A stretch of 64,000 nucleotides of DNA from Leptolyngbya ohadii IS1 (GTDB taxonomy: Bacteria > Cyanobacteriota > Cyanobacteriia > Elainellales > Elainellaceae), in assembly GCF_002215035.1 (NCBI RefSeq), contig NZ_NKFP01000006.1, positions 3,935,080-3,999,079 of the forward strand. Reading direction: 5' to 3'. The position numbers were made by a program, and so were the translations under genes. Below, in pieces: positions 1 to 64,000 of this stretch. The notes under the pieces were generated by a model. It worked only from the letters and a program-made list of their open reading frames with translations, was not told where the DNA came from and searched no databases. Each line of letters begins with the position of its first letter. Position 1 is the first letter of the stretch.

Positions 1-1
1 T

Positions 2-991
2 CAAGCCGCGAACGACCCAGATGTGCTGGCGATCAAGACGACTCTGTACCGCACCACGGAAGATTCGCCGATCGTCAATGCCCTGATCACCGCCGCCGAG
101 AAGGGCAAACAGGTCGCCGTACTGATTGAGCTAAAAGCTCGCTTTGACGAAGAGAACAACATTACCTGGGCAAGAAAGCTCGAAGAGGCAGGGGTTCACG
201 TCGTCTATGGCTTGGTCGGCTTGAAGACCCACACAAAAATTATTCTGGTCGTGCGGCAGGAGGCAGAGGAGATTCGCCGCTATGTTCACATTGGCACAGG
301 CGACTATAACCACCAGACCGCCCGTTTTTACACCGATCTGGGACTGCTGAGCAGTCGGGAAGACCTGGGCGCAGACATCACGGATTTGTTTAACTACCTG
401 ACGGGCTATTCGCGGCAGCAGCATTACCGCAGACTGCTGGTAGCTCCGGTGAACCTGCGCGATCGTTTCCTTGCCCTCATCCGGAGAGAAATACAGCACT
501 GTCAGCAGGGCAGACCGGGACGAATTGTTGCCCAAATGAATGCCCTCACCGACCCGCCCATTATCAATGCCCTCTACGAAGCATCCCAGGCGGGAGTACA
601 GATTGACCTGATTGTGCGGGGAATTTGCTGCCTCTGTCCCGGCTTGCGAGAGGTGAGCGATCGGATTCGCGTCATCAGCATTGTCGGACGCTATCTGGAA
701 CACTCGCGCATTTTCTATTTCCACAACGGCGGCAAAGAAGAGATCTACATCGGCAGTGCGGACTGGATGCCCCGCAACCTCGATCGCCGCATCGAAGCCG
801 TGACCCCGATCGATGACCCCCTGCTCATGAAAGATCTTCAGGAAATCCTGGGCATCCTGCTCTCCGATAATCGCCATGCCTGGGATCTGTACCCAAACGG
901 ACAGTATGTGCAGCGTCAGCCGCGATCGAAACACGACGAGCGGGACGCGCAGACAATCTTTATGCAGATGGCAGCCTCGCCGCTAAAGTAA
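2..991 (+). CDS. ppk1: Polyphosphate kinase 1, C-terminal part (5' end outside window)
   Basis: PPK1 reversibly moves the terminal phosphate of ATP onto a polyphosphate chain. The frame is already open at base 2 ([18 protein letters not shown]), a conserved PPK1 stretch, so the gene begins before the window. The KTHTK motif (about residue 75 of the visible part) matches the region of the autophosphorylated histidine. EHSRI (about residue 240) matches the second catalytic histidine region. [15 protein letters not shown] near the end is typical of the C-terminal phospholipase-D-like domain. The catalytic C-terminal half looks intact. The next gene follows 33 bases later on the same strand. Confidence 0.95.
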
Positions 992-1024
992 AGAGATGCT
1001 CTTCTGTTGCCCCCTGTCGATTTC

Positions 1025-2230
1025 ATGTCCGATCAATCCGATACGCCCCTCCTCACTGCCCTCCACGAAGCTGCCCAACGCGACCGTGCCGTTTTCCACA
1101 CACCCGGACACAAGCAGGGACAGGGTTCACCGTCCAGATTGGCTCAACGCGTAGGAGCCGCGACTCTCCAGGCAGACCTGCCCGAACTTCCCGAACTAGA
1201 CAATCTATTTGCTCCAGAAGGCGCGATCGAAGCAGCACAAAATCTGGCAGCAGAGGCATTTGGCGCAGCCCAGACCTACTTTCTGGCAAACGGTTCCACC
1301 TGCGGCATTGAAGCGGCAATCCTGGCAGTCTGTCAGCCCGGAGACAAAATCATTCTGCCCCGCAACGCTCATCAATCCGCGATCGCCGCCCTGATTCTGT
1401 CGGGAGCTATTCCCATCTGGATCAAACCTGTCGCAGACCCCACCTGGGGCATTGCCCACAGCGTCACTCCCGCTGCCATCCAGGACGCGATCGACCGCCA
1501 CCCGAATGCCAAAGCCGTCCTGATTGTCTCCCCCACCTACTACGGAGTCTGTGCCAACCTGGAAGCGATCGCCCAGATTACTCACACCCACAATCTGCCC
1601 CTAATCGTCGATGAGGCACACGGAGCGCATTTTGCCTTCCACCCCGACTTACCCCTTCCCGCCCTGCAAGCCGGAGCCGACATCGCGATTCAGTCCACCC
1701 ACAAAACCCTTTCCGCCCTTACTCAGGCAGCCATGCTGCATATTCAGGAAAATCGAATTGAGCGCGATCGCCTCCAGCGTGCCCTTCAGCTCGTCCAATC
1801 CACCAGTCCAAACTATCTGCTGCTGGCTTCCCTGGATGCTGCCCGTCAGCAAATGGCAACCGCAGGAAAAGAGCTATGGAGCCAAACGATCGCCCTCGTC
1901 GAGCAAGTCCGTCACCAGATTCGACAGATCCCCGGAATTCGCCTACTAGAAGCTGAAGCCGTCACAGAGTTAGGCTTTCCTGCCCTCGACCCCACCCGCA
2001 TCACAATCGATCTCTCCAATTTAGGCATTAGCGGCTTTGAAGCAGACGAAATCCTGCACCAGCAATTTGGCGTCACCGCCGAACTCCCCGGACTCACCAC
2101 CCTCACCTTCATCCTTACCTTCGGCAACACACACAGTCCGGCGCATTTCCCTCAATCACCTCAACATTTCCCACACCAAACCGATCGCAGTTCGGCCGAA
2201 CTGCGATCGGTTTGGTGTGGGAAATGTTGA
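1025..2230 (+). CDS. Orn/Lys/Arg decarboxylase-type PLP enzyme with a lost, chimeric C-terminus
   Basis: A fold-type I PLP enzyme of the ornithine/lysine/arginine decarboxylase family, which makes polyamines or their precursors. FHTPGHKQG lies near residue 25, VDEAHGAHF near 197, and the Schiff-base lysine is in STHKT near 227. ATG at 1025 is preferred; a TTG lies 18 bases upstream. Native sequence runs to about base 2126 (FGVTAELPGLTTLTFILTFGN). After that the frame reads through the reverse complement of the cbiT gene and stops at 2230. About 370 residues are genuine against roughly 480-500 in the family, so the C-terminal domain is missing and activity is doubtful. An assembly or amplification chimera would look the same. 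Confidence 0.85.
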   Translation: MSDQSDTPLLTALHEAAQRDRAVFHTPGHKQGQGSPSRLAQRVGAATLQADLPELPELDNLFAPEGAIEAAQNLAAEAFGAAQTYFLANGSTCGIEAAILAVCQPGDKIILPRNAHQSAIAALILSGAIPIWIKPVADPTWGIAHSVTPAAIQDAIDRHPNAKAVLIVSPTYYGVCANLEAIAQITHTHNLPLIVDEAHGAHFAFHPDLPLPALQAGADIAIQSTHKTLSALTQAAMLHIQENRIERDRLQRALQLVQSTSPNYLLLASLDAARQQMATAGKELWSQTIALVEQVRHQIRQIPGIRLLEAEAVTELGFPALDPTRITIDLSNLGISGFEADEILHQQFGVTAELPGLTTLTFILTFGNTHSPAHFPQSPQHFPHQTDRSSAELRSVWCGKC

Positions 2231-2485
2231 GGTGATTGAGGGAAATGCGCCGGACTGTGTGTGTATTGAGGGGGGTGAGTCCGGGGAGTTCGGCGGTGAC
2301 GCCAAATTGCTGGTGCAGGATTTCGTCTGCTTCAAAGCCGCTAATGCCTAAATTGGAGAGATCGATTGTGATGCGGGTGGGGTCGAGGGCAGGAAAGCCT
2401 AACTCTGTGACGGCTTCAGCTTCTAGTAGGCGAATTCCGGGGATCTGTCGAATCTGGTGACGGACTTGCTCGACGAGGGCGATCG
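1887..2485. repeat. Composite inverted repeat (fold-back rearrangement)
   Basis: Two nested inverted repeats share one axis region. The inner one is a perfect 138-bp palindrome, 2127-2264, centred on TTCGGCCGAA (2191-2200) with no spacer. The outer arms are 1887-2098 and 2274-2485, both 212 bp, the second being the reverse complement of the decarboxylase 3' region. Inner arms derive from cbiT and outer arms from the decarboxylase. A 68-bp direct copy of the inner right arm (2191-2258, one mismatch) recurs at 2513-2580 inside the cbiT remnant. Confidence 0.93.
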
Positions 2486-2868
2486 AGCGGGATGAGGAAG
2501 TTGCCAGTCTCATTCGGCAGAACTGCGATCGGTTTGGTGTGGGAAATGTTGAGGTGATTGAGGGAAATGCGCCGGACTGTTTTCAGCAGCTCCAGGATTC
2601 GCCGGACTGTGTGTGTATTGAGGGGGGTCGTCCGATTAAGACAATCTTGCAGGCAGCGTGGCAGCGGCTGGTTCCCGAAGGGCGCATTGTGGCAACGGCA
2701 AGCAATTTTGAAAGTTTGTACGCTATATCAGAAGGGTTGGCAGAACTTCGTGCCCGCAACATTGAAGTTGTGCAGTCTGCCGTCAATCGGCTGGAAACTC
2801 GCGGCACCCATCAGCTTTTTGCAGCGGTCGATCCGATCTTTGTCCTCAGCGGCGAGAAGATGGACTAA
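2480..2868 (+). pseudogene. cbiT: CbiT-type precorrin methyltransferase, 5'-truncated
   Basis: Matches the C-terminal two thirds of the CbiT/CobL decarboxylating precorrin methyltransferase of cobalamin synthesis. The frame reads AIERDEEVASLIRQN, then GNVEVIEGNAPD, DCVCIEGG and a C-terminal VDPIFVLSGEK. AIERD is the acidic loop of the SAM site. The N-terminal glycine-rich SAM motif is missing: before base 2480 the sequence is reverse-complement decarboxylase, joined at GCGATCG. The first in-frame start codon is GTG at 2539, which would leave an incomplete fold of 109 residues. CbiT is normally near 190-200 residues, or about 400 when fused to CbiE. Loss of function is likely unless the junction is an assembly error. 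Confidence 0.75.
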
Positions 2869-3039
2869 TGTATGAATTGATATTTGGCTGTCCTGCGACT
2901 TCGGAATAGTTCTCCTGTACTACAATCACTGCCCTGGGATAGACGGCAGTTCGATCGCCCTTCCTTATAACGGAAAGAGCAAGGGTTATTGCATCAGGAA
3001 ACCCAGGCGATAAAGCAGGAAATAAAGCAGGAAACCACC

Positions 3040-3423
3040 ATGGCAGTAGAAGAACTTCGCAAAAGTGAGATGATGGCGCATCTGCTGGATGCCCTGGACG
3101 AAGGCAAAGACATTGGACACTATGGCAGACTGACCTTTGCCATGATTGCCCGCCACTTTCTCACCGAAGAAGAACTGATTGAATATCTGCAAAAAGACTC
3201 CGACTTCAGCGAAACGGAAGCCAGGGCACTGGTCAAGCAGGTCGAGGGCAAGGACTACAATCCGCCTAAGCGCGATCGGATTCTAGACTGGCAGCAGCAG
3301 CAGGACTTCCCCATCTGCCCCAACGCCGACGATCAGGATAGCTGCAATGTGTATCGCGATCTTCAGTTCCCGGACGAAGTGTACGAGCATATTTCCAGCT
3401 ACTACGAACACAAGGTCAGCTAG
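3040..3423 (+). CDS. Conserved cyanobacterial protein of unknown function, 127 aa
   Basis: A small soluble acidic protein beginning MAVEELRKSEMMAHLLDALD. ATG 3040 follows AGGAAACCACC, a good ribosome site; an in-frame TTG 51 bases earlier has none. The sequence is mostly helical (LTFAMIARHFLTEEELIEYL), with a C-terminal segment containing two cysteines (DFPICPNADDQDSCNVYRDL). I recognise it only as a type often conserved in cyanobacteria and assign no function. A 14-bp sequence spanning the stop codon is repeated directly after it (3414-3427 and 3430-3443). Confidence 0.75.
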   Translation: MAVEELRKSEMMAHLLDALDEGKDIGHYGRLTFAMIARHFLTEEELIEYLQKDSDFSETEARALVKQVEGKDYNPPKRDRILDWQQQQDFPICPNADDQDSCNVYRDLQFPDEVYEHISSYYEHKVS

Positions 3424-3504
3424 AAATTAGGTCAGCTAGAAATCGGACGATCGCCCTAGATTGACCGGAGACTTGCTGACTCAATATTTGGCTGGGGAAA
3501 TTTG

Positions 3505-4875
3505 CTAAAAGTGGGCAGGCGACGATCCCTGGTACAGCTTCAGGGTGCCAAAGTTGAGGCTGAGGGCAATGTTGAAGTTTTCAAGCACCTGGATTAACCA
3601 GTTCACAGCTTCGCTGGCATGGGATTCATAGTGCTGAAACAAGATTGCCAGTTGTCCTTCCAGATAGGGCTTCACACCCCGACAAATCAAGACAATTTTT
3701 AGCAGCAGTCCGATCGTCGCCGTAGTTCCCAGGTTACCTGCCAGATCAACAAATAGGGCATGGTTGAGGTGATAGGAATTGTCTACAACCAGCATTTGGA
3801 GCAGACGGCGGCAGGTCTGTACAAACAAAACCTCCGTGAGCGGCTCATGACGGTGTTCTGGCAGCGTTGCCTCCAGGAATTGGTACAGACGCGGTTTAAA
3901 CAGGCGATCGCCGTAGCGTGGGTCGATCGTTTCTACCAGATATTGATACAGGTCATCCTTAAATGCCCCGAAGGATGGAGTGTGGCGGGTGTAGGTCAAA
4001 AACCGATGGGCGAGATCCCGGTAGGTATTGGAACCGTCGATTTTTCCGCCAAAGTAAATCAGCGCCCAGTCGATCTGACAATCGGTTAACAGGGTAGGAT
4101 TACGCAGCGAGGTTGCAGGCTGTCCTGGGGAATTGCTTGCCTGAGAGAGGGCAACACCGCCTCCCATTCGAGCCGAGCGGACTTTCGACAAACTGGGCAG
4201 AATGGATTCCGATTGGAAGCTGAAGTGGCTGCCAAGGTGATGATGGGTTGCATAGCGGGCAAGGTTACGCTCAAACTGACGCTGCATCTGACGCCGCATG
4301 TAGCGAACCTGGCGGCGCTGCTCATCGGTGCTGTCTTTGGTCAGCAGATTTGCCTCGTATAGACAGGGATAACGGCGAACCAGCGTTCCAAGCGGTTTTG
4401 AACTGCTGAGAGTATCCGCCCCAGGACTGAGAAGCCGAGCCAAACGCTTCAGCGCGGCATATTGTTCCGTCCCCTTAAACTGCTGAACAAGGTAGCGAAT
4501 TCGATAGGTCGTTCGCGATCGACTATAGTTAACCGTCGCACAGTCAAACTGGTCGATTAATTCCTGAATGGCACCATGACACCGGGGCTGCATCAGCCAG
4601 TGGTTGATAAAGATATAGCAGATGCGGTTCAGGATGAACTTAAAGTCTCTTTCGATGAACGGTGATTCAATTAGCTGCTTGAGTGCTGTCCAGACGTGGT
4701 GATCCGGATATCCTGCGGCATGAATAAACAACATCCGAAAGCGATCGATGAGCTGAGCCGGAGCTTCTACCCGCGCACAATCGAGCAAATGGCTGTAGAG
4801 CAACTGCTCCTGCAAAAGCTGGGTCTGAGGTTGGATGGTCTGGCGATGATTATAATCTGACCAGGAATCCATCAT
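3505..4875 (-). CDS. Conserved cyanobacterial hypothetical protein, about 456 aa
   Basis: A long soluble, helix-rich protein with no motif I can name. ATG 4875 (MMDSWSDYNHRQ) is chosen because GGGAG lies about 10 bases upstream and the 35 residues before it are low-quality basic sequence. Recognisable stretches include FKFILNRICYIFINHWLMQP near residue 95 and CRGVKPYLEGQLAILFQHYESH near residue 400. The middle (about 230-260) is serine-rich and probably a linker. No transmembrane segment or signal peptide. The gene is isolated, with a 563-bp gap upstream holding an 11-bp tandem repeat. Confidence 0.7.
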   Translation of the reverse strand: MMDSWSDYNHRQTIQPQTQLLQEQLLYSHLLDCARVEAPAQLIDRFRMLFIHAAGYPDHHVWTALKQLIESPFIERDFKFILNRICYIFINHWLMQPRCHGAIQELIDQFDCATVNYSRSRTTYRIRYLVQQFKGTEQYAALKRLARLLSPGADTLSSSKPLGTLVRRYPCLYEANLLTKDSTDEQRRQVRYMRRQMQRQFERNLARYATHHHLGSHFSFQSESILPSLSKVRSARMGGGVALSQASNSPGQPATSLRNPTLLTDCQIDWALIYFGGKIDGSNTYRDLAHRFLTYTRHTPSFGAFKDDLYQYLVETIDPRYGDRLFKPRLYQFLEATLPEHRHEPLTEVLFVQTCRRLLQMLVVDNSYHLNHALFVDLAGNLGTTATIGLLLKIVLICRGVKPYLEGQLAILFQHYESHASEAVNWLIQVLENFNIALSLNFGTLKLYQGSSPAHF

Positions 4876-5438
4876 ATTTGACGACTCCCTGTAGCGCGAA
4901 AAACACGAATAAACTGACTGAGACGATCGCACGGATGCGACCCGTATGAACTGTCGAGCAATAATGCTAAACAGCCGCACAGTTAGCTATCAGGGGGCAG
5001 GACAGCAAACAGCACTGTGATGAGAACTGGGTGAGACATTGAGCAGGACTTGAATCGACGGACAGCAGCCGTTCAACCTACGTTCAACTTACATTCAAGC
5101 TATGTTCAACCTACGTTCAGCTTGGGGAAAAGCAGGCAATACAAAACGAAGGGGCATCATCGGCAAAGGATAGTATCCGTTCTCGCTGCTCCCGCTGACC
5201 TATCAACAGAGATGGACGGATTGGCATCGCATGGGGAGATACCCGATCAGCCTCTCTTAAAGTGGTGTAGCAAATTTACCAGCCCAGCAAGTATCAGCCC
5301 TAATAAATATCAAGCCTGATCCTGGCTAGCACTTAACTAACACTTAGCAGTAATACGGGTCATCTCAGTACGCAATGGTATTAAAAACGACTTGGCTAAT
5401 ACTTATCTTAAGGATTATTCTCTGCGGAATAGCTGAAG
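4876..5438. other. 563-bp gene-free interval
   Basis: Lies upstream of the protein ending at 3505 and downstream of cpcT. It holds the 11-bp tandem repeat at 5071-5125. An 89-codon open frame (5050-5319) runs through that repeat but has no ribosome site and repeat-derived composition, so it is not called. AT-rich sequence at 5310-5420 just beyond the cpcT stop shows no clear terminator hairpin. Confidence 0.6.
5071..5125. repeat. 11-bp tandem repeat, about five units
   Basis: Units GTTCAACCTAC (5071), GTTCAACTTAC (5082), ATTCAAGCTAT (5093), GTTCAACCTAC (5104) and a decayed GTTCAGCTTGG (5115). The period is close to one DNA helical turn. It sits about 200 bp upstream of the start of the gene at 3505-4875, where a phased protein-binding array could act. 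Confidence 0.85.
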
Positions 5439-6035
5439 TTACTGTAAAACTTCGACCTCTTCTGCAAAGCTCGTGCGTCGAACAAAGTTGAATGGACCCG
5501 CAACCGAACCCCAGACCAGTTCGTTGGTTTCTGGATCTAAGCCGCGATCGAGGCTAATAAACCTGTGGTCGTCAATTTCAAACTCGCTATCCAGATAAGT
5601 TGCCTGCCCTTTGCGATGCACAATACAGCCTTTCCCCGGTTCAACGGAGCCTTTGAAGCTGTGCCCTGTCCAGTGAACGATCATATTGCAGCCAGGCAGC
5701 TTTTCGAGTTGCTCTGCTTTGAGAGTTTGCAGCCGCTTCAGGTCGCGAGATGCTCCATAAAAGGGAGTTTCATCCTTGACCACATAGTTTTCGATTTCGA
5801 TGTGGTTATCTTTCGTGATCAAGTTAAGCACGCGCACCCGGTAGGGGTCATTCAGCATGTAGTCGTATGCCTGTTCCACAAACAAACTGGTGCCCGGTAG
5901 AAAATGGGCGGAAAGGGGACGCATACAGACGCGAATATGGGCGAAAAAAGGAGGATTTTCAAATGCCTGAGCCTGATTGCTAAAGTCGGCTGCCATCCAG
6001 CGGGCAAGGGTGGTGATATCGGTCGAGTGGGTCAT
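5439..6035 (-). CDS. cpcT: Phycobiliprotein lyase, CpcT/CpeT family
   Basis: CpcT/CpeT lyases attach phycocyanobilin through a thioether bond to beta-Cys153/155-type positions of phycobiliproteins. The 198-residue length is typical. The protein begins MTHSTDITTLARWMAADFSNQ and contains HIRVCMRPL, LFVEQAYDYMLNDPYRVRVL, PGCNMIVHW and the late FNFVRRTSF, all CpeT-family landmarks of the calyx-shaped beta barrel. No signal peptide, as expected for a cytoplasmic lyase acting before phycobilisome assembly. It stands alone, with a 14-bp degenerate tandem repeat 120-230 bp upstream of its start. CpcT is the likelier label than CpeT because nothing here points to phycoerythrin. Confidence 0.9.
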   Translation of the reverse strand: MTHSTDITTLARWMAADFSNQAQAFENPPFFAHIRVCMRPLSAHFLPGTSLFVEQAYDYMLNDPYRVRVLNLITKDNHIEIENYVVKDETPFYGASRDLKRLQTLKAEQLEKLPGCNMIVHWTGHSFKGSVEPGKGCIVHRKGQATYLDSEFEIDDHRFISLDRGLDPETNELVWGSVAGPFNFVRRTSFAEEVEVLQ

Positions 6036-6154
6036 TTTGTGATAAATACGGAAGATTTAATCAAAGAATTCAAACAAGATTTCCCTTATTTTATGAGGTT
6101 TTCTACCGCTTTTTGCGCCAGGCTTTTTCACCAGCCTCCATCTACCCTCTCCTC

Positions 6155-6267
6155 GCCAAGTTCTATCTGCCGAACTCCATCTGCCGAACTGTACCCGCTA
6201 AGTTCTACCCGACAGGTTCTACCCGGCAAGTTCTACTCACCAGACTCTACTCGCCAAACTCTCTCTA
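6155..6267. repeat. 14-bp degenerate tandem repeat, eight units
   Basis: Eight units of 14 bp (one of 15) run from 6155 to 6267, with rough consensus GCCAAGTTCTACCCG on the plus strand. They begin at 6155, 6169, 6183, 6198, 6212, 6226, 6240 and 6254. The array lies between cpcT and the amino acid permease gene, in the region expected to hold the cpcT promoter. The 14-bp period is twice seven, which recalls cyanobacterial heptanucleotide STRRs. Confidence 0.85.
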
Positions 6268-6331
6268 CCGGACGCTGTGCGTCAAGCTCTATGCGCTCTC
6301 AGGGTTTTCCTGGAAACAGAAGGTAGAATGG

Positions 6332-7042
6332 CTAGTCCGGTATTGCCGCCGCAGGCTGCTGTCTCGATCGCTCGATCGGATTCATCGATCGCTCCAGGTA
6401 GCTAAATGCCTGGGAGGAAATTAGCGTGAGTACCAGATAGATCAGCGCAACGGCGAAGTAAATCTCGAATGCGCGGAAATTTTGCGCCACGATTAGCTGT
6501 CCGCGCCGAAACAGTTCTTCAAAACCAATCACCGCAACGAGGCTAGTGTCTTTCAGAAGCGTAATAAACTCATTGCCTAGCGGTGGAATAATGCGGCGCA
6601 ATGCCTGGGGAAAAATGACGTAGCGCATGGTCTGGACGGAGCCTAACCCCAGAGACTCCGCTGCCTCCCGCTGTCCTAATTCGATCGACTGAATGCCGCC
6701 CCGCACAATTTCAGCAATGTAGGCAGAACTGTTGAGCGTCAGGGCAATCACCGCCGCAGCCCACTGGTTCAGGGTAAAGGTAAACCCCAGTCCTCGCGCC
6801 AGAGCAGGCAGACCGAAATAAATCATAAAGATTTGTACCAGCAGCGGCGTACCGCGCAGAAAGTCAACGTAGCAGCGGGTCAAAAATCGCAGCAGGGGCG
6901 ACGGAGACAGCCGCAAGATCCCAATGAGCGAACCAAAAACCATGCCCAGGAGAACGGTAATTGCCGTTAGCTGGAGCGTTACCGTTGCACCCAGCAGGAG
7001 GTTGGGCAGGGCATCGAGCAAGACTTGAATCGATTGAGCCAC
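6332..7042 (-). CDS. Polar amino acid ABC transporter permease (HisM/GlnP family)
   Basis: An inner-membrane permease of the His/Glu/Gln/Arg family, 236 aa with about five membrane segments. The EAA loop is visible as QREAAESLGLGSVQTMRYVIFPQALRRIIPPLGNEFITLLKDTSL (written here only as a landmark near residues 122-166), which contacts the ATPase. The start is GTG at 7042 (read MAQSIQVLLDALPNLL). The binding-protein gene lies upstream on the same strand and the ATPase gene lies further up on the opposite strand; together they form one complete importer. Substrate cannot be fixed from sequence; Gln, Glu or a basic amino acid are all possible. Confidence 0.9.
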   Translation of the reverse strand: MAQSIQVLLDALPNLLLGATVTLQLTAITVLLGMVFGSLIGILRLSPSPLLRFLTRCYVDFLRGTPLLVQIFMIYFGLPALARGLGFTFTLNQWAAAVIALTLNSSAYIAEIVRGGIQSIELGQREAAESLGLGSVQTMRYVIFPQALRRIIPPLGNEFITLLKDTSLVAVIGFEELFRRGQLIVAQNFRAFEIYFAVALIYLVLTLISSQAFSYLERSMNPIERSRQQPAAAIPD

Positions 7043-7251
7043 GGGAGGAATCAGAGGAAAAGAAAGGACAGAATTGCTTCCGCATCAGCCAGGGTGAGGG
7101 GCGACGGTGCAAAGAACTCCTGTTACGGAATAGTTTTGCCGTCCCCCGCCGTGAGGCATTTCGGAAGCAATAGAGACACAGAAAATTTTAGAGGGTCTTT
7201 CAGAAAAGAGATATCCTAAGCAGTCCCGCCAGTCAGTTAAATGTAATCAAA

Positions 7252-8091
7252 TTAAATGGGAGCCTGTTCCGGCAGGGTAGGCGCTTGGCTGCCAAACCAC
7301 TTCTGGTGAATCTCGTTGTATTTGCCGTTGGTCAGCAAAGTGCCCATCGCGGTGTTGATCTTCTCCACATTGGGCGAATCCTTGGGCAAGGCAATTCCGT
7401 AGAATTCCTCAGTCAGCAGGGTGCCTACGACTTTAATGCCGGGAATATTGCCGCTCTTGATGGCGTACAGGGTAACGGGAGCATCATTAATCACCGCATC
7501 AACGTTACCATTCGTCAGTTCCTGAAGGGCAAGCGGCGCGGAGTCAAAGGTGCGAATTTGCGCTCCCTCTATCTTCTGAGCTTCTTTTGCACCTGTCGTT
7601 CCGATCTGAACAGCAATTCTTTTTCCTTTGAGCGACTCCAGGGAAGTCACGTCAGCGGTTTTGTCCTGAACTGCGATCGCCAGACCTGCTTTGAAATAGG
7701 GACGGGAGAAAGAAACCGTTTGCGCCCGCTCTGCGGTGATCGTCATGGCACTAATGGCAGCATCAACGGTGCCCGCTTGCAGTGCTGGAATCAGTCCGTC
7801 GAAGGGTAGGCTTTGAAACTCAACCTGCAATCCTGCCTGTTCACCGATCGCCTTCATCAGGTCAATATCAAAGCCTTCCAAATCGCCGTTAGCTGCCTGA
7901 GATTCAAACGGGGGAAACGCAGGTTCCGTACCCACACGCAGAGTTGTTGAACCACCGCCTGCTGCCGAATTGGCTCCGGGTGCTGTTCCCGTTTGCGTTC
8001 CCGCACAAGCTGCAAAAGTCAGGGTACACACTAAAGCCAAAATACCCAGGGTAAACTGTCGCAAAAAACGTGATCGCGTAACGCGCATCAT
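7252..8091 (-). CDS. Polar amino acid ABC transporter substrate-binding lipoprotein
   Basis: A periplasmic binding protein of SBP family 3 (glutamine/histidine type), 279 aa. ATG 8091 follows AGGAGA with a 9-base gap, which decides it over a TTG six bases upstream and a second ATG three bases downstream. The lipobox TFAAC puts the lipidated cysteine near residue 29. The mature protein starts the SBP-3 fold with LRVGTEPAFPPFE, followed by GFDIDLMKAIGEQAGL and AISAMTITAERAQTVSFSRPY. It is encoded just upstream of its permease on the same strand. Substrate not determinable. Confidence 0.9.
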   Translation of the reverse strand: MMRVTRSRFLRQFTLGILALVCTLTFAACAGTQTGTAPGANSAAGGGSTTLRVGTEPAFPPFESQAANGDLEGFDIDLMKAIGEQAGLQVEFQSLPFDGLIPALQAGTVDAAISAMTITAERAQTVSFSRPYFKAGLAIAVQDKTADVTSLESLKGKRIAVQIGTTGAKEAQKIEGAQIRTFDSAPLALQELTNGNVDAVINDAPVTLYAIKSGNIPGIKVVGTLLTEEFYGIALPKDSPNVEKINTAMGTLLTNGKYNEIHQKWFGSQAPTLPEQAPI

Positions 8092-8680
8092 ATTCAATGT
8101 TCTCCTGAAATCGGAATACAGAAATTAATTAGATATAGGAAATGAAGCCGAAGTCATCACCTGATCGGGCATGAATCGATCGCTTTTCGATTTTGAGTGT
8201 ATCGATTCCAGCTCGCTTAAGGAGTAGTCGATCGTTCCATTATTACGAATTTCAACCTTTTGAAGGAGCAGCCTTTAGGTTTACCTTTACCAAAGCAAAA
8301 CCCAAACCAAAGCAGCTATTCTCCTCCTAACCTAACGACCTATTCTGAAAACAAAATTCGATCGCATTTGGTAGCTGAAAATGCGGTTCTAAACAGGCGA
8401 TCGTGCTTGTCCATTCTGTAGATCTCTCCAGAAAAATCTCTGGCGAGCCGGAAATTCGTAGTCCCTTCACATAAGGTTTGCAAAACAGAGGCAGCTTCAT
8501 GAAAAAAGGGATGCTTGCATTTTGTATCGGAAGGCTTGAGTCGCTAAGATAGAGCATCTAAAGTCAGATTGTCTGACCTTTTATCTGGCACTTACATCCT
8601 GACGCTTTTGGATGCCTGTTCTGGACGCAGATTATTATCAGTTCGTTCCTCCGCCCCTCATCGAACTCGCAAACGACTTC
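8092..8680. promoter_or_regulatory. Divergent intergenic region of an amino acid ABC transporter
   Basis: About 590 bp separate the binding-protein gene (minus) from the ATPase gene (plus), so promoters for both are expected here. I see a small hairpin, GTCAGA-TTG-TCTGAC (8563-8577), 3 bases before a T-rich run, just ahead of the ATPase gene. Clear -35/-10 pairs or NtcA sites (GTA-N8-TAC) were not recognised. A 76-codon minus-strand frame (8327-8557) is not supported. Confidence 0.45.
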
Positions 8681-9439
8681 ATGGAAACCACCCCTGCAAT
8701 CACATTCGAGCAAGTTGAAAAAAATTTTGGTGCCCTGCGCGTCCTTCGAGGCATTAACGGCTCAATCCAGTCGGGCGAAGTGGTCGCAGTGATTGGCTCC
8801 TCTGGCTGCGGCAAAAGTACACTGCTGCGCTGTTTCAACCGTCTGGAAACAATTAACGGCGGGCGCTTGATTGTCAACGGCATGGATTTGTCGCACCCAA
8901 ATCTGAGTACGGGCGAGTTGCGGCAATTGCGGGCAGAAGTGGGAATGGTGTTTCAGCAGTTTAATCTCTTCCCCCACATGACCGTCCTGGACAATCTGAC
9001 GCTGGCTCCCCGCAAGGCGCTGAACGTTTCGCCCAAGGAAGCTACCCATCTGGCACGGCATTACCTGGACAAGGTGGGACTGCTAGAAAAAGCCAACGCC
9101 TATCCCGATCAGCTTTCCGGCGGACAGAAACAGCGGGTTGCCATTGCCCGATCGCTTTGTATGCGTCCAAAAATCATGCTGTTCGATGAACCCACCTCTG
9201 CCCTCGACCCGGAGCTGGTGGGCGAAGTGCTTGCCACCATGCAGCAGCTTGCCGAAGAAGGCATGACGATGGTGATTGTGACCCACGAAATGGCATTTGC
9301 CCGCGAGGTTGCCGATCGGGTGCTGTTCCTGAATCAGGGGCAGGTGGAGGAAGAAGGTCCGGCAAGGCAGGTATTGACCTATCCCAAGAGCGATCGACTG
9401 AAGGCGTTTTTGAGCCGGATGAGTTTTGCGAAGGCGTAG
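8681..9439 (+). CDS. Polar amino acid ABC transporter ATP-binding protein (GlnQ-like)
   Basis: The ATPase of the importer whose permease and binding protein lie opposite. Starting at [17 protein letters not shown] gives the usual 252-residue GlnQ length; an in-frame ATG 69 bases upstream adds a non-family extension. Walker [10 protein letters not shown] is near residue 41, Q-loop [15 protein letters not shown] near 93, signature LSGGQKQR near 145, Walker [15 protein letters not shown] near 166 and the switch histidine in VTHEM. The gene ends three bases before the convergent aminopeptidase P gene ends. Confidence 0.92.
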
Positions 9440-9442
9440 CGT

Positions 9443-10840
9443 CTAGCTGCCACTGACAATCTGCTCGATCGCTTCAATCCCGTTCGGCAAATCCGCCGTC
9501 AGCACTTCAGAACCGTCTTCCGTCACCAGCACATCGTCCTCAATCCGAATACCGCGCACGTCAGAAAATTCGCTCAGCCGCTCCCAGTTCACCAGATCCC
9601 GGTAGGTTTCGCGTCGCTGCGGGTCGTTGAGGATAGCGGGAACCTGATAGAAGCCGGGTTCGATCGTGACTGCCATGCCTGCCTGGAGGGTGCGATCGAG
9701 TCTTAAGTAACCCAAACCAAAGCGATCGCTGCGAGTTCTGCCAAGCGCGTAGCCTGCTAAGTCGCCCAGGTCTTCCATATCGTGGACATCCAGCCCCAGC
9801 AAGTGACCGATGCCGTGGGGAAAAAACAGCGAATGGGCATCCCGATCGACCAGATCCTCCGGCTGACCCCTGAGAATGCCCAGATCGACCAAGCCCTCTG
9901 CCAGAACCTTTGCCCCCAGCAGATGAATCGATCGGTATTCCACGCCGGGACGGACTGCCTCGATACAGCGATCGTGTGCCGCCAAAACAACTTCATACAA
10001 ATCCCGTTGGGTCGGGGAGAATTTTCCGGATACTGCCAAGGTGCGCGTAATATCCGATGCCCAGCCCGACTCCGCCTCAGCACCCACATCTACCAGCAGC
10101 AGATCGCCGGAATTTAGCCTGTGGTGATAGCGATCGTTGTGCAGCACTTCCCCCTGGATCGTGACAATACTGCCGTAAGCCGGGGTCATGTTGTGGGAAG
10201 AGATCACGCTTTCCATCACGGCGCGAATCTGTGCCTCGGTTTTTCCCGGTAGGGTAGCTGCCATGCCTGCCCCGTGTGCCTCCACGCTGACGGCTGCGGC
10301 TTTCCGGAGTTCTGCGATCGCCCCATCGTCATGAATGAGCCGAATCTGGACGATCGCCTCTGCCAGGGATCGATCGCGTTCCTGAAGCTGGCTTGCCGGA
10401 GCCATCATGCGATCGAGCAGCTGGGATTGCTGGAGTCGGGTAGCGGCATCCTGGACGGGAATGGTGGCAGCGTCCGTTAGGCGAGCTTTGAGCTGGGCAA
10501 AGGGATAGGCGGCATCGGCTCCGATTTGTGCCGCAAGTTCGTCTCGCCGCACCGTTTCCCCGTGCCAGAGAATGCTTGCGGGAGTCGGATCATCGACAAA
10601 AAGTTCTAGCCGACCGTTTTCTAGACGAATGGCAGCATTTTCGATCGGCAGTCCGGCAAAGTAGAGAAAATGGCTGCTGGCGCGAAAGGGAAAAGGGTTT
10701 GCCGGAAAGTTGCGGGAACTCTGCCGCCCCGACCACAGAACGACCGGAAAGGAAACCTGCTGGGCAAGCTGCTGTCTGCGCTGGCGCAATATTTCTTGAA
10801 GCGGGGAAGGCTTTTGAGGCGAGGGAAGGCGCGTTTGCAT
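9443..10840 (-). CDS. pepP: Xaa-Pro aminopeptidase (aminopeptidase P family)
   Basis: A metallopeptidase that removes an N-terminal residue preceding proline. The N-terminal domain (about 1-170) is the AMP_N pita-bread partner. The catalytic M24 domain carries the dinuclear-metal ligands in DVGAEAESGWASDITRT (two Asp), HGIGHLLGLDVHD (His), TIEPGFY (Glu) and GIRIEDDVLV (Glu). Its 465 aa are in the normal range. ATG 10840 starts MQTRLPSPQKPS. The gene is divergent from glgC across a 172-bp gap. Confidence 0.93.
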   Translation of the reverse strand: MQTRLPSPQKPSPLQEILRQRRQQLAQQVSFPVVLWSGRQSSRNFPANPFPFRASSHFLYFAGLPIENAAIRLENGRLELFVDDPTPASILWHGETVRRDELAAQIGADAAYPFAQLKARLTDAATIPVQDAATRLQQSQLLDRMMAPASQLQERDRSLAEAIVQIRLIHDDGAIAELRKAAAVSVEAHGAGMAATLPGKTEAQIRAVMESVISSHNMTPAYGSIVTIQGEVLHNDRYHHRLNSGDLLLVDVGAEAESGWASDITRTLAVSGKFSPTQRDLYEVVLAAHDRCIEAVRPGVEYRSIHLLGAKVLAEGLVDLGILRGQPEDLVDRDAHSLFFPHGIGHLLGLDVHDMEDLGDLAGYALGRTRSDRFGLGYLRLDRTLQAGMAVTIEPGFYQVPAILNDPQRRETYRDLVNWERLSEFSDVRGIRIEDDVLVTEDGSEVLTADLPNGIEAIEQIVSGS

Positions 10841-11012
10841 GGATTGATAGGGATTAGCTAAGGATTGATAAGGATTAATGCAGTTTTGGAGGAAAAAAGC
10901 TCAAGTTACATAGGACAATTTTATCCCTTTAGACTATTGCCATCTGATCCCGACAGTCGGACACTGGAGTTGAAGCGGAATAGGTGTGTTAACCAGCAGT
11001 TAAGAGGTCGTT

Positions 11013-12302
11013 GTGAAAAACGTTTTAGCAATTATTCTTGGTGGGGGTGCTGGCACCCGTCTCTACCCGTTAACTAAACTGCGGGCAAAACCAGCCGTGC
11101 CGCTGGCGGGCAAATATCGACTGATCGATATTCCGGTGAGCAACTGCATCAACTCAGAAATTTACAAAATCTATGTGTTGACCCAGTTCAACTCGGCTTC
11201 GCTGAATCGCCACATTTCGCGAACCTACAATACCAACGGCTTCCAGGAAAGCTTCGTCGAAGTTCTGGCAGCACAGCAGACGCCAGAGAATCCCAACTGG
11301 TTCCAGGGAACTGCTGACGCCGTGCGTCAATACATCTGGCTGTTCCAGGAATGGGATGTAGACGAGTATCTGATTCTGTCGGGCGATCATCTTTACCGGA
11401 TGGACTACGCCGATTTTGTGCGCCGCCACCGGGAAACCAACGCGGATATCACCATTTCCGTGCTGCCAATGGATGAAAAGCGAGCCTCGGATTTCGGTTT
11501 AATCAAAATTAATGAGCAGGGACAGATTCTATCCTTTAGCGAGAAGCCCAAGGGGGATGCCCTGAAGCAGGCAATGGTGGACACAACCATCCTGGGATTG
11601 ACGCCGGAAGAGGCAAAGGAACAGCCCTTTATCGCGTCGATGGGAATCTATGTCTTCAAGCGGCAGGTGCTCGTGGATCTGCTGAATCAGTTCCCTTCCC
11701 AGACCGATTTTGGTAAGGAAATCATCCCGGCGGCGGCAAAAACCCACAACATCCAGGCATATCTGTTTAAGGGCTACTGGGAGGACATCGGAACGATCGA
11801 AGCTTTCTACGATGCCAACCTGGCACTTACCCGTCAGCCCACGCCGCCCTTTAGCTTCTACGACGAGAAAGCCCCGATCTATACCAGAGGTCGATCGCTT
11901 CCGCCCACAAAGATGCTGGACTGCCAGATCACCGAATCGATGATTGGCGAAGGCTGTATCCTCAAGCAGTGCCAGATTCACCACTCCGTTCTGGGGATTC
12001 GGAGCCGCGTTGAGGCAGGCGCAGTGATTCAAGATTCGCTGATTATGGGATCGGACTTCTACCAGCCCTTTGCTGAAAGACAAACCGACTGCGATCGCGG
12101 TGAAGTTCCCCTGGGGATCGGCGCAAATTCCACTGTCCGCAGAGCCATCATCGACAAGAACGCCCGGATCGGCTGCGATGTGCAAATCATCAACAAGGAT
12201 CGGGTTGAGGAAGCCATGCGCGAAGATCTGGGATTCTATATTCGCAATGGCATTGTCGTCGTGTTCAAGAATGCCGTAATTCCTGACAATACGGTGATTT
12301 AG
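11013..12302 (+). CDS. glgC: Glucose-1-phosphate adenylyltransferase (ADP-glucose pyrophosphorylase)
   Basis: Makes ADP-glucose from ATP and glucose-1-phosphate, the committed step to glycogen. At 429 aa it is full length. The start is GTG 11013 with AAGAGG just upstream (the first residues read [20 protein letters not shown]). The nucleotide-binding [12 protein letters not shown], the [20 protein letters not shown] segment near residue 30, [11 protein letters not shown] near 120 and SEKPKGD near 175 are all present. The left-handed beta-helix tail ends [11 protein letters not shown], typical of cyanobacteria, where 3-phosphoglycerate activates and phosphate inhibits. A G/C-rich terminator follows. 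Confidence 0.97.
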
Positions 12303-12349
12303 GCAATCGTCTTTTTTCGTCAATTCCCTGGCGGTCAATCCGAACTGCC

Positions 12350-12385
12350 CCCCTACCCCCCCAATTCTGGGGGGAACTGTTTTTT
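12350..12385 (+). terminator. Rho-independent terminator after glgC
   Basis: Stem CCCCCC (12357-12362) pairs with GGGGGG (12369-12374) around loop AATTCT, followed by AACTG and a run of six T, with a second T run nearby. It lies 55 bases after the glgC stop codon. Confidence 0.75.
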
Positions 12386-12439
12386 GATGCTTTTTTTAAT
12401 TGATGCTTTTATTAATGCTTTTCTGTTGACGCTTTCCGA

Positions 12440-12952
12440 ATGAACCTCGCTGCGGGATCTGTCGTGCAGAGTCGGGCGATCGCCATTATCGTTATGATTG
12501 GCTTGCCGGGAAGCGGTAAATCGACGTTGGCGGCACAGTTAGCCCGTGAGGAACCGCAACAGATTATCTCTACAGACGCGATTCGGGAAAAGCTGTTTGG
12601 CGACGAATCGATCCAGGGAGACTGGAATCTAATTCAGCAGGAAGCAAGGCAGCAGCTGCGGCAAAGTATTGAGGCAATTCAGCAGGGCAGGATTCATAGC
12701 GCAGTCTACGATGCAACCAACGTGCGGCGGCGTACCCGACGGCAATTTTTGAGACAGCTCCGATCGCTCGGCTTTACCCATCTCACCGGACTCTGGGTCG
12801 ATACGCCGCTGGAACTATGTCTCGAACGAAACCAGAATCGACCGCGCCAGGTCCCCTCAGAAGTAATTTTGCGAATGCATCGGCAATTAACGGGGGCACC
12901 GCCCAGCCTGGAGGAGGGATTCGATCGGCTTGTCGCTGCGCGAGCGCCGTAG
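12440..12952 (+). CDS. P-loop kinase of the AAA_33/polynucleotide-kinase-like type
   Basis: A 170-aa single-domain ATP-dependent kinase. Walker A GLPGSGKST lies at residues 22-30, STDAIREKLFGDESIQGDW follows near 44, and the YDATNVRRRTRRQFL segment near 90 is characteristic of the polynucleotide-kinase/zeta-toxin-like P-loop group. WVDTPLELCLERNQNR is the arginine-rich lid region. The phosphate acceptor (nucleic acid end, sugar or other small molecule) cannot be told from sequence. It sits alone downstream of the glgC terminator. Confidence 0.75.
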   Translation: MNLAAGSVVQSRAIAIIVMIGLPGSGKSTLAAQLAREEPQQIISTDAIREKLFGDESIQGDWNLIQQEARQQLRQSIEAIQQGRIHSAVYDATNVRRRTRRQFLRQLRSLGFTHLTGLWVDTPLELCLERNQNRPRQVPSEVILRMHRQLTGAPPSLEEGFDRLVAARAP

Positions 12953-13187
12953 CGCAAAGCGGTCGGCTGATCCGGCGGATTACTTTGAATGGCGAATGAG
13001 TGGCGGATGAATGGTGAATGAAGGGGAATGCGTGACGGATGAACACCGGATAAACGGCGAGCAATCAGCGAATAAACGGCTAAATTTACCTTTTCCCTCT
13101 TGACCCAAATCGATCGCGCTGCATAATTGGGAGATTAATTAGGGTTCATGGAAAATACCCTGGGTCATTTAATTCATCTCCGCAGGC
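12953..13187. repeat. Degenerate GAATG/GGATGAA-type short repeats between genes
   Basis: From about 12987 to 13080 the sequence is a decayed run of 7-8-base words such as GAATGGC, GAATGAG, GGATGAA and TGAATGA, resembling an eroded heptanucleotide repeat. No gene fits here. The A/T-rich end before 13188 probably holds the promoter of the SLH gene. Confidence 0.5.
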
Positions 13188-15329
13188 ATGAAACGAGGCA
13201 AAATCAGTCCCCATCGCCTCTGGATCAGGGGTCGTCGTCACTTCATTATTTTGAGCTGTACCTCGCTGGGTTTGTGCCTGGGATATATGGAACGGGCGGC
13301 GCGAAGTAGCGGTACAGTCCCGAATTCCGCTTCCCGCTCAGCCTCAGGTTTTTCCGATATTGGGAATCACTGGGCACAAGCTTCGATTCAGGCTGTAACC
13401 GATCGCCAAATCCTCCAGGGTTACTCAGACCGAACATTTCGACCGGACGATCGCCTTACCGGAGCGGAGTTTGCCAAGGTGATGCCGATCGTCTTTCCCA
13501 ACGCGAAGTCCAACGCGAAGTCCAACAGCACATTTCAATTGAGTCAGCCAATCCCGCGTTCTCAGATAATGGCTGGGTTAGCAGAGGCAAGCGAATCTCA
13601 ACCGCCTGTGAATCCAATGGAAACTCTGCAACTCTACTTTGAGGATGCGGAGGCAATTCCAGAAGAAACGCGGGAAGCAGTGGCGATCGCAATTCAGCAG
13701 GATTGGGTGATTAGCTATCCGGATGTGCGGCGGTTCGAGCCTGCCCGAAATGTGACGCGGGGGGAAATGGCGGCAATTTTGTGTCGGGTTCTCAAGCTGA
13801 CGGATGCCGTACCGCTCACTTACGCCACTCGCAGTTTAGGCGTGTATGACCTGAAGAATTCCGTCACCGTTGCCTATGCCCAGTGGCGCGGCAGTGCCCG
13901 GCTCATGCGCGATATTCAGGCGTTGCTTGCCCAATTCGGTCTGTATCCAGGCGATCGCATTAACGGAGAATACAGCGCTGAAACCGAACAGGGACTCATT
14001 GCCTTTTGTGACTTCTATGGACTGCCCCACATGAAGACGGGTGTGCTGGACGGCAAATTTGGCTGGAGCCTTACCCAGGCTGACCCGATCGATTACCTGC
14101 TGTCGTCCGCCGATCGAAACGCCATCTATCGAGAATTTTTGGGTCAAAGAGCGATTTACAGTCGCGGAGCTGGCAGTTCGCCCTACTCTGCCGAGATTCC
14201 GCAGTTTCCCGATCGCCTCAGCCTCAAGCCCGATGAAAAAACGCCCGATGGAAGGACGATCGTCTCCCTGGGCGACAGTTTAATTTTGAAAGGAACCGAT
14301 AAACAGGTTTACTTTAATCCGTTTCCCAGCCTGGGAACATTGCCCGCGATCGATCAATCGGGTTTGGACTTCCTGCATCCCGACATTACCGAAGCTTGTC
14401 TGTGCGTGGGTAGCTTTGTCAACGGAGAACTGCAAACCCACTGGCTCGGTAGGAATGCCCTGGAGAGCGTAGAACTCTGGAGTACCACCAAAATCATTGC
14501 TCCAATGCGGGTCGTCTCCGAAGCCAACGCCGTTCAACCAAACGCAAAGATGCGCGATTCCCTGATTCGATCAATCGGCAGTCGAGGTGGGCATGGCTTT
14601 TACAATCTGGCGGTTGATCTGGTCAGCTATCAAAATACGATCGCCTCCTCCAATGCGGTTGCTGCCACCTTCAAGCAGTTCTTTACGCCGCCGGAATTAG
14701 AGGCATGGCTGCGAAACCTGACGGGCAACCCTCACCTGATCTTTCGAGGACGTTATGGAGAAGATCCGCTGTTCTGGAATCCCGAACTCTGGAATCAGCC
14801 GGACGGCAAGATTATCCTCAAGCCTGCCTACAGCGATCACTTCAGCCACAATGCTCTTTCTACCTGCGATCTGGCGCGACTGATGGCAATGCTGGGCTGG
14901 CACAACCATTTACCGACGGCAGCACGACTTCCTCAGGCAAAATGGGACAGCCTGGAAACCCTGGTGCGGGCAATGGGTACAGATACGGCTCGCTATATCG
15001 ACGCGGCGATCGATCGTCTGCGGATCGGTCACATTCTCCAGGCTCCCGTGATTCTGTCTAAAGTCGGCTTGGGTCGCAGCCAGGTTCGGAACCGTACGGA
15101 GCTATGCTACGTGGCACTCGTCTGGTTTCTGGATACGAGGCACGCTTCGCGCAAGGAAAGCCAGGGCGATCGTCCCGGAAACCCTGCTGTTCTGCGGACG
15201 TTTAGCCTGGCACTACGGGCGGCGAAGGGTCTCAATCACGCAGGCGAAGAAACTCGACATCTGGACGCGAGGATGGCAACAGAAGTCACCGAAATTCTGC
15301 GGCGCATCCTGACCCAGGAACTCGCATGA
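13188..15329 (+). CDS. SLH-domain, peptidoglycan-binding and serine-hydrolase-like envelope protein
   Basis: A 713-aa exported protein with three visible parts. A hydrophobic segment at about 18-34 (HFIILSCTSLGLCLGYM) is a signal or anchor. Two S-layer-homology repeats follow (FSDIGNHWAQASIQAV...GYSDRTFRPDDRLTGAEF near 55-97, and ISYPDVRRFEPARNVTRGEMAAIL near 170-195). A peptidoglycan-binding-1-like repeat lies near 230-290 (LLAQFGLYPGDRINGEYSAETEQGL). The C-terminal half contains STTK (near residue 430), which fits the SxxK motif of beta-lactamase/DD-peptidase-type serine hydrolases. It is probably a cell-wall-bound peptidoglycan-active or scaffold protein; the hydrolase call is less sure than the SLH call. 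Confidence 0.75.
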   Translation: MKRGKISPHRLWIRGRRHFIILSCTSLGLCLGYMERAARSSGTVPNSASRSASGFSDIGNHWAQASIQAVTDRQILQGYSDRTFRPDDRLTGAEFAKVMPIVFPNAKSNAKSNSTFQLSQPIPRSQIMAGLAEASESQPPVNPMETLQLYFEDAEAIPEETREAVAIAIQQDWVISYPDVRRFEPARNVTRGEMAAILCRVLKLTDAVPLTYATRSLGVYDLKNSVTVAYAQWRGSARLMRDIQALLAQFGLYPGDRINGEYSAETEQGLIAFCDFYGLPHMKTGVLDGKFGWSLTQADPIDYLLSSADRNAIYREFLGQRAIYSRGAGSSPYSAEIPQFPDRLSLKPDEKTPDGRTIVSLGDSLILKGTDKQVYFNPFPSLGTLPAIDQSGLDFLHPDITEACLCVGSFVNGELQTHWLGRNALESVELWSTTKIIAPMRVVSEANAVQPNAKMRDSLIRSIGSRGGHGFYNLAVDLVSYQNTIASSNAVAATFKQFFTPPELEAWLRNLTGNPHLIFRGRYGEDPLFWNPELWNQPDGKIILKPAYSDHFSHNALSTCDLARLMAMLGWHNHLPTAARLPQAKWDSLETLVRAMGTDTARYIDAAIDRLRIGHILQAPVILSKVGLGRSQVRNRTELCYVALVWFLDTRHASRKESQGDRPGNPAVLRTFSLALRAAKGLNHAGEETRHLDARMATEVTEILRRILTQELA

Positions 15330-15599
15330 CGGGGAGCGATCGTCCAAGACATCCCAGTATACAAGTCAAGAAGTACGGGAATTCCTCTATTTCCGACCTT
15401 GCAACCGAACCCTTGAATCGTGACAATCCTGGTAGCTTATAGGCAGAAGCGATGAGACAGAAGCGATCGCCCTTCTAAAGGGTTGGCGAGCAAAGCAATC
15501 GGGGAACGCTTGAACTCGTAGGATTGAAGATTGCCCCTGTTGCTTGATCGCGAGCCGTGAAAGATGCTGTATATTTAAGTGCTTAAAGGAATTGGCTGA

Positions 15600-16595
15600 A
15601 TGGCAGCAACCGACTTTAAAGACTATTACGCTGTCCTGGGAGTCAACAAAACTGCCAGCGCAGATGAGATTAAGCAGGCATTTCGCCGACTGGCGCGAAA
15701 ATATCACCCCGACGTAAATCCGGGGGACAAGTCAGCGGAGGCAAAGTTCAAAGAAGTCAACGAAGCCTACGAAGTGCTGTCCGACACCGAGAAGCGACGC
15801 AAATACGACCAGTTTGGACAATACTGGAACAAGGTTGGCACAGGAGGCGCGGCGGGTAGTCCCAACGTTGATTTTGGCGGCTTCGACTTCAGTCAATACG
15901 GCAACTTCGACGAGTTTATTAACGACCTGCTCGGCAAGTTTGGCGGTGCTGGAGGCGCACCAGGCGGTCGCCGCACCTACACCTATCGCACCAGTCCCGG
16001 CAGTTCTGGCTACGGCGGCTATGGCGACTACGGCGATTTTTCCACTTCTGCCAACGTTCCCACCGACCTGGAAGCGACCCTGACCCTCTCCCTCTCGGAG
16101 GCATACCACGGCGTTCAGAAAAGCCTGCGCGTTGGCAATGAAGATATCAAGGTAAGGATTCCCGCCGGAGCGAAACCCGGTAGCCGGATGACGATTCGCG
16201 GCAAGGGACAGGTGAATCCCTACAACCAGCAGCGGGGTAATCTCTACCTCACCGTGCAGGTACAGCCCCACCCCTTCTTTAAATTTGAGGGCGACAACTT
16301 AACCTGCGAAGTGCCGATCGCCCCCGATGAGGCGGTTCTGGGTGCGTCGATCGAAGTGCCGACCCCCGATGGCAATGTCACCATAAATATTCCCGCCGGA
16401 ATTCGATCGGGTCAAACTTTGCGGCTGCGCGGTAAAGGCTGGCAGAATCCTAAGGGCGAGCGGGGCGACCAGATGGTGCGCGTGATCATTGTGCCTCCCA
16501 CGAACCTCAGCCCCGTTGAACAGCAAGCGTATGAAACCCTGCGCGACAACCGCAGTACCGATCCGCGCAGCCAGCTCAAGCAAATCAAGCTCTAG
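15600..16595 (+). CDS. DnaJ/CbpA-type J-domain co-chaperone without zinc finger
   Basis: Stimulates the ATPase of DnaK and delivers clients. The J-domain occupies about residues 7-72, with the HPD motif in [14 protein letters not shown] Gly/Phe-rich linker (about 80-150, repeated [14 protein letters not shown]) leads directly into two C-terminal substrate-binding domains ([22 protein letters not shown], then [21 protein letters not shown]). The CxxCxGxG zinc repeats of classical DnaJ are absent, so it is a type II (CbpA-like) protein. ATG 15600 has AAAGGAATT upstream. Length 331 aa. Confidence 0.93.
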
Positions 16596-16706
16596 AGGTT
16601 GTCTTGAGGGCGAAACCGTGCAACGTGCGACCGCTGCGGAATTTTGTGCCATGATAGGCTCGTCAGAAACCCAATCCCAGCCCGCTCCTTCGATTGGATG
16701 TAGCCT

Positions 16707-18146
16707 ATGCCTTTTTCGTGGAATTTCCGTCATCGATGCAGCTTTCAGCGCCGCTTTCAATGCGACTTCCCGTTAAGGCTGGATAGGATCTGGACGTTGA
16801 CCGGGCGGAAACTTCGCCCCGATCGCCTTCTTGGCACTGGACTGATCGGACTCCTCGCAGCGGGATGTCAGTCTACGGATGGATTTGGCGATCGTCTCCT
16901 CAGCAATCCTTTTGAAGATCAGTCCAACCTGGAACAGCGGATCGCAGCCCAGCCCCAGAGCGAGAACGGTTTGAAGCTGGGAGCCATGCTGCCCGCAACC
17001 GGAGAGCTAGGGCAACTCGGACGCCCGATGCTCCAGACGTTACCGCTGTTGGTGGACACGGTGAACCGCTGCGGCGGCGTGAATCAGACCTTTGTTTCCC
17101 TGGTGCTGGAAAATCAGGTCGCTCAACCCCTGGAAGGCGCAGTCGCACTCACCAAACTGGTAGAAGGCAATCGTGTCAGTGCGGTCGTGGGGGCATTTTC
17201 CAATGAAGTGACAGCGGCAGCTTTGCCCGTCGCCGTTCAGGATAAGGTGCTGCTCATTTCGCCCGCCAGCAGCAGTCCCGCTTTAACCGATCGGGCGGAG
17301 CAGGGAACGTTCAAAGATTTCTGGGCAAGGACGATTCCCTCCGATCGACAGCAGGGAGTTGCGCTGGCAAGGTTAGCGGAAAAACGGGGCTTTCGGGACG
17401 TGGCAATCGTCAGCGTTAATCGTCCAGAGGCAATCGCACTGGCGCAGTCCTTTACAACAGCATTTGAAAAACAGGGCGGCACCGTGCGGGACAAAACCCA
17501 ACCGCTGCGCTACAACCCCGGCACCGATCCGCTAACCCTGGAAGAACTTGCCTACGCAGCCTTTGCTCCCTTCGATCCCCCCGATGCAGTGCTGGCAATC
17601 CTCGATCGCAATGGAGGCGCTTCTCTGATGCAATCAGCAATTCAGCTTGGACTGACCCAGGGGATTCCAGTGATGCTAACCGATGCCGTGCGAATGGATG
17701 CCTTTCTTCAGCGAGTCGGCAAAGCCAGCAATGGCACCTCTTTACTCACGGGCGCGATCGGGACAGCCCCCGCTGCCGATGGTCCTGGATACGCCGATTT
17801 GGCGAAACTCTGGCAAGAGCAGTTTGGAGGTTCACCCAGCTCCCTGGTTGCCCAAACCTGGGATGCTGCCGCCCTCGTCCTGCTTGCCGCCCAGGCAGCC
17901 AAATCAAATAGTCGCGAAGGCATTGCGTCGAAACTCAGGCAGGTCGCCAATCCCCCAGGTAAAACCGTCACGAATGTCTGTGAGGGATTAGCCCTGCTCA
18001 AACAGGGGCAGGAAATCAACTATGACGGGGCGAGCGGCAAAGTCGATATTAATGCGGCGGGAGACGTGCAGGGCAGCTACGAGGTCTGGGCGATCAATGA
18101 AAAAGGGCAGTTTGACGCGATCGATCGAATTCGTCTTGAACCGTGA
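16707..18146 (+). CDS. Periplasmic substrate-binding lipoprotein (branched-chain amino acid / LivK type)
   Basis: A type 1 periplasmic binding protein (Peripla_BP_6 fold). The lipobox LAAGC places the lipidated cysteine at residue 54 from ATG 16707. That n-region is long and basic, so TTG 16797 (LTGRKLRPDR) may be the real start. The fold begins LGAMLPATGELGQLGRPMLQ and continues with AVVGAFSNEVTAAALPVAV, VLLISPASSSPALTD and FWARTIPSDRQQGVALARLA. No permease or ATPase gene is adjacent, so it is an orphan receptor or uses a transporter elsewhere. The ligand is unknown. Confidence 0.85.
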   Translation: MPFSWNFRHRCSFQRRFQCDFPLRLDRIWTLTGRKLRPDRLLGTGLIGLLAAGCQSTDGFGDRLLSNPFEDQSNLEQRIAAQPQSENGLKLGAMLPATGELGQLGRPMLQTLPLLVDTVNRCGGVNQTFVSLVLENQVAQPLEGAVALTKLVEGNRVSAVVGAFSNEVTAAALPVAVQDKVLLISPASSSPALTDRAEQGTFKDFWARTIPSDRQQGVALARLAEKRGFRDVAIVSVNRPEAIALAQSFTTAFEKQGGTVRDKTQPLRYNPGTDPLTLEELAYAAFAPFDPPDAVLAILDRNGGASLMQSAIQLGLTQGIPVMLTDAVRMDAFLQRVGKASNGTSLLTGAIGTAPAADGPGYADLAKLWQEQFGGSPSSLVAQTWDAAALVLLAAQAAKSNSREGIASKLRQVANPPGKTVTNVCEGLALLKQGQEINYDGASGKVDINAAGDVQGSYEVWAINEKGQFDAIDRIRLEP

Positions 18147-18286
18147 CGCGATCGGGAAGCAACATCAAAAATCTTCAGCGGCGGCAGCCTGACTATTTTG
18201 CGGAGTCGCCCTTTGCGGAGTCGCACAACGTTGGATAATAGAACTAATCCCTGTTTGCCAGGAATCAGCACTTTTTATCCATCGCT

Positions 18287-18490
18287 ATGGCTCAGACAGT
18301 TTCCGTTATTTTTAACCCCGATACCCCGTCCACTCGATTCCAGGTGGTTTCGATCGATCAGCAGAATGGAGACAGTGCTCCCGCACCTATCTTCACTTCC
18401 CCAATTCGCGGTAACGTTACCTCCTGGCTCGCCTGCAACGGCTACAAATGGCTACAAGGTTCCCAACCGGAACAGTGGGTTAAGGCGTAG
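18287..18490 (+). CDS. Small hypothetical protein, 67 aa
   Basis: Begins MAQTVSVIFNPDTPST and ends QGSQPEQWVKA, with a beta-rich middle. It is supported by ATG position, normal-looking codon use, and a strong terminator 60 bases after the stop. No domain is recognised and no ribosome site is obvious. It might be a small conserved cyanobacterial protein; moderate to low confidence. Confidence 0.5.
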   Translation: MAQTVSVIFNPDTPSTRFQVVSIDQQNGDSAPAPIFTSPIRGNVTSWLACNGYKWLQGSQPEQWVKA

Positions 18491-18549
18491 ATTGTCTTGC
18501 CCTGACTTCGGCTGAAATTCGCTTGAGACTCACTACGCAAATTAAGCAT

Positions 18550-18587
18550 GAAAAAGGGGCTTTTGCCCCTTCTTGTTTTTGTGATAT
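18550..18587. terminator. Terminator between convergent genes
   Basis: AAGGGGC (18554-18560), loop TTTT, GCCCCTT (18565-18571), followed by CTTGTTTTTG; the other strand has an A/T-rich flank as well. It lies between the small plus-strand gene ending at 18490 and the minus-strand TPR gene ending at 18643, and could serve both. Confidence 0.8.
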
Positions 18588-18642
18588 TTTTGCCGATTCT
18601 ATTGCAGTAATGCTGCAAGTTAGCTGTGGGTTTACTGCGGGT

Positions 18643-19563
18643 TTACTGTGCCGGAGCGGGAGACGGAGCGGGAGACGCTTCTGGAACAATTGGACTTACC
18701 GCTGGCGCAGGACTATCAGGAGCCGCAGGGCTGGCTTGGGGCGATGGAGATGGACTGGGAGCAGTCGCCAATTGACGGATTCTATCCTTAAATTCAGGGG
18801 GAGCTAGAGACTCCGCTTTTGTGAAGAGAGGTTTTGCTTCCTCGGTTTTGCCCTGGGTCTGGAAGACAAATGCCTTACCCAGAACGGGGCGAAAATCCTG
18901 CGCGTTGCTGGCAATAATTCGATCGTAGAGACCGATCGCCTCATCGTACCGAGTTTGCAGAGCGTAGACCTCCGCCAACAAGAGTTGAACGTTAGCCGTA
19001 TCGATAGTTCCAGGTTTCGCCTGATTCGCCTCCTCCGCCGTTTTCAGCGTGTCTTGCAGCAGTCCGACCGCGGCTTCAGGACGGTTATCTTGCAGCAGCA
19101 GATCGGTTAAGCCTTTCAGGGCATTCAGATCTCCCGGACGGGTTTTCAAAATCTCGCGGAATGCCTGCGCCGCCCCTTCTCGATCGCCCGTCTGCCGCTT
19201 TGCCTGCGCTAATAAAACGGTATAGTCCGGCTGATCTGGGTTTAACGCCGCCAGTTTCTCCAGGGGCGGGATAATACCCTGAATGTCGCCCTGCTTGATC
19301 TTGACATCGACTAAGCCGCGCAGTGCCGTCTGGTTATCGGGTTCGCGCTGAAGCACTGCCTCATAGCCCCGTGCCTGATCTGCCAGTTCAGCCGCAGTCG
19401 AGCCAGGACTGCCCGACGGAGAAGGGGAAGGCGTAGAAGTTGCCTGCTTCTGCATATTCACCACGCCCGAAATCGACGTGACGATCGGTACCGCCACAAA
19501 GGCAAGGGTCGCGATCGAAACCACGACCAGGGCTATCCAGCGACGATTTTTCTTTTCAGCCAC
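18643..19563 (-). CDS. Membrane-anchored TPR-repeat protein
   Basis: A 306-aa protein with a single N-terminal membrane anchor (residues about 9-33, RWIALVVVSIATLAFVAVPI), a Ser/Pro-rich spacer (about 40-55), and then tetratricopeptide repeats through residue 260. Typical TPR spacing is seen in LADQARGYEAVLQREPDN, LEKLAALNPDQPDYTVLLAQ, AAQAFREILKTRPGDLNAL and IGLYDRIIASNAQDFRPVL. The tail is a Pro/Ala/Ser-rich run. TPRs bind partner proteins; the location is probably the cytoplasmic or thylakoid membrane with the repeats in the periplasm or lumen. The partner is unknown. Confidence 0.85.
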   Translation of the reverse strand: MAEKKNRRWIALVVVSIATLAFVAVPIVTSISGVVNMQKQATSTPSPSPSGSPGSTAAELADQARGYEAVLQREPDNQTALRGLVDVKIKQGDIQGIIPPLEKLAALNPDQPDYTVLLAQAKRQTGDREGAAQAFREILKTRPGDLNALKGLTDLLLQDNRPEAAVGLLQDTLKTAEEANQAKPGTIDTANVQLLLAEVYALQTRYDEAIGLYDRIIASNAQDFRPVLGKAFVFQTQGKTEEAKPLFTKAESLAPPEFKDRIRQLATAPSPSPSPQASPAAPDSPAPAVSPIVPEASPAPSPAPAQ

Positions 19564-20012
19564 ACGCCATTCCCAAACTCGACTGTCATTGCCATTATTA
19601 CCTATTCCCGATCGCCCGATTGGTCAGGGTCAGCTTGCTGTCACCCCCCTGAGGGGGAATTCGCCCCGTGAGTGCCCTGATCTAAGCTAGGGGAAGCTGT
19701 ATAGAGATATATAGGAGAGAGGGGCAAATTTCCGGGGCAAGCGATTCAGATGAATGTCTGGATCATTTCACCAAGGAGATTAGACCTGAATGTTAACCTA
19801 GTGTTTAATCCCGCATTAGAATCTAGTTCTATGGCTATAGCCATTTGGCTGAAGACAGGGTGCTGGGGCTATGTCCCCAATGCAATCAATGCAGCGGCGC
19901 TAATGCAACCCAAACCCTTTGTCATCGCTGAGCTGGCTACAGCTTGAAAGACTAGAAATTTGCCGTAGTGCATAACGGTAAGCGGATTACCTGCCGCTGT
20001 CAAGGAGGTCTC
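19564..20012. other. 449-bp divergent intergenic region
   Basis: Between the TPR gene (minus) and the RGG-tailed gene (plus). It contains a perfect 14-bp palindrome ATGGCTATAGCCAT (19831-19844) and an inverted pair around CTGGGGCTATGTCCCCAATG (19862). A 65-codon frame at 19750-19947 lacks a ribosome site and is not called. Promoters for both neighbours probably lie here. Confidence 0.5.
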
Positions 20013-21452
20013 ATGAGTCCCGCCCAGAAGAAACATTCTCAGTCGCCCAAGTCCAGTCCTGCATCCGAGCCTACGGTGGAAGCCCATTCCCCGTCCGAAC
20101 CTCCTTCAGCCGACCCTATCGTAGAACCCGCCATGGATCAGTCCTCATCACCTGTCACCCCTGAAGGGGAACAATTGCACCCTGCCCCCACCCCACCGAA
20201 GCGTCCGGTTGAGCGAGAAGCGATCGCTGTACCGCCCCAACCCCCCACTGCTTCGGAAACGCAATCTGAGCCATCCTCTGAGCCATCCGAAGCGGTTCAG
20301 CCTGAGGGCAGTTCAAGTGCAGATTCGGCAAGTGCAGCTGCTTCTGAGAGTACCGTCAGCAATCCGGCAGATAGCCCGGTAATTAATAATCCGGCAGACA
20401 ATCCGACAAGCAATCCGACAGACAGTTCGGCAGACAGTTCGGCAGACAGCCCGACAGACAGTTCGGCAGATCATCCAGATGAGGACACAACCGCTGATGA
20501 CCTAGCCCCGCTTAACCGACTTCAGCCTATCCCCCCCGCCAGCGAACCCATGCAGTATCGGGCGATCGGTCTGGTGCGCGGTACCTATGTCCCCTCGGAG
20601 GAACAGTTCACGCGCGGCTTTGTCCATACGGATGACGGGGTGGCAATTGATGCCGTTCTGCTGGGTCGGGTCATGAGCCTGGTGAAAAAGCACCTTGATC
20701 TCGCCCAGCCCCACCTCTGGGTTGTTTACCCACGAACCCGTGAAAAAACGAACGATCTGCACGTTCAGATTGTGGGCGTTTGGGAGCCAGAGAAGCTGAA
20801 GCGATCGGACATGGAAGGTGCATCCGACGAAGCGGAGACGGAAGACGGCAGCCACGAAGCCTCCGAAGCAGAGAGCAGCGAGATTGCCGAAGCGGCAAGT
20901 TCTAGCGACACCGCCGATTCCCAGCTGGAAATGGTGCCTTCGTCTGAGCTGGATGACAAATTCTTCTCGATTCGCGGCGAAATCATCTTCCAGTCTCCCG
21001 AAGAAGAGCGTTTGATGGTGAAAATTCGTCGCATTGCCCGCCCCGGCGATAAGCAGGATAAGGCGTTTAAGGTTGGGCTGATCGGCAAGCTGGATGGAAA
21101 AGCCGTTGGCTACTTCTGGGATTTGCAGGTACGGCGACAGGAAAATGACCTGATTGTGCAGCAGGGGACGATGATTGCTCTGGTTCCCCCCCAGAAACGC
21201 CAAGGCGGCAGCAGAAAGCCTCCGGGTCGCTTCCAGCGTCGAGGTCCAGGGGGTCCAGGAGGTCCAGGAGGTTCGGGCGGGCGGCGTCCGGGAGGTCCTC
21301 CCAGAAAGTGGAATGCGGGTGGACGAGAAGGAACTCCCAAACCGCAGTTCAAGAGCGGCGATCGTCCGGCTCCCTCCTCTCAACCCCGTGAAGTTTCAAA
21401 ACCGATCAAGCGTCGTCCCCCAGAAGGTGCTCCCCCTGCCCCCCAGGAGTAA
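20013..21452 (+). CDS. Cyanobacterial protein with disordered N-terminus and RGG-like tail
   Basis: ATG 20013 is set by a near-perfect AAGGAGGT seven bases upstream. The 479-aa protein has three parts. Residues 1-165 are disordered and rich in Ser, Pro, Ala and Asp, with a repeated NPADNPTSNPTDSSADSS-type low-complexity run. A folded core spans about 180-400 (YRAIGLVRGTYVPSEEQFTRGF, LWVVYPRTREK, FFSIRGEIIFQSPEEE, VGLIGKLDGKAVGYFWDL), interrupted by an acidic 45-residue insert. The tail has GGPGGPGGSGGRRPGG and further basic residues, like RGG/RNA-binding tails. I recognise the core as cyanobacterial but know no function; nucleic-acid binding is inference from the tail. Confidence 0.75.
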   Translation: MSPAQKKHSQSPKSSPASEPTVEAHSPSEPPSADPIVEPAMDQSSSPVTPEGEQLHPAPTPPKRPVEREAIAVPPQPPTASETQSEPSSEPSEAVQPEGSSSADSASAAASESTVSNPADSPVINNPADNPTSNPTDSSADSSADSPTDSSADHPDEDTTADDLAPLNRLQPIPPASEPMQYRAIGLVRGTYVPSEEQFTRGFVHTDDGVAIDAVLLGRVMSLVKKHLDLAQPHLWVVYPRTREKTNDLHVQIVGVWEPEKLKRSDMEGASDEAETEDGSHEASEAESSEIAEAASSSDTADSQLEMVPSSELDDKFFSIRGEIIFQSPEEERLMVKIRRIARPGDKQDKAFKVGLIGKLDGKAVGYFWDLQVRRQENDLIVQQGTMIALVPPQKRQGGSRKPPGRFQRRGPGGPGGPGGSGGRRPGGPPRKWNAGGREGTPKPQFKSGDRPAPSSQPREVSKPIKRRPPEGAPPAPQE

Positions 21453-21500
21453 AAGCACAAAGCGGTGATGCGGACTTAAAATCGATCGATTGAGACTCAT

Positions 21501-21545
21501 TAAAAAGGGGCAGCCTGCCGAGATATGCAGATTTGCCCTTTTTTA
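21501..21545. terminator. Terminator between convergent genes
   Basis: AAAAAGGGGCA (21502-21512) pairs with TGCCCTTTTTT (from 21534) around a 21-base loop, followed by a T run. It lies between the RGG-tailed gene and the convergent msrA gene and is nearly symmetric, so it may act in both directions. Confidence 0.8.
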
Positions 21546-21595
21546 TTGTTTTGCTTTTTTACAGTTCGGTTTCTGTCAATGGTCTAGCCCGATCG

Positions 21596-22267
21596 CTAGC
21601 TGTTAGCTTCAACCTGAGCTTCAGCCTGGGGTGGGAAACAAACCTTTGTGCCACCCAGACCACAGTAGCCGCCCGGATTCTTAGCAAGGTACTGCTGATG
21701 ATAGTCTTCGGCGTAATAGAAAGACGGTGCATCTAGAATTTCGGTCGTAATCTCGCTGTAGCCTTCCTGCTTCAGTGCCTTCTGGTAGGCGTCTCGTGAG
21801 GCTTCTGCCTGCTGCCGCTGCTCTGGCGAGTAGACGTAGATTCCAGAACGATACTGGGTGCCGACATCGTTACCCTGACGCATTCCCTGAGTGGGGTCGT
21901 GGCTTTCCCAAAAGATCTTGAGCAGGGTTTCGTAGCTAATCTCGGCAGGATTGTAAACAACCTGGACGACTTCGTTATGTCCGGTCATGCCCGTGCAGAC
22001 TTCTCGATAGGTGGGGTTGGGCGTATATCCTGCCGCATAGCCAACTGCCGTTGAAAACACGCCGGGCTGCTGCCAAAATTTCCGCTCTGCTCCCCAGAAA
22101 CAGCCCAAGCCAAACAGGGCAATTTCCATGCCAGCCGGAAAGGGAGGCTTCAGGGGATTGCCGTTGACAAAGTGGCGATCGGGCACAGGCATCGGGGTGC
22201 TGCGTCCCGGTAGGGATTGCTCAGGGGAGGGAAGGGATTGTTTTTTGCCGAATCCAAAAAGCACCAT
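21596..22267 (-). CDS. msrA: Peptide-methionine (S)-S-oxide reductase MsrA
   Basis: Reduces the S-epimer of methionine sulfoxide in proteins, with thioredoxin as reductant. ATG 22267 ([22 protein letters not shown]) is chosen because that opening is typical of cyanobacterial MsrA and GGAGA lies upstream; an in-frame ATG 87 bases further up adds an odd hydrophobic stretch. The catalytic motif GCFWG is at residues 55-59, with [12 protein letters not shown] near 145. C-terminal cysteines in [12 protein letters not shown] can resolve the disulfide. Length 223 aa. Confidence 0.95.
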
Positions 22268-22699
22268 ACTGCCTGATCTCTCCGATGAAATGATTGATGG
22301 AATGATTGATGCAATGATGAGAACCTGATGGGCATCTTTACCTAACTTCATCATAAGCTACCTATCCGGAAATCGAATGGCTAGAGCAGTGTAGAAACCC
22401 GATCGGAGCAGGCATTTTTTAGCAAAAGCGATCGAAGGGGATCGCGAGATCAACTTTTAGTTAGAGGCTTGTTTTTGTTCTTTGTTGTTATTTTAGGAAG
22501 GCGATAAATAATTTATTTTTTTCTATTTCAGCCCTTTCTTAAGCAAGACTCAGACCCAAAATCTCACTGCGAAATTGACAAATTTAATAATCTGATTCTT
22601 GCCATTTCCTCAATTTATTCTCTCGAATCAGTTTCCCAGATCATTCCTGCCCAAATTCCCTAACAGCTTCTCTGATTGATTTTCTATTCCAACCTATCG
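22268..22699. other. 432-bp divergent intergenic region, A/T-rich
   Basis: Separates msrA (minus) from the hemerythrin-like gene (plus). The stretch 22440-22600 is clearly richer in A and T than its surroundings, including a T-run near 22515, and probably contains promoters. No repeat, RNA or gene was recognised. Confidence 0.4.
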
Positions 22700-23242
22700 A
22701 TGCTGCCGATCGGCAAAGTGAGCATGACCAAATCCCCGACGAAATCTACAGCTCAAGAAGATATTTTGCTCGTGCTTGCAGCAGAACATCGATCGATCGA
22801 ACAGCTGATTGATGCTCTGGAGGCAGTGGATGGTGAGATTGCAGCAGAACCACGATTCCTTGAGCTATACCGAGTGCTGTCCCTGCATCACTATGGCGAA
22901 CAGCTGGTTTTCTATCCGGCGATGCGGGAATACGAACAAACCGCAATCTATCTAGAAACGGCAGAAGAAGAACACAGTGCTTTCAAAACCTTGCTAGAAC
23001 AGATGGCACATTCCTCCCCTAACGATCCAACCTTTCAAGCAAAGTTAGATCAGCTGAAAGAAGCGATCATGGGACATATTGAGGAGGAAGAAAACGAAAT
23101 TTTTCCAATCGTGCGTGTCTGTATGAATGAACTGCAACTGCGGCGGCTAGTACAAGAATATCGAACAGTACAAACAAAATTCGCCCCTAAAATAGAGGCG
23201 AGAATTTGCAGAAATCAAAAAATTGCGACCCGTAAAGCTTGA
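22700..23242 (+). CDS. Hemerythrin-like (HHE) domain protein
   Basis: A four-helix-bundle protein with the ligand pattern of HHE/hemerythrin domains: EHRSIEQLI, LHHYGEQLVFYPAM, EEEHSAFKTLLEQM and GHIEEEENEIFPIV. The histidines and glutamates fit a non-haem di-iron site that may bind O2, NO or store iron. ATG 22700 is used; ATG 22724 (MTKSPTKSTAQED) is equally possible, and neither has a clear ribosome site. Length about 180 aa with a basic tail. Function beyond di-iron binding is inferred. Confidence 0.85.
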   Translation: MLPIGKVSMTKSPTKSTAQEDILLVLAAEHRSIEQLIDALEAVDGEIAAEPRFLELYRVLSLHHYGEQLVFYPAMREYEQTAIYLETAEEEHSAFKTLLEQMAHSSPNDPTFQAKLDQLKEAIMGHIEEEENEIFPIVRVCMNELQLRRLVQEYRTVQTKFAPKIEARICRNQKIATRKA

Positions 23243-23258
23243 CCTTTATGTCTGATAG

Positions 23259-23987
23259 TTAACCCTGATAGTTAACCAGGCGCGAAAAATCGCTCGGAGA
23301 CAGGCTTGCTCCACCCACCAGCGCCCCATCAATTTCCGGCTGCGCCATAATTTCGTCAATATTGCCCGGCTTAACGGACCCCCCGTACAGCACAGACAGA
23401 TCAGGATTTTGCGCCTGCTTGCGAATTAGACCGATAATGCGATCGGCTTCTGTTGAATCGCAGGTGTCCCCGGTTCCGATCGCCCAGATTGGCTCATAGG
23501 CAATCACCAGTTTCTCGCGATCGATGCCTACCAGATCCTTCTCAAGCTGGTTGCCAATTACAGCCTCCGTTTCGCCTGCGTCCCGCTGTTGCTTGGTTTC
23601 TCCCACACAAAGGATTGGAATCAGACCGTGCTGCTGAGCTGCTTTTAGCCGCAGGTTTACCGTTTCATCCGTTTCGCCAAAATACTGTCTGCGCTCGCTG
23701 TGACCAATGACTACATAGCGCACACCCAGTTCCACCAGCATCGGCGCGGCAATTTCGCCCGTGTAGGCTCCCGCGACTTCCCAGTGAACATTTTGCGCTC
23801 CTAACTGAACTCGCGTTCCGTGCAGGTTCTTGGACATGACCCCCAGGTCAGTGAACGGCACACACAGCACAATTTCCCGATCGTCTGGCGTTTCGGCGAT
23901 CGTGTCCAAAAATGCCTTTAGAAACTCCAGGGACTCCGCCTGGGTTTTATACATTTTCCAGTTACCCGCAATGATGACCTTACGCAC
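23259..23987 (-). CDS. tpiA: Triosephosphate isomerase
   Basis: Interconverts dihydroxyacetone phosphate and glyceraldehyde-3-phosphate in glycolysis and the Calvin cycle. The 242-aa TIM barrel has catalytic Lys11 in GNWKM, His96 in [13 protein letters not shown] and Glu165 in [13 protein letters not shown]. The phosphate-binding YGGSVKPGN and GALVGGASL are near the end. All active-site residues are present. ATG 23987. It faces the hemerythrin gene across a 16-bp gap. Confidence 0.98.
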
Positions 23988-24047
23988 GTTTCAATCCAGG
24001 TTAAGAACACTTAAAAGGGCATCCTTTAGTGTACGGCTTTGGGGGGA

Positions 24048-24968
24048 CTAAACCAACTGACCAATCGTCTCCACCACCGACTGGGACAGCGCACCGTAGT
24101 CATAGCCGCCTTCTAAGCCAAAGAGGAGTCGATCGCAGATTTGCTGGCAGTAGCGGGTGAAAATGCCGTAGTCGGAGGGTTGGAGGGAAAGGTGGGCGAG
24201 GGGGTCGGCTTGGTTAGCGTCGTATCCGGCACTGATGATCAGCAGGTCGGGCTGGAATGCCTGGAAGAAGGGGACGATTTGTTCTTTGAAGATTGGCTCA
24301 TAGTCCGCCAGACTGCTGCCTGCCTGCATGGGGAAGTTCAGCACGTTGTTGTACTGTCCGCGTTCGTCCGCCTGTCCCGTTCCGGGGTACTGGGGCGATT
24401 CGTGCAGAGAGCAAAAGGCAATTTGGGGATTGGTTTCGACGATCGCCTGGGTTCCGTTGCCGTGATGCACATCCCAATCGAGGATGCCGACACGATCGAT
24501 TCCGGGCTGAGTCAGGGCATAGTGGGCAGCGATCGCCGCATTGGCAAACAAACAGAAGCCCATTCCTCTGGTCGCCAGGGCGTGATGTCCGGGGGGACGG
24601 GCGATCACAAAGGCAGGATTTCCAGTGGATAGGACGCGATCGACCCCATCCAGCCATGCATTGACCGCCAGGAGAGCGACTTCGTAGCTATGCAGAGAAA
24701 CCACCGTATCCATATCGAGTCTGCCACCACCGGAATGGGCGAGTCGCTTCACGGCTTCCACGTATTGGGGCGGGTGGATTGCGTGCAGTGCTTTCATCAG
24801 GCGATCGGGCAACCAGTCGATCGAGGTGGGGGTAAGCCAGTCCAGTTGATTATGCCAGGGGGCTTGCTGAAGGGCAGAAACGATCGCTTTCAGTCGTCCA
24901 GCGTTTTCAACATGGAAGGAGCCGGTATCGTGGTCGAGGAATTCGTCGCTGTAGAGGATGGAGATCAT
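24048..24968 (-). CDS. Histone-deacetylase-family (AcuC/HdaH-type) amidohydrolase
   Basis: A zinc-dependent deacetylase of the arginase/deacetylase fold, 306 aa. Class II HDAC-like signatures are complete: HPPQYVEAV near 65, RPPGHHA at 124-130, GFCLFANAAIAA near 137, DWDVHHGNGTQ at 164-174 (zinc Asp and His), and SAGYDANQADPLAHL near 250 (second zinc Asp). In bacteria such enzymes act on acetylpolyamines, acetyl-lysine proteins or similar amides; the substrate here is not known. The start is ATG 24968. A G-rich short repeat begins immediately upstream. Confidence 0.92.
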   Translation of the reverse strand: MISILYSDEFLDHDTGSFHVENAGRLKAIVSALQQAPWHNQLDWLTPTSIDWLPDRLMKALHAIHPPQYVEAVKRLAHSGGGRLDMDTVVSLHSYEVALLAVNAWLDGVDRVLSTGNPAFVIARPPGHHALATRGMGFCLFANAAIAAHYALTQPGIDRVGILDWDVHHGNGTQAIVETNPQIAFCSLHESPQYPGTGQADERGQYNNVLNFPMQAGSSLADYEPIFKEQIVPFFQAFQPDLLIISAGYDANQADPLAHLSLQPSDYGIFTRYCQQICDRLLFGLEGGYDYGALSQSVVETIGQLV

Positions 24969-24970
24969 GA

Positions 24971-25015
24971 TGGGGGTGGGGAGTAAGGGAGTGGGGAGTA
25001 AGGGAGTGGGGATGG
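24971..25015. repeat. G-rich short tandem repeat (STRR-like)
   Basis: A 15-bp unit GGGGAGTAAGGGAGT occurs twice in tandem (24978-24992, 24993-25007), with G-rich partial units on both sides. It is the type of short tandemly repeated repetitive sequence common between cyanobacterial genes. It touches the start of the deacetylase gene. Confidence 0.8.
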
Positions 25016-25047
25016 GGAAAGAGGAATTAGGGATCGGAGAAAGTCAG

Positions 25048-25088
25048 CGCAGGATGCATTAGGGAAGCGTAACGCATGATTTCAACCG
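25048..25088. repeat. Half-copy of a dispersed palindromic element
   Basis: AGGATGCATTAGGG followed by AGCGTAACGCATGATTTCA matches the left arm of the longer element at 31438-31541 and the copy at 57563-57595. It follows the STRR at 24971, as the copy at 57.5 kb also does. Confidence 0.65.
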
Positions 25089-25245
25089 GAGCGCGGGACA
25101 GTTTTTAGTTGGGGCAGTTCGGCTATAGCTCATTGATCTGACCCGCCCGAAAGCATAGACTTCAACTCAGGGTTGCTCTTGTGGGGTGGGCATCTTGCCC
25201 GCCCAGTGAGGTCTATCTCTCCTCTAGGTTGTTTCACCTACACTT

Positions 25246-25830
25246 CTAAATTTTATTGTCATCCCGAATCCACTTTTCGACCGTAATGGGCTGATAGGTT
25301 TCCATGCGATCGAGTAAAGCGTTCGGCTGATTGGCTTCCAGGACGATCGCCCTTAACTCTGGCTGGAGGAAGCGATCGGTGACGGCGCGATCGAAGAGGG
25401 TGAGTAGGGCATCGTAGTAGCCTGCGACGTTGAGGAGTCCCATCGGCTTTTGGTGGAGTCCAAGCTGCGACCAGGTTAGAACTTCGCAGAATTCTTCCAG
25501 GGTGCCGTAGCCTCCGGGCATGGCAATAAAGCCATCGGACAGTTTTGCCATCAGTGCTTTGCGATCGTGCATTGATTCAACGACGTGAAGCTGGGTTAAC
25601 TGCGGGTGGGCGATTTCCTTGATTTCCAGGAATGCCGGGATTACGCCGATCGCCTCTCCGCCTGCTGCCATCACCGTATCCGCCACCTTGCCCATCAGTC
25701 CGACTTTGCCGCCGCCATAGACCAAGCCGTAGCCTCGTAGAACGATCGCCTGCCCCATTGCCTCCGCTGCTTCGCGATAGACGGGATCGGCTCCAGAGCT
25801 AGAGCCACAAAAGACACAAATATATTTCAT
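25246..25830 (-). CDS. LOG/TIGR00730-family Rossmann-fold protein
   Basis: A 194-aa protein of the LOG family, whose characterised members hydrolyse cytokinin riboside monophosphates or other nucleoside monophosphates at the N-glycosidic bond. The two family motifs are present: MHDRKALM at 87-94 and PGGYGTLEE at 105-113. The opening MKYICVFCGSS is also standard. ATG 25830. The biological substrate in cyanobacteria is uncertain; purine nucleotide salvage is possible. Confidence 0.92.
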   Translation of the reverse strand: MKYICVFCGSSSGADPVYREAAEAMGQAIVLRGYGLVYGGGKVGLMGKVADTVMAAGGEAIGVIPAFLEIKEIAHPQLTQLHVVESMHDRKALMAKLSDGFIAMPGGYGTLEEFCEVLTWSQLGLHQKPMGLLNVAGYYDALLTLFDRAVTDRFLQPELRAIVLEANQPNALLDRMETYQPITVEKWIRDDNKI

Positions 25831-25976
25831 CTTCTCTCAGAACAATTAGATGCTGCGATCGGATTTAACATTATGCAGCTTAAGATATTTCCAGATTGGT
25901 TGTTTTAATCAATTTGCCTAAATTAAGCACCTCAAGAAGTAGATAACCTTTAACCTGCTAATTCTGAGCTGTAGCA

Positions 25977-26405
25977 ATGACGCTAACTTCATACCGAACT
26001 CTTTGTACTGAAGTCTATGAATTAACCAAGCCCGTTGGTGCAAACTATCCGGATGTTCCCTATTTCATTGAGCATCTGTCTCAAATCGGCGGCAGAATTT
26101 TGGAGGCAATGGTTGGATCGGGACGCTTGCTCATTCCTTTACTCGAGGCAGGCTTAAACGTAGAGGGAATTGACTCTTCGCCTGAAATGTTGGCTGCCTG
26201 TCAACGAAATTGCGATTCAAGGGGCTTAAATCCTGTCCTTTACGAAGGTTCGATTGAAAAACCGAATGTTCCAGGCAAGTTCAGTGCCATTGTTGTAACT
26301 TATGGCTCGTTTATGCTGTTGGGAAATCGAACCTCAGCGATCGCCGCACTACAATCTTTTGCCAAACATTTGGAACCTAACGGACAAATTTTTATCGATT
26401 TAGGA
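25977..26405 (+). pseudogene. Class I SAM-dependent methyltransferase, 5' part (split by an IS)
   Basis: The N-terminal 143 codons of a methyltransferase. SAM-binding motif I is GGRILEAMVGSGRLLIPLLEAG (residues about 36-57), followed by GIDSSPEMLAACQRNC and later FSAIVVTYGSFMLLGNR. The gene is interrupted by the IS at 26406. Codons up to GGA (26403-26405) continue exactly in frame at 27574 once the IS and one target copy are removed, which restores a 254-aa protein. Methyl acceptor unknown. The insertion truncates it; the frame then stops 45 bases inside the IS. Confidence 0.88.
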
Positions 26406-26475
26406 GGGAGCATCCCACTTATGCAAAAACAGAGAAGGGAGCGACAATAGAGGGGTTGGGCAAGAGGTAAGGTTG

Positions 26476-26685
26476 ATGACTCCAGAAGAGCAGGAACGGA
26501 TCAGAGCTTGCAGTCAAGAGATCGCAGAAATTCTGTATCGCAATAGCGACAAAGCGAGCCTGAAGACGCTAGAGGGGATTGAGCAAACGGTTCGCCAACA
26601 GATGCTCGAACACGTTAGTCCGGAAGTTGCCCTTTTTTTGTCAACGGTGCAGTCCGACCCGGCAAAGGACGAAGCCGACCGCTAA
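26476..26685 (+). CDS. ISKra4-like transposase, N-terminal frame
   Basis: Begins MTPEEQERIRACSQEIAEILY with AAGAGGTAAGG just upstream. After 69 codons the frame stops, but the next frame is already open and contains the rest of the transposase. A -1 slip on AAAG (26664-26667) would give PAKGRSRPLKSLVGKLCL and a single protein of about 354 residues. This may be programmed frameshifting, as in many IS elements, or a single-base lesion. Confidence 0.75.
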   Translation: MTPEEQERIRACSQEIAEILYRNSDKASLKTLEGIEQTVRQQMLEHVSPEVALFLSTVQSDPAKDEADR

Positions 26686-26693
26686 AGAGTCTG

Positions 26694-27539
26694 GTGGGTA
26701 AGTTGTGCTTGCAAAAGCATCAAGCCGAACGGTTGGGAGTCAAGCCCCGGAGTCGGATAAGTGGAGGCTTAGAGAAGGCTTGCTTACGGCTGAGTGCGAA
26801 TGAGTCATTTCAGAATGCGGAAGCAGACATTGCTGCATTGACGGGGATAGCGGTGGGGCACTCGACCCAACAACGCTTGGTAGGACGGCAGGCATGGGAG
26901 TTGCCGGAGGCGAAACAAGGCGTCAGTGAGATCAGCATTGACGGCGGGAAAGTGCGCTTGCGTGACCTCCAAGACAGCGACAGCCGATGGCGGGACTATA
27001 AAGCAGTGCGGTTGCAGGGAACATACTATGCTGCCTTTTATCAGGACAATGAGAGCTTGGTCGATTACCTCAATGCTCAACGGTTGCTTAAGCCTGTAGT
27101 GTGTTTAGGCGATGGGCATGAGGGGGTGTGGAATCTGTTTGGTCAAATCGCCTCTGCCGATGAGCGGCGAGAGATTCTCGACTGGTATCACCTCAAAGAG
27201 AATCTCTACAAAGTGGGCGGGTCGCTCAAACGCCTGAAAAAAGCTGAGTCCTTGCTGTGGCAGGGGCAGGTGGAACAGGCGAAGGCACTGTTTGCCGATT
27301 GTCAAAGGAAACAGGCGCGCAATTTTGAAGCCTATCTAGACAAACATCGTTCCCGGATTGTCCATTATGCCGACACCCAGACCCAACAACTCTGCTCGAT
27401 TGGTTCAGGGGCAGTGGAATCGGCGGTCAAACAGATTGGGCGACGTTTACAAATATCGGGGGCGCATTGGAACAGGGTGTCGGTCAATCCGATGTTGAAC
27501 CTACGCTGTGCTTACCTCAATGGGCTGCTTGCTAGTTGA
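26694..27539 (+). CDS. ISKra4-like transposase, catalytic frame
   Basis: The catalytic part of a DD[DE]-type transposase. SIDGGKVRLRD contains the first candidate acidic residue (near residue 83 of this frame), VVCLGDGHEGVWN the second (near 137) and GSGAVESAVKQIGRR the glutamate (near 242). DWYHLKENLYK lies between. The frame can begin at GTG 26694 but is probably entered by -1 frameshift from 26476. It ends 26 bases before the right inverted repeat terminus. No internal stop, so it may be active. Confidence 0.88.
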   Translation: MGKLCLQKHQAERLGVKPRSRISGGLEKACLRLSANESFQNAEADIAALTGIAVGHSTQQRLVGRQAWELPEAKQGVSEISIDGGKVRLRDLQDSDSRWRDYKAVRLQGTYYAAFYQDNESLVDYLNAQRLLKPVVCLGDGHEGVWNLFGQIASADERREILDWYHLKENLYKVGGSLKRLKKAESLLWQGQVEQAKALFADCQRKQARNFEAYLDKHRSRIVHYADTQTQQLCSIGSGAVESAVKQIGRRLQISGAHWNRVSVNPMLNLRCAYLNGLLAS

Positions 27540-27573
27540 TATTTCTGCATAAGTGGGATGCTCCCATTTAGGA

Positions 27574-27909
27574 TTGCCGATCGCCTCTTTCAAAACCGAG
27601 GGAACTGTGCATCAAGACAATCCGATCGAATGCCCTGATGGTTCGGTGATTCTTATGCAAAAATCCTCTCAAATCGACTGGATCAAGCAGATTGAGCACC
27701 TGCTGATTCGATACGAGAAATGGAAAGATGGAAAGTTAATCGACACGGAACTACAGCACCTTCCCCTACATTGGTTTGGACTTGAGGAGTTCAGGATGTG
27801 TTTGCAAGAGAATGGCTACAAAGAGATTACTTGCTGCGCTAATTATAGGGATGACTTAGAACCTAGCTCTTATAGTAACCAGCCATGCTTCTCGGCAAGG
27901 CTTGCCTAA
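27574..27909 (+). pseudogene. Class I SAM-dependent methyltransferase, 3' part (split by an IS)
   Basis: Continues the gene at 25977-26405: the joined reading is FIDLG then LPIASFKTEGTVHQDNPIE. The stretch WIKQIEHLLIRYEKWKDGKLIDTELQHLPLHWFGLEEFRMCLQENGYKEITC is the usual C-terminal half of small methyltransferases (positions roughly 195-240 of the intact protein). No other lesion was seen. The tail ends at 27909. Confidence 0.85.
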
Positions 27910-27938
27910 TAGACTGACTGATATTTCAATCTATTAGC

Positions 27939-28403
27939 CTATAACTTATTAGTTGGAAAGTATTCCCAGCACTGTGAACCAGGATTGTATTCCAGCATAG
28001 GAAACCCAGGTAGATTTTCAGGTGTTAATCGAGTCGATCGCCCCAGTGCCTTGGCAAGCTGTTCCATAAACTGCTTAATCTGATTAAAAGTTTCCTCATT
28101 TGTAATCTGTCGAGGATCGAGATCAAGCTCAATTTCTTTCTGGCTGAAGAAGTGGCAATTTAGCTGCACCTCTGCAATCCAGATCGACAAGAGCTTTGGA
28201 TACTTTTCTGTTAAAAAAATATCGGCTGCGATCGCAGGCAGGATTTCAGGTTCAGAGTCAACATAATATTGATAGTTCGCTGTTGCCCTCACGAGCCTCA
28301 AAAATTGATTCCAGTTGTCTAATGTTGTTCTTTGAATATAAATATCTCGCAGAGAACCATCCCAAACTAAATCATGCCGAACCTGCTCCCATAAATTAAT
28401 CAT
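27939..28403 (-). CDS. Hypothetical protein, 154 aa
   Basis: A soluble acidic protein starting MINLWEQVRHDLVWDGSLRDIY. No signal peptide, membrane segment or family motif is recognised. The text looks like the small immunity/hypothetical proteins that are sporadically distributed in cyanobacteria (DNWNQFLRLVRATANYQYYVD, WIAEVQLNCHFFSQKEIELDLDP), but I do not assign a role. It is convergent with the IS-split methyltransferase gene. ATG 28403. Confidence 0.65.
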   Translation of the reverse strand: MINLWEQVRHDLVWDGSLRDIYIQRTTLDNWNQFLRLVRATANYQYYVDSEPEILPAIAADIFLTEKYPKLLSIWIAEVQLNCHFFSQKEIELDLDPRQITNEETFNQIKQFMEQLAKALGRSTRLTPENLPGFPMLEYNPGSQCWEYFPTNKL

Positions 28404-28584
28404 CAGATTACAAAGTTTCTTTTGATAAAACGATTTCCTAACCCGTCCGCATTTATCCTCAAGGCAAGGACATAATACTCAGCGTCGCTGCTTCTCATCA
28501 TAAATAAAACTCTCCCCAGTCACCCAGAGAGAGCCAACGCTATTCACCAAAATCTAATCGCTGTCTAAATTTTGATATCTGAAG

Positions 28585-29736
28585 TTATGCCTGAGAAGAA
28601 AGCTGGGGTTCAGGATTCGATTTTGCAGCGGCGCGATTTTGCAAAAGCTGAACGATCGAGGATTTTTCCAGTAGACCAATCGGCATTTTGCCTTCCTTCA
28701 ATACCACCAATGCAGGGATATTTTTCTCCTCGATCAGGTTCACCACATCTAACAGCGGCTGATCCGAAGGAACGGTTTCAAGCTGTTCCGTGGGCTGCGT
28801 GATTTGCTGCACAGAGATATCCCACCAGTCGTTCGTCGGAATGGTTTTCATCGCCTCGACTTCCACCTGTCCGATCAGTTGACCTTCGCTATCCGTCACC
28901 AGATATTTCTTCCAGCTCACCGGATTGCCAATGATGTATTGATTCGCGAACTCCCGCAGCGAAATCTGGGAAGGCACGATCGGGCTATTTTCCACCACCG
29001 CATCTGCCGCCGTTAAACCACTCAACTGCTCCTGAATTGCCGCAGCCTGCGCGTAGCGATCGGCATTTTGCAGCAGGAACCAGCCCACCAGCAGCGTCCA
29101 GAAGCTTCCAAGCTGAGTGAAGCCCAGCAGCGACAGTCCGCCTAAGCCAATCCCAAGCCAGCCCAGGAACCGACCAATCCGACTTGCAAACGCAATACCT
29201 TTGTAAGGCTTACCCGTCAGTTTCCAGACAAGTGCCTTCACCACATTGCCACCATCCAGGGGTAGACCGGGCAGGAGATTAAAAATGCCCAGCATCAGGT
29301 TAATCGAGGCAACCAGTTGAACCACCGTTGCTATGGGAGTCGGTAGCCCGATCGCAAAATTAATCCCGCTCAGGATGCCAAACAGGGCAAAGCTCACCAG
29401 GGGTCCGGCGATCGCCACCCAGAAAGACTCAGCGGGCGTTTTCGACTCTTCGCCCAGGCTTGCCAGTCCGCCAAAGATAAACAGCGTAATGGACTTCACC
29501 GGGATGCCTTGCCGCATTGCCACGAGGCTATGTCCCAGTTCGTGCGCCACCACCGAGCCAAACAGGAGCAGCGCCGCTGCCAATCCTAACAGTCCAGCCG
29601 ATGCACCCAACTGGGGAAATGCCAATCCAAGCTGACTGCCGTAATCCCAGGTAATGAGGGCGAACACCAGAAACCAGGATGCGTTAACGAAAAAAGGAAT
29701 CCCAAACAGGCTACCAATTCGGAGATTGCCGTTCAT
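28585..29736 (-). CDS. Site-2 protease family (M50) intramembrane metalloprotease with C-terminal CBS-like region
   Basis: A polytopic membrane zinc protease, 383 aa. The zinc site HELGH is at residues 65-69 and the second ligand lies in LLPGLPLDGG near 154-163 (Asp161), matching the short S2P group without PDZ. Membrane segments occur around 12-30, 45-75, 85-95, 105-130, 140-155 and 190-220. Residues about 245-370 form a soluble CBS-type domain (IIGNPVSWKKYLVTDSEGQ, PALVVLKEGKMPIGLLE), which in relatives senses adenosyl ligands. It may cleave anti-sigma factors or membrane regulators; the substrate is unknown. Confidence 0.9.
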   Translation of the reverse strand: MNGNLRIGSLFGIPFFVNASWFLVFALITWDYGSQLGLAFPQLGASAGLLGLAAALLLFGSVVAHELGHSLVAMRQGIPVKSITLFIFGGLASLGEESKTPAESFWVAIAGPLVSFALFGILSGINFAIGLPTPIATVVQLVASINLMLGIFNLLPGLPLDGGNVVKALVWKLTGKPYKGIAFASRIGRFLGWLGIGLGGLSLLGFTQLGSFWTLLVGWFLLQNADRYAQAAAIQEQLSGLTAADAVVENSPIVPSQISLREFANQYIIGNPVSWKKYLVTDSEGQLIGQVEVEAMKTIPTNDWWDISVQQITQPTEQLETVPSDQPLLDVVNLIEEKNIPALVVLKEGKMPIGLLEKSSIVQLLQNRAAAKSNPEPQLSSQA

Positions 29737-29885
29737 AAGTGCCGACCTCCTGCCAGCGGGAGAATATTACTTTCCCTATCGTAACGGAATCCCGATCGGC
29801 GTAGGCTCTTTCATTTGCCGTAATCCCCGCCCCTCCATAGGGGTAAAACCTGCCTAAATTAGCAGATTCAAATTCGTAGACAAAC

Positions 29886-30608
29886 CTACAGCACTTTCTC
29901 CAAAAACTGACAGGCGCGATCGCTTTTGGGATTCGAGAAGAACATATCCGGCGGCGAGTCCTCTGCAATATTGCCGTTATCGAGGAACATGATTCGATCG
30001 GCAACTTCCCGCGCAAAGCCCATTTCGTGAGTCACGATCGCCATAGTGATCTGGGTTTTTGCCAGTGCCTTCATCACGTCCAGCACTTCCTTCACCATTT
30101 CTGGGTCAAGGGCAGAGGTCGGCTCGTCGAACAGCATGACCTGGGGTTCCATTGCGAGCGATCGGGCAATTGCCACCCGCTGCTTTTGCCCACCCGAAAG
30201 GCGAGAAGGGTAAACCTCAGCTTTTTCCGCCAGCCCAACGCGATGCAGCAGTTCCATTGCCTTTTCCGTTGCCTGCGCCTTCGGCAGTTTCCTCACTTTT
30301 ATGGGTGCGTAGGTCAGGTTATCCAGCACGGTCATGTGGGGAAACAGATTAAAGTGCTGAAACACCATGCCAATGTTCTGGCGCACATCTTTAATGTCTA
30401 CTTTAGGCGCGGTAATGTCCTGCCCATCGATATAAATCCGTCCGCGTGTTGGAATTTCGAGCAGATTCAGGCAGCGCAAAAAGGTGGATTTTCCACATCC
30501 CGAAGGACCAATAATGGCAACCACCTGTCCTTTTTTAATTTCGGTTGAAATGTCTTTGAGAACTTGCAGCTTGCCAAAGGATTTTGATAAAAATTCAGTT
30601 CTAATCAC
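29886..30608 (-). CDS. Polar amino acid ABC transporter ATP-binding protein (second system)
   Basis: GlnQ-type ATPase, 240 aa. Walker [10 protein letters not shown] near 34, Q-loop [15 protein letters not shown] near 86, signature LSGGQKQR near 138, Walker [15 protein letters not shown] near 158 and VTHEM near 193. The start is GTG 30608, overlapping the permease stop by 8 bases (GTGATTAG), so the two are translationally coupled. It is the last gene of a binding protein-permease-ATPase operon. Confidence 0.93.
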
Positions 30609-31356
30609 TTTTCCGCATCCTCTTTTCTAAACGACGAGACAGCAGGGTAAAGCCCATCACCATCACGTAATAAATGAATCCCACAAAGATTAACGGTTCA
30701 AAATAAATAAACTTTTCCGCCGCAACGATTTGTCCACGACGCATCAAGTCTAGCGCACCCACTGTAGAGACGAGAGAAGAGTCTTTCAACAGCGCAATAC
30801 TCTCGTTCACCAGGGCAGGCAAAATGTTCTTGAATGCCTGCGGCAGAATAATATCCCACATCATCAATGGGTAAGCAACGCCCATCGCCATTGCGGCTTC
30901 TCGCTGTCCTTTGTCCACTGCCATAATGCCGCCGCGAATCGTTTCCGAACTGTATGCCGCCGAGTTAAGTGAAAAGGTAATGACACCTGCCTGAAACGCA
31001 GGAATCGAGTAGCCAATCAGCTGCGGCGTTGAGAAGTAGATAATGGCAAGCTGCAAAATTAACGGCGTCCCGCGAAACACAGAGGTATAAAAATCTGCAA
31101 ACCACCGCAGCGGCTTGAAAGGCGAAATTTTGAAAATAGAAAGGATTGTTCCCCAGGTAAACCCAATTAGCGCAGAAACCAGGGTAAAAGCAAGCGTAAC
31201 TGCCACACCCTGAAGAATAAAGGGAATATTGGGAACGATTTTGGAAAAGTCAAGCACAAATCCAGAAGGTGTCGCTTGCCCTAGCAGGCTTAAAGTATTC
31301 TGAATTCGAGCCGTATTCAATATTTCAGCAGTCCAACTGACTGACAATAGTTCCAT
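30601..31356 (-). CDS. Polar amino acid ABC transporter permease (second system)
   Basis: A HisM/GlnP-type permease, 251 aa. About five membrane segments lie after a soluble N-terminus ([30 protein letters not shown] is the start of the membrane domain). The EAA loop, [26 protein letters not shown], lies near 145-170. [14 protein letters not shown] is another family hallmark. ATG 31356. It is encoded between its ATPase and, after a 242-bp gap with a palindromic repeat, its binding protein. Confidence 0.92.
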
Positions 31357-31437
31357 TTTCGCAGTAGTTTTAAAGATTGACTTCTAAACGAAAAACTCGA
31401 AATCAATGAGCAGATCGATTAACAAATGAGTCCTCCC

Positions 31438-31541
31438 TGTAGGATGCATTGGCAATGCGTAACGCATGAATTCTCTGAAAGGAATTTCCCTGAAAGATAG
31501 TATTCATGCGCTACAGCGTATCGCCTACTACATCCTACGTT
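31438..31541. repeat. Palindromic dispersed element (MITE/REP-like)
   Basis: Left arm TGTAGGATGCATTGGCAATG followed by CGTAACGCATGAAT; right arm ATTCATGCGCTACAGCG followed by CCTACTACATCCTACG. The arms pair imperfectly around a centre near 31487 to form a long hairpin of about 100 nt. It lies between the binding-protein gene and the permease gene of one operon, so its transcript could affect how much permease mRNA is made. Related half-copies occur at 25048 and 57563. Confidence 0.75.
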
Positions 31542-31598
31542 CAGTCACCGATAATTCATTTAGACGCAGAGAGATGGACTACTCTACCCTCTCCGCCG

Positions 31599-32408
31599 TT
31601 ATTTATCTGCCTGCACAGAGGTCGTAAACCACTTGTTGACCAATTCATTAACTTTGCCGCTCTCAATCATCTCACCCAAAACTCGGTCGAACTCAGGCGC
31701 AAGCTCCGAACCCTTCGGGAATGCGATCGCAGAACCCGCTTCACCTTCATTCGGAATGGTATTAAATTCCAGATCAGGATTCGATTGGGTATAGCCCTGG
31801 GCAACGGTATCCTCTACGATCGCCGCATCGATTCTTCCCGCCTTCAATTCCTGAACAATCTCGTTGATTCGGTTGAGTGGCTTAACGTTAACGCCCAGAT
31901 TTTTCTCTTTATTGAAATCGTTCGCAACACCTTCCTGGATAGTGCCAAGCTGCACACCCACCGTCTTGCCCTTCAGCGATTCAGGAGTGGTTAAATTGCT
32001 GCCCTGTCTGGCAACGATCGTATTTTTTGCCTCGTAGTAAACCCGCGAAAAATCAACGTTTTGCTTACGCTCTGCGGTGGGGGTCATGCCCGCCATTACA
32101 AAATCAGCCCGCTTCGCTTGCAGTGCCGGAATTAAGCCATTGAAATCAATGTTCTGAATTTGCAGGTCGTAGCCCAATCGGCTGGTAATTTCTTTTGCAA
32201 TATCAACATCAAAACCAATAATTTCCTGATTTCCAGAGCTAGAGTCTACATATTCATAGGGAGGATAGTCCGCAGAAGTTGCCATTGTTACCGTTCTGCT
32301 GCCGCTTCCTGCATTTTGCTGCGAATCAGCGTTACAAGCAGTCATCACAGAAATTGTCAAAACTGCGGAAAACAAAACGGTCAATATGAACTTGAATCGC
32401 TTGAACAT
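31599..32408 (-). CDS. Polar amino acid ABC transporter substrate-binding lipoprotein (second system)
   Basis: SBP family 3 binding protein, 269 aa from ATG 32408 (MFKRFKFILTVLFSAVLTISVMTAC); longer starts add a basic extension unlike a signal peptide. The lipobox VMTAC gives Cys25. Domain landmarks are VTMATSADYPPYEYVD, GFDVDIAKEITSRLGYDLQ, FVMAGMTPTAERKQNVDFSRVYYEA and LKGKTVGVQLGT. First gene of the binding protein-permease-ATPase operon. The ligand is not determinable from sequence. Confidence 0.92.
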   Translation of the reverse strand: MFKRFKFILTVLFSAVLTISVMTACNADSQQNAGSGSRTVTMATSADYPPYEYVDSSSGNQEIIGFDVDIAKEITSRLGYDLQIQNIDFNGLIPALQAKRADFVMAGMTPTAERKQNVDFSRVYYEAKNTIVARQGSNLTTPESLKGKTVGVQLGTIQEGVANDFNKEKNLGVNVKPLNRINEIVQELKAGRIDAAIVEDTVAQGYTQSNPDLEFNTIPNEGEAGSAIAFPKGSELAPEFDRVLGEMIESGKVNELVNKWFTTSVQADK

Positions 32409-32706
32409 GGCTTGAAATAGGGTTGTAGTAGAACGCTGAAGAAACTGCGGCGGTATCCGATGCTTTGCTTGAAATGCTGCGCGATTTCTAAAGTATTTTC
32501 TGACCAAAGAAGTGAAATCTGGCTTAACCTTTGCAAAGACTTAAGCATCCTCCGAGCAGATCACATCTCCCAGCAGTCGTAAGCTAAAGATGTTCATTCT
32601 TCATGCGTTAATCTTCCAGCGACAATTAGAGAGATTACCTCATCCAAATGCAGGAACTTAAACCATCAAAAGGGTGATTTCTACTGTGTTTGTTAAGCTT
32701 TCCTAA

Positions 32707-34293
32707 CTAAAATCCCAAAATGCCCTGCTCCAATCCCAAATCAATCGCAATTCGATGGGCACAGGCAAAGCCCGAAAATGCAACGGCATTTAAGCCCTGC
32801 CCCGGAAAGGAACTATCGCCCACACAGTAAAGTCCCGGAACCGCAGTGCGATTAAACGGCATTCCCAGTAGACCCATCGGTTTACGGGCTGGAATCGGTC
32901 CATAAGTCCCCTCTATCCGTCCCAGGAAGCGTCGATGGGTGCGGGGAGTTCCGGCTTCCTGATAGTCGATCGCCTTTGATAGTCCGGGAAAAATTGTTTC
33001 CAGACGATCGATCATCTGCGCTGTCACTGCCGCTTTTTGCGATCGATATTCCGAGGGCGAAAGGGCTTGCCAGTTCTGCATCCAGTCCGGCATAAAAGCG
33101 TGAATAATGTGATATCCCGGCGGAGCCAACTCCGGGTCAAGCAGAGTCGGGATCGAAACAAACAGCGTTCCCCGCATCGCTTCCATCTGGCTCCAGTCCT
33201 CCAGCAGTACATGATGGCATTCCACACCGGACGACAAAACCTCTGCTTTGACGCCTAGATGCAGGCTGAAGAAACTGGGAGATTTTTGATATCGCTGCTG
33301 CCATCGCACTTCCTGAGCGGGTAAATCTGATTTTGGCAAAAGCTTTTCAAACGTATCCCATCGCGTTGCGTTAGAGACAATCCGCTTCGCCCACAGCACC
33401 GCGCCAGATGCCAGCCGCACCCCCACTGCCCGACCCGCCTCACACAGAATTTCCGTCACCCGCGATCGATAGCGAATCTCGCCGCCCGCTTTCTCCAGTC
33501 CCTCCACCAGTTTTTGGGCAATCTGTCCCACCCCGCCTTTCGGATAGCGCACACCGCCATAGTGGCGATCGCTAAACACCATCCCTGCATTAATCATCGG
33601 CGTTCGGTCTGCCGGAACCACCGACCAGATGTAGCACTCCAGATCGATAAATTGCAGCACTCTCGGATCGCGAATGTAGCGACGGGCAATCCCTCCCACG
33701 TTCAACGGCAGATACCGGGCTAACCCCAAACAGCTCAGCGGATGCCGCAAAAACGATCGCATCAGGTAGCCTGGCTCCTCCAGCGACAGCAGTTCCATCC
33801 CGTTCAGATAGCCAAACACCCGCCAGCACTCATCATAAAAACGTCGAATTCCTTCCCGCTCATCTGGAAACCGATCGCCCAACTCCTGCAAAAACTGCCC
33901 ATAGTCCCGATGTACCTTAATTTCCTGTCCCTGTGGCAGATGGTAATGCACCTGCACCGGATCGGGGATCGTCTCCAGCTTCATACCCACCGCATCCAGG
34001 GCACGGGTCAGCAGATTGGTAGTTCCCTCACTGCCAAAGCCAAAAATCATCGATGCCCCTACATCAAACCGATAGCCCGCCCGCTTAAAAAAACCCGCAC
34101 TGCCCCCCGGAATCAGATACCGCTCCAGCACCAGCACCCGTGCCCCCTTCGCCGCTAGCTGAGTCGCCGTTACCAGCCCCCCGATCCCCGACCCCACAAC
34201 GATCGCATCCCACTCCCCCTCAGGCAATCGCCCTGCCTCCCAGACAGACTCCGACGAACTGAAGTTAGAACTTTGACTAGGAACAGGCACCAT
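32707..34293 (-). CDS. crtH: Carotenoid isomerase (CrtH/CrtISO type)
   Basis: Converts poly-cis carotenes (prolycopene) to all-trans lycopene, an FAD-dependent reaction at the thylakoid or plasma membrane. ATG 34293 (MVPVPSQSSNFSS) follows a GGGG ribosome site. The FAD motif GSGIGGL is at residues 34-40 and VLERYLIPGGSAGFFKRAGYRFDVG near 54-78. YPKGGVGQIAQKLVEGLEKAGGE and the C-terminal GLYCVGDSSFPGQGLNAVAFSG are CrtISO/desaturase signatures. Length 528 aa. A related CrtO/CrtI-type oxidoreductase is possible, but the opening and HRDYGQFLQELGDRFP favour CrtH. Confidence 0.88.
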   Translation of the reverse strand: MVPVPSQSSNFSSSESVWEAGRLPEGEWDAIVVGSGIGGLVTATQLAAKGARVLVLERYLIPGGSAGFFKRAGYRFDVGASMIFGFGSEGTTNLLTRALDAVGMKLETIPDPVQVHYHLPQGQEIKVHRDYGQFLQELGDRFPDEREGIRRFYDECWRVFGYLNGMELLSLEEPGYLMRSFLRHPLSCLGLARYLPLNVGGIARRYIRDPRVLQFIDLECYIWSVVPADRTPMINAGMVFSDRHYGGVRYPKGGVGQIAQKLVEGLEKAGGEIRYRSRVTEILCEAGRAVGVRLASGAVLWAKRIVSNATRWDTFEKLLPKSDLPAQEVRWQQRYQKSPSFFSLHLGVKAEVLSSGVECHHVLLEDWSQMEAMRGTLFVSIPTLLDPELAPPGYHIIHAFMPDWMQNWQALSPSEYRSQKAAVTAQMIDRLETIFPGLSKAIDYQEAGTPRTHRRFLGRIEGTYGPIPARKPMGLLGMPFNRTAVPGLYCVGDSSFPGQGLNAVAFSGFACAHRIAIDLGLEQGILGF

Positions 34294-34414
34294 TACACCC
34301 CTAAAACAGCTTCCCTCTATCTTCCTACATCTACTCGTCCCCAACCTTGCGATCGACCTCAGCCCCCCAGCCCTACACGTTCTACTTCAATTGTAGTATT
34401 TTATATTACAACAC

Positions 34415-34456
34415 CCCTGCTCCCTGCTCCCTGCTCCCTGCTCCCTGCTCCCTGCC
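34415..34456. repeat. Heptanucleotide STRR, CCCTGCT
   Basis: Five perfect CCCTGCT units from 34415 to 34449, then CCCTGCC (34450-34456). This is a classic cyanobacterial short tandemly repeated repetitive sequence. Length changes by slippage are common at such sites. It lies 120 bp upstream of the crtH start. Confidence 0.92.
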
Positions 34457-34466
34457 CCCACTCTCC

Positions 34467-34502
34467 AAAAAAAAGCGGGGCTAGCCATCCGACCAACCCC
34501 AC
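34467..34502 (-). terminator. Terminator-like hairpin upstream of crtH
   Basis: Read on the minus strand: GTGGGG (34502-34497) pairs with CCCCGC (34480-34475), then eight T (34474-34467). It lies 170 bp upstream of crtH and no minus-strand gene precedes it closely, so it may be a leader terminator (attenuator) for crtH or a barrier to antisense transcription. Confidence 0.5.
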
Positions 34503-34705
34503 CGCCGATCCTTGAGAGGAGAACAATGTAATTCATCCTAAGCTTATTGCAAATCTCTGTCAAGATTGTTGCAAGTCTTTCTCAATAAGTAGAGGTAGAA
34601 TCTCACCGTCCCGGACGAGGGCAGGTTAGCCTCAACCCTGGTAACGTAGATGGGCTGTCCGTTTGCAGGATACTCCCTGCTCGTTCGTTCATTTGCTTCA
34701 AACCC

Positions 34706-36073
34706 ATGCTTCAACTGACCCGATCGCAACTCAACACCGAAATTCGAGCCTGTCTGACCCTGGCGCTTCCCCTAGCAGGGGCACAGTTGGCACAGGCAGC
34801 TACGGGCTTTGCCGATACGGTGATGATGGGTCTGCTGGGCAGTGAAGTCTTGGCGGCGGGTGGCTTGGGTGCAACGACCTTTCAGGGTTGTCTCCTGGTG
34901 AGTTCCTCGATCGTCTCTGCGGTCAGCCCCATAGCGGCGTCTGCCTTTGGCGCAGGAAAAACCCAAGAGCTGGGGAAAATTGTGCGGCAGGGCATGGGCT
35001 TGGCAGTGCTGCTGTCTGTGCCGATCGTGGTGCTGCTGGCGTTCTCGCGTCCCCTCTTCCTCTGGTTGGGTCAGGAGGAATCCGTGGCGGTTCAGTCCGA
35101 GGCGTATCTGAAGGCAATCGTTTGGGGCTTTCCCGCAGGATTAGGGTTTGCGGTACTGCGTCATTTCGTATCTGCCCTGTCTGAGCCGCGTCCGGTGATT
35201 GTGATTATGGTCTGCGGCACGATCTTTAACATCTTTGGCAACTATGTGCTGATGTTTGGCAAGCTGGGACTACCTGCGCTGGGGTTGGCGGGAATTGGCT
35301 ATGCCAGCAGTCTTTCTCTGTGGGGAATGTTTGTGGCGCTATTGCTTTACTGTCGGCAGCCCCGGTATCGCAAATACGGTCTGTTTCGGGATCTCTATCA
35401 GTTTGAGGGTCGGCTACTCCGGGAACTACTGCACATTGGCATTCCGCTGGGCATTCTCACTGCTGCGGAGGCGGGACTATTTACCGTCACCACTTTTCTA
35501 ATGGGGCAACTCGGAACGGTGACTCTGGCAGCCCATCAAATCGCCCTGCAAACTGCCGCAATCACCTTCATGATTCCGCTTGGCATCTCCTTTGCCACCA
35601 CAATTCTGGTGGGTCAGCGAATGGGGCAGCAAGATCTGCGGGGTGCGAGGCTAGCGGGCTTTACGGGCATGGGGTTAGGAGTCGTCTTCATGGCTGCTAT
35701 GGCGCTGCTGTTCTGGACGGTTCCAGAGGCGATCGTCTCCCTCTATCTGAACGTGAACGATTCTGGAAATCGGGAGGTGGTGCTGCTGGCGGGTCAGCTT
35801 TTGGGCGTGGCGGCAATGTTTCAAATCGTGGACGGGCTTCAGGTAACGGCGGTTGGTGCCCTGCGCGGACTCAAAGACACCCGAATTCCTATGCTAATCG
35901 GCTTACTTGCCTATTGGGGCATGGGCTTGTCCTGCGGCTATTGGCTCGGTTTACGGTTAGGCTATGGCGGAGTGGGGCTATGGTGGGGGCTGGCAATCGG
36001 CTTGGCGTTTGCGGCAGGCATTCTTACCTGGCGATTTCGTGCCCTTACGGATCAGCCTTGGGCACCCCGATAG
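34706..36073 (+). CDS. MATE-family multidrug/cation exporter
   Basis: A 12-segment secondary exporter of the MATE family (NorM-like), 455 aa, driven by Na+ or H+. The opening ACLTLALPLAGAQLAQAATGFADTVMMGLLG is the family landmark for helix 1. LFLWLGQEESVAVQSEAYLKAI near 116 and GALRGLKDTRIPM near 388 are also typical. Substrates cannot be predicted. ATG 34706. Its last 22 bases overlap the 3' end of the convergent potassium channel gene. Confidence 0.93.
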   Translation: MLQLTRSQLNTEIRACLTLALPLAGAQLAQAATGFADTVMMGLLGSEVLAAGGLGATTFQGCLLVSSSIVSAVSPIAASAFGAGKTQELGKIVRQGMGLAVLLSVPIVVLLAFSRPLFLWLGQEESVAVQSEAYLKAIVWGFPAGLGFAVLRHFVSALSEPRPVIVIMVCGTIFNIFGNYVLMFGKLGLPALGLAGIGYASSLSLWGMFVALLLYCRQPRYRKYGLFRDLYQFEGRLLRELLHIGIPLGILTAAEAGLFTVTTFLMGQLGTVTLAAHQIALQTAAITFMIPLGISFATTILVGQRMGQQDLRGARLAGFTGMGLGVVFMAAMALLFWTVPEAIVSLYLNVNDSGNREVVLLAGQLLGVAAMFQIVDGLQVTAVGALRGLKDTRIPMLIGLLAYWGMGLSCGYWLGLRLGYGGVGLWWGLAIGLAFAAGILTWRFRALTDQPWAPR

Positions 36074-37095
36074 CGAATCTGTTTAACGGCATAGCGCTGG
36101 GCAAATTTGGGAATGTCGCCGCGATGTCCCAGCACAATCAGAGTATCGCCTGCATGAAGCTGCACATCGTGTGGAGGATGATGGGTAATCTGGCTGTGTC
36201 GTTTCAGGGCAACCACAATAAAGGCTCCCTGCCCTCGAACTTCCAGATCGGCGATCGTCTTCCCCGCCAGCGGTGAGTTGATAGAAATGGTGAGTTCATC
36301 CACCTGAACATCAATCTGGGTGAGCAGTTCGTTGAGCCGCGCTCGTTCCTCTGCCTGATCCAGGAATTCGATCATGTTGGGATGAGTGATCAGGTTGGCA
36401 ATTCGCTGTCCGCTAATCGTGGCAGGCAGCACCACGTGGTCGGCTCCGGCGAGGCGCAGTTTCTTCTCCGTAGAAGGCAGCTCCCCCCGTGCCACAATCA
36501 TCAGTCGGGGATTTAGCCCCCTTGCCGTCAGGGTGATAAATACGTTAATTGCATCATCAGGTAAAACGGTTGCCAGACATTTAGCGCGATCGATCCCCAC
36601 ATCCAGCAGCGTTTGTTCATCGGTGGCGTTTCCCTGATACACCCGATATCCCATCGTTTCTGCCAGATTAATCCGCTCATCATTCGTATCGATCACAATA
36701 AACTGCTGTTTCTCGTCGATCAAATTGCGGGAAAGCACCTGCCCAATGCGCCCAAACCCACAGACGATCGTGTGCTGCTCCAAATTTGCGAGATCCTGGG
36801 TTTTGCGCCGATGCTCTAAAACCTGACGAATTTCACCTTCCGTCACCATCTGGACAAATCCTCCAAGAATTAAAGACACAGAAATCGCGCCCGCAATAAT
36901 CACCAAAATCGTAAAAATGCGCGTTGCCGAGGAAACCGGACAGAACTCCCCGTAGCCGATGCCAAAAATGGTGATAACGACCATGTAGATCGCATCCAAA
37001 ATGCCGCAGCCGCGCCACCAGTACCCCAGAACCGCGCTCAGGATTGTGATTGCCAGGAAAATCAAACCTGCGAGAAGCCGCCGGAAAGGTTGCAC
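36052..37095 (-). CDS. Two-membrane-segment potassium channel with RCK (TrkA-N/TrkA-C) domain
   Basis: Two N-terminal membrane helices (about 8-25 and 60-80) flank a pore loop, AIYMVVITIFGIGYGEF (34-50). The filter reads GIGYGE rather than the usual TVGYGD. A TrkA-N Rossmann domain follows (HTIVCGFGRIGQVLSRNL near 112, binding NAD(H) or nucleotides), then a TrkA-C domain near 260-335. This is the architecture of MthK/Kch-type gated K+ channels in the cytoplasmic membrane. Length 347 aa, ATG 37095. The changed filter leaves selectivity and gating open. Confidence 0.88.
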   Translation of the reverse strand: MQPFRRLLAGLIFLAITILSAVLGYWWRGCGILDAIYMVVITIFGIGYGEFCPVSSATRIFTILVIIAGAISVSLILGGFVQMVTEGEIRQVLEHRRKTQDLANLEQHTIVCGFGRIGQVLSRNLIDEKQQFIVIDTNDERINLAETMGYRVYQGNATDEQTLLDVGIDRAKCLATVLPDDAINVFITLTARGLNPRLMIVARGELPSTEKKLRLAGADHVVLPATISGQRIANLITHPNMIEFLDQAEERARLNELLTQIDVQVDELTISINSPLAGKTIADLEVRGQGAFIVVALKRHSQITHHPPHDVQLHAGDTLIVLGHRGDIPKFAQRYAVKQIRYRGAQG

Positions 37096-37268
37096 CGTTT
37101 AGCCTCCCCTGTCGGACTGCCCGACTCCTATATTTCTGGCGCTCACCCTACAAACCTGGAACCTACAGAACCAAAACGCGCAAAACTGCCGATGTCTTCC
37201 CCGTAACCAGAGCAGATATGATAAGATGATTGACTGCATTTCTATTACGTTAGGGATCTAATCAGTTC

Positions 37269-37538
37269 ATGTCACTGCTGCAAGAGCGTAAACAAGAAAT
37301 TATTTCGGACTACCAAATCCACGAGACCGACACCGGATCGGCAGACGTTCAGGTTGCGATGCTGACCGAGCGCATCAACCGCCTCAGCACCCACCTGCGC
37401 GAGAACAAAAAAGATCATGCTTCCCGGCGCGGTCTGCTGAAAATGATCGGTCAGCGTAAGCGTCTGCTGGCATACATCTTAAAGCAAGATAAGGATCGTC
37501 ATCGTGCTCTGCTCACTCGGCTGGGTATTCGGGGTTAG
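37269..37538 (+). CDS. rpsO: 30S ribosomal protein S15
   Basis: An 89-aa primary 16S rRNA-binding protein of the small-subunit platform. The sequence is typical: [32 protein letters not shown], then [24 protein letters not shown]-type (near 48-70) and a basic C-terminus. ATG 37269. The PAM68-family gene follows 14 bases later and is probably co-transcribed. Confidence 0.98.
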
Positions 37539-37552
37539 GTCGGGGTTAAGGT

Positions 37553-38104
37553 ATGTCTTCTAAGCCGCAGCCTGACTCCTCAAACAGCAGCTCGAAGGAC
37601 GGCAGTGAGTCGCGCCAGTCACTCCCCTTTGAGCCGAAGAAAAGCCGGAAGCAGGTCGAAAAATCGCCTGCCAAAACACCAATTGCCCCCGCAAAGGTAG
37701 AGAAAAAGGCAGATAAGTCTACTGCGGCAAAGCCAACCTCATCGCGAGTCGATCGCGGTACCACGGTTCAGCAAACCGCTATTCCCGATGTCGTGAGTCG
37801 GCGCATGATTAAGCGCATGGCATTGCTGTGCGGCATTCCCTCTGCCCTGGGGATGTCTACTTTTATCGTGAGCTACCTGCTGGTGGTTAATGACCTGTTC
37901 AAGGTTCCCACCTACGCCGTGCTGCTGGTCAGCCTGGGCTGGTTTGGTCTGGGCGTTCTGGGCTTAAGCTATGGCGTTCTGTCCGCATCCTGGGATGAGG
38001 AAACGGCAGGCAGCCTAGTAGGCTGGTCTGAGTTCACAACTAATTTTGGACGCATGACCTCCGCTTGGCGATCGTCTAAGGATGCCTCCAAGAACAAAAC
38101 CTGA
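37553..38104 (+). CDS. PAM68-family photosystem II assembly protein (DUF3464)
   Basis: A 183-aa thylakoid membrane protein. Residues 1-80 are basic and disordered (Lys/Ser/Pro-rich). Two membrane helices span about 87-108 and 117-140 (GMSTFIVSYLLVV and AVLLVSLGWFGLGVLGLSYGVLSASWDEE). The SRRMIKRMALLCGIPSALG and SWDEETAGSLVGWSEF segments are family landmarks. Plant PAM68 promotes PSII assembly and CP47 synthesis; the cyanobacterial form associates with D1-containing intermediates. The rpsO-PAM68 pair is seen in other cyanobacteria. Confidence 0.9.
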   Translation: MSSKPQPDSSNSSSKDGSESRQSLPFEPKKSRKQVEKSPAKTPIAPAKVEKKADKSTAAKPTSSRVDRGTTVQQTAIPDVVSRRMIKRMALLCGIPSALGMSTFIVSYLLVVNDLFKVPTYAVLLVSLGWFGLGVLGLSYGVLSASWDEETAGSLVGWSEFTTNFGRMTSAWRSSKDASKNKT

Positions 38105-38122
38105 GAGTGAAGAATATGAGGG

Positions 38123-39541
38123 TCAGGGCGAATCGGATGGACTGACCCCTAATTCGTCAAGCTGCTCTTCAATTCGGCGGAGGACATCGCTGAGTCCGGG
38201 CAGCACATCAAAACGACTGCTGGCTAAACCGCCAACCTTTTGAGCGCGATCGCGAATTTCGTTCAGCTTAACTTGAAGCTGCTTGGCAATTCCGACTGCA
38301 TCTCGCTCCAGTTTTCGCATCTGCTGCTGTTGATGGAACTTGAGTGCCGCACCCCGTAGAATCTGGAGGGTTGCCTCTTCAATGCCTTCATTTACCATAA
38401 ACCGGAAGCGCAGCAGCACCCGCGATTTTTCGTAGAGATATTCCGCTTCGGTCTGCCTGGGATAGGTCTGAATGGGAGATGTCACCTTTGCTAGCTGTTT
38501 GAGGGCAGCTAAAATCTCGTGAAATAGGGCGATCGGTACATTTTCTAGAACCGATTGCAGAATGCCGTTCTGGCTCCAGAGAATTCTGCCGTACTGCCCG
38601 TGGTTCTCGAAGTAAAGTCTGCCAATGCCTCCAATCAGCACCCGTGCCAGCAGCTCTTGCAGCATGATATGGGGTGGCAGCGTTAACAGTGCTTCGGTTG
38701 GACTGGAAAGATGCTCTGCCTGAACATGCAGCACTGGCAATTGGCTAATCAGCGGCACAACGGGCTGGAACGATCGGGGAATACCTGACTCTTTTGGAGC
38801 TTTTTCTGGCTCCTGCTTTGCCTTCTCTGGAGCCTGTAATTTCTCTTTTGCCACCTTTACAGAAGAACCAACAGGAGCATTCACCGGAACATTTGACGAT
38901 GGCTCGGTATCAACAGGAGGAAGAGTAGGCTGCTGAGGCTCGGCAGTAACTGGTGCTTGTGGGGGCTGAGGCAGGGGTTCCGTTGGTTCTCCTTTGCCAG
39001 GATTGGCTTCTACCAAGCCCTCCATCTCTTCCAGTTCATCTGGACTATCCACCACCAGCGTTAACCGCTCATTTTGATCTACAGAAGGAGCAACTCGATT
39101 TCGCCCTGCGTGACGGTGATGTCCAAAACTAACGCGATGGGTAACAGTGCTCCCCTCAGAGGCATCAAGCTGATTTTTAAGATGGTTCTGCTTCTTCTCA
39201 ACCTCATTCAGGTACGCCGTCAGGGTAGACTGAAGCGCATCGGCAGAGATCTTGCGCGTCACCAGAGAATAGTTGAGATAAGAAATGATCCGGCGGACAT
39301 AGTCGGCAGCAGTCGTGTCTTCTGGGCTGACCATCCCTAGATTTAGCCGATTTCCATCCAGGAAGAGGGGCAAAACCTGATAGTAAAGACAGGCTTCAAA
39401 GGGCAGAACGCCGTTGATAAGCACGAACATCTGGTCTAGATTGAGCCGATCGACCCAATCGCCGTAGAACTGGCTAAGAATGCGCTGCTGGGAGCGATCA
39501 GATCGAGGAGAAGGAGTGCGATCGTCTGGGGGAGCCGCCAT
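38123..39541 (-). CDS. Cyanobacterial protein with GspE/PilB N-terminal-like region
   Basis: A 472-aa soluble protein from ATG 39541 (MAAPPDDRTPSPRSDRSQQ). Residues 20-120 (DRLNLDQMFVLINGVLPFEACLYYQVLPLFLDGNRLNLGMVSPED, then DYVRRIISYLNY) resemble the N-terminal domain of type II secretion/type IV pilus ATPases (MshEN-like). The middle is a Pro/Gln/Glu-rich linker (about 165-265). The C-terminal 200 residues contain a helical region ending LSDVLRRIEEQLDELGVSP. No ATPase domain is present, so it is not a motor; possibly a regulator or pilus-linked protein. Functional assignment is tentative. Confidence 0.65.
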   Translation of the reverse strand: MAAPPDDRTPSPRSDRSQQRILSQFYGDWVDRLNLDQMFVLINGVLPFEACLYYQVLPLFLDGNRLNLGMVSPEDTTAADYVRRIISYLNYSLVTRKISADALQSTLTAYLNEVEKKQNHLKNQLDASEGSTVTHRVSFGHHRHAGRNRVAPSVDQNERLTLVVDSPDELEEMEGLVEANPGKGEPTEPLPQPPQAPVTAEPQQPTLPPVDTEPSSNVPVNAPVGSSVKVAKEKLQAPEKAKQEPEKAPKESGIPRSFQPVVPLISQLPVLHVQAEHLSSPTEALLTLPPHIMLQELLARVLIGGIGRLYFENHGQYGRILWSQNGILQSVLENVPIALFHEILAALKQLAKVTSPIQTYPRQTEAEYLYEKSRVLLRFRFMVNEGIEEATLQILRGAALKFHQQQQMRKLERDAVGIAKQLQVKLNEIRDRAQKVGGLASSRFDVLPGLSDVLRRIEEQLDELGVSPSDSP

Positions 39542-39754
39542 AGTTTTTTCAGTAAAGTTTTGACGATCCGGGGTAGAGCGGGCTGAAGGGAATCCTAAGG
39601 GAGTAATCAACGACCTCTGCTAAACACCCCACCCTGATGTTGAGAATGTTAAAACTACGAATCTTTGGAGGTATCCCTTATTAAACCCATATTAATCGGA
39701 TCAATTACGCTTCACAAAAAATACCTGTCTGGTATCGGCAGGCTCCTTCAACGC

Positions 39755-40885
39755 TTACTCACCGCTGCGGATTTCCTGGGCTGCCAGATAAATCTTGCTC
39801 CACTCCCCCGTCACTTGATTGAGCCTCAGCTTCAGTTCCTTACTGATAGCTTCAAAGGACTGTCCTGCCTTCAGCCGTTCAATCACCTGCCGCTGGACGG
39901 GCGGTAAGGACTCTAAAAATTGCTCCCACTGCTGAATCGTTAGCCCCAGATTGTGTTCCAGCAGCGAAGTGCCTAACCACGCTCCCACCAGTTCGGGCTG
40001 CTGCTTAAAGGCAAAGACACGAATGGCATGATAGCTAATCTTCTCCCGCAGTCGATAAACCTGCTGAATGGGCACCTTAAGCCGCTGGGCAATCACTTCC
40101 TGAGACTGTCCCTGGACATGCAGCCTGAGCCAATCCGCCGCAAGGGGATCAACTTTCTCCTTCAGGTAATCGGCAAACTCTTGCATCACTTTACTGCGGA
40201 GTGCTTCCTGCTCCTCCCACGCCTGCTGATCCTGGTACTGGGTGAGCGCTTGACCATCCAAAAGGCTCACCGGATTTTCTGCATCATCGGGAGTAATTTC
40301 TTCAGATACCAGCCGGATCAGATCGCCCGTGGGCACCTGGGTCATGCCGCCCCGCTGGGAACGCCGCAGGTAGTTGACAAACCGATAGACCAGCAGGGGT
40401 TGATTGCGAATCGGACGCAGACAGTATTCCTCAATGCTCGCCAGCATCAGGGCATTCCGCAGACGCGGATTGGGTGTACATTCGCCGATCCAGGCAATCT
40501 GCTGCCGCATATAGTTGTCGCTTTGCAGCAGTTCCTGAATCACTTCCTGCAACACATCGACTACGGTTCGCCGCCGATCGCGCGACAGGGCAACCCAGGT
40601 TTTAATTTTGCTGCGAATCAGGAATAGGCTGCTGAGCCGCTGTATTAGCTGTTGATATGCTCGATCGGGCTGTACCCCCAAATATCGCTGCTGCAAAATG
40701 CGATAGCGGTAGTCCATCGCCTGCTGTGCCACATTCAAATCAGCGGGGGAGAGCGAATCAAACCGCTCCAAATCCTGCCCCAACAGCCAGCCGACAATGC
40801 TCTCTCGATCGGTTGGGGATAGGTTAGGGCTGCCCGCTTCAAGCTGGGATCGCCATGATTGCCTCAGTTCCTCAGCCAGTGCCAT
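39755..40885 (-). CDS. HetZ-related protein
   Basis: A 376-aa soluble protein resembling the cyanobacterial HetZ family, whose HetZ member is a DNA-binding regulator of heterocyst differentiation. The C-terminal region is the basis of the call: LKVPIQQVYRLREKISYHAIRVFAF, WLGTSLLEHNLGLTIQQWEQFLESL and FEAISKELKLRLNQVTGEW. The last contains a helix-turn-helix-like segment. HetZ-related paralogs are widespread in non-heterocystous cyanobacteria too, so this alone does not imply heterocysts. ATG 40885. No partner gene is adjacent. Confidence 0.7.
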   Translation of the reverse strand: MALAEELRQSWRSQLEAGSPNLSPTDRESIVGWLLGQDLERFDSLSPADLNVAQQAMDYRYRILQQRYLGVQPDRAYQQLIQRLSSLFLIRSKIKTWVALSRDRRRTVVDVLQEVIQELLQSDNYMRQQIAWIGECTPNPRLRNALMLASIEEYCLRPIRNQPLLVYRFVNYLRRSQRGGMTQVPTGDLIRLVSEEITPDDAENPVSLLDGQALTQYQDQQAWEEQEALRSKVMQEFADYLKEKVDPLAADWLRLHVQGQSQEVIAQRLKVPIQQVYRLREKISYHAIRVFAFKQQPELVGAWLGTSLLEHNLGLTIQQWEQFLESLPPVQRQVIERLKAGQSFEAISKELKLRLNQVTGEWSKIYLAAQEIRSGE

Positions 40886-40995
40886 TCAGATTGCATTCCT
40901 TGATTCTGTTTTCTATTTATACCGTTGTATAGGATTCGGCTCAAATTTTCCCTGAATAAATCTAGATTCATTCGGGTAATTAAGCCGGATAAACC

Positions 40996-41259
40996 TTATT
41001 TTTCCGTGTCTTCGATCGCCGCCACCAGCCGCTCCAGAACCGTTGTAAGCTGCTGAATTCGCTCCAGTGCCCCATCCTGATTTTCCGCCAGGGTCTGGAC
41101 AGCATCGCTAAGCGCAAAAATCTGATATCCCTGCTGCTGCACCTGCTTGGTGAGCGCGTCAAGCTGAGATGCCAGGCGATCGACTGTTTCTGTCGTCGCA
41201 ATAACTGCCTCCCCCATTTGCAGGAGAACTGACTCTAACTGATTTGATTGAACGTCCAC
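40996..41259 (-). CDS. Small coiled-coil protein, 87 aa
   Basis: A short acidic protein with heptad-like hydrophobic spacing over most of its length (LESVLLQMGEAVIATTETVDRLASQLDALTKQVQQQ and then LAENQDGALERIQQLTTVLERL). It is predicted to form a coiled coil, with no membrane part. Start MDVQSNQL at 41259, without a strong ribosome site. Unknown function. Confidence 0.6.
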   Translation of the reverse strand: MDVQSNQLESVLLQMGEAVIATTETVDRLASQLDALTKQVQQQGYQIFALSDAVQTLAENQDGALERIQQLTTVLERLVAAIEDTEK

Positions 41260-41406
41260 TCCTCAACTGCCCCACTTTCTTGCTGAACTTACTGATCTTT
41301 CTTGCTGCACTTTCATGCTGAATAGAACAAAAATCATAGCGAATCGAAAGGAGGTCTGTCCTCTTTTTGGGGGTTCTCGCCAGCAGGTCAAGCAGCAGGT
41401 CAAAAG

Positions 41407-42123
41407 TTAAAGCAGTTGATTCAGCCAGAAGGCAAGCAGCGCACTGCCCAGCGGCACGGTCAAATTATCAATTCCCAGCCTGGAGAAGGCTTCGAGCAAC
41501 GTTGCTACCACCGCAATTACAAAGGCGATCGTCCAGGTCTGCCACTGTCCACCCTGCACCCCCAACAAAATCAGGCTGCAAACTCCGTAGCTTACTGCCG
41601 CCATCGTCAGCGATCCTTCCCAGCTTTTTTTGATGCCCCAGAGTTCGTAGGGGTGCCATCCTAACCGCTGACCAACCAATGCTGCCAGCCCATCTCCCCA
41701 GGTCATCACCAAAATGCCGATCGCCGCATAGTAGGGATGGTCTTCCCAAAACAGGAAAATCAGGACACCAATACTCACCGCATAGAAGAAAGTGCCCAGG
41801 CTCTTCCGCCCAACGCTGTTAATTCCCGGCAGAATTGGCAAACGGTAGGAGAGCAGCGTTACCGCACTGAAGACGATCGAGGCACTGATCCCAACCCAGC
41901 CTGGAATATGCAGCCACCACGCCAGCAGAATGACATTTCCCGCACCAATGTGAACGACTTTGCGAATCAGCTCATTGTCTGCCCCTTGCCAGCGGCTTAA
42001 CCCAAACGCCACTAGCCCCACCAAGCCGAGCCAGGCGGAGACGATCGCAAGCTGAAGCCAGAGGGCAGGCGTTTCAAAAATCCAATCGGCGAAGCTATCC
42101 AAGGGACTATCACTCACTGTCAC
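41407..42123 (-). CDS. Phytol/dolichol-kinase-type membrane protein (SEC59/DGK1/VTE5 family)
   Basis: A 238-aa polytopic protein with about six membrane helices. Family landmarks are NELIRKVVHIGAGNVILLAW near 50-70 and YYAAIGILVMTWGDGLAALVGQRLG near 130-155, with the acidic GDG of CTP-dependent lipid kinases. In cyanobacteria and plants VTE5 phosphorylates phytol released from chlorophyll, feeding tocopherol and chlorophyll synthesis. Phytol kinase is likelier than dolichol kinase in this organism. GTG/ATG at 42123 (MTVSDSPLDSFADW). Confidence 0.82.
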   Translation of the reverse strand: MTVSDSPLDSFADWIFETPALWLQLAIVSAWLGLVGLVAFGLSRWQGADNELIRKVVHIGAGNVILLAWWLHIPGWVGISASIVFSAVTLLSYRLPILPGINSVGRKSLGTFFYAVSIGVLIFLFWEDHPYYAAIGILVMTWGDGLAALVGQRLGWHPYELWGIKKSWEGSLTMAAVSYGVCSLILLGVQGGQWQTWTIAFVIAVVATLLEAFSRLGIDNLTVPLGSALLAFWLNQLL

Positions 42124-42349
42124 TTGATGTCACTCAACTCACAACGCGCTGTCTATTCATCTATCTGTCTATCAATCTAGTGGATCTGGCGTAGATTGCG
42201 ATATCCGTAGCGAGATAGCGATCGTGCCAACGGAAGTCCCAGGGCAGAAATTTTTTGTCGGTCTACTGTCCTATCCTATTTCTGGCTGCATGGAGATTTA
42301 TACTGAGTCTGAGTAGTTTCTTCTACTCGTGCCGTTAGAACCCGATCGC

Positions 42350-42721
42350 ATGACAGACTCCCCTCCCTCGATTCAGTTTTTTGAAGGCATCTCCGAGGAT
42401 CTCAGCGGTATCAGTTTCAGGCGCAATCGATCAACTGGGGTTCGCAGCATCCTGATGACCTTTAGAAGCCTGCGATCGATCGAACGATTTCAGAGCTATA
42501 CCAGTCGATTTGCTGGCGGAATGCTGCTGAGCGACAGTGAGGGCAAGATTAACATTGAGCCTGCCTCGGTGCGCTTCGTGTTTGGAGGACCAGAGGGCGA
42601 CGATCTGGAGCGGGTGGAGTGTGTGCTGGAAGTTGCTCGTGAGGATCACTGGGAGCGGCTGATGCGCTTTATGCAGCGATATGCAGAAGCCAACGACATG
42701 ATTTACGGGGAGTCTCGTTAA
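42350..42721 (+). CDS. Photosystem II Psb28-2-type protein
   Basis: A small soluble thylakoid-associated protein (123 aa) of the Psb28 family: IQFFEGISEDLSGISFRRNR, then LLSDSEGKINIEPASVRFVFGG and the C-terminal EDHWERLMRFMQRYAEAND. Psb28 binds PSII assembly intermediates and CP47. Divergence from the usual Psb28 (IQFIRGIDE, TGMYLVDEEGE) fits the Psb28-2 paralog (Synechocystis slr1739 type). ATG 42350 (MTDSPPSI); a GTG 21 bases earlier is possible. It is followed by the SDR39U1-type gene. Confidence 0.82.
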   Translation: MTDSPPSIQFFEGISEDLSGISFRRNRSTGVRSILMTFRSLRSIERFQSYTSRFAGGMLLSDSEGKINIEPASVRFVFGGPEGDDLERVECVLEVAREDHWERLMRFMQRYAEANDMIYGESR

Positions 42722-42729
42722 GCAAGAAC

Positions 42730-42760
42730 TGCTAAGGAAAAAATTGCTAAGGAAAAAATG
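42730..42760 (+). repeat. Tandem duplicated ribosome-binding region
   Basis: TGCTAAGGAAAAAAT occurs twice in tandem (42730-42744 and 42745-42759). Each copy contains AAGGA; the second lies just upstream of ATG 42761 (7-base gap) and ATG 42758. Confidence 0.8.
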
Positions 42761-43687
42761 ATGAAAATCGCAGTCACCGGAGCAACCGGATTTATTGGTA
42801 GCCGTCTGGTGGAGCGGCTTCAGGCAGAAGGACATACTGTGATTGTGCTGACCCGCAATCCCGATCGCGCCAAATCCCTGTTTCCCGCCGCAAGCTATCC
42901 CAATGTGGAAGTTGTTGCCTATCAGCCATTAGCATCAGGGGACTGGCAGCAGGCTATTTCGGGCTGTGACGGGGTTGTAAATCTCGCGGGCGCACCGATC
43001 GCCGAAAGCCGCTGGACACCCGAACGCAAGCAGGAAATTATGGATAGCCGCAGGGTGGGCACCGCCAAAATTGTGGAGGCAATTGCCAGCGCAAATCCAC
43101 GTCCGGCTGTGCTAGTCAACTCTTCAGCGATCGGATATTACGGCACCAGCGAAACGGCATCGTTTGATGAGGACAGTCCGGCCGGAAATGACTTTCTGGC
43201 AGAAGTTTGTCAAGCCTGGGAAGCAGAGGCGCAAAAAGCCCAAGAGTACGGCACGCGACTGGTCATCCTGCGAACCGGCATTGTACTGGGCATGGGAGGC
43301 GCGATCGAGAAAATGCTGCTGCCCTTCCGGATGTTTGCGGGAGGTCCGCTGGGCAACGGTCGCCAGTGGTTTTCCTGGATTCATCGGGAAGATATGGTGA
43401 ATTTGATCCTCAAGGCACTGACCCAGCCGAACATGAGCGGCGTTTATAATGCAACGGCTCCTAATCCAGTCCGCATGGCAGAACTAACCCAGAACCTCGG
43501 AGAGGCAATGCAGCGTCCTTCCTGGCTGCCCGTCCCCAGTTTTGCGCTGGAAATGATGCTGGGTGATGCGGCAAAGGTCGTTCTGGAAGGACAGCAGGTT
43601 TTGCCTAAGCGCACCCAGGCTAGCGGCTTTGAGTACCAGTACTCGACCGTGAAGCCAGCCCTGGTTGATATTGTGAACAAGGCTTAG
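42761..43687 (+). CDS. TIGR01777-family epimerase (SDR39U1 type)
   Basis: An extended short-chain dehydrogenase-like protein, about 308 aa. The NAD(P)-binding GATGFIG is at residues 6-12. ISGCDGVVNLAGAPIAESRWTPERKQEIMDSR near 67-98 is a family hallmark, and VNSSAIGYYG (near 119) covers the Ser/Tyr catalytic positions. The C-terminus holds GVYNATAPNPVRMAELTQNLGEAM. Plant SDR39U1 is plastid-located; the cyanobacterial relative is involved in pigment/photosystem biogenesis. The start ATG 42761 is preferred over 42758 on ribosome-site spacing. Confidence 0.88.
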   Translation: MKIAVTGATGFIGSRLVERLQAEGHTVIVLTRNPDRAKSLFPAASYPNVEVVAYQPLASGDWQQAISGCDGVVNLAGAPIAESRWTPERKQEIMDSRRVGTAKIVEAIASANPRPAVLVNSSAIGYYGTSETASFDEDSPAGNDFLAEVCQAWEAEAQKAQEYGTRLVILRTGIVLGMGGAIEKMLLPFRMFAGGPLGNGRQWFSWIHREDMVNLILKALTQPNMSGVYNATAPNPVRMAELTQNLGEAMQRPSWLPVPSFALEMMLGDAAKVVLEGQQVLPKRTQASGFEYQYSTVKPALVDIVNKA

Positions 43688-43731
43688 GACAGCGGCTGCT
43701 AACGCTAAGACAACGGATACGATGACGTGAA

Positions 43732-44007
43732 TTAGGCAAGCTCGGAGTTGCGGAGCCGGATCAGTTGGCGGCGCATTTGCGGCGAGGCTTCAACCTCCGG
43801 CAATTCCTGCACATCCACCTGAGACTGAACCGGCTCTAAATATTCGTCTGCCCCATAGGACAGAGCATCCAGCAGAATCTCCAGGAGCCGATCGCGGTCG
43901 AGCAGGGTGTGCTTGTCCTCAATCAGCCGAAACTTCAGGTGAATTTCGCAGTCGTACACCGCGAACGCCGAGTCGGTCAGGGAATGCTCAATGGAATTGG
44001 TCTTCAT
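43732..44007 (-). CDS. Npun_R1517-type cyanobacterial regulator, 91 aa
   Basis: A small acidic protein, MKTNSIEHSLTDSAFAVYDCEIHLKFRLIEDKHTLLDRDRLLEILLDALSYG (landmarks at residues 1-50), ending EASPQMRRQLIRLRN. It matches what I remember of the Npun_R1517 family, described as linked to heterocyst differentiation, which is also found in non-heterocystous species. The start ATG 44007 is chosen because upstream in-frame codons (from 44106) are unlike the family. Mechanism unknown. A 1.2-kb gap lies upstream. Confidence 0.8.
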   Translation of the reverse strand: MKTNSIEHSLTDSAFAVYDCEIHLKFRLIEDKHTLLDRDRLLEILLDALSYGADEYLEPVQSQVDVQELPEVEASPQMRRQLIRLRNSELA

Positions 44008-45221
44008 CTGAACGGCAAACCGCCTAAAGGCGGGCATAGGGTGAACTTGAGGATTAGGGCAGGCACACAGTCCCCGTAGGGGCATCATCCGTCGTGACAT
44101 CCACAAGGTCGGCGAGGGGGCGCGCTTACTATCGGATGAATCCTAGGGATAGAAACTAAGAAATGGAATGGGACAGGGTGACAAGGGGAAGTTATTGAGG
44201 GAAAGTAACCGTATACAGCGCCGTTTCTTGCTGAGACTGACAACTGAGGTAAGGATTCCCAGGAAAAACAGCAAAGCGATCCAGAACTTAAAACGGCTAA
44301 CTTGCAAGCACAGCTTATTGGTTTAACTATCCTGATTTCTATAAATAGCACTCTTTCTTAGAAGTACAAATGGGCGATCGATAAAGTGTCTGTGAGGTCG
44401 CAAAATCAAACTTCATCCCTGCTTTAAACCTGCTGTTTTATGTTCCATTGCAAACGGCAAGAAAACCTCAATTTAGAAACTTTTCAAAAGGGGAAAACTT
44501 TAAGTTTTCAACAATTTTATTAACAGCTGATTGAATTTGCTGTTGATTGGGTATATTTGCTAGCTGATTCTACCGCTGCCCCAACTAAGCCTCAACGGAA
44601 TGCCTGTAAAGCGCAGGTAAAGCATAAACAGAGGGCAGGCAACATATAGATTTGGTTAAGTTAGCCTGTACTGCCAGGAACGCCCCTTTCAGCTCTGGTT
44701 TCTCCAATGTAGTTTCCGTGCTGTCGGCTCTGCGCTTTGATTTCCGTACTACAGAATTTCTACGAAAGCATTACGCAAGTGCTGTATCAAAACTAACGAC
44801 CGCTGTATAAATTCTTGCTCAATCGGGAGCACAAAATTTAACCCCTAATCAAAAAAGTTTCGTCGTGAGAGGGGGCGGTTTTAAGGCGCTTTATTCTATT
44901 CAGCTTTAGTCTAAGAAATGCTTCAGCAAAGCCAAGGTAAACGCGACGATAAACGTGGAAAAGCTGAGTGCCTTCGGATTTCGGTATAAATTGGTTTTAA
45001 CCGATTCCCTTTGTTCGATCGCAGCGGTCGTCCCGAAGGGATGAAAAATAAAGCTTGAGAGAATAACCTTTTCCGCCTAACCTAACAGGTTCACCAGAGA
45101 TTTAATCCTTCCTTCCGTGTGGGTTTGATAAAGCTGCCCGCTGAAGTTGAATTCAACTTTGCAAAAGCTTCATGAAACAGCTTTCTATTGAATCAATTTA
45201 GATCCGCACAACCCAGGGTCG
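44008..45221. other. 1.2-kb gene-free region
   Basis: No convincing open frame or known RNA is visible over 1.2 kb. The sequence is more A/T-rich than its neighbours. Small hairpins occur, for example CCTG-TAAAGCG-CAGG (near 44602), TCCC-GAA-GGGA (near 45033) and GGTTTTAACC (near 44992). The mid-part (44600-44780) is compositionally more even and could hold a structured RNA. It is not matched to rnpB, 6S or tmRNA by eye. It may contain promoters for both neighbours. Confidence 0.45.
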
Positions 45222-46022
45222 CTAAATCCAGCGCAGTGGAAAGTGGGCGAACTGCTCTAGCGTCAGCAAATGGATTCGATCGTCCTGTCCGGCAGCGGTG
45301 CGATCGGCTGCGGTGTTGTAGCCCCAATCCGCCAGGAAAAGCTGCACATCCTGTAGATCCACCTGAGAAGCGATCGTCTGAAGCGTTTTGAGCCGATCCT
45401 CCACAAACCAGATCACTGACTCTGCCGACTGTTTCTGAAGCTGTCGCAGGGTTTGCGCCTTAGGTTGACGCACGGACTTGCCAAAAATGCGGGAGGCTGG
45501 CAAATCAACGCCTGACTGCGCCAACAGCTGCTGTACAAATCGGTCTTCTTTAGTGGTGACAATATACAGTTCGATTCCACTGGTAGCAATGCGCTGAAGC
45601 AGAGGCACAACGCCCGGATAAAAGCGATGTAGCGACAGCCAGCCCGTCAGATCCGCCGTGATCCACTCATCCCGAACGCAATCGACCAACTGTTCTACCT
45701 CACCGGGAACTAATTCTTCGGTCTGCACCAGATCCAGACAGATTGCACTCCAGTTCTTCAGAATGTCCGCTTCCGACGTGCCCTGCAAAATCGAGCGCAG
45801 CACACAGGGCATCTCCCAGCCGGTTTCCACGACGGGACGCAAACGGTAAAAGCGCTCTGCCAGTTCTTCCGGCGGCGTTTTGTCCACAGGCGACCAGATG
45901 CGGCAGTACGATCGCCAAGCAGTCTGAAAATACTCCAGCAGTCCGTCACAAATCACTCCATCGAAATCAAGGGCAAGCAGGGTGGGGGAGTGGGAACTGG
46001 AAAGTAGGGAGTGGGAAGTCAT
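45222..46022 (-). CDS. HAD-family hydrolase
   Basis: A haloacid-dehalogenase-like phosphatase, 266 aa. Motif I DFDGVICDG is near residue 19 (nucleophile Asp19), motif II TTKEDR near 156 and motif IV WFVEDRLKTL near 208 with the acidic pair. ATG 46022 is chosen over 46088 because the upstream part looks non-coding and the alpha/beta-hydrolase gene ends only 8 bases before. The opening MTSHSLLSSSHSPTLL comes from a short G-rich repeat. Substrate unknown; probably a phosphorylated metabolite. It is co-directional with the hydrolase gene. Confidence 0.85.
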   Translation of the reverse strand: MTSHSLLSSSHSPTLLALDFDGVICDGLLEYFQTAWRSYCRIWSPVDKTPPEELAERFYRLRPVVETGWEMPCVLRSILQGTSEADILKNWSAICLDLVQTEELVPGEVEQLVDCVRDEWITADLTGWLSLHRFYPGVVPLLQRIATSGIELYIVTTKEDRFVQQLLAQSGVDLPASRIFGKSVRQPKAQTLRQLQKQSAESVIWFVEDRLKTLQTIASQVDLQDVQLFLADWGYNTAADRTAAGQDDRIHLLTLEQFAHFPLRWI

Positions 46023-46029
46023 GGTGAAA

Positions 46030-46950
46030 TTATGGCTGTTGCCCTGATTGCTGAACGGATTGCTGAATCCAGTCGATGAGAATTGCATTCACGCGATCGG
46101 GCGCTTCGTCCTGCGGACAGTGACCCACCCCTTCCAGGGAAATGAACTGCTCCACGATCGGGAAATCTGCCAGATTTTGCCCCAGATCGACTGGCTCCCA
46201 GGGATCATCCGTTCCCCAGAGAATCAGCACCGGGCAGGAAATCTGTTCCAGCAAATCCTCAGGTAGAGGACCGTAGGAGTAGCGCGTAAAGGCAAGGAAC
46301 ACATCGGCTGCGCCCGGATCAGCCGCCGGAGCCATCAGCAGATCCACCAACTCATCGGTGACAATTTCTGGGTTAATGTATGCCTTTTGCAGAATTTTTC
46401 GCACCGTTTTAGGACGGGCGATCAGGCGAAAGAAATTGTGCCCAATCCAGCGAACCGACAAAACCCCTTGCAGCAGGGGTGCCCCGACACGCCGATACCA
46501 GGGCAACTGTGCCCGCCGCCGATCGTGCAATAGCCGCAGAGAGCAGTTTAGCAGCGTCACTTTTTCAGCAATTTCGGGGTGATCGACCGCTGCCTGCATC
46601 GCCGCAATACAGCCGACCGAATTGCCCACCAGAAAAGCCGGAGTGCCCACGACTTCTTTGCAGAAATCAGCGATCTGCTGTCCCCAGGTTTCAAAGGTAT
46701 AGTCAATTCCTTCTCCGGGCTTCGGTTTTGCCGATTTGCCAAAGCCAATCAGGTCGATCGCATAGACACGCCCGACCTGTGCCAGCACCGGAATGTTTTT
46801 GCGCCAGTGCCCCCAGGATGCGCCAAAGCCGTGAATCAGAACGATCGCAGGTCCGGTTTGTCCCTGGGTCTGATAGCAAATAGGGAAACCGCGCCATATC
46901 CAGACTTGGGGAGCAGCTAGGGGAGCGATCGCAGCCGGGGTCAGCGTCAT
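46030..46950 (-). CDS. Alpha/beta-hydrolase
   Basis: A 306-aa serine hydrolase. Oxyanion motif HGFGAS is at 40-45, nucleophile elbow GNSVGC at 109-114 (Ser111), acid in ILWGTDDPWEP near 243 and His in GVGHCPQDE near 278. The YAIDLIGFGKSAKP stretch near 63 resembles the cyanobacterial/plastid hydrolases of chlorophyll or ester metabolism, but a specific substrate is not proven. ATG 46950. The HAD gene follows at an 8-base gap, so the two are probably one transcript. Confidence 0.88.
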   Translation of the reverse strand: MTLTPAAIAPLAAPQVWIWRGFPICYQTQGQTGPAIVLIHGFGASWGHWRKNIPVLAQVGRVYAIDLIGFGKSAKPKPGEGIDYTFETWGQQIADFCKEVVGTPAFLVGNSVGCIAAMQAAVDHPEIAEKVTLLNCSLRLLHDRRRAQLPWYRRVGAPLLQGVLSVRWIGHNFFRLIARPKTVRKILQKAYINPEIVTDELVDLLMAPAADPGAADVFLAFTRYSYGPLPEDLLEQISCPVLILWGTDDPWEPVDLGQNLADFPIVEQFISLEGVGHCPQDEAPDRVNAILIDWIQQSVQQSGQQP

Positions 46951-47044
46951 AGCCAGATAGAAGAGTTACGAAAGATTTACAAACAGTCACTTCTCCTATT
47001 GTGATACGAGTTCCCCATTTTTCAATGCGCCAGCGGATACAGTC

Positions 47045-47400
47045 CTACTGCAATCGATCGCGCTGAAGCCGATTTTGCAGCAGAATTGAAACGGCATGCA
47101 TGCTGAGCAGGACGGTCATCAACACAATAATGCCTGCCGCCGCATTCGCGTGAAATTCCTCCTGAGGGCGGGAAGTCCGGTTAAAAATCTGGATAGGCAG
47201 CACCGTGAAAGAACTGCGTAGACCGTCGGGCACAAAAGCAAGAGCGGTGTCCATTCAGTCTCCGTTAGACATTGCCAGAGAGGAACCTGCTGAAAAAACT
47301 CGATCGCCTCAAAAATTAGCGTCAGAACAATGCCCACCGTTGCTGCCATCGAAACCAGGGCAAACAGGGCAAATAGAATCTGGACGATCGCTTCGGTCAT
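47045..47400 (-). pseudogene. Fused remnant of pstC (5' end) and pstA (3' end)
   Basis: Two pieces of a second phosphate-transporter locus lie joined on the minus strand. From 47400 the frame reads MTEAIVQILFALFALVSMAATVGIVLTLIFEAIEFF and LTETEWTPL, the N-terminus of PstC. From about 47240 a different frame reads [31 protein letters not shown], the C-terminus of PstA, ending at 47045. The rest of pstC and the first three quarters of pstA are gone, and the frames do not join. It therefore cannot make a permease. Confidence 0.8.
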
Positions 47401-47694
47401 GCGACTGGCAGATCAATTAGGCTGCCACAGGCTCGATCGAGAGTGGGGAAGATCAGAGATCATGGAGAACTACGCGATGCAAACGACTCCCAGAAAGAGC
47501 GCCAAAAATCATCTGGCTGTTGAGAGTTTGTTTTCTAGCGTCTCCAGTCTCGCGCCGAAAGTCGAGTATTCCAGGACACATCGAGCAGAATGTTTGGAGC
47601 CGTACAGGTCAACGAAAAAAAAGCCCTCACCGATCGGCAAGGGAATCACATAGCTGAATTGTTCGATATTGTTCGATCGTTTAGCGTCAGTGGA

Positions 47695-48519
47695 TTAACC
47701 GAAACGACCGCTGACGTAATCCTGAGTTGCCTGCTGCTGAGGCGCATTGAAGATTTTCTCGGTGCGATCGTACTCCACCAGGTAGCCGTAGCGACTGCCG
47801 CTATCGCCCGCTTCCGCGTTGAAGAATGCCGTGTAGTCCGCCACACGGGAAGCCTGCTGCATATTGTGCGTCACGATAATAATGGTGTACTTCTGCTTCA
47901 GCTCATGCATCAGATCCTCAATTCGCAGAGTCGAGATCGGATCAAGCGCAGAACAGGGTTCGTCCATCAAAATCACTTCCGGTTCAATCGCAATTGCCCG
48001 CGCAATGCAAAGACGCTGCTGCTGACCGCCCGACAGAGAGAGTCCGCTCTCCTTCAGCTTGTCCTTTACCTCATCCCACAGAGCTGCCCCTCGAAGAGAG
48101 CGCTCAACCAGTTCGTCCATATCACCCTTGTAGCCGTTGATTCGCGCCCCAAATGCAATGTTCTCGTAAATCGATTTGGGAAAAGGGTTAGGCTTCTGGA
48201 ACACCATCCCAATGCGGCGACGCACTTCAACCGGATCGACCTTTGGATCGTAGAGATCGACGCCCTGATAGGTAATTTTTCCCTCCACTCTTGCGCCCGG
48301 AATCAGATCATTCAGGCGGTTATAGCAGCGCAGCAGGGTACTTTTACCGCAGCCCGAAGGACCGATGAACGCAACGACCTTGTTTTTCGGAATTTCCAGG
48401 AAAACGTTGCGAACCGCTTGAAACGAGCCGTAGTAAATCGAAACATTTTCTGTGCGAATCACCACATCGTCGCCGACAGAGATGTTTCTGCTATTAGACT
48501 GTGCTGAAGAATTCATCAT
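47695..48519 (-). CDS. pstB: Phosphate ABC transporter ATP-binding protein PstB
   Basis: The ATPase of the high-affinity phosphate importer, 274 aa. Walker [10 protein letters not shown] near 51, [19 protein letters not shown] near 105 (PstB-specific), signature [10 protein letters not shown] near 160, Walker [14 protein letters not shown] near 182 and VTHNMQQA near 214. ATG 48519. It is the last intact gene of the minus-strand series pstS-pstC-pstA-pstB. Confidence 0.97.
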
Positions 48520-48694
48520 AGGAGATGGAGAAAAGGAGTTAGGGATAGAATGCTGTGCGCTGACACTAGAGTTTGTTTTGACTTCCCTGATTCGATCGTA
48601 TCCTTTTTGCTGCCCCAGAAAATCGACAGATCAGGTGAAATTTTCAAGAACGAACAGCCAGGATGAACAACAGGAAAAACTCGCTTAACCGCTT

Positions 48695-49594
48695 CTAGTA
48701 AACCTTACGGCGAGTTGCAACCCGCGCAATAATGCTAACGATCAAAATTAAGCCTACAACAACCAGAGCCGCAGCCCATGCAAGTTCCTGCTGATTTTTA
48801 TATGGGGAAATTGCAAAGTTGTAAATCAGGACAGAGAGGGTAGCCGTTGGTTGCCAAACACTATTGACATCGTACTGGTTAAACAAGGCAGTAAACAGCA
48901 GAGGAGCCGTTTCACCCACCGCCCTTGCCAGCGCCAGCGTCACACCCGTTGCAATAAAGGGCAGAGCCGCAGGCAAAATAATCCGCGAGATTGCCTGAAA
49001 GTTTGTTGCGCCTACGCCAACAGCAGCCTGTCTAACATCGGGCGGAATCGACTTCAAGCCTTCCTCTGCGGTTCGGATGACGATCGGTGCCATTAGAACC
49101 GCCAGCGCCACACCGCCAGCGACCGCTGAAAACGTCCCTGTAATCAGCACCACAACCCCATAGGCAAACAGCCCCGCAATAATGGACGGGACACCGCTTA
49201 GCACATTGGTACAGAATCGTACAAACTGAGAAAGCCGGTTGCCGCGTCCAAACTCAGTGGTGTAAATCGCAGTTAAAACACCGAAGGGAACGCTGATTAA
49301 TGCCCCAAGAAAGCTAGTTAACAACGTGCCCACGATCGCATTTCGGAACCCTCCTCCATCAACCAGGGGCGGTGGCGGCAGTTCGGTGAAGACCGCAGGG
49401 GTTAGACGGCTAAACCCGTTTACCAGCAGCGTGTAGAGAATGGAACCCAAAGGCAAGAGCGCCAGGGCAGCACAGAGAACAACCAGACCCGTCATGACCT
49501 TGCCAAACAGCCCCCGTGTGGGAGAAGGCACATACTGCGGATTACCGGACACCTTGAAAGCTGAATTGGCAATTCGATCGTTTGGCACCGTCAT
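48695..49594 (-). CDS. pstA: Phosphate ABC transporter permease PstA
   Basis: One of the two membrane subunits, 299 aa with about six helices. Landmarks are TELPPPPLVDGGGFRNAIVGTLL near 80, GVPSIIAGLFAYGVVV near 137 and the EAA loop QAAVGVGATNFQAISRIILPAALPFI near 185-210. ATG 49594. It lies between pstC and pstB. A separate pstA fragment is found at 47045. Confidence 0.95.
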   Translation of the reverse strand: MTVPNDRIANSAFKVSGNPQYVPSPTRGLFGKVMTGLVVLCAALALLPLGSILYTLLVNGFSRLTPAVFTELPPPPLVDGGGFRNAIVGTLLTSFLGALISVPFGVLTAIYTTEFGRGNRLSQFVRFCTNVLSGVPSIIAGLFAYGVVVLITGTFSAVAGGVALAVLMAPIVIRTAEEGLKSIPPDVRQAAVGVGATNFQAISRIILPAALPFIATGVTLALARAVGETAPLLFTALFNQYDVNSVWQPTATLSVLIYNFAISPYKNQQELAWAAALVVVGLILIVSIIARVATRRKVY

Positions 49595-49704
49595 AAGTTC
49601 ACCAAAGTCACTGCAAAGAACACAGACTGATTGAATTCGCTGTCTCTGTATTTCACTAAACCCATTTCACTCAATTCACTTCACGTTCACTAAATCCACG
49701 ACCC

Positions 49705-50670
49705 TTACCGCTCGACTTCCTGGAAGCGGCTAATAATGTACTCCGCCAGCATGTTCACCGCCAACGTCAGCAGCATCAGCACCAGAGCCGCAAAGAATAG
49801 CGAAGACCGCTGGAGTCCACTCGCCTCGCCAAACTGGTTGGCAATCAAAGCGGCGATCGTAGAAGCCGGAGCAAAGAAGGAAATATTCACCCGATTGGCG
49901 TTTCCAATCAGCATCGCGGCAGCCATCGTTTCGCCCAACGCCCGCCCCAGCGCCAGCATCACCGAACCAATAATGCCAGACAGAGCCGCAGGCAGCAGCA
50001 CCTTCAAAATTGTTTCCCACCGGGTTGCGCCCAGCCCATAGGCTCCCTGGCGTAACTGGGGTGGCAGAGACACCAGCGTATCGCGCGAGATGGCAATAAT
50101 GGTCGGCAGAATCATGATCGACAGCACCAGCGCCGTCACAAACATCTGACGAGTCGAAGGCGGCGTTGAAAAGAAGGGAATCCAGCCAAACACGCTATGA
50201 ATCCAGCGCAGCAGCGGCAAAATCGCCGGAATCAACACAAAAATTCCCCACAGACCGTAGACCACGCTAGGAATTGCCGCCAGCAGTTCCACCAGAAAGG
50301 CGATCGGGGTCAAAATCTTTCGGGGCAGGAAGTCCTCGCTGAGGAAAACCGCCACACCAACACCGATCGGTACCGCAAACAGCAGCGCCAGGATAGCACT
50401 CACGATCGTACCGTAGACCTGGGGAAAGGCACCAAAACTATCGGTGACAGGGTTCCAGACCGATTGGGTGAGAAATCCTAGACCGAATTCGCGAATGGAT
50501 GGAAGCGCAATGTTTAGCAGGGAGAAGGTAATCCAAACTAAAACTGCACCGATGCCGATCGCCAGAATCAGCGTCAGCCAGTAAAAAACGCGATCGATTA
50601 AGCGGGTGGGATGAAACTTACTTGAGGCTTGAATGAGGGACTCTTCAGGAGCAGCAGATTGCGGAGTCAT
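49705..50670 (-). CDS. pstC: Phosphate ABC transporter permease PstC
   Basis: The partner membrane subunit, 321 aa with six helices. Landmarks are LGFLTQSVWNPVTDSFGAFPQVYGTIVSA near 65-93, LAAIPSVVYGLWGIFVLIPAI near 133 and GAYGLGATRWETILKVLLPAALSGI near 210. ATG 50670. The gap to pstS (485 bp) is much longer than the others. Confidence 0.95.
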   Translation of the reverse strand: MTPQSAAPEESLIQASSKFHPTRLIDRVFYWLTLILAIGIGAVLVWITFSLLNIALPSIREFGLGFLTQSVWNPVTDSFGAFPQVYGTIVSAILALLFAVPIGVGVAVFLSEDFLPRKILTPIAFLVELLAAIPSVVYGLWGIFVLIPAILPLLRWIHSVFGWIPFFSTPPSTRQMFVTALVLSIMILPTIIAISRDTLVSLPPQLRQGAYGLGATRWETILKVLLPAALSGIIGSVMLALGRALGETMAAAMLIGNANRVNISFFAPASTIAALIANQFGEASGLQRSSLFFAALVLMLLTLAVNMLAEYIISRFQEVER

Positions 50671-51155
50671 AACTTTAATTAGAGAACTGGAGCAACATCA
50701 ACCAGATGACTAAACCTTACGAAGAATCTCAAGTTCAACCTCAATCACGGCTGATTTAAGCCAACTACCAGCATATCTCAGGGTCGTCTCCTCGTGGAGC
50801 ATCCCCTCCCAGCCAGGCTGCCCATCCAGGCGTATTCAGGCAAGCGAACTGAACATTGCGCCATCTTTGAACGACGCCGACGCATCACTCAAACAGAATC
50901 TGCGATCGAAACTGTTAACGACTCTGCCTATCAAGGTCTCAAAGAGTCTCAAGGCATCTCAAATCGTCGAAGATAAGGTCTGAATGAAAGGGCAACCGTC
51001 TACTCACTGCATCCGATCGCTGCATTCGATAAATCCATTTTTTAGACTCATCGATCGGAGAGACGATCGCCCTCAGGCTGTGCATAGTCAAGACGTAGCG
51101 ATACGTCTCCATGACCTATGCTTCGATCACCTATGCTTCAATCACAATGCGGCTA
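50671..51155. other. 485-bp gap between pstS and pstC
   Basis: No gene is supported. Near the pstS stop codon CTATGCTTCGATCAC and CTATGCTTCAATCAC stand in tandem (51116-51130, 51131-51145). A TCTCAA-rich block lies near 50935-50960. Such a spacer often contains a hairpin that lets pstS mRNA exceed pstC mRNA, but none is clear. Confidence 0.45.
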
Positions 51156-52262
51156 TTAGTTTCCTGCTTTGATTGTGCCGATCGTGTCTTTCACGCGACC
51201 TGCAAGATCTGTATCCACAGGTAAATAGCCCAGCTCTTTTGCAGTCGGAGTTCCATTATCCAGCGTCCAATTGACAACGCTCTTAATGACTTCACCCTTC
51301 GCAGCGTCCTGGTATTCGGGATAGAGCAGTAGCCAGGTCAGCGTGGTAATGGGATATGCCTGAGCATCAGCGGGATCGGGAACCAGCAGCGCAAAATCTT
51401 CGGGAACTGTCTGCCCCTTGAATGCCAGTGCGCCTGCTTCAGGAGTCGGCTCAATGATATTGCCAGACTTGTTCTCCAGTGCCGCCATCTTTAGACCATT
51501 CTGCGAAGCATAGGAAAACTCGGTGTAGCCGATCGCACCAGGGGTCTGCTGAACCTGCGCGGTTACGCCTTCGTTACCCTTTGCACCCGTACCCACGGGC
51601 CACTCCACCGCTTTGCTCGCACCTGCTTTCCAGTTGGGGCAGGCTGCCTTGAGGTGGTTGGTAAAACCGAAGGTTGTTCCACTTCCGTCGGAGCGGTGTA
51701 CAAACTGAATTTCCTGATCGGGCAAATTCGCCCCTTTGTTGGCTGCCGCAATAGCCGGATCATTCCATCGGGTGATCTCGCCCGTCACGATACCGCAGTA
51801 AGCCTCACGAGGAAGTTGCAGGTCATCCACACCGTCCAGGTTATATGCCATGACAATACTGCCACCCGTCACTGGCACCTGAATTGGATCAGCCCCATAC
51901 TTTTCCTTGAACTTTGCCTTGTCCTCCGCATTGAGGGGCGCATCACTCGCACCAAAATCAACCGTTCCTGCCAAAAACTGCTCGACTCCTGCACCGCTAC
52001 CGACAGACTGATAGCTGATTTGAGTGTTTGGATTTTGCTTGTTGTAGTCTACAAACCAGCGCTGATACAGGGGAGCCGGAAACGAAGCACCCGCTCCGCT
52101 CAACGTTACTGTAGAACCGCCACCCGCTGCCGGACTAGTTGCAGGCGCAGAAGCAGAAGGACCTTCAGTGGTGCTGGGAGCGCAGGCAACAGCTGCTGCC
52201 ATCGAGACTGCCGCCAGAGAGGCTAAAACCGTGCGTCGCTTGAGACGTAGTAGGGATGTCAT
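51156..52262 (-). CDS. pstS: Phosphate-binding lipoprotein PstS
   Basis: The periplasmic phosphate receptor, 368 aa. The signal peptide ends in AAVAC, with lipid-carrying Cys27. Phosphate-binding landmarks are LSGAGASFPAPLYQRWF near 53, SVGSGAGVEQFLAGTVDFGASDAPL near 85-110 and VHRSDGSGTTFGFTNHL near 187. The Ser/Pro/Ala-rich spacer is 28-48. ATG 52262. A Pho box lies about 68 bp upstream. Confidence 0.96.
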   Translation of the reverse strand: MTSLLRLKRRTVLASLAAVSMAAAVACAPSTTEGPSASAPATSPAAGGGSTVTLSGAGASFPAPLYQRWFVDYNKQNPNTQISYQSVGSGAGVEQFLAGTVDFGASDAPLNAEDKAKFKEKYGADPIQVPVTGGSIVMAYNLDGVDDLQLPREAYCGIVTGEITRWNDPAIAAANKGANLPDQEIQFVHRSDGSGTTFGFTNHLKAACPNWKAGASKAVEWPVGTGAKGNEGVTAQVQQTPGAIGYTEFSYASQNGLKMAALENKSGNIIEPTPEAGALAFKGQTVPEDFALLVPDPADAQAYPITTLTWLLLYPEYQDAAKGEVIKSVVNWTLDNGTPTAKELGYLPVDTDLAGRVKDTIGTIKAGN

Positions 52263-52329
52263 GATAAATGCTCAGGATAAAACTTCGGATGGTTTCGCCT
52301 GCATCCTACTGTTTTTAGATAAAGAAATC

Positions 52330-52348
52330 GTTAATGTCTAGGTTAAGG
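52330..52348 (-). promoter_or_regulatory. Pho box (SphR/PhoB site) upstream of pstS
   Basis: On the minus strand the sequence is CTTAACCTAGACATTAACG: repeats CTTAACCT and CATTAACG with a three-base spacer, close to the cyanobacterial Pho-box consensus of TTAACC-type octamers. It is placed to activate pstSCAB when phosphate is low. Confidence 0.75.
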
Positions 52349-52588
52349 AAAGTTTATATTCTTACGTAGGAAATTTATTTAAGGGTTTCACAGACTTATC
52401 GTCTGTTTTCAAAAGTTTTGCGCTCCGTTCCCGGACGTATTTCTTCTCAAGAAATATTTGATGAGGTGCCCCAGGAAGTGAACTGACCTGTTTCACGAAA
52501 CAGATCCGCTTAATTGACTGTTGGATTAGCCTAGGACGGTTAGATTAGCCTAGGATAGTTCGCAGAGTTTAGCGCAGCCGATAAAACG

Positions 52589-53017
52589 ATGTATCACGTA
52601 ATCTACGATGGAAACTGTAACCTATGCGTCAATCTCGTCCGTTTGCTGGAAACGCTAGACCAGGGCAAACAATTTCTTTACGTGCCGATGCAGGATGAAG
52701 TTAGCCTGAAGGGGTTTGGCATTACCGCAAAGGACTGTGAACAGGGCATGATTCTGCTGAATGCCGACCAGCCCGACCAGCGCTGGCAGGGAAGCGACGC
52801 CGCTGAGGAAATCGGGAAGCGCTTGCCCCTCGGACAGGTTTTCGTAGAGGCATACCGCGCCCTTCCGGGAGTTAAGTGGCTGGGCGATCGGGCGTATGAG
52901 CAAATTCGAGACAACCGCTACACAATCTTTGGTACCAGAGAAACTACCTATCGATCGCCCTATCCCGCCTGCGAAACCGGGAAATGCGAGGGAACGGTGT
53001 ATGATAATGGAGCTTAA
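52589..53017 (+). CDS. DCC-family thiol-disulfide oxidoreductase-like protein (DUF393)
   Basis: A 142-aa protein with the DCC signature: IYDGNCNLCVNLVRLL near 4-20, where DxxCxxC carries the redox cysteines. The domain continues with FLYVPMQDEVSLKGFGITAKD and EIGKRLPLGQVFVEAYRALPGVKWLGDRAYEQIRDNRYTIFG. The family is predicted to have a thioredoxin-like fold; its substrates are unknown. ATG 52589. psbI begins 31 bases after the stop, so the two may share a transcript. Confidence 0.88.
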   Translation: MYHVIYDGNCNLCVNLVRLLETLDQGKQFLYVPMQDEVSLKGFGITAKDCEQGMILLNADQPDQRWQGSDAAEEIGKRLPLGQVFVEAYRALPGVKWLGDRAYEQIRDNRYTIFGTRETTYRSPYPACETGKCEGTVYDNGA

Positions 53018-53048
53018 TTTTTAACATATCCAGTTTGGAGGGCTTGCC

Positions 53049-53165
53049 ATGCTGACGCTGAAGATTGTGGTTTATGTCGTCGTCGCTTTCTTCGTCGGAC
53101 TGTTTTTCTTTGGTTTCCTGTCCAACGACCCCGCACGGAACCCCAACCGTCGCGACCTTGAATAG
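53049..53165 (+). CDS. psbI: Photosystem II reaction centre protein I
   Basis: A 38-aa thylakoid membrane protein next to D1 that stabilises PSII dimers. The sequence is [38 protein letters not shown]: one helix (about 4-24) followed by the conserved [12 protein letters not shown] tail. Start ATG 53049 with GGAGG about 8 bases upstream; stop TAG at 53163-53165. Confidence 0.97.
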
Positions 53166-53325
53166 TAGAAATCCGGAACCCCTCAGGCTTTGTGCCTGTC
53201 AACTAAACATAGATATCGCTTGGGTTGGTCTCTAAACTCGCGTTCCAGAGATCCAGGCGAGTCGCTGTCGAAGACGGCTGAAGTCCTGAGTGAGGGCTAT
53301 CCGTCCTTACTGTTGCGCTGTGAGT

Positions 53326-55959
53326 ATGCCCTATCCGGTTCCGCCATCCCAACCTCCAGTCATTCACCAGATTTCCCAGAATTCTTCCACCGTTTCACCT
53401 CAAACGGCTCCTGATGCCGCAGGCGTAGTCAATGCTTCCGATCCCCGTTTGACAATTCAGGGGGAAGCGCGATCGCTGGGAGGAACTCTTTCGGTGGAGC
53501 AGCCTGAGTCTGCACGAGTTAGCTTTGCCAGAGCGCAATCTGCCCCTGTGGAGTCGAGACGGCACCAAAGAGAGCAGATCCCGTTCAGATCAGCGCTACC
53601 GTCGCTCAATTCGGAGTTACCCAACGCTCAGGAATCCGGGAGGAGAATTGCCCAACAGCCCCCTGCACCAGCAAACTCCTCTTCATCCCGTTCATCCCCC
53701 GTTTCGATTCGCCCCCTCGCCGAATTAGATGCCCTGATTGCAGTCACACGGGCACGGGCGGCAGTACCCTCCAATCAAACAGCACCCAGCGTTGATGATG
53801 TGGCACGATCGGGTCAGATTGCCCCCCAAGTGCCAGCTCCAGGATCATCGGCTTCGACAAACGCAGGCGTCGCCAGTCCACCGGGCAACCCGAATACTGG
53901 CAACCCGAATGTCGGTGAACAGCCTTCTACGACTGCCCCCGGAACCAGCAGTGAGATCGGCGGTGAAGCCAGTGGTGAAGTGACAGACGGGCAAGTCCTG
54001 ACCATTCCAGGGCAGGGAGAAGCACCAGCCGATCCAACTCCAACCGCAGGACAAACCCCAGCAGGACAAACGCCAGCGCCCGGCGCGACAGCACAGCCTG
54101 CTCCAGAGGTGATTGAGCTTTCTGCCGATCGCCAGGAATTCGACGAACGGCGTCAGGTCTTCCTCGCCGAGGGAAATGTGGTGATGCGGTTCCGACAAGC
54201 GATTTTGTCTGCCGATCGCCTCCAGGTGAATATTCCCAATCGGCTGGCGGTAGCGGACGGCGATGGCGTATTGCAGCGGGGACAGCAGACCCTTCGCGGA
54301 CAGGAGTTCACCTACAATTTCGGGCTTGATCAGGGATCTATACAGCAAGCCAGAGGGGATTTGGCGCTGGGTGCCGCCGCAGATTTTGACGTGAACCAAC
54401 CCCCTGTGATTGGGAGTCCGCTGGGTTCGCTCCAGTCCGTGGGGCAGCAGGTGAGTACGTCTCAGCCGCTTCAGGTGGGCGGAAGTACGGGCGGTCTGGT
54501 TTTTGGTGTGGGAGATAATCTGCCGAACCCGCCCCAGCAGGAAATCTCTCGACTGCGCTTTGAAGCCGACCAGCTTCAGTTTTCGGGACCGAATTGGGAA
54601 GCAACCAATGTGCGACTCACGAACGATCCCTTCTCGCCGCCAGAATTGGAGCTGCGATCGCCCCGCGTCACGTTTACGCCCCTTTCTCCGACAAGTTCAG
54701 AAATTCGTGCCCGCAATCCGAGGGTTGTGTTTGACCAGGGATTTAGCCTGCCGCTGCTGATCGATCGAGCAGTCATTAGCCAAGAGCGACGCAATCCCGG
54801 ACTGTTTAACTTTGGCTACGACGAGCGCGATCGGGGCGGCTTTTTTATCGAGCGCACGTTCAACATCGTCTCGAATCCGATCGTCAACTTTAGCGTTACG
54901 CCCCAGATCCTTGTGCAGCGGGCATTAACCGAAGATGGATTTCTATCCGGCTCCGCCTACGGTTTGATTGCTAGCCTCACCGCCAATCCGACCCCTACCA
55001 CCTCGATCGTGGGCAATGCGGTCTTCACCAGCTTGGATCTTGAGGATCTCGAAAACACTTTTCGGGCAAGCCTGCGAGCACAGCAGCGCATTTTTGCCAA
55101 TCACACCCTGGCGCTGGAATACAGCTATCGCGATCGGCTATTCAATGGATCGCTGGGCTTCCAGAACGTGCAGAGCAGTTTGGGGTTTGTGATTACTTCA
55201 CCCAACTACACGCTGGGGCAAACAGGAATTACGCTGAACTATCAGGGCGGTGTGCAGTTCATTGATGCCCGCACCGATCGCATTGATCTGCTGCTGGAGC
55301 AAAACGGTGAGATTTCAACCGATTCAGATAAGAACCGCGTCGATCTAACCCGCTATCAGATCAGCGCAACCCTGGCTCGACCGATTCTGCTCTGGGCAGG
55401 AACCCCGCTGCCACCGACACCCACTGAAGGCTTGCGCTATACGCCAAATCCTGTTGTGCCCTATGTTGCGCTGGTTCCCAGCGTTCGCGGTGTGTACAGT
55501 GGCTACAGCAGTAACGACACCCAGGCAAGCCTCACGGGATCGATCGCCCTGGCGGGGCAATTTGGGCATTTCTCGCGACCGTTCCTGGACTATACCGCTT
55601 TTAACGTTTCCTACTCGCGCACCGCGTTGGATGGGCAGTCGCCTTTTCTATTCGATCGGGTTGCGGATGAGCAGGTACTAAGCGCAGGCATCACCCAGCA
55701 GATTTATGGTCCTATTCGCTTCGGGGTGCAGGCTTCCTACAACCTCGACACCGGAGACAATATTGATACGGTCTACACACTGGAATACAGCAGACGCACC
55801 TATTCCCTGACCGCTGCCTACAGCCCTCGACGAGAAGCTGCCTCACTCGTATTCCGTTTGTTTGACTTTAATTGGAGCGGAGATCCGGGACCGTTCTCCG
55901 GCGTTGATCCTGGAGATAACGTGATCGACGGTGTGCGGCAGAGGAATCTGCAAAGGTGA
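53326..55959 (+). CDS. DUF3769/OstA-domain outer-membrane protein (LptD-like)
   Basis: A large (877 aa) protein that likely works in LPS or outer-membrane assembly. Residues about 1-250 are disordered (Pro, Ser, Gln, Gly-rich). The OstA/LptA-like domain is at about 262-332 (IELSADRQEFDERRQVFLAEGN, LSADRLQVNIPNRLAVADGDG, LRGQEFTYNFG). The C-terminal 400 residues have alternating aromatic beta-strand text typical of a barrel and end near YTLEYSRRTYSLTAAYSPRREAASLVFRLFDF. No signal peptide is visible from ATG 53326; cyanobacterial relatives as I remember them begin the same way (MPYPV). Confidence 0.82.
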   Translation: MPYPVPPSQPPVIHQISQNSSTVSPQTAPDAAGVVNASDPRLTIQGEARSLGGTLSVEQPESARVSFARAQSAPVESRRHQREQIPFRSALPSLNSELPNAQESGRRIAQQPPAPANSSSSRSSPVSIRPLAELDALIAVTRARAAVPSNQTAPSVDDVARSGQIAPQVPAPGSSASTNAGVASPPGNPNTGNPNVGEQPSTTAPGTSSEIGGEASGEVTDGQVLTIPGQGEAPADPTPTAGQTPAGQTPAPGATAQPAPEVIELSADRQEFDERRQVFLAEGNVVMRFRQAILSADRLQVNIPNRLAVADGDGVLQRGQQTLRGQEFTYNFGLDQGSIQQARGDLALGAAADFDVNQPPVIGSPLGSLQSVGQQVSTSQPLQVGGSTGGLVFGVGDNLPNPPQQEISRLRFEADQLQFSGPNWEATNVRLTNDPFSPPELELRSPRVTFTPLSPTSSEIRARNPRVVFDQGFSLPLLIDRAVISQERRNPGLFNFGYDERDRGGFFIERTFNIVSNPIVNFSVTPQILVQRALTEDGFLSGSAYGLIASLTANPTPTTSIVGNAVFTSLDLEDLENTFRASLRAQQRIFANHTLALEYSYRDRLFNGSLGFQNVQSSLGFVITSPNYTLGQTGITLNYQGGVQFIDARTDRIDLLLEQNGEISTDSDKNRVDLTRYQISATLARPILLWAGTPLPPTPTEGLRYTPNPVVPYVALVPSVRGVYSGYSSNDTQASLTGSIALAGQFGHFSRPFLDYTAFNVSYSRTALDGQSPFLFDRVADEQVLSAGITQQIYGPIRFGVQASYNLDTGDNIDTVYTLEYSRRTYSLTAAYSPRREAASLVFRLFDFNWSGDPGPFSGVDPGDNVIDGVRQRNLQR

Positions 55960-56155
55960 GATCTGGCAAGGGTCAATATCGGCAAAGGTCAACATTGGCA
56001 AAGATAAATCTTTCCGGTGAATAGTAGCGTTTCACGGCAAGACTTGAGAGACTAGAAGAGTCACTGAAAACGTTCAGCAGTTTTCTGCAAGGGTTTTTCT
56101 GCAAAAGCTTTTTGCAAAAGATTGCGCCTGATCCTGTTTCCCTCCTGCTCTAGCC

Positions 56156-56812
56156 ATGAACCAACTGGCAAAAGACATCTCCGCAGAGGTCTTGGAACTG
56201 CTTCATCACTACGGATTTGACCTGGGCAACTACTCAGCCCACGCGCTGGTCGATTACTGGTTGCAGCAGTATCCTGCACCCTGGATTCGTTTGGCAACGA
56301 TCGAAGCCCTGTACCAGGGGCGCTACAAGGCGATTTCAGTCGAGCAAATTTTGAATCTCTGGCGGCGGCGAACGCGAACGCTGTACCACTTCAACAGTGA
56401 GTTTGAGCGGATGATTTCCCTGCGTCCGATGCTAAGCGCTGCACCCCCTGTTGCATCACAGACGCCCGAACGGGGAACGAACTCTGCTCCCCCCAACCGG
56501 AATAGACAACCTGGGCAAATCGAGGCTTTCCCTCTAGAGGCGATCGATTCAGGAAACCCAGGAGCAACTCCAGGCAGATTTAACCCTAGCTCGATCGGAA
56601 GCAGTCGGACAGAGGAACAGCCGGTTCAATATCCAGCCCACGGCTTCTCCGGGAAAAGCGAGACCGAAGAAATTCGTCGCATCCCACCGGGCGAACCGCT
56701 GCCCATCGACCAGTTCACGCCTACGCTGGAAGTTTCAGACTTCTACTGGCGGTTAAAAGCTGTGGTGCGGGCAATGGGAGCGGATGCCGAAGAGGTGAGC
56801 AGAAGAAACTAG
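56156..56812 (+). CDS. Conserved cyanobacterial protein, 218 aa
   Basis: A two-part protein. Residues 1-85 form a helical domain ([69 protein letters not shown]) seen across cyanobacteria. Residues 90-190 are disordered. The last 30 return to helix ([18 protein letters not shown]). No membrane segment or catalytic motif. The function is unknown to me. Its stop codon overlaps that of the convergent cpcS gene (56809-56812). Confidence 0.75.
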
Positions 56813-57408
56813 GCTTCAGTGGAAGCGGAACTCGTCGCTGCTGTGGAATTAGTGGAGGCGGTGGAGTTCGATGAGTTCACCTGCGGCTGTCCACCTCCCA
56901 TCCGGATTTCCGAGCAGAAGGACGCCATACTGAAACCGCCGAACCGCTTCAAAATGCTGGTTCTCAGGCGCAGGTTAGGGCTAGCAAACCAGAGCCGCTC
57001 CTCGGAGTACATCGTTTCGTATTCGGTAATCAGCGTCAGGGCGTCATCGCTGCCCATTACATAGCGTCCGGCAACGGGGGCTTTTTCGGCGTAGCCCTGT
57101 TCGCGCAAGAGCTTCCCTTCGTTGGACTTCTCCGGATCGGCGATCGGCACCAGAACCGTAGAGCCAGAGTGCTTTTCTTCGTCCCACTCCATTGTGCCGT
57201 CCCAGCTTACCCGCGCCCCACAGAGCGCCAGGGATGGATCGACTTCGTACTGCTCACAGAGTTTGACCACAGCCGGATCATCTTTGGGCAGCATTTCGAT
57301 CGTCAGATTCGACTTACCGCCTTCCGACTGTTTGAATGCCAGGTGATGGCTTGTGCGCTGGGAAAACCATTTTCCTGAACTTTGCTGAAAAAACTCTGTA
57401 ATATCCAT
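56809..57408 (-). CDS. cpcS: Phycobiliprotein lyase CpcS/CpeS type
   Basis: CpcS lyases attach phycocyanobilin to Cys82/84-type positions of phycobiliproteins. The 199-aa protein contains [92 protein letters not shown] and FCSEIRMG, all family landmarks of the lipocalin-like barrel. The tail is Ser/Thr/Ala-rich. ATG 57408. With cpcT at 5.4 kb, this window holds lyases for both bilin sites of phycocyanin beta. Confidence 0.93.
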
Positions 57409-57473
57409 GAGTCGCTGAAGGGTAATGAAGTTTTACAAGATTCTTAGAAGTGATACTGACTATCTTAGGACAT

Positions 57474-57570
57474 TGGGGAGCGGGGAGTGGGAGTGGGGAG
57501 TAGGGAGCAGGGGAGCAGGGAGTGGGGGGGTGAGGGAGTGGATGAGTGGATGAGTGGATGGGTGGATGTG
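57474..57570. repeat. G-rich STRR with four 8-bp GAGTGGAT units
   Basis: A G-rich stretch made of GGGGAGT/GGGAGCA-type words (57474-57535) leads into GAGTGGAT repeated at 57536, 57544 and 57552, then GGGTGGAT (57560-57567). Immediately after it the dispersed-element motif begins at 57563. Confidence 0.85.
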
Positions 57571-57595
57571 CTGGCGGAGCGTAACACATGATTTC
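57563..57595. repeat. Half-copy of a dispersed palindromic element
   Basis: GGATGTGCTGGCGG then AGCGTAACACATGATTTCA: the same motif as at 25048-25088 and in the left arm at 31441-31470, here next to an STRR. Confidence 0.65.
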
Positions 57596-57605
57596 AGGAA
57601 AGAGG

Positions 57606-59335
57606 TTAATCGCGGAGGAGGCAGGAGGCATCCAGGACGATGAGATTTCCGTCGCGGAGGACGGTGCAGCGTTGGCGTTGTCTTGCGAGGGCGGGGGTGC
57701 CTTGCTGGAGATTGGCGGCGGCTTGCTCGATCGCTTCAGGATATTGGCGAATCCAGGTTTCTTGGAGGAATTCGGGGCGGAAGGAGTCGCGGCTGATCAC
57801 CCAGAAATCAATGCCGTACTGGCGAATCACGGCGTCGAGGGTGGCGCGATCGGGACTGTACTGTGCCCGAATCAGATCGTTGGCTTTTTGGCGGAAGGGA
57901 ATAATGTAGCCGTTGTGGTAGGGAATGGCGTATTCGCGTCCCACCAGGATCGATCGATTGGAGAAGGTGGGCACAAAGTCTACGTCCTGCACCAGGGAGG
58001 CAATCAGGGTGTCTTTGGGCTGCTGAGCGAAGAACTGGTAGAGCTGTGGGTTGGGTGCGGTTTTGTAATTCAGCTTTAGAAACCAGGGTTCGTAGGCGGG
58101 GTAGAGCAGCAGAGCAGCGGTTGTAATGCCGATGAGTAGCCAGCCAATGCCTTTCACTGCGTAACTTGAGGCGGTTTGCATCCAGCGCAGCAGGGCATCT
58201 AATCCCACGGTGAGAACGATCGCCGCTGCATAGACTAAAGCAATCCGCAGGGTATAGGCACTGTAGCGACTGGGTAAGTGAAGTCGGAATAGCAGCAGAT
58301 GCGCCGCAAAAAAGAGTCCCAGAGCAACGATCGTGATTTGCAGCAGAATCAGCGGTTTTGCCTGACGCAGCAGGGGCAATCGATTCCGGAGGGGTTTCAG
58401 GTACAGCAACGGTAGCAGGAAGCCGATCGCCATCCAGAACGGTCGAAAGGTGGGAAACAGTCCGCCCCGAAAACTAATGAGCCAGAAGTAGAGCGGGTCG
58501 GGATAGAAGAAGGGATTGCGTCCGCCCACGTAGAAGTCGGGCAACTGTTTTGCCTCTGCCACGCTCACCACCGGATCAAAAGGGGTGGTCAGTAGCGCAT
58601 AGGGGAGCAGTACCAGGAACGCCACCAGCAAACCCGCCCCACAGAACCAGTAATTCCAGCGATCGTCTGAAAGCCTTACTCTTCTGCCGTCCCAGCGAAA
58701 CAGCAAACATACCAGCAGTCCGGCAAAGACAAAGACAAACTGTGGGTAGAACAGACCTTCCAGCAGGATCAGCAGCAGACAGGGAAAAGTCGACCGCTTT
58801 AGCAGAAAGTGAAGAAATGCCAGGAAAATTGGCAGCATGAAGGCTCTGGGGGTTGCCGAAGACAGATCCTCCTGCGTCCAGAACAGGTAATTCAGCAGCA
58901 GGCTGGCAAGCAATCCGGTGAAGGGAACGGGGAGTAGCTGAAGCGCAACCTGAAAGCCGTAGTAGGTGGCAATCAGCCCCAACATAGGCGGAATGAGCTT
59001 ACTTAAAAGCAGCGGATCAATGCCGATCGCCGCAAAGACCTGATAGAAGCCGCTATAGCCCCAGGGCGCAACAGACTGGAAGTAGTCTGCGATCGAGTCA
59101 TTGGGAAACAGTGTCGAGTCAAGGAATCGCTGCATCCAAAAGACGTGCTGCCTTGCGTCGTCCTGAACCACATAGGGATTGGCAAGGGCTTTTTGCAGTC
59201 CCAGAATGCCAAGGAGGAGGGCGATCGTGAGGCTGAGGAGGAGGTAGGGGTTGGGTGAGGAGCGGGGGAGCGGGGAGCGGGGGAGCAGGGGGAAGTGGGG
59301 GAGAATAGCTGGGTGTGGAGGCGTTTGGCAAGCAT
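57606..59335 (-). CDS. Multi-pass membrane protein (paralog of 61252-62994), start out of frame
   Basis: An inner-membrane protein with about 12 helices and the segment VQDDARQHVFWMQRFLDSTLFPNDSIADYFQSVAPWG, shared with its paralog at 61252-62994. The C-terminus contains a periplasmic part (RATLDAVIRQYGIDFWVISRDSF). The DDAR acidic loop is like those of GT-C transferases. The frame from ATG 59335 (MLAKRLHTQLFSP) differs by one base from the frame that encodes LLLSLTIALLLGILGLQKALANPYVVQDD. A C-rich repeat (59261-59300) lies between; one extra base or heptamer there would join them. As sequenced, translation would need the GTG at 59171, without the first helix. Function likely glycan transfer; not proven. 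Confidence 0.7.
59261..59300 (-). repeat. C-rich 7/8-bp repeat inside a gene start
   Basis: On the minus strand the units CCCCTGCT, CCCCCGCT, CCCCGCT and CCCCCGCT run in tandem, one being a base shorter than its neighbours. C runs of four and five can slip. A gain of one base in this tract would bring ATG 59335 into frame with the membrane domain. Confidence 0.75.
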
Positions 59336-59641
59336 GGGGTTGGGGGGAGGATGGCGATCGACTGAGAGATTGTTGAGGGAGTTAGGATTTTGTGTTTCTT
59401 CCTGAATCCTGCACCTATGGGGACTTTAAAATAGGGTGACTTGGTTCTCTCCAGAATGGGGAACAGTGGGAGGCGATTCAGATTCACAGGTCAAAGTCAT
59501 GTTGACGCTCGATCGTCTCCGTTGGCTTCCCCTTCTGCGAGCGTCCCTGGTTTTGCGATCGTCCCTGTTTTGCGATCGTCCCTAACAATCCGGTAAACTT
59601 TGGGGGATTTTAGCAGTTTGCGACTCCGGGAGAAAGGGGCT
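59336..59641. other. 306-bp divergent intergenic region
   Basis: Between the frame-disturbed membrane gene (minus) and the GT39-like gene (plus). GCGATCG-type words cluster at 59555-59580. A stop codon closes the membrane-domain frame at 59384, and no start codon in that frame precedes GTG 59171. No RNA gene was recognised. Confidence 0.45.
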
Positions 59642-61255
59642 GTGGTGGCAGAATCGATCGGCGCAAGAGGCGTAGTAAAGACAGTGCAAAAAGAGTGGCG
59701 ATCGCTGCCTGCCTGGTTGCGCTATGGGGTGGTTGTACTGCTGATCGTGGGGATCTTCTTTCGGTTCTACAATCTCGATCGCAAAGTTTACTGGATTGAT
59801 GAAACCAGCACGTCGCTAAGGACGCTGGGCTACACGCGAATAGAGGTTTTGCAGGAAGCCTTTGATGGACAGGTGATCAGTGCAGGAGATTTTCGGCAGT
59901 ATCAGCGGATGAGTCCGGAGAAGGGCTGGGGCGATACGTTCAATTCTCTGACTGGAACGGCAGAACATACGCCTCTCTATTTTTTGCTGGCGCGTCTTTG
60001 GGTTAGCTTGGTTGGGCATTCGGTCTGGACAATGCGATTCCTGACGGCAGTGTTTAGCGTGCTGGCAATTCCCTGCCTGTACTGGCTCTGCCGTCAACTG
60101 TTTACGAATCCGGCGGTTGCCTGGACGGCGATCGGGCTATACGCGATTACGCCGATTCACGTTCTGTTTGCTCAGGAGGCGCGTCCCTACAGTCTGCTGA
60201 CGATTTGGGTGCTGCTGTCGAGTGCACTGCTGCTGCGGGCAATGGAGGTCGGGAAGCCCAAAAACTGGATTTTCTATGGGTTGACGATCGCTGCCGGACT
60301 TTACACGCAGCTTTTGTTTACCTTTGTGCTGCTGGCGCAGGGCTTGTACGTGCTGATTCTGGAAGGTTTGGGCAAACGAAGAATTACGCGCAATCTCACG
60401 GCTTTTTTGGTAATTGCGATCGGAGCCGTCACCAGCTTTATTCCCTGGATTGTGCTGCTGTTTGTTCGTCGGGAGCAGGTGAGCGAATCCACTTCTTCGT
60501 TAGTTGGGAATCAGCCGCTATCCTACATGATCGATCGCTGGGTGTTTCACCTGAATCAGGCTTTTCTCGATCGCGATCTGGCTTCTGCCAATATCCTGAT
60601 CGTTCTCCTGGCTGCCTTTGCCCTGTATTTTCTGACTCGCTATACGCCGCCCCGCACCTGGCTGCTAATCGTTCTCCTCGTCAGCGTTACGTTTCTCTGT
60701 CTAGCCATTCCCGATTTAATGAACGGTGGACGACGATCGCTGCGAATTCGCTATCTGTTTCCGTTTATCCTAAGCATTCAAATCACGTTCGCGTTTTTGT
60801 TCACCACTTTGGCAATCGAGCGACGTGGATGGCAGCAGAAGGTAGGTCAATTGTTACTTGCCGGGTTTGCGATCGCTGGCATTATTGCTTGCAGCGTCAG
60901 TTCTCAGGCGGTGGTCTGGTGGAATAAAAGCAATCCGCGCAGTGCCTATTACCCGATCGTCGCTGAACTCATTAACCAACAGCCAAATCCGCTGGTGATT
61001 AGCGATGGTTCGGTGTCCGATACGCTGGCGTTTAGCGCGTGGCTGCGTCCGGATGTGAAATTGCAGCTCATTGAGGATTTCCGCAATCTCCAAATTGCTG
61101 AGGGATTTGATCCGGTGTATCTGCTCAACCCGGAACCGGAGAATCGCAGACTATTGCGATCGGACTATCGATTCACGCTGGTTTATAAGGATGAGACTGA
61201 CCCGGATGATATTGAGGAGCGGTTGTGGACGGTGGAGAAGCGGCGATCGAATTAG
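59642..61255 (+). CDS. GT39-like membrane glycosyltransferase (ArnT/PMT type)
   Basis: A GT-C-fold transferase, 537 aa, that would use a lipid-linked sugar donor. About 11 membrane helices follow the first loop, where the acidic YWIDETSTSLRTLGYTRIEV corresponds to the catalytic Asp/Glu of PMT/ArnT. The EARPYSLLTIWVLLS stretch near residue 180 is a family landmark. The C-terminal periplasmic region is small. GTG 59642 is chosen because GAGAAAGGGG lies just upstream; an in-frame TTG at 59600 is also possible. Its stop overlaps that of the convergent paralog gene (61252-61255). Confidence 0.82.
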   Translation: MVAESIGARGVVKTVQKEWRSLPAWLRYGVVVLLIVGIFFRFYNLDRKVYWIDETSTSLRTLGYTRIEVLQEAFDGQVISAGDFRQYQRMSPEKGWGDTFNSLTGTAEHTPLYFLLARLWVSLVGHSVWTMRFLTAVFSVLAIPCLYWLCRQLFTNPAVAWTAIGLYAITPIHVLFAQEARPYSLLTIWVLLSSALLLRAMEVGKPKNWIFYGLTIAAGLYTQLLFTFVLLAQGLYVLILEGLGKRRITRNLTAFLVIAIGAVTSFIPWIVLLFVRREQVSESTSSLVGNQPLSYMIDRWVFHLNQAFLDRDLASANILIVLLAAFALYFLTRYTPPRTWLLIVLLVSVTFLCLAIPDLMNGGRRSLRIRYLFPFILSIQITFAFLFTTLAIERRGWQQKVGQLLLAGFAIAGIIACSVSSQAVVWWNKSNPRSAYYPIVAELINQQPNPLVISDGSVSDTLAFSAWLRPDVKLQLIEDFRNLQIAEGFDPVYLLNPEPENRRLLRSDYRFTLVYKDETDPDDIEERLWTVEKRRSN

Positions 61256-62994
61256 GATTGCTGCATAATACAATCCGCATCCAAAACCCGAAAACGTCTC
61301 ACTCGCTCTACGATACAACTTTGAGCAACCTTCTCTAATGCAGAATTCTTCGCTTGAATCGATCGCGAAACATCAGGAAACTGACGGAAAATCGAATTCT
61401 CTTCTAGATATCTTGGATTAAAAGACGATCGCTCAATCAGCCAGAAATCTACGCCGTATCTTTGAATAAAATTCTTTGCCAGATTTAAGTCAGGACTATA
61501 CTGCGCCCGCATTAGCTCGATCGCCCGCAGGCTCATTTCCTCAAAATATTTGACGTGATAGGGCAGCAGATAACCTTCTCCGCCGACTACGATCGATCGC
61601 TGAGAAAAGCTGGGCAACTGATTCGCCTCGACGCTGAGGGATGCAATCTGGACATCTTTGGGCTGCTGCTGGAAGAAGCGATAGAGTTCTGGAAATTCGC
61701 CCGTGACATAGCCCGTGACGGGAAAGGCATCGCCATCGATTCGCAGAGTATAGGGATAGAGAAACAGCAGGACGGCAGCGAGTCCAGATAAGCCCGACAC
61801 GAGAAGAGACTGCGCTGCCATTGGTTTGCGCGTCAGCAGGAAACGCATCAGGGTATCCCAAAGGATGACGATCGCAATGCCACCCGCCAGAGCTGCGAGA
61901 ATGCGAAAACTATGCTCTGTATAACGGTTGGGGAGATGGAGTCGGAACAGAACGAGATGCGCTAAAAAGAACCATCCCAAAGAGACGATAAGCAACTGCG
62001 GCAGGATTAGGATTTGCGATCGCACTTGATTCGCTAAGGGAAAACGATCGCGAAACTTAAGAATCAACGGCAGTGAAACGACCAGCCAGAGTTGGGGCAT
62101 TCCCAACCATCCCAGGAAGTTACTTTCTTGCGCCAGATCACACCATTCCGTCGGCATCATGCCGCTACGCTTTCCGCAGAACCAGAAATCGCTGAAGCTA
62201 TTTGTAAAGAACTTTGACCAGCCACCCTCCCAAAAAGCAGGCAGTAATCTCGCTTCAGATGCGCTGATAATGGGCGAATAGGGAGAGGATTGCAGAGCAT
62301 AGGGCAGCAGGATCGCAAAAGCGGCAATGAGTCCGGCGATCGACTGTTTGAGATAGGTACGATTTAACCCAAATCCACCGCGAATTTTCCAGAGACGAAT
62401 AAATAGAAGTCCCGCAGAAAGAAAGACGCTCTGGGGATAGAATAACCCCTGCAAAATAATCACGATGATTAACGGGATCAGAGATTGGCGCAGCAAGAAG
62501 TAGAGGAACGCCAGAAATAATGGATAGATGAACGCTACGGGAGTCGAAGAAACAATGTCATCGCGCATCCAGAGGTTTTGATTCAGCAGCAGGGCACAGG
62601 CAAATCCGGCAATGGGCAACGGTAGAAGCTGCATTCCAATCCCGAAGGCGAAAACAGTGCTGATTAGTGCCAGAACAGGCGGCAGCAGCTTACTCACAAA
62701 GACCGGATCGACCCCGACGATCGCAAACAGCCGGTACAGATTGGCATAGCCATCGGGCGCAACGGACTGGAAATAATCGGCAATCAAATCATTGGGAAAC
62801 AATTGCGGGTCAAGAAATCGCCTTGTCCAGAAAACGTGCTGCCGCGCATCGTCCTGAATGACATACTCATTGCCAAATGCCGTTATTAATGCCGGAATAC
62901 AGTACAGCAGCGAAATGAGCAAACTCAGACCGAGCCAGAACATCAGGCGCGATCGCTCAGACTTAAGGGGCAGTCGATTAGGCAGTTGCATCAT
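61252..62994 (-). CDS. Multi-pass membrane protein, intact paralog of 57606-59335
   Basis: A 580-aa protein with about 12 helices, beginning MMQLPNRLPLKSERSRLMFWLGLSLLI. The first loop has EYVIQDDARQHVFWTRRFLDPQLFPNDLIADYFQSVAPDGYANLYRLFAIVGVDP, with paired acidic residues in the position expected for GT-C glycosyltransferases. Later LDPQLFPND and RYTEHSFRILAALAGGIAIVILWDTLM segments also occur in its paralog. ATG 62994 overlaps the stop of the flippase-like gene by 4 bases, so they are coupled. Role as glycosyltransferase is inference. Confidence 0.78.
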   Translation of the reverse strand: MMQLPNRLPLKSERSRLMFWLGLSLLISLLYCIPALITAFGNEYVIQDDARQHVFWTRRFLDPQLFPNDLIADYFQSVAPDGYANLYRLFAIVGVDPVFVSKLLPPVLALISTVFAFGIGMQLLPLPIAGFACALLLNQNLWMRDDIVSSTPVAFIYPLFLAFLYFLLRQSLIPLIIVIILQGLFYPQSVFLSAGLLFIRLWKIRGGFGLNRTYLKQSIAGLIAAFAILLPYALQSSPYSPIISASEARLLPAFWEGGWSKFFTNSFSDFWFCGKRSGMMPTEWCDLAQESNFLGWLGMPQLWLVVSLPLILKFRDRFPLANQVRSQILILPQLLIVSLGWFFLAHLVLFRLHLPNRYTEHSFRILAALAGGIAIVILWDTLMRFLLTRKPMAAQSLLVSGLSGLAAVLLFLYPYTLRIDGDAFPVTGYVTGEFPELYRFFQQQPKDVQIASLSVEANQLPSFSQRSIVVGGEGYLLPYHVKYFEEMSLRAIELMRAQYSPDLNLAKNFIQRYGVDFWLIERSSFNPRYLEENSIFRQFPDVSRSIQAKNSALEKVAQSCIVERVRRFRVLDADCIMQQS

Positions 62995-63944
62995 GATTTA
63001 ATCCGCCGCATTTCCCGCATGGTTGACAGATATTGTCCCAGAAAAGGCAGTCCGCCGATCGCAGGCAGCAGATAGCGCGAGGTGCAGAGTACCCCCAGAG
63101 CCGCCGCCGTTTGCGCGTTGAAATAGGGCTGATAAAACAGAATCAGCGCCGCATCGCGGGTTCCAACTCCGGCAAAGGTCAAAGGCATCAATCCTGCCAG
63201 AATTGCCAGTGGCGACAGTGCCAGATTTACCAGGAAGGGTGTCCAGGCGTTGAGCGCCAGAATAAACAGCCAGATTTGCAGCAGATGCAGAAACCAGATA
63301 AAGACTGACGTGACGGCAATCTTGGTCAACTGACGCGGATCTTGCCAGAAGTAACGGTGCATCTCCTGCCAGGACTCGCTGAGTTTTTCCAGCTTTGCCT
63401 TCATCTTCTTCGGGGCAATCTTCTCGCACAGTCGAAAGAAACTCTGGGCAAAACGGGGCAGTCCGATCAACGCCAGTCCCAGGATTAGACCGATCGCCAC
63501 CCCTGCCGTCATCGTCCAGAACAGAAAATCCTTGCGCGGATACAGCAGCAATCCAAACACACACCACAGCAGCAGCGACAGCAGATCGCAGGTCTTCTCG
63601 AACACCACCAGCGACAGGGCAAGCGTCCCGCTCAAATGTCCGCGATCGCGCATAAAGTATGCCTTCGCGATATCCCCCATCTTGGAGGGCAGCACCATAT
63701 TCAGCACACTGGCAGCAAGAATAAGCTGATTCGCTTCCCAAAAGCCCAATCTCGTCCCGTGGGGCATCAACTGCTGCAACCGCCACGCCGTAAACATCGT
63801 GATCGGAACCACCATCCCCAGGCTTACCACCAGCCAGAAGCGATCGCTGTCCTGCAACACTTGCAGCAGTCCGGCAAAGTCAATCTTCCAGTAAATGACT
63901 GCCAGGATGATGAGACTAACGGCGATCGAGATCAGGCGTTTCAT
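62991..63944 (-). CDS. Lysylphosphatidylglycerol-synthase-TM-like membrane protein (flippase-like)
   Basis: A 317-aa protein with about eight helices. Landmarks are DSDRFWLVVSLGMVVPITMFTAWRLQQL near 34, AASVLNMVLPSKMGDIAKAYFMRDRGH near 76-100 and SPLAILAGLMPLTFAGVGTRDAALILFYQ near 250-278. These match the UPF0104/LPG-synthase TM family, members of which flip lipid-linked sugars or lipids. ATG 63944. Its stop overlaps the start of the paralogous membrane protein. Confidence 0.85.
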   Translation of the reverse strand: MKRLISIAVSLIILAVIYWKIDFAGLLQVLQDSDRFWLVVSLGMVVPITMFTAWRLQQLMPHGTRLGFWEANQLILAASVLNMVLPSKMGDIAKAYFMRDRGHLSGTLALSLVVFEKTCDLLSLLLWCVFGLLLYPRKDFLFWTMTAGVAIGLILGLALIGLPRFAQSFFRLCEKIAPKKMKAKLEKLSESWQEMHRYFWQDPRQLTKIAVTSVFIWFLHLLQIWLFILALNAWTPFLVNLALSPLAILAGLMPLTFAGVGTRDAALILFYQPYFNAQTAAALGVLCTSRYLLPAIGGLPFLGQYLSTMREMRRIKS

Positions 63945-64000
63945 AGAATGAAGTCACTCAGAGCAGAGCCAACGAGAGCAGGTCAGAAATGTCGCTGAAT

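What the first reader, a model, noticed from the sequence alone, without database searches (positions are those of the whole stretch)
2127..2264. Perfect 138-bp palindrome with no spacer joins two genes in inverted order
A palindrome of this length with a zero spacer is hard to maintain in a replicating genome, because it extrudes and is cleaved. Here both arms are cbiT sequence in opposite orientations, inserted where the decarboxylase C-terminus should continue. Either the chromosome really carries a template-switch product that breaks two genes, or the contig is a chimera from amplification or assembly. Both readings matter: the first is a striking mutation, the second affects trust in this contig.
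Basis: partly seen in the sequence, partly recalled or inferred. Interest (0 to 1): 0.72.

Follow-up and report, generated by a model that had tools for sequence, protein, structure and literature searches.

The report
Assembly artefact imitating a DNA palindrome
The perfect 138-base palindrome is in the sequence as stated, but the same assembly holds many sites built the same way from local pieces, often joined through overlaps of about 10 bases, so it is almost certainly a badly closed gap in a draft genome and not a mutation.

Summary
Confirmed: 2127-2264 is a perfect zero-spacer palindrome (69-nt arms), nested in a larger inverted duplication (1887-2105 / 2267-2485). It stands where a decarboxylase-family gene should end and a CbiT-like gene should begin. 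Both are whole in the same-genus genome G001; the missing parts were not found elsewhere in the assembly.

It is not unique. In 1.264 Mb sampled of this 7.9-Mb assembly there are 15 local inverted-duplication clusters and 9 such palindromes; 1.07 Mb of other genomes has none, and one weak inverted pair. At the window and 8 other sites compared with G001, either 290-780 bp of the relative lack a counterpart (7 sites) or the flanks lie on different contigs (2 sites); local pieces fill the space.

Overlaps at the joins peak at exactly 10 nt (16 of 49 junction pairs; 25 of 49 at 10 or more); random switches reach 10 about 4 times in 100,000. The window's three scoreable joins are 10-11 nt with 0-2 mismatches.

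Best explanation: false gap closure by an overlap-joining program, perhaps fed by amplification chimeras. A real mutation is very unlikely.

The parts
1025..2126 (+). Orn/Lys/Arg decarboxylase-family gene (OKR_DC_1), 5' part; the reading departs from the relative after ...FILTFGN
   Evidence: Pfam PF01276, E 4.7e-82; G001 has a whole frame, whose C-terminal piece matches PF03711
2127..2264 (.). perfect palindrome, 69-nt arms, no spacer; both arms derive from the cbiT-like gene
2191..2200 (.). centre of the palindrome: a 10-nt overlap joining two opposite readings of cbiT; the two sources agree at 8 of 10 positions
   Evidence: window junction 2198/2193
2248..2258 (+). 11-nt direct overlap CGCCGGACTGT across which the palindrome copy skips 30 nt of cbiT
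2267..2276 (.). 10-nt overlap (9 of 10 identical) where cbiT sequence passes into inverted decarboxylase sequence
2267..2485 (-). inverted exact copy of decarboxylase 1887-2105
2478..2868 (+). remaining 3' part of the cbiT-like gene, in frame to the stop; about 70 N-terminal codons are missing
   Evidence: 81% DNA identity to G001

Best explanation
The stretch of about 350 bases from 2127 to about 2478 is not chromosomal sequence but a wrongly closed gap in a draft assembly. The true sequence between the decarboxylase 3' part and the cbiT 5' part (about 780 bp in the same-genus relative) was not assembled. A closing step then crossed the gap by joining local pieces, in either orientation, where about 10 bases overlapped. 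A self-complementary or nearly self-complementary 10-mer makes such a walk turn back on itself, which yields a perfect palindrome with no spacer. Shown here: recurrence of such sites, missing relative sequence, local origin of the pieces at the sites compared, and the 10-nt mode of the joins. Inferred: that software made the joins, and what kind; amplification chimeras among the reads may have contributed. The confidence given is for an artefact of this general kind; for a joiner with a 10-nt minimum in particular I would say about 0.75.
For: (1) Same build elsewhere in the assembly: 14 clusters of local inverted duplication in 864 kb, 15 in 1,264 kb; zero-spacer perfect palindromes with arms of 20 nt or more, 8 in 864 kb and 9 in 1,264 kb, with no motif common to the centres by eye. 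(2) Control at the same thresholds: 133 loci from other genomes, 1,068,487 bases, 0 such palindromes and 1 inverted pair (61 nt, 85%). (3) Nine sites, the window included, were aligned to G001: at seven (window, L156 twice, L157, L170, L141, L167) about 290-780 bp of G001 lack a counterpart in place, and at two (L159, L171) the flanks match different G001 contigs. (4) Joins: 16 of 49 junction pairs overlap by exactly 10 nt, 9 by 11-14, with at most 3 at any other single length; random switch points reach 10 or more about 4 times in 100,000. Five turn-back centres are perfect 10-nt palindromes in the source sequence, in L153, L156, L157, L159 and L162. (5) The window's three scoreable joins are 10, 11 and 10 nt with 2, 0 and 1 mismatches. 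(6) The missing decarboxylase C-terminus has no match better than E 0.157 in the assembly, and the missing cbiT N-terminus has only distant ones, at best 36% identity. (7) Such a rule exists in published software: GapFiller merges two extensions at an overlap of at least 10 nt by default (PMC3446322, passages).
Against: No reads were available. 24 of 49 junction pairs have overlaps under 10 nt (15 at 1-9, 9 at 0 to -4); some become about 10 with mismatches, others do not. Some pairs are mirror images or share an end, so the independent number is below 49. The mean excess over 10 is 0.84 against about 0.33 for a pure minimum-10 joiner. GapFiller, in the passages seen, merges two extensions once per gap and extends by 30-mers, whereas many of these sites have several joins each. 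The 14 clusters are not all alike: zero-spacer palindromes occur at 7 of them. At L167 the inverted pieces did not align to G001 and only a direct repeat of flank did; at L141 about 77 bp of the otherwise missing interval appear in the filling. The window contains no N. G001 is itself a draft of about 100 contigs.
Confidence: 0.93

Rival explanations
1. Chimeras made during whole-genome amplification (multiple displacement amplification) are the whole cause: displaced 3' ends re-prime on nearby opposite strands, giving inverted segments with intervening deletions, and these entered the consensus where coverage was thin. This overlaps with the best explanation, so the odds do not sum to one.
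For: The MDA study reports 406 of 475 chimeras inverted, with intervening deletions, and priming at 2-21 nt of complementarity in 76.8% of junctions (PMC1855051, abstract and passages). Palindromic reads after amplification are known to harm assemblies (PMC6218980, abstract and passages). The local, inverted, deleting character matches.
Against: The mode at exactly 10 nt is not what a 0-21 nt range suggests; the distribution in Figure 4 of that paper was not seen (legend only). A strand folding on itself should leave a loop, but 8 palindromes have none (L146 has a 12-nt spacer). Whether this DNA was amplified is unknown; the record was not identified.
Confidence: 0.2
2. A real chromosomal rearrangement by serial template switching (a microhomology-mediated replication event) that broke both genes.
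For: Short overlaps at the three scoreable window junctions and the nested inverted segments resemble such events; a second CbiT-like frame exists in the assembly (C6:783119-783685, 36% identity), so loss of this gene might be tolerated.
Against: 15 clusters in 1.264 Mb of one genome, best BLAST pair 92-100% identical in each, against none of the palindromes in the control loci; the preferred overlap length; sequence of the relative missing at seven of nine sites compared. Long zero-spacer palindromes are unstable in bacteria (recalled).
Confidence: 0.04
3. A mobile or programmed palindromic element inserted at many sites of this genome.
For: Many palindromes in one genome.
Against: At the sites compared with G001 the pieces mostly come from their own flanks, and the centres share no motif by eye.
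Confidence: 0.01

Closest known systems
Erroneous closure by overlap-based gap-filling software (GapFiller is the example seen, PMC3446322, passages)
   Same: Merging at an overlap of at least 10 nt by default; reads recruited from near the gap
   Different: Several joins at many sites here; GapFiller in the passages seen merges two extensions once and extends by 30-mers. The program used for this assembly is unknown.
Chimeras of multiple displacement amplification (PMC1855051, abstract and passages)
   Same: Inverted neighbours with an intervening deletion, short shared sequence at the junction
   Different: Joins here peak at exactly 10 nt; the paper reports 2-21 nt in most junctions and 0-1 nt in the rest
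Palindromic reads after whole-genome amplification (PMC6218980, abstract and passages)
   Same: Forward sequence followed by its reverse complement
   Different: Those are artefacts of single long reads; here they are in the consensus and often chained

Membership tests
Gap-closing / assembly artefact | many sites in the same assembly and none in other genomes | tested here: met
   15 clusters in 1,264 kb; 0 palindromes and 1 weak pair in 1,068 kb of other genomes. Samples, not whole genomes.
Gap-closing / assembly artefact | a fixed minimum overlap at the joins | tested here: inconclusive
   clear mode at 10 nt, 16 of 49, and 25 of 49 at 10 or more; window joins 10, 11, 10 nt with 2, 0, 1 mismatches; but 24 of 49 lie below 10
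Gap-closing / assembly artefact | true sequence missing at the site | tested here: met
   7 of 9 sites compared lack 290-780 bp of the relative; at the other 2 the flanks match different contigs
Gap-closing / assembly artefact | reads do not support the sequence | not testable with these tools
   no reads available
MDA chimera | inverted orientation with intervening deletion, segments less than 10 kb apart | tested here: met
   at the window and most of the other sites compared (L167 only in part)
MDA chimera | broad range of shared bases at junctions | tested here: inconclusive
   overlaps range from -4 to 14 nt but peak at 10; the published distribution figure was not seen
MDA chimera | DNA was amplified before sequencing | not tested
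   organism and library of the record not identified
Real serial template-switch mutation | present in the living genome, confirmed by reads or PCR | not testable with these tools
   no reads or DNA
Real serial template-switch mutation | a rare, isolated event | tested here: not met
   about 12 clusters per Mb in the sample

The most novel reading that the evidence does not exclude
The organism truly carries on the order of a hundred fold-back rearrangements, made by a replication or repair pathway that switches templates at about 10-nt homologies, perhaps on some of many chromosome copies in a polyploid cyanobacterium.
Probability: 0.02. Interest if true: 0.85.

Novelty: not a real feature. 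Interest (0 to 1): 0.12.

Why it matters
An assembly that looks good by the usual figures (completeness 100, contamination 0.58, 8 contigs) appears to hold false sequence at about one site per 84 kb of the sample (15 in 1,264 kb). Gene losses, broken operons and palindromes read from it should be checked before use. The inverted self-match plus the 10-nt join is a simple screen that could be tried on other drafts.

Tried and rejected
Considered and set aside. (a) A snap-back at the small inverted repeat TTC...GAA at the centre, followed by a correcting mutation: it explains this centre alone, whereas at five other turn-backs the source has a full 10-nt palindrome. (b) A shared motif at the centres: none by eye; two of them contain GATC. 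(c) Hairpins or tandem repeats in the relative's missing sequence as the cause of the gaps: in seven intervals the best local fold stayed within the range of the surrounding sequence, and five had only short arrays of about 2-3 copies. (d) The missing gene parts having moved elsewhere: not found. (e) A guess, recalled only, that the strain might be Leptolyngbya sp. JSC-1: one literature search, listing only; not tested and not used. Two searches for papers on such gap-filling errors listed nothing on the point; only the listings were seen. The first control count left out loci through a naming slip (ctlB) and was redone. The NCBIfam scans that held the CbiT-like protein failed and were not repeated for it.

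Full report
Observation. The palindrome at 2127-2264 is in the sequence as stated: arms of 69 nt, fully complementary, no spacer. It lies within a larger structure. Decarboxylase sequence 1887-2105 recurs inverted at 2267-2485 (219 nt, 100%). The order is: decarboxylase, inverted cbiT piece, the same piece forward, inverted decarboxylase piece, remaining cbiT. The palindrome copy of cbiT lacks 30 nt present in the remaining cbiT, skipped between two copies of an 11-nt repeat.

Genes. The upstream gene is an Orn/Lys/Arg decarboxylase-family protein (PF01276). In G001, a same-genus genome, both are whole: open frames of 499 codons, and of 209 codons with a protein of about 200 residues. G001's contig of 103,196 bases has the length of a contig of 'Cyanobacteria bacterium FACHB-502'. 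By my own reading of the table (60 genomes, of which 59 are relatives), 22 of 59 relatives have both matches on one contig within about 2.5 kb and on the same strand; the others have them on separate contigs or far apart, or lack one or both. The missing decarboxylase C-terminus (best E 0.157) was not found elsewhere in the window's assembly. The missing cbiT N-terminus has only distant relatives there, the best at C6:783119-783685 with 36% identity.

The site is one of many. I sampled the window's assembly (7,902,459 bases, 8 contigs). In 864 kb (the window and 40 stretches) there were 14 clusters of close inverted duplication (pairs of 60 nt or more at 85% or more, at most 2 kb apart) and 8 zero-spacer perfect palindromes with arms of 20 nt or more, the latter at 7 of the clusters. 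With 20 more stretches (1,264 kb) there were 15 clusters and 9 palindromes; the added one, in L214, is very large. They are uneven: 8 of 15 clusters in 260 kb of contig C4, 1 in 280 kb of C1, and 6, the window included, on C6. At the same thresholds, 133 loci from other genomes (1,068,487 bases) had no such palindrome and one inverted pair of 61 nt at 85%. These controls are relatives and named cyanobacterial records, with 29 loci (L092-L120) mostly from other bacteria; several loci cover the same place.

What the sites are made of. Nine sites were aligned to G001. At seven (window, L156 twice, L157, L170, L141, L167) about 290-780 bp of G001 have no counterpart in place, and pieces of the flanks stand there instead. 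At L167 only a direct repeat of flank aligned to G001; its inverted copies did not. At L141 some 77 bp of the otherwise missing interval appear in the filling, and eleven aligned local pieces alternate in order and orientation. At L159 and L171 the flanks match different G001 contigs. The pieces that aligned come from the flanks, within about 2 kb. The other five clusters (L146, L153, L154, L160, L162) were not aligned to G001.

How the pieces are joined. From self-matches in the 14 clusters, I scored the overlap of consecutive segments. With one mismatch allowed, 49 junction pairs fell between -4 and 18 nt: 16 at exactly 10 nt, 9 at 11-14, 15 at 1-9, and 9 at 0 to -4. With no mismatch allowed, 14 were at exactly 10. 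Some pairs are mirror images or share an end. One search shows the sources base by base: five turn-backs sit on 10-mers that are perfectly self-complementary in the source, which yields a zero-spacer palindrome. In the window, the centre is a 10-mer agreeing at 8 of 10 positions, the skip uses 11 identical bases, and the passage into inverted decarboxylase uses 10 with one mismatch. The window's outer two joins could not be scored this way, because the natural sequence on one side is missing; alignment to G001 suggests 8 shared bases at 2478-2485. Random switch points in the same local pool share 10 or more bases about 4 times in 100,000.

Interpretation. A preferred overlap of exactly 10 nt points to a program. 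GapFiller, for example, merges gap extensions at 10 nt or more by default (PMC3446322, passages only). That this program was used is not shown, and several joins per site differ from its description. Chimeras of multiple displacement amplification are inverted and deleting too (PMC1855051, abstract and passages; palindromic reads: PMC6218980, abstract and passages) and may have been in the reads, but a published range of 2-21 nt does not by itself predict a peak at 10. About half of the junction pairs lie below 10, so the rule is not strict, or my scoring of them is imperfect. A real mutation would have to be one of perhaps a hundred in this genome, if the sample rate held throughout. I conclude that the palindrome is an artefact of closing a gap, and that the decarboxylase and cbiT-like genes are probably whole in the organism.

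Limits. No reads, strain or assembly history were available. Nothing in the relative's missing sequence explained why gaps arose there.

Noticed in passing
G000 C1:902058-930987 (in L214 and L230): A perfect zero-spacer palindrome of 28,930 bp (arms 14,465 bp) inside a 1.55-Mb contig; perhaps a misjoin, but far larger than the others.
   Followed up: partly
G000 contig C4 (L153, L154, L156, L157, L159, L160, L162): Fold-back sites are concentrated here: 8 of 15 clusters in 260 of 1,264 sampled kb.
   Followed up: no
L134:765-12436 and L135:618-1725: Many scattered N bases, in L134 often at multiples of three bases apart, as if mixed variants had been masked; L135 looks like ribosomal RNA by eye.
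   Followed up: no
L210:2502-7501; L133:6103-6363; L137:12722-13082: Runs of exactly 5000, 261 and 361 N: scaffold gaps, or stretches withheld by the data holder.
   Followed up: no
G000 C6:783119-783685: A second CbiT-like sequence in a 434-aa open frame (E 1.3e-24, 36% identity), perhaps a CbiE-CbiT fusion (recalled, not tested).
   Followed up: no
L159 and L171: Flanks of these fold-back sites match different contigs of G001, so some sites may also be false scaffold joins, or places of real rearrangement between the two genomes.
   Followed up: partly
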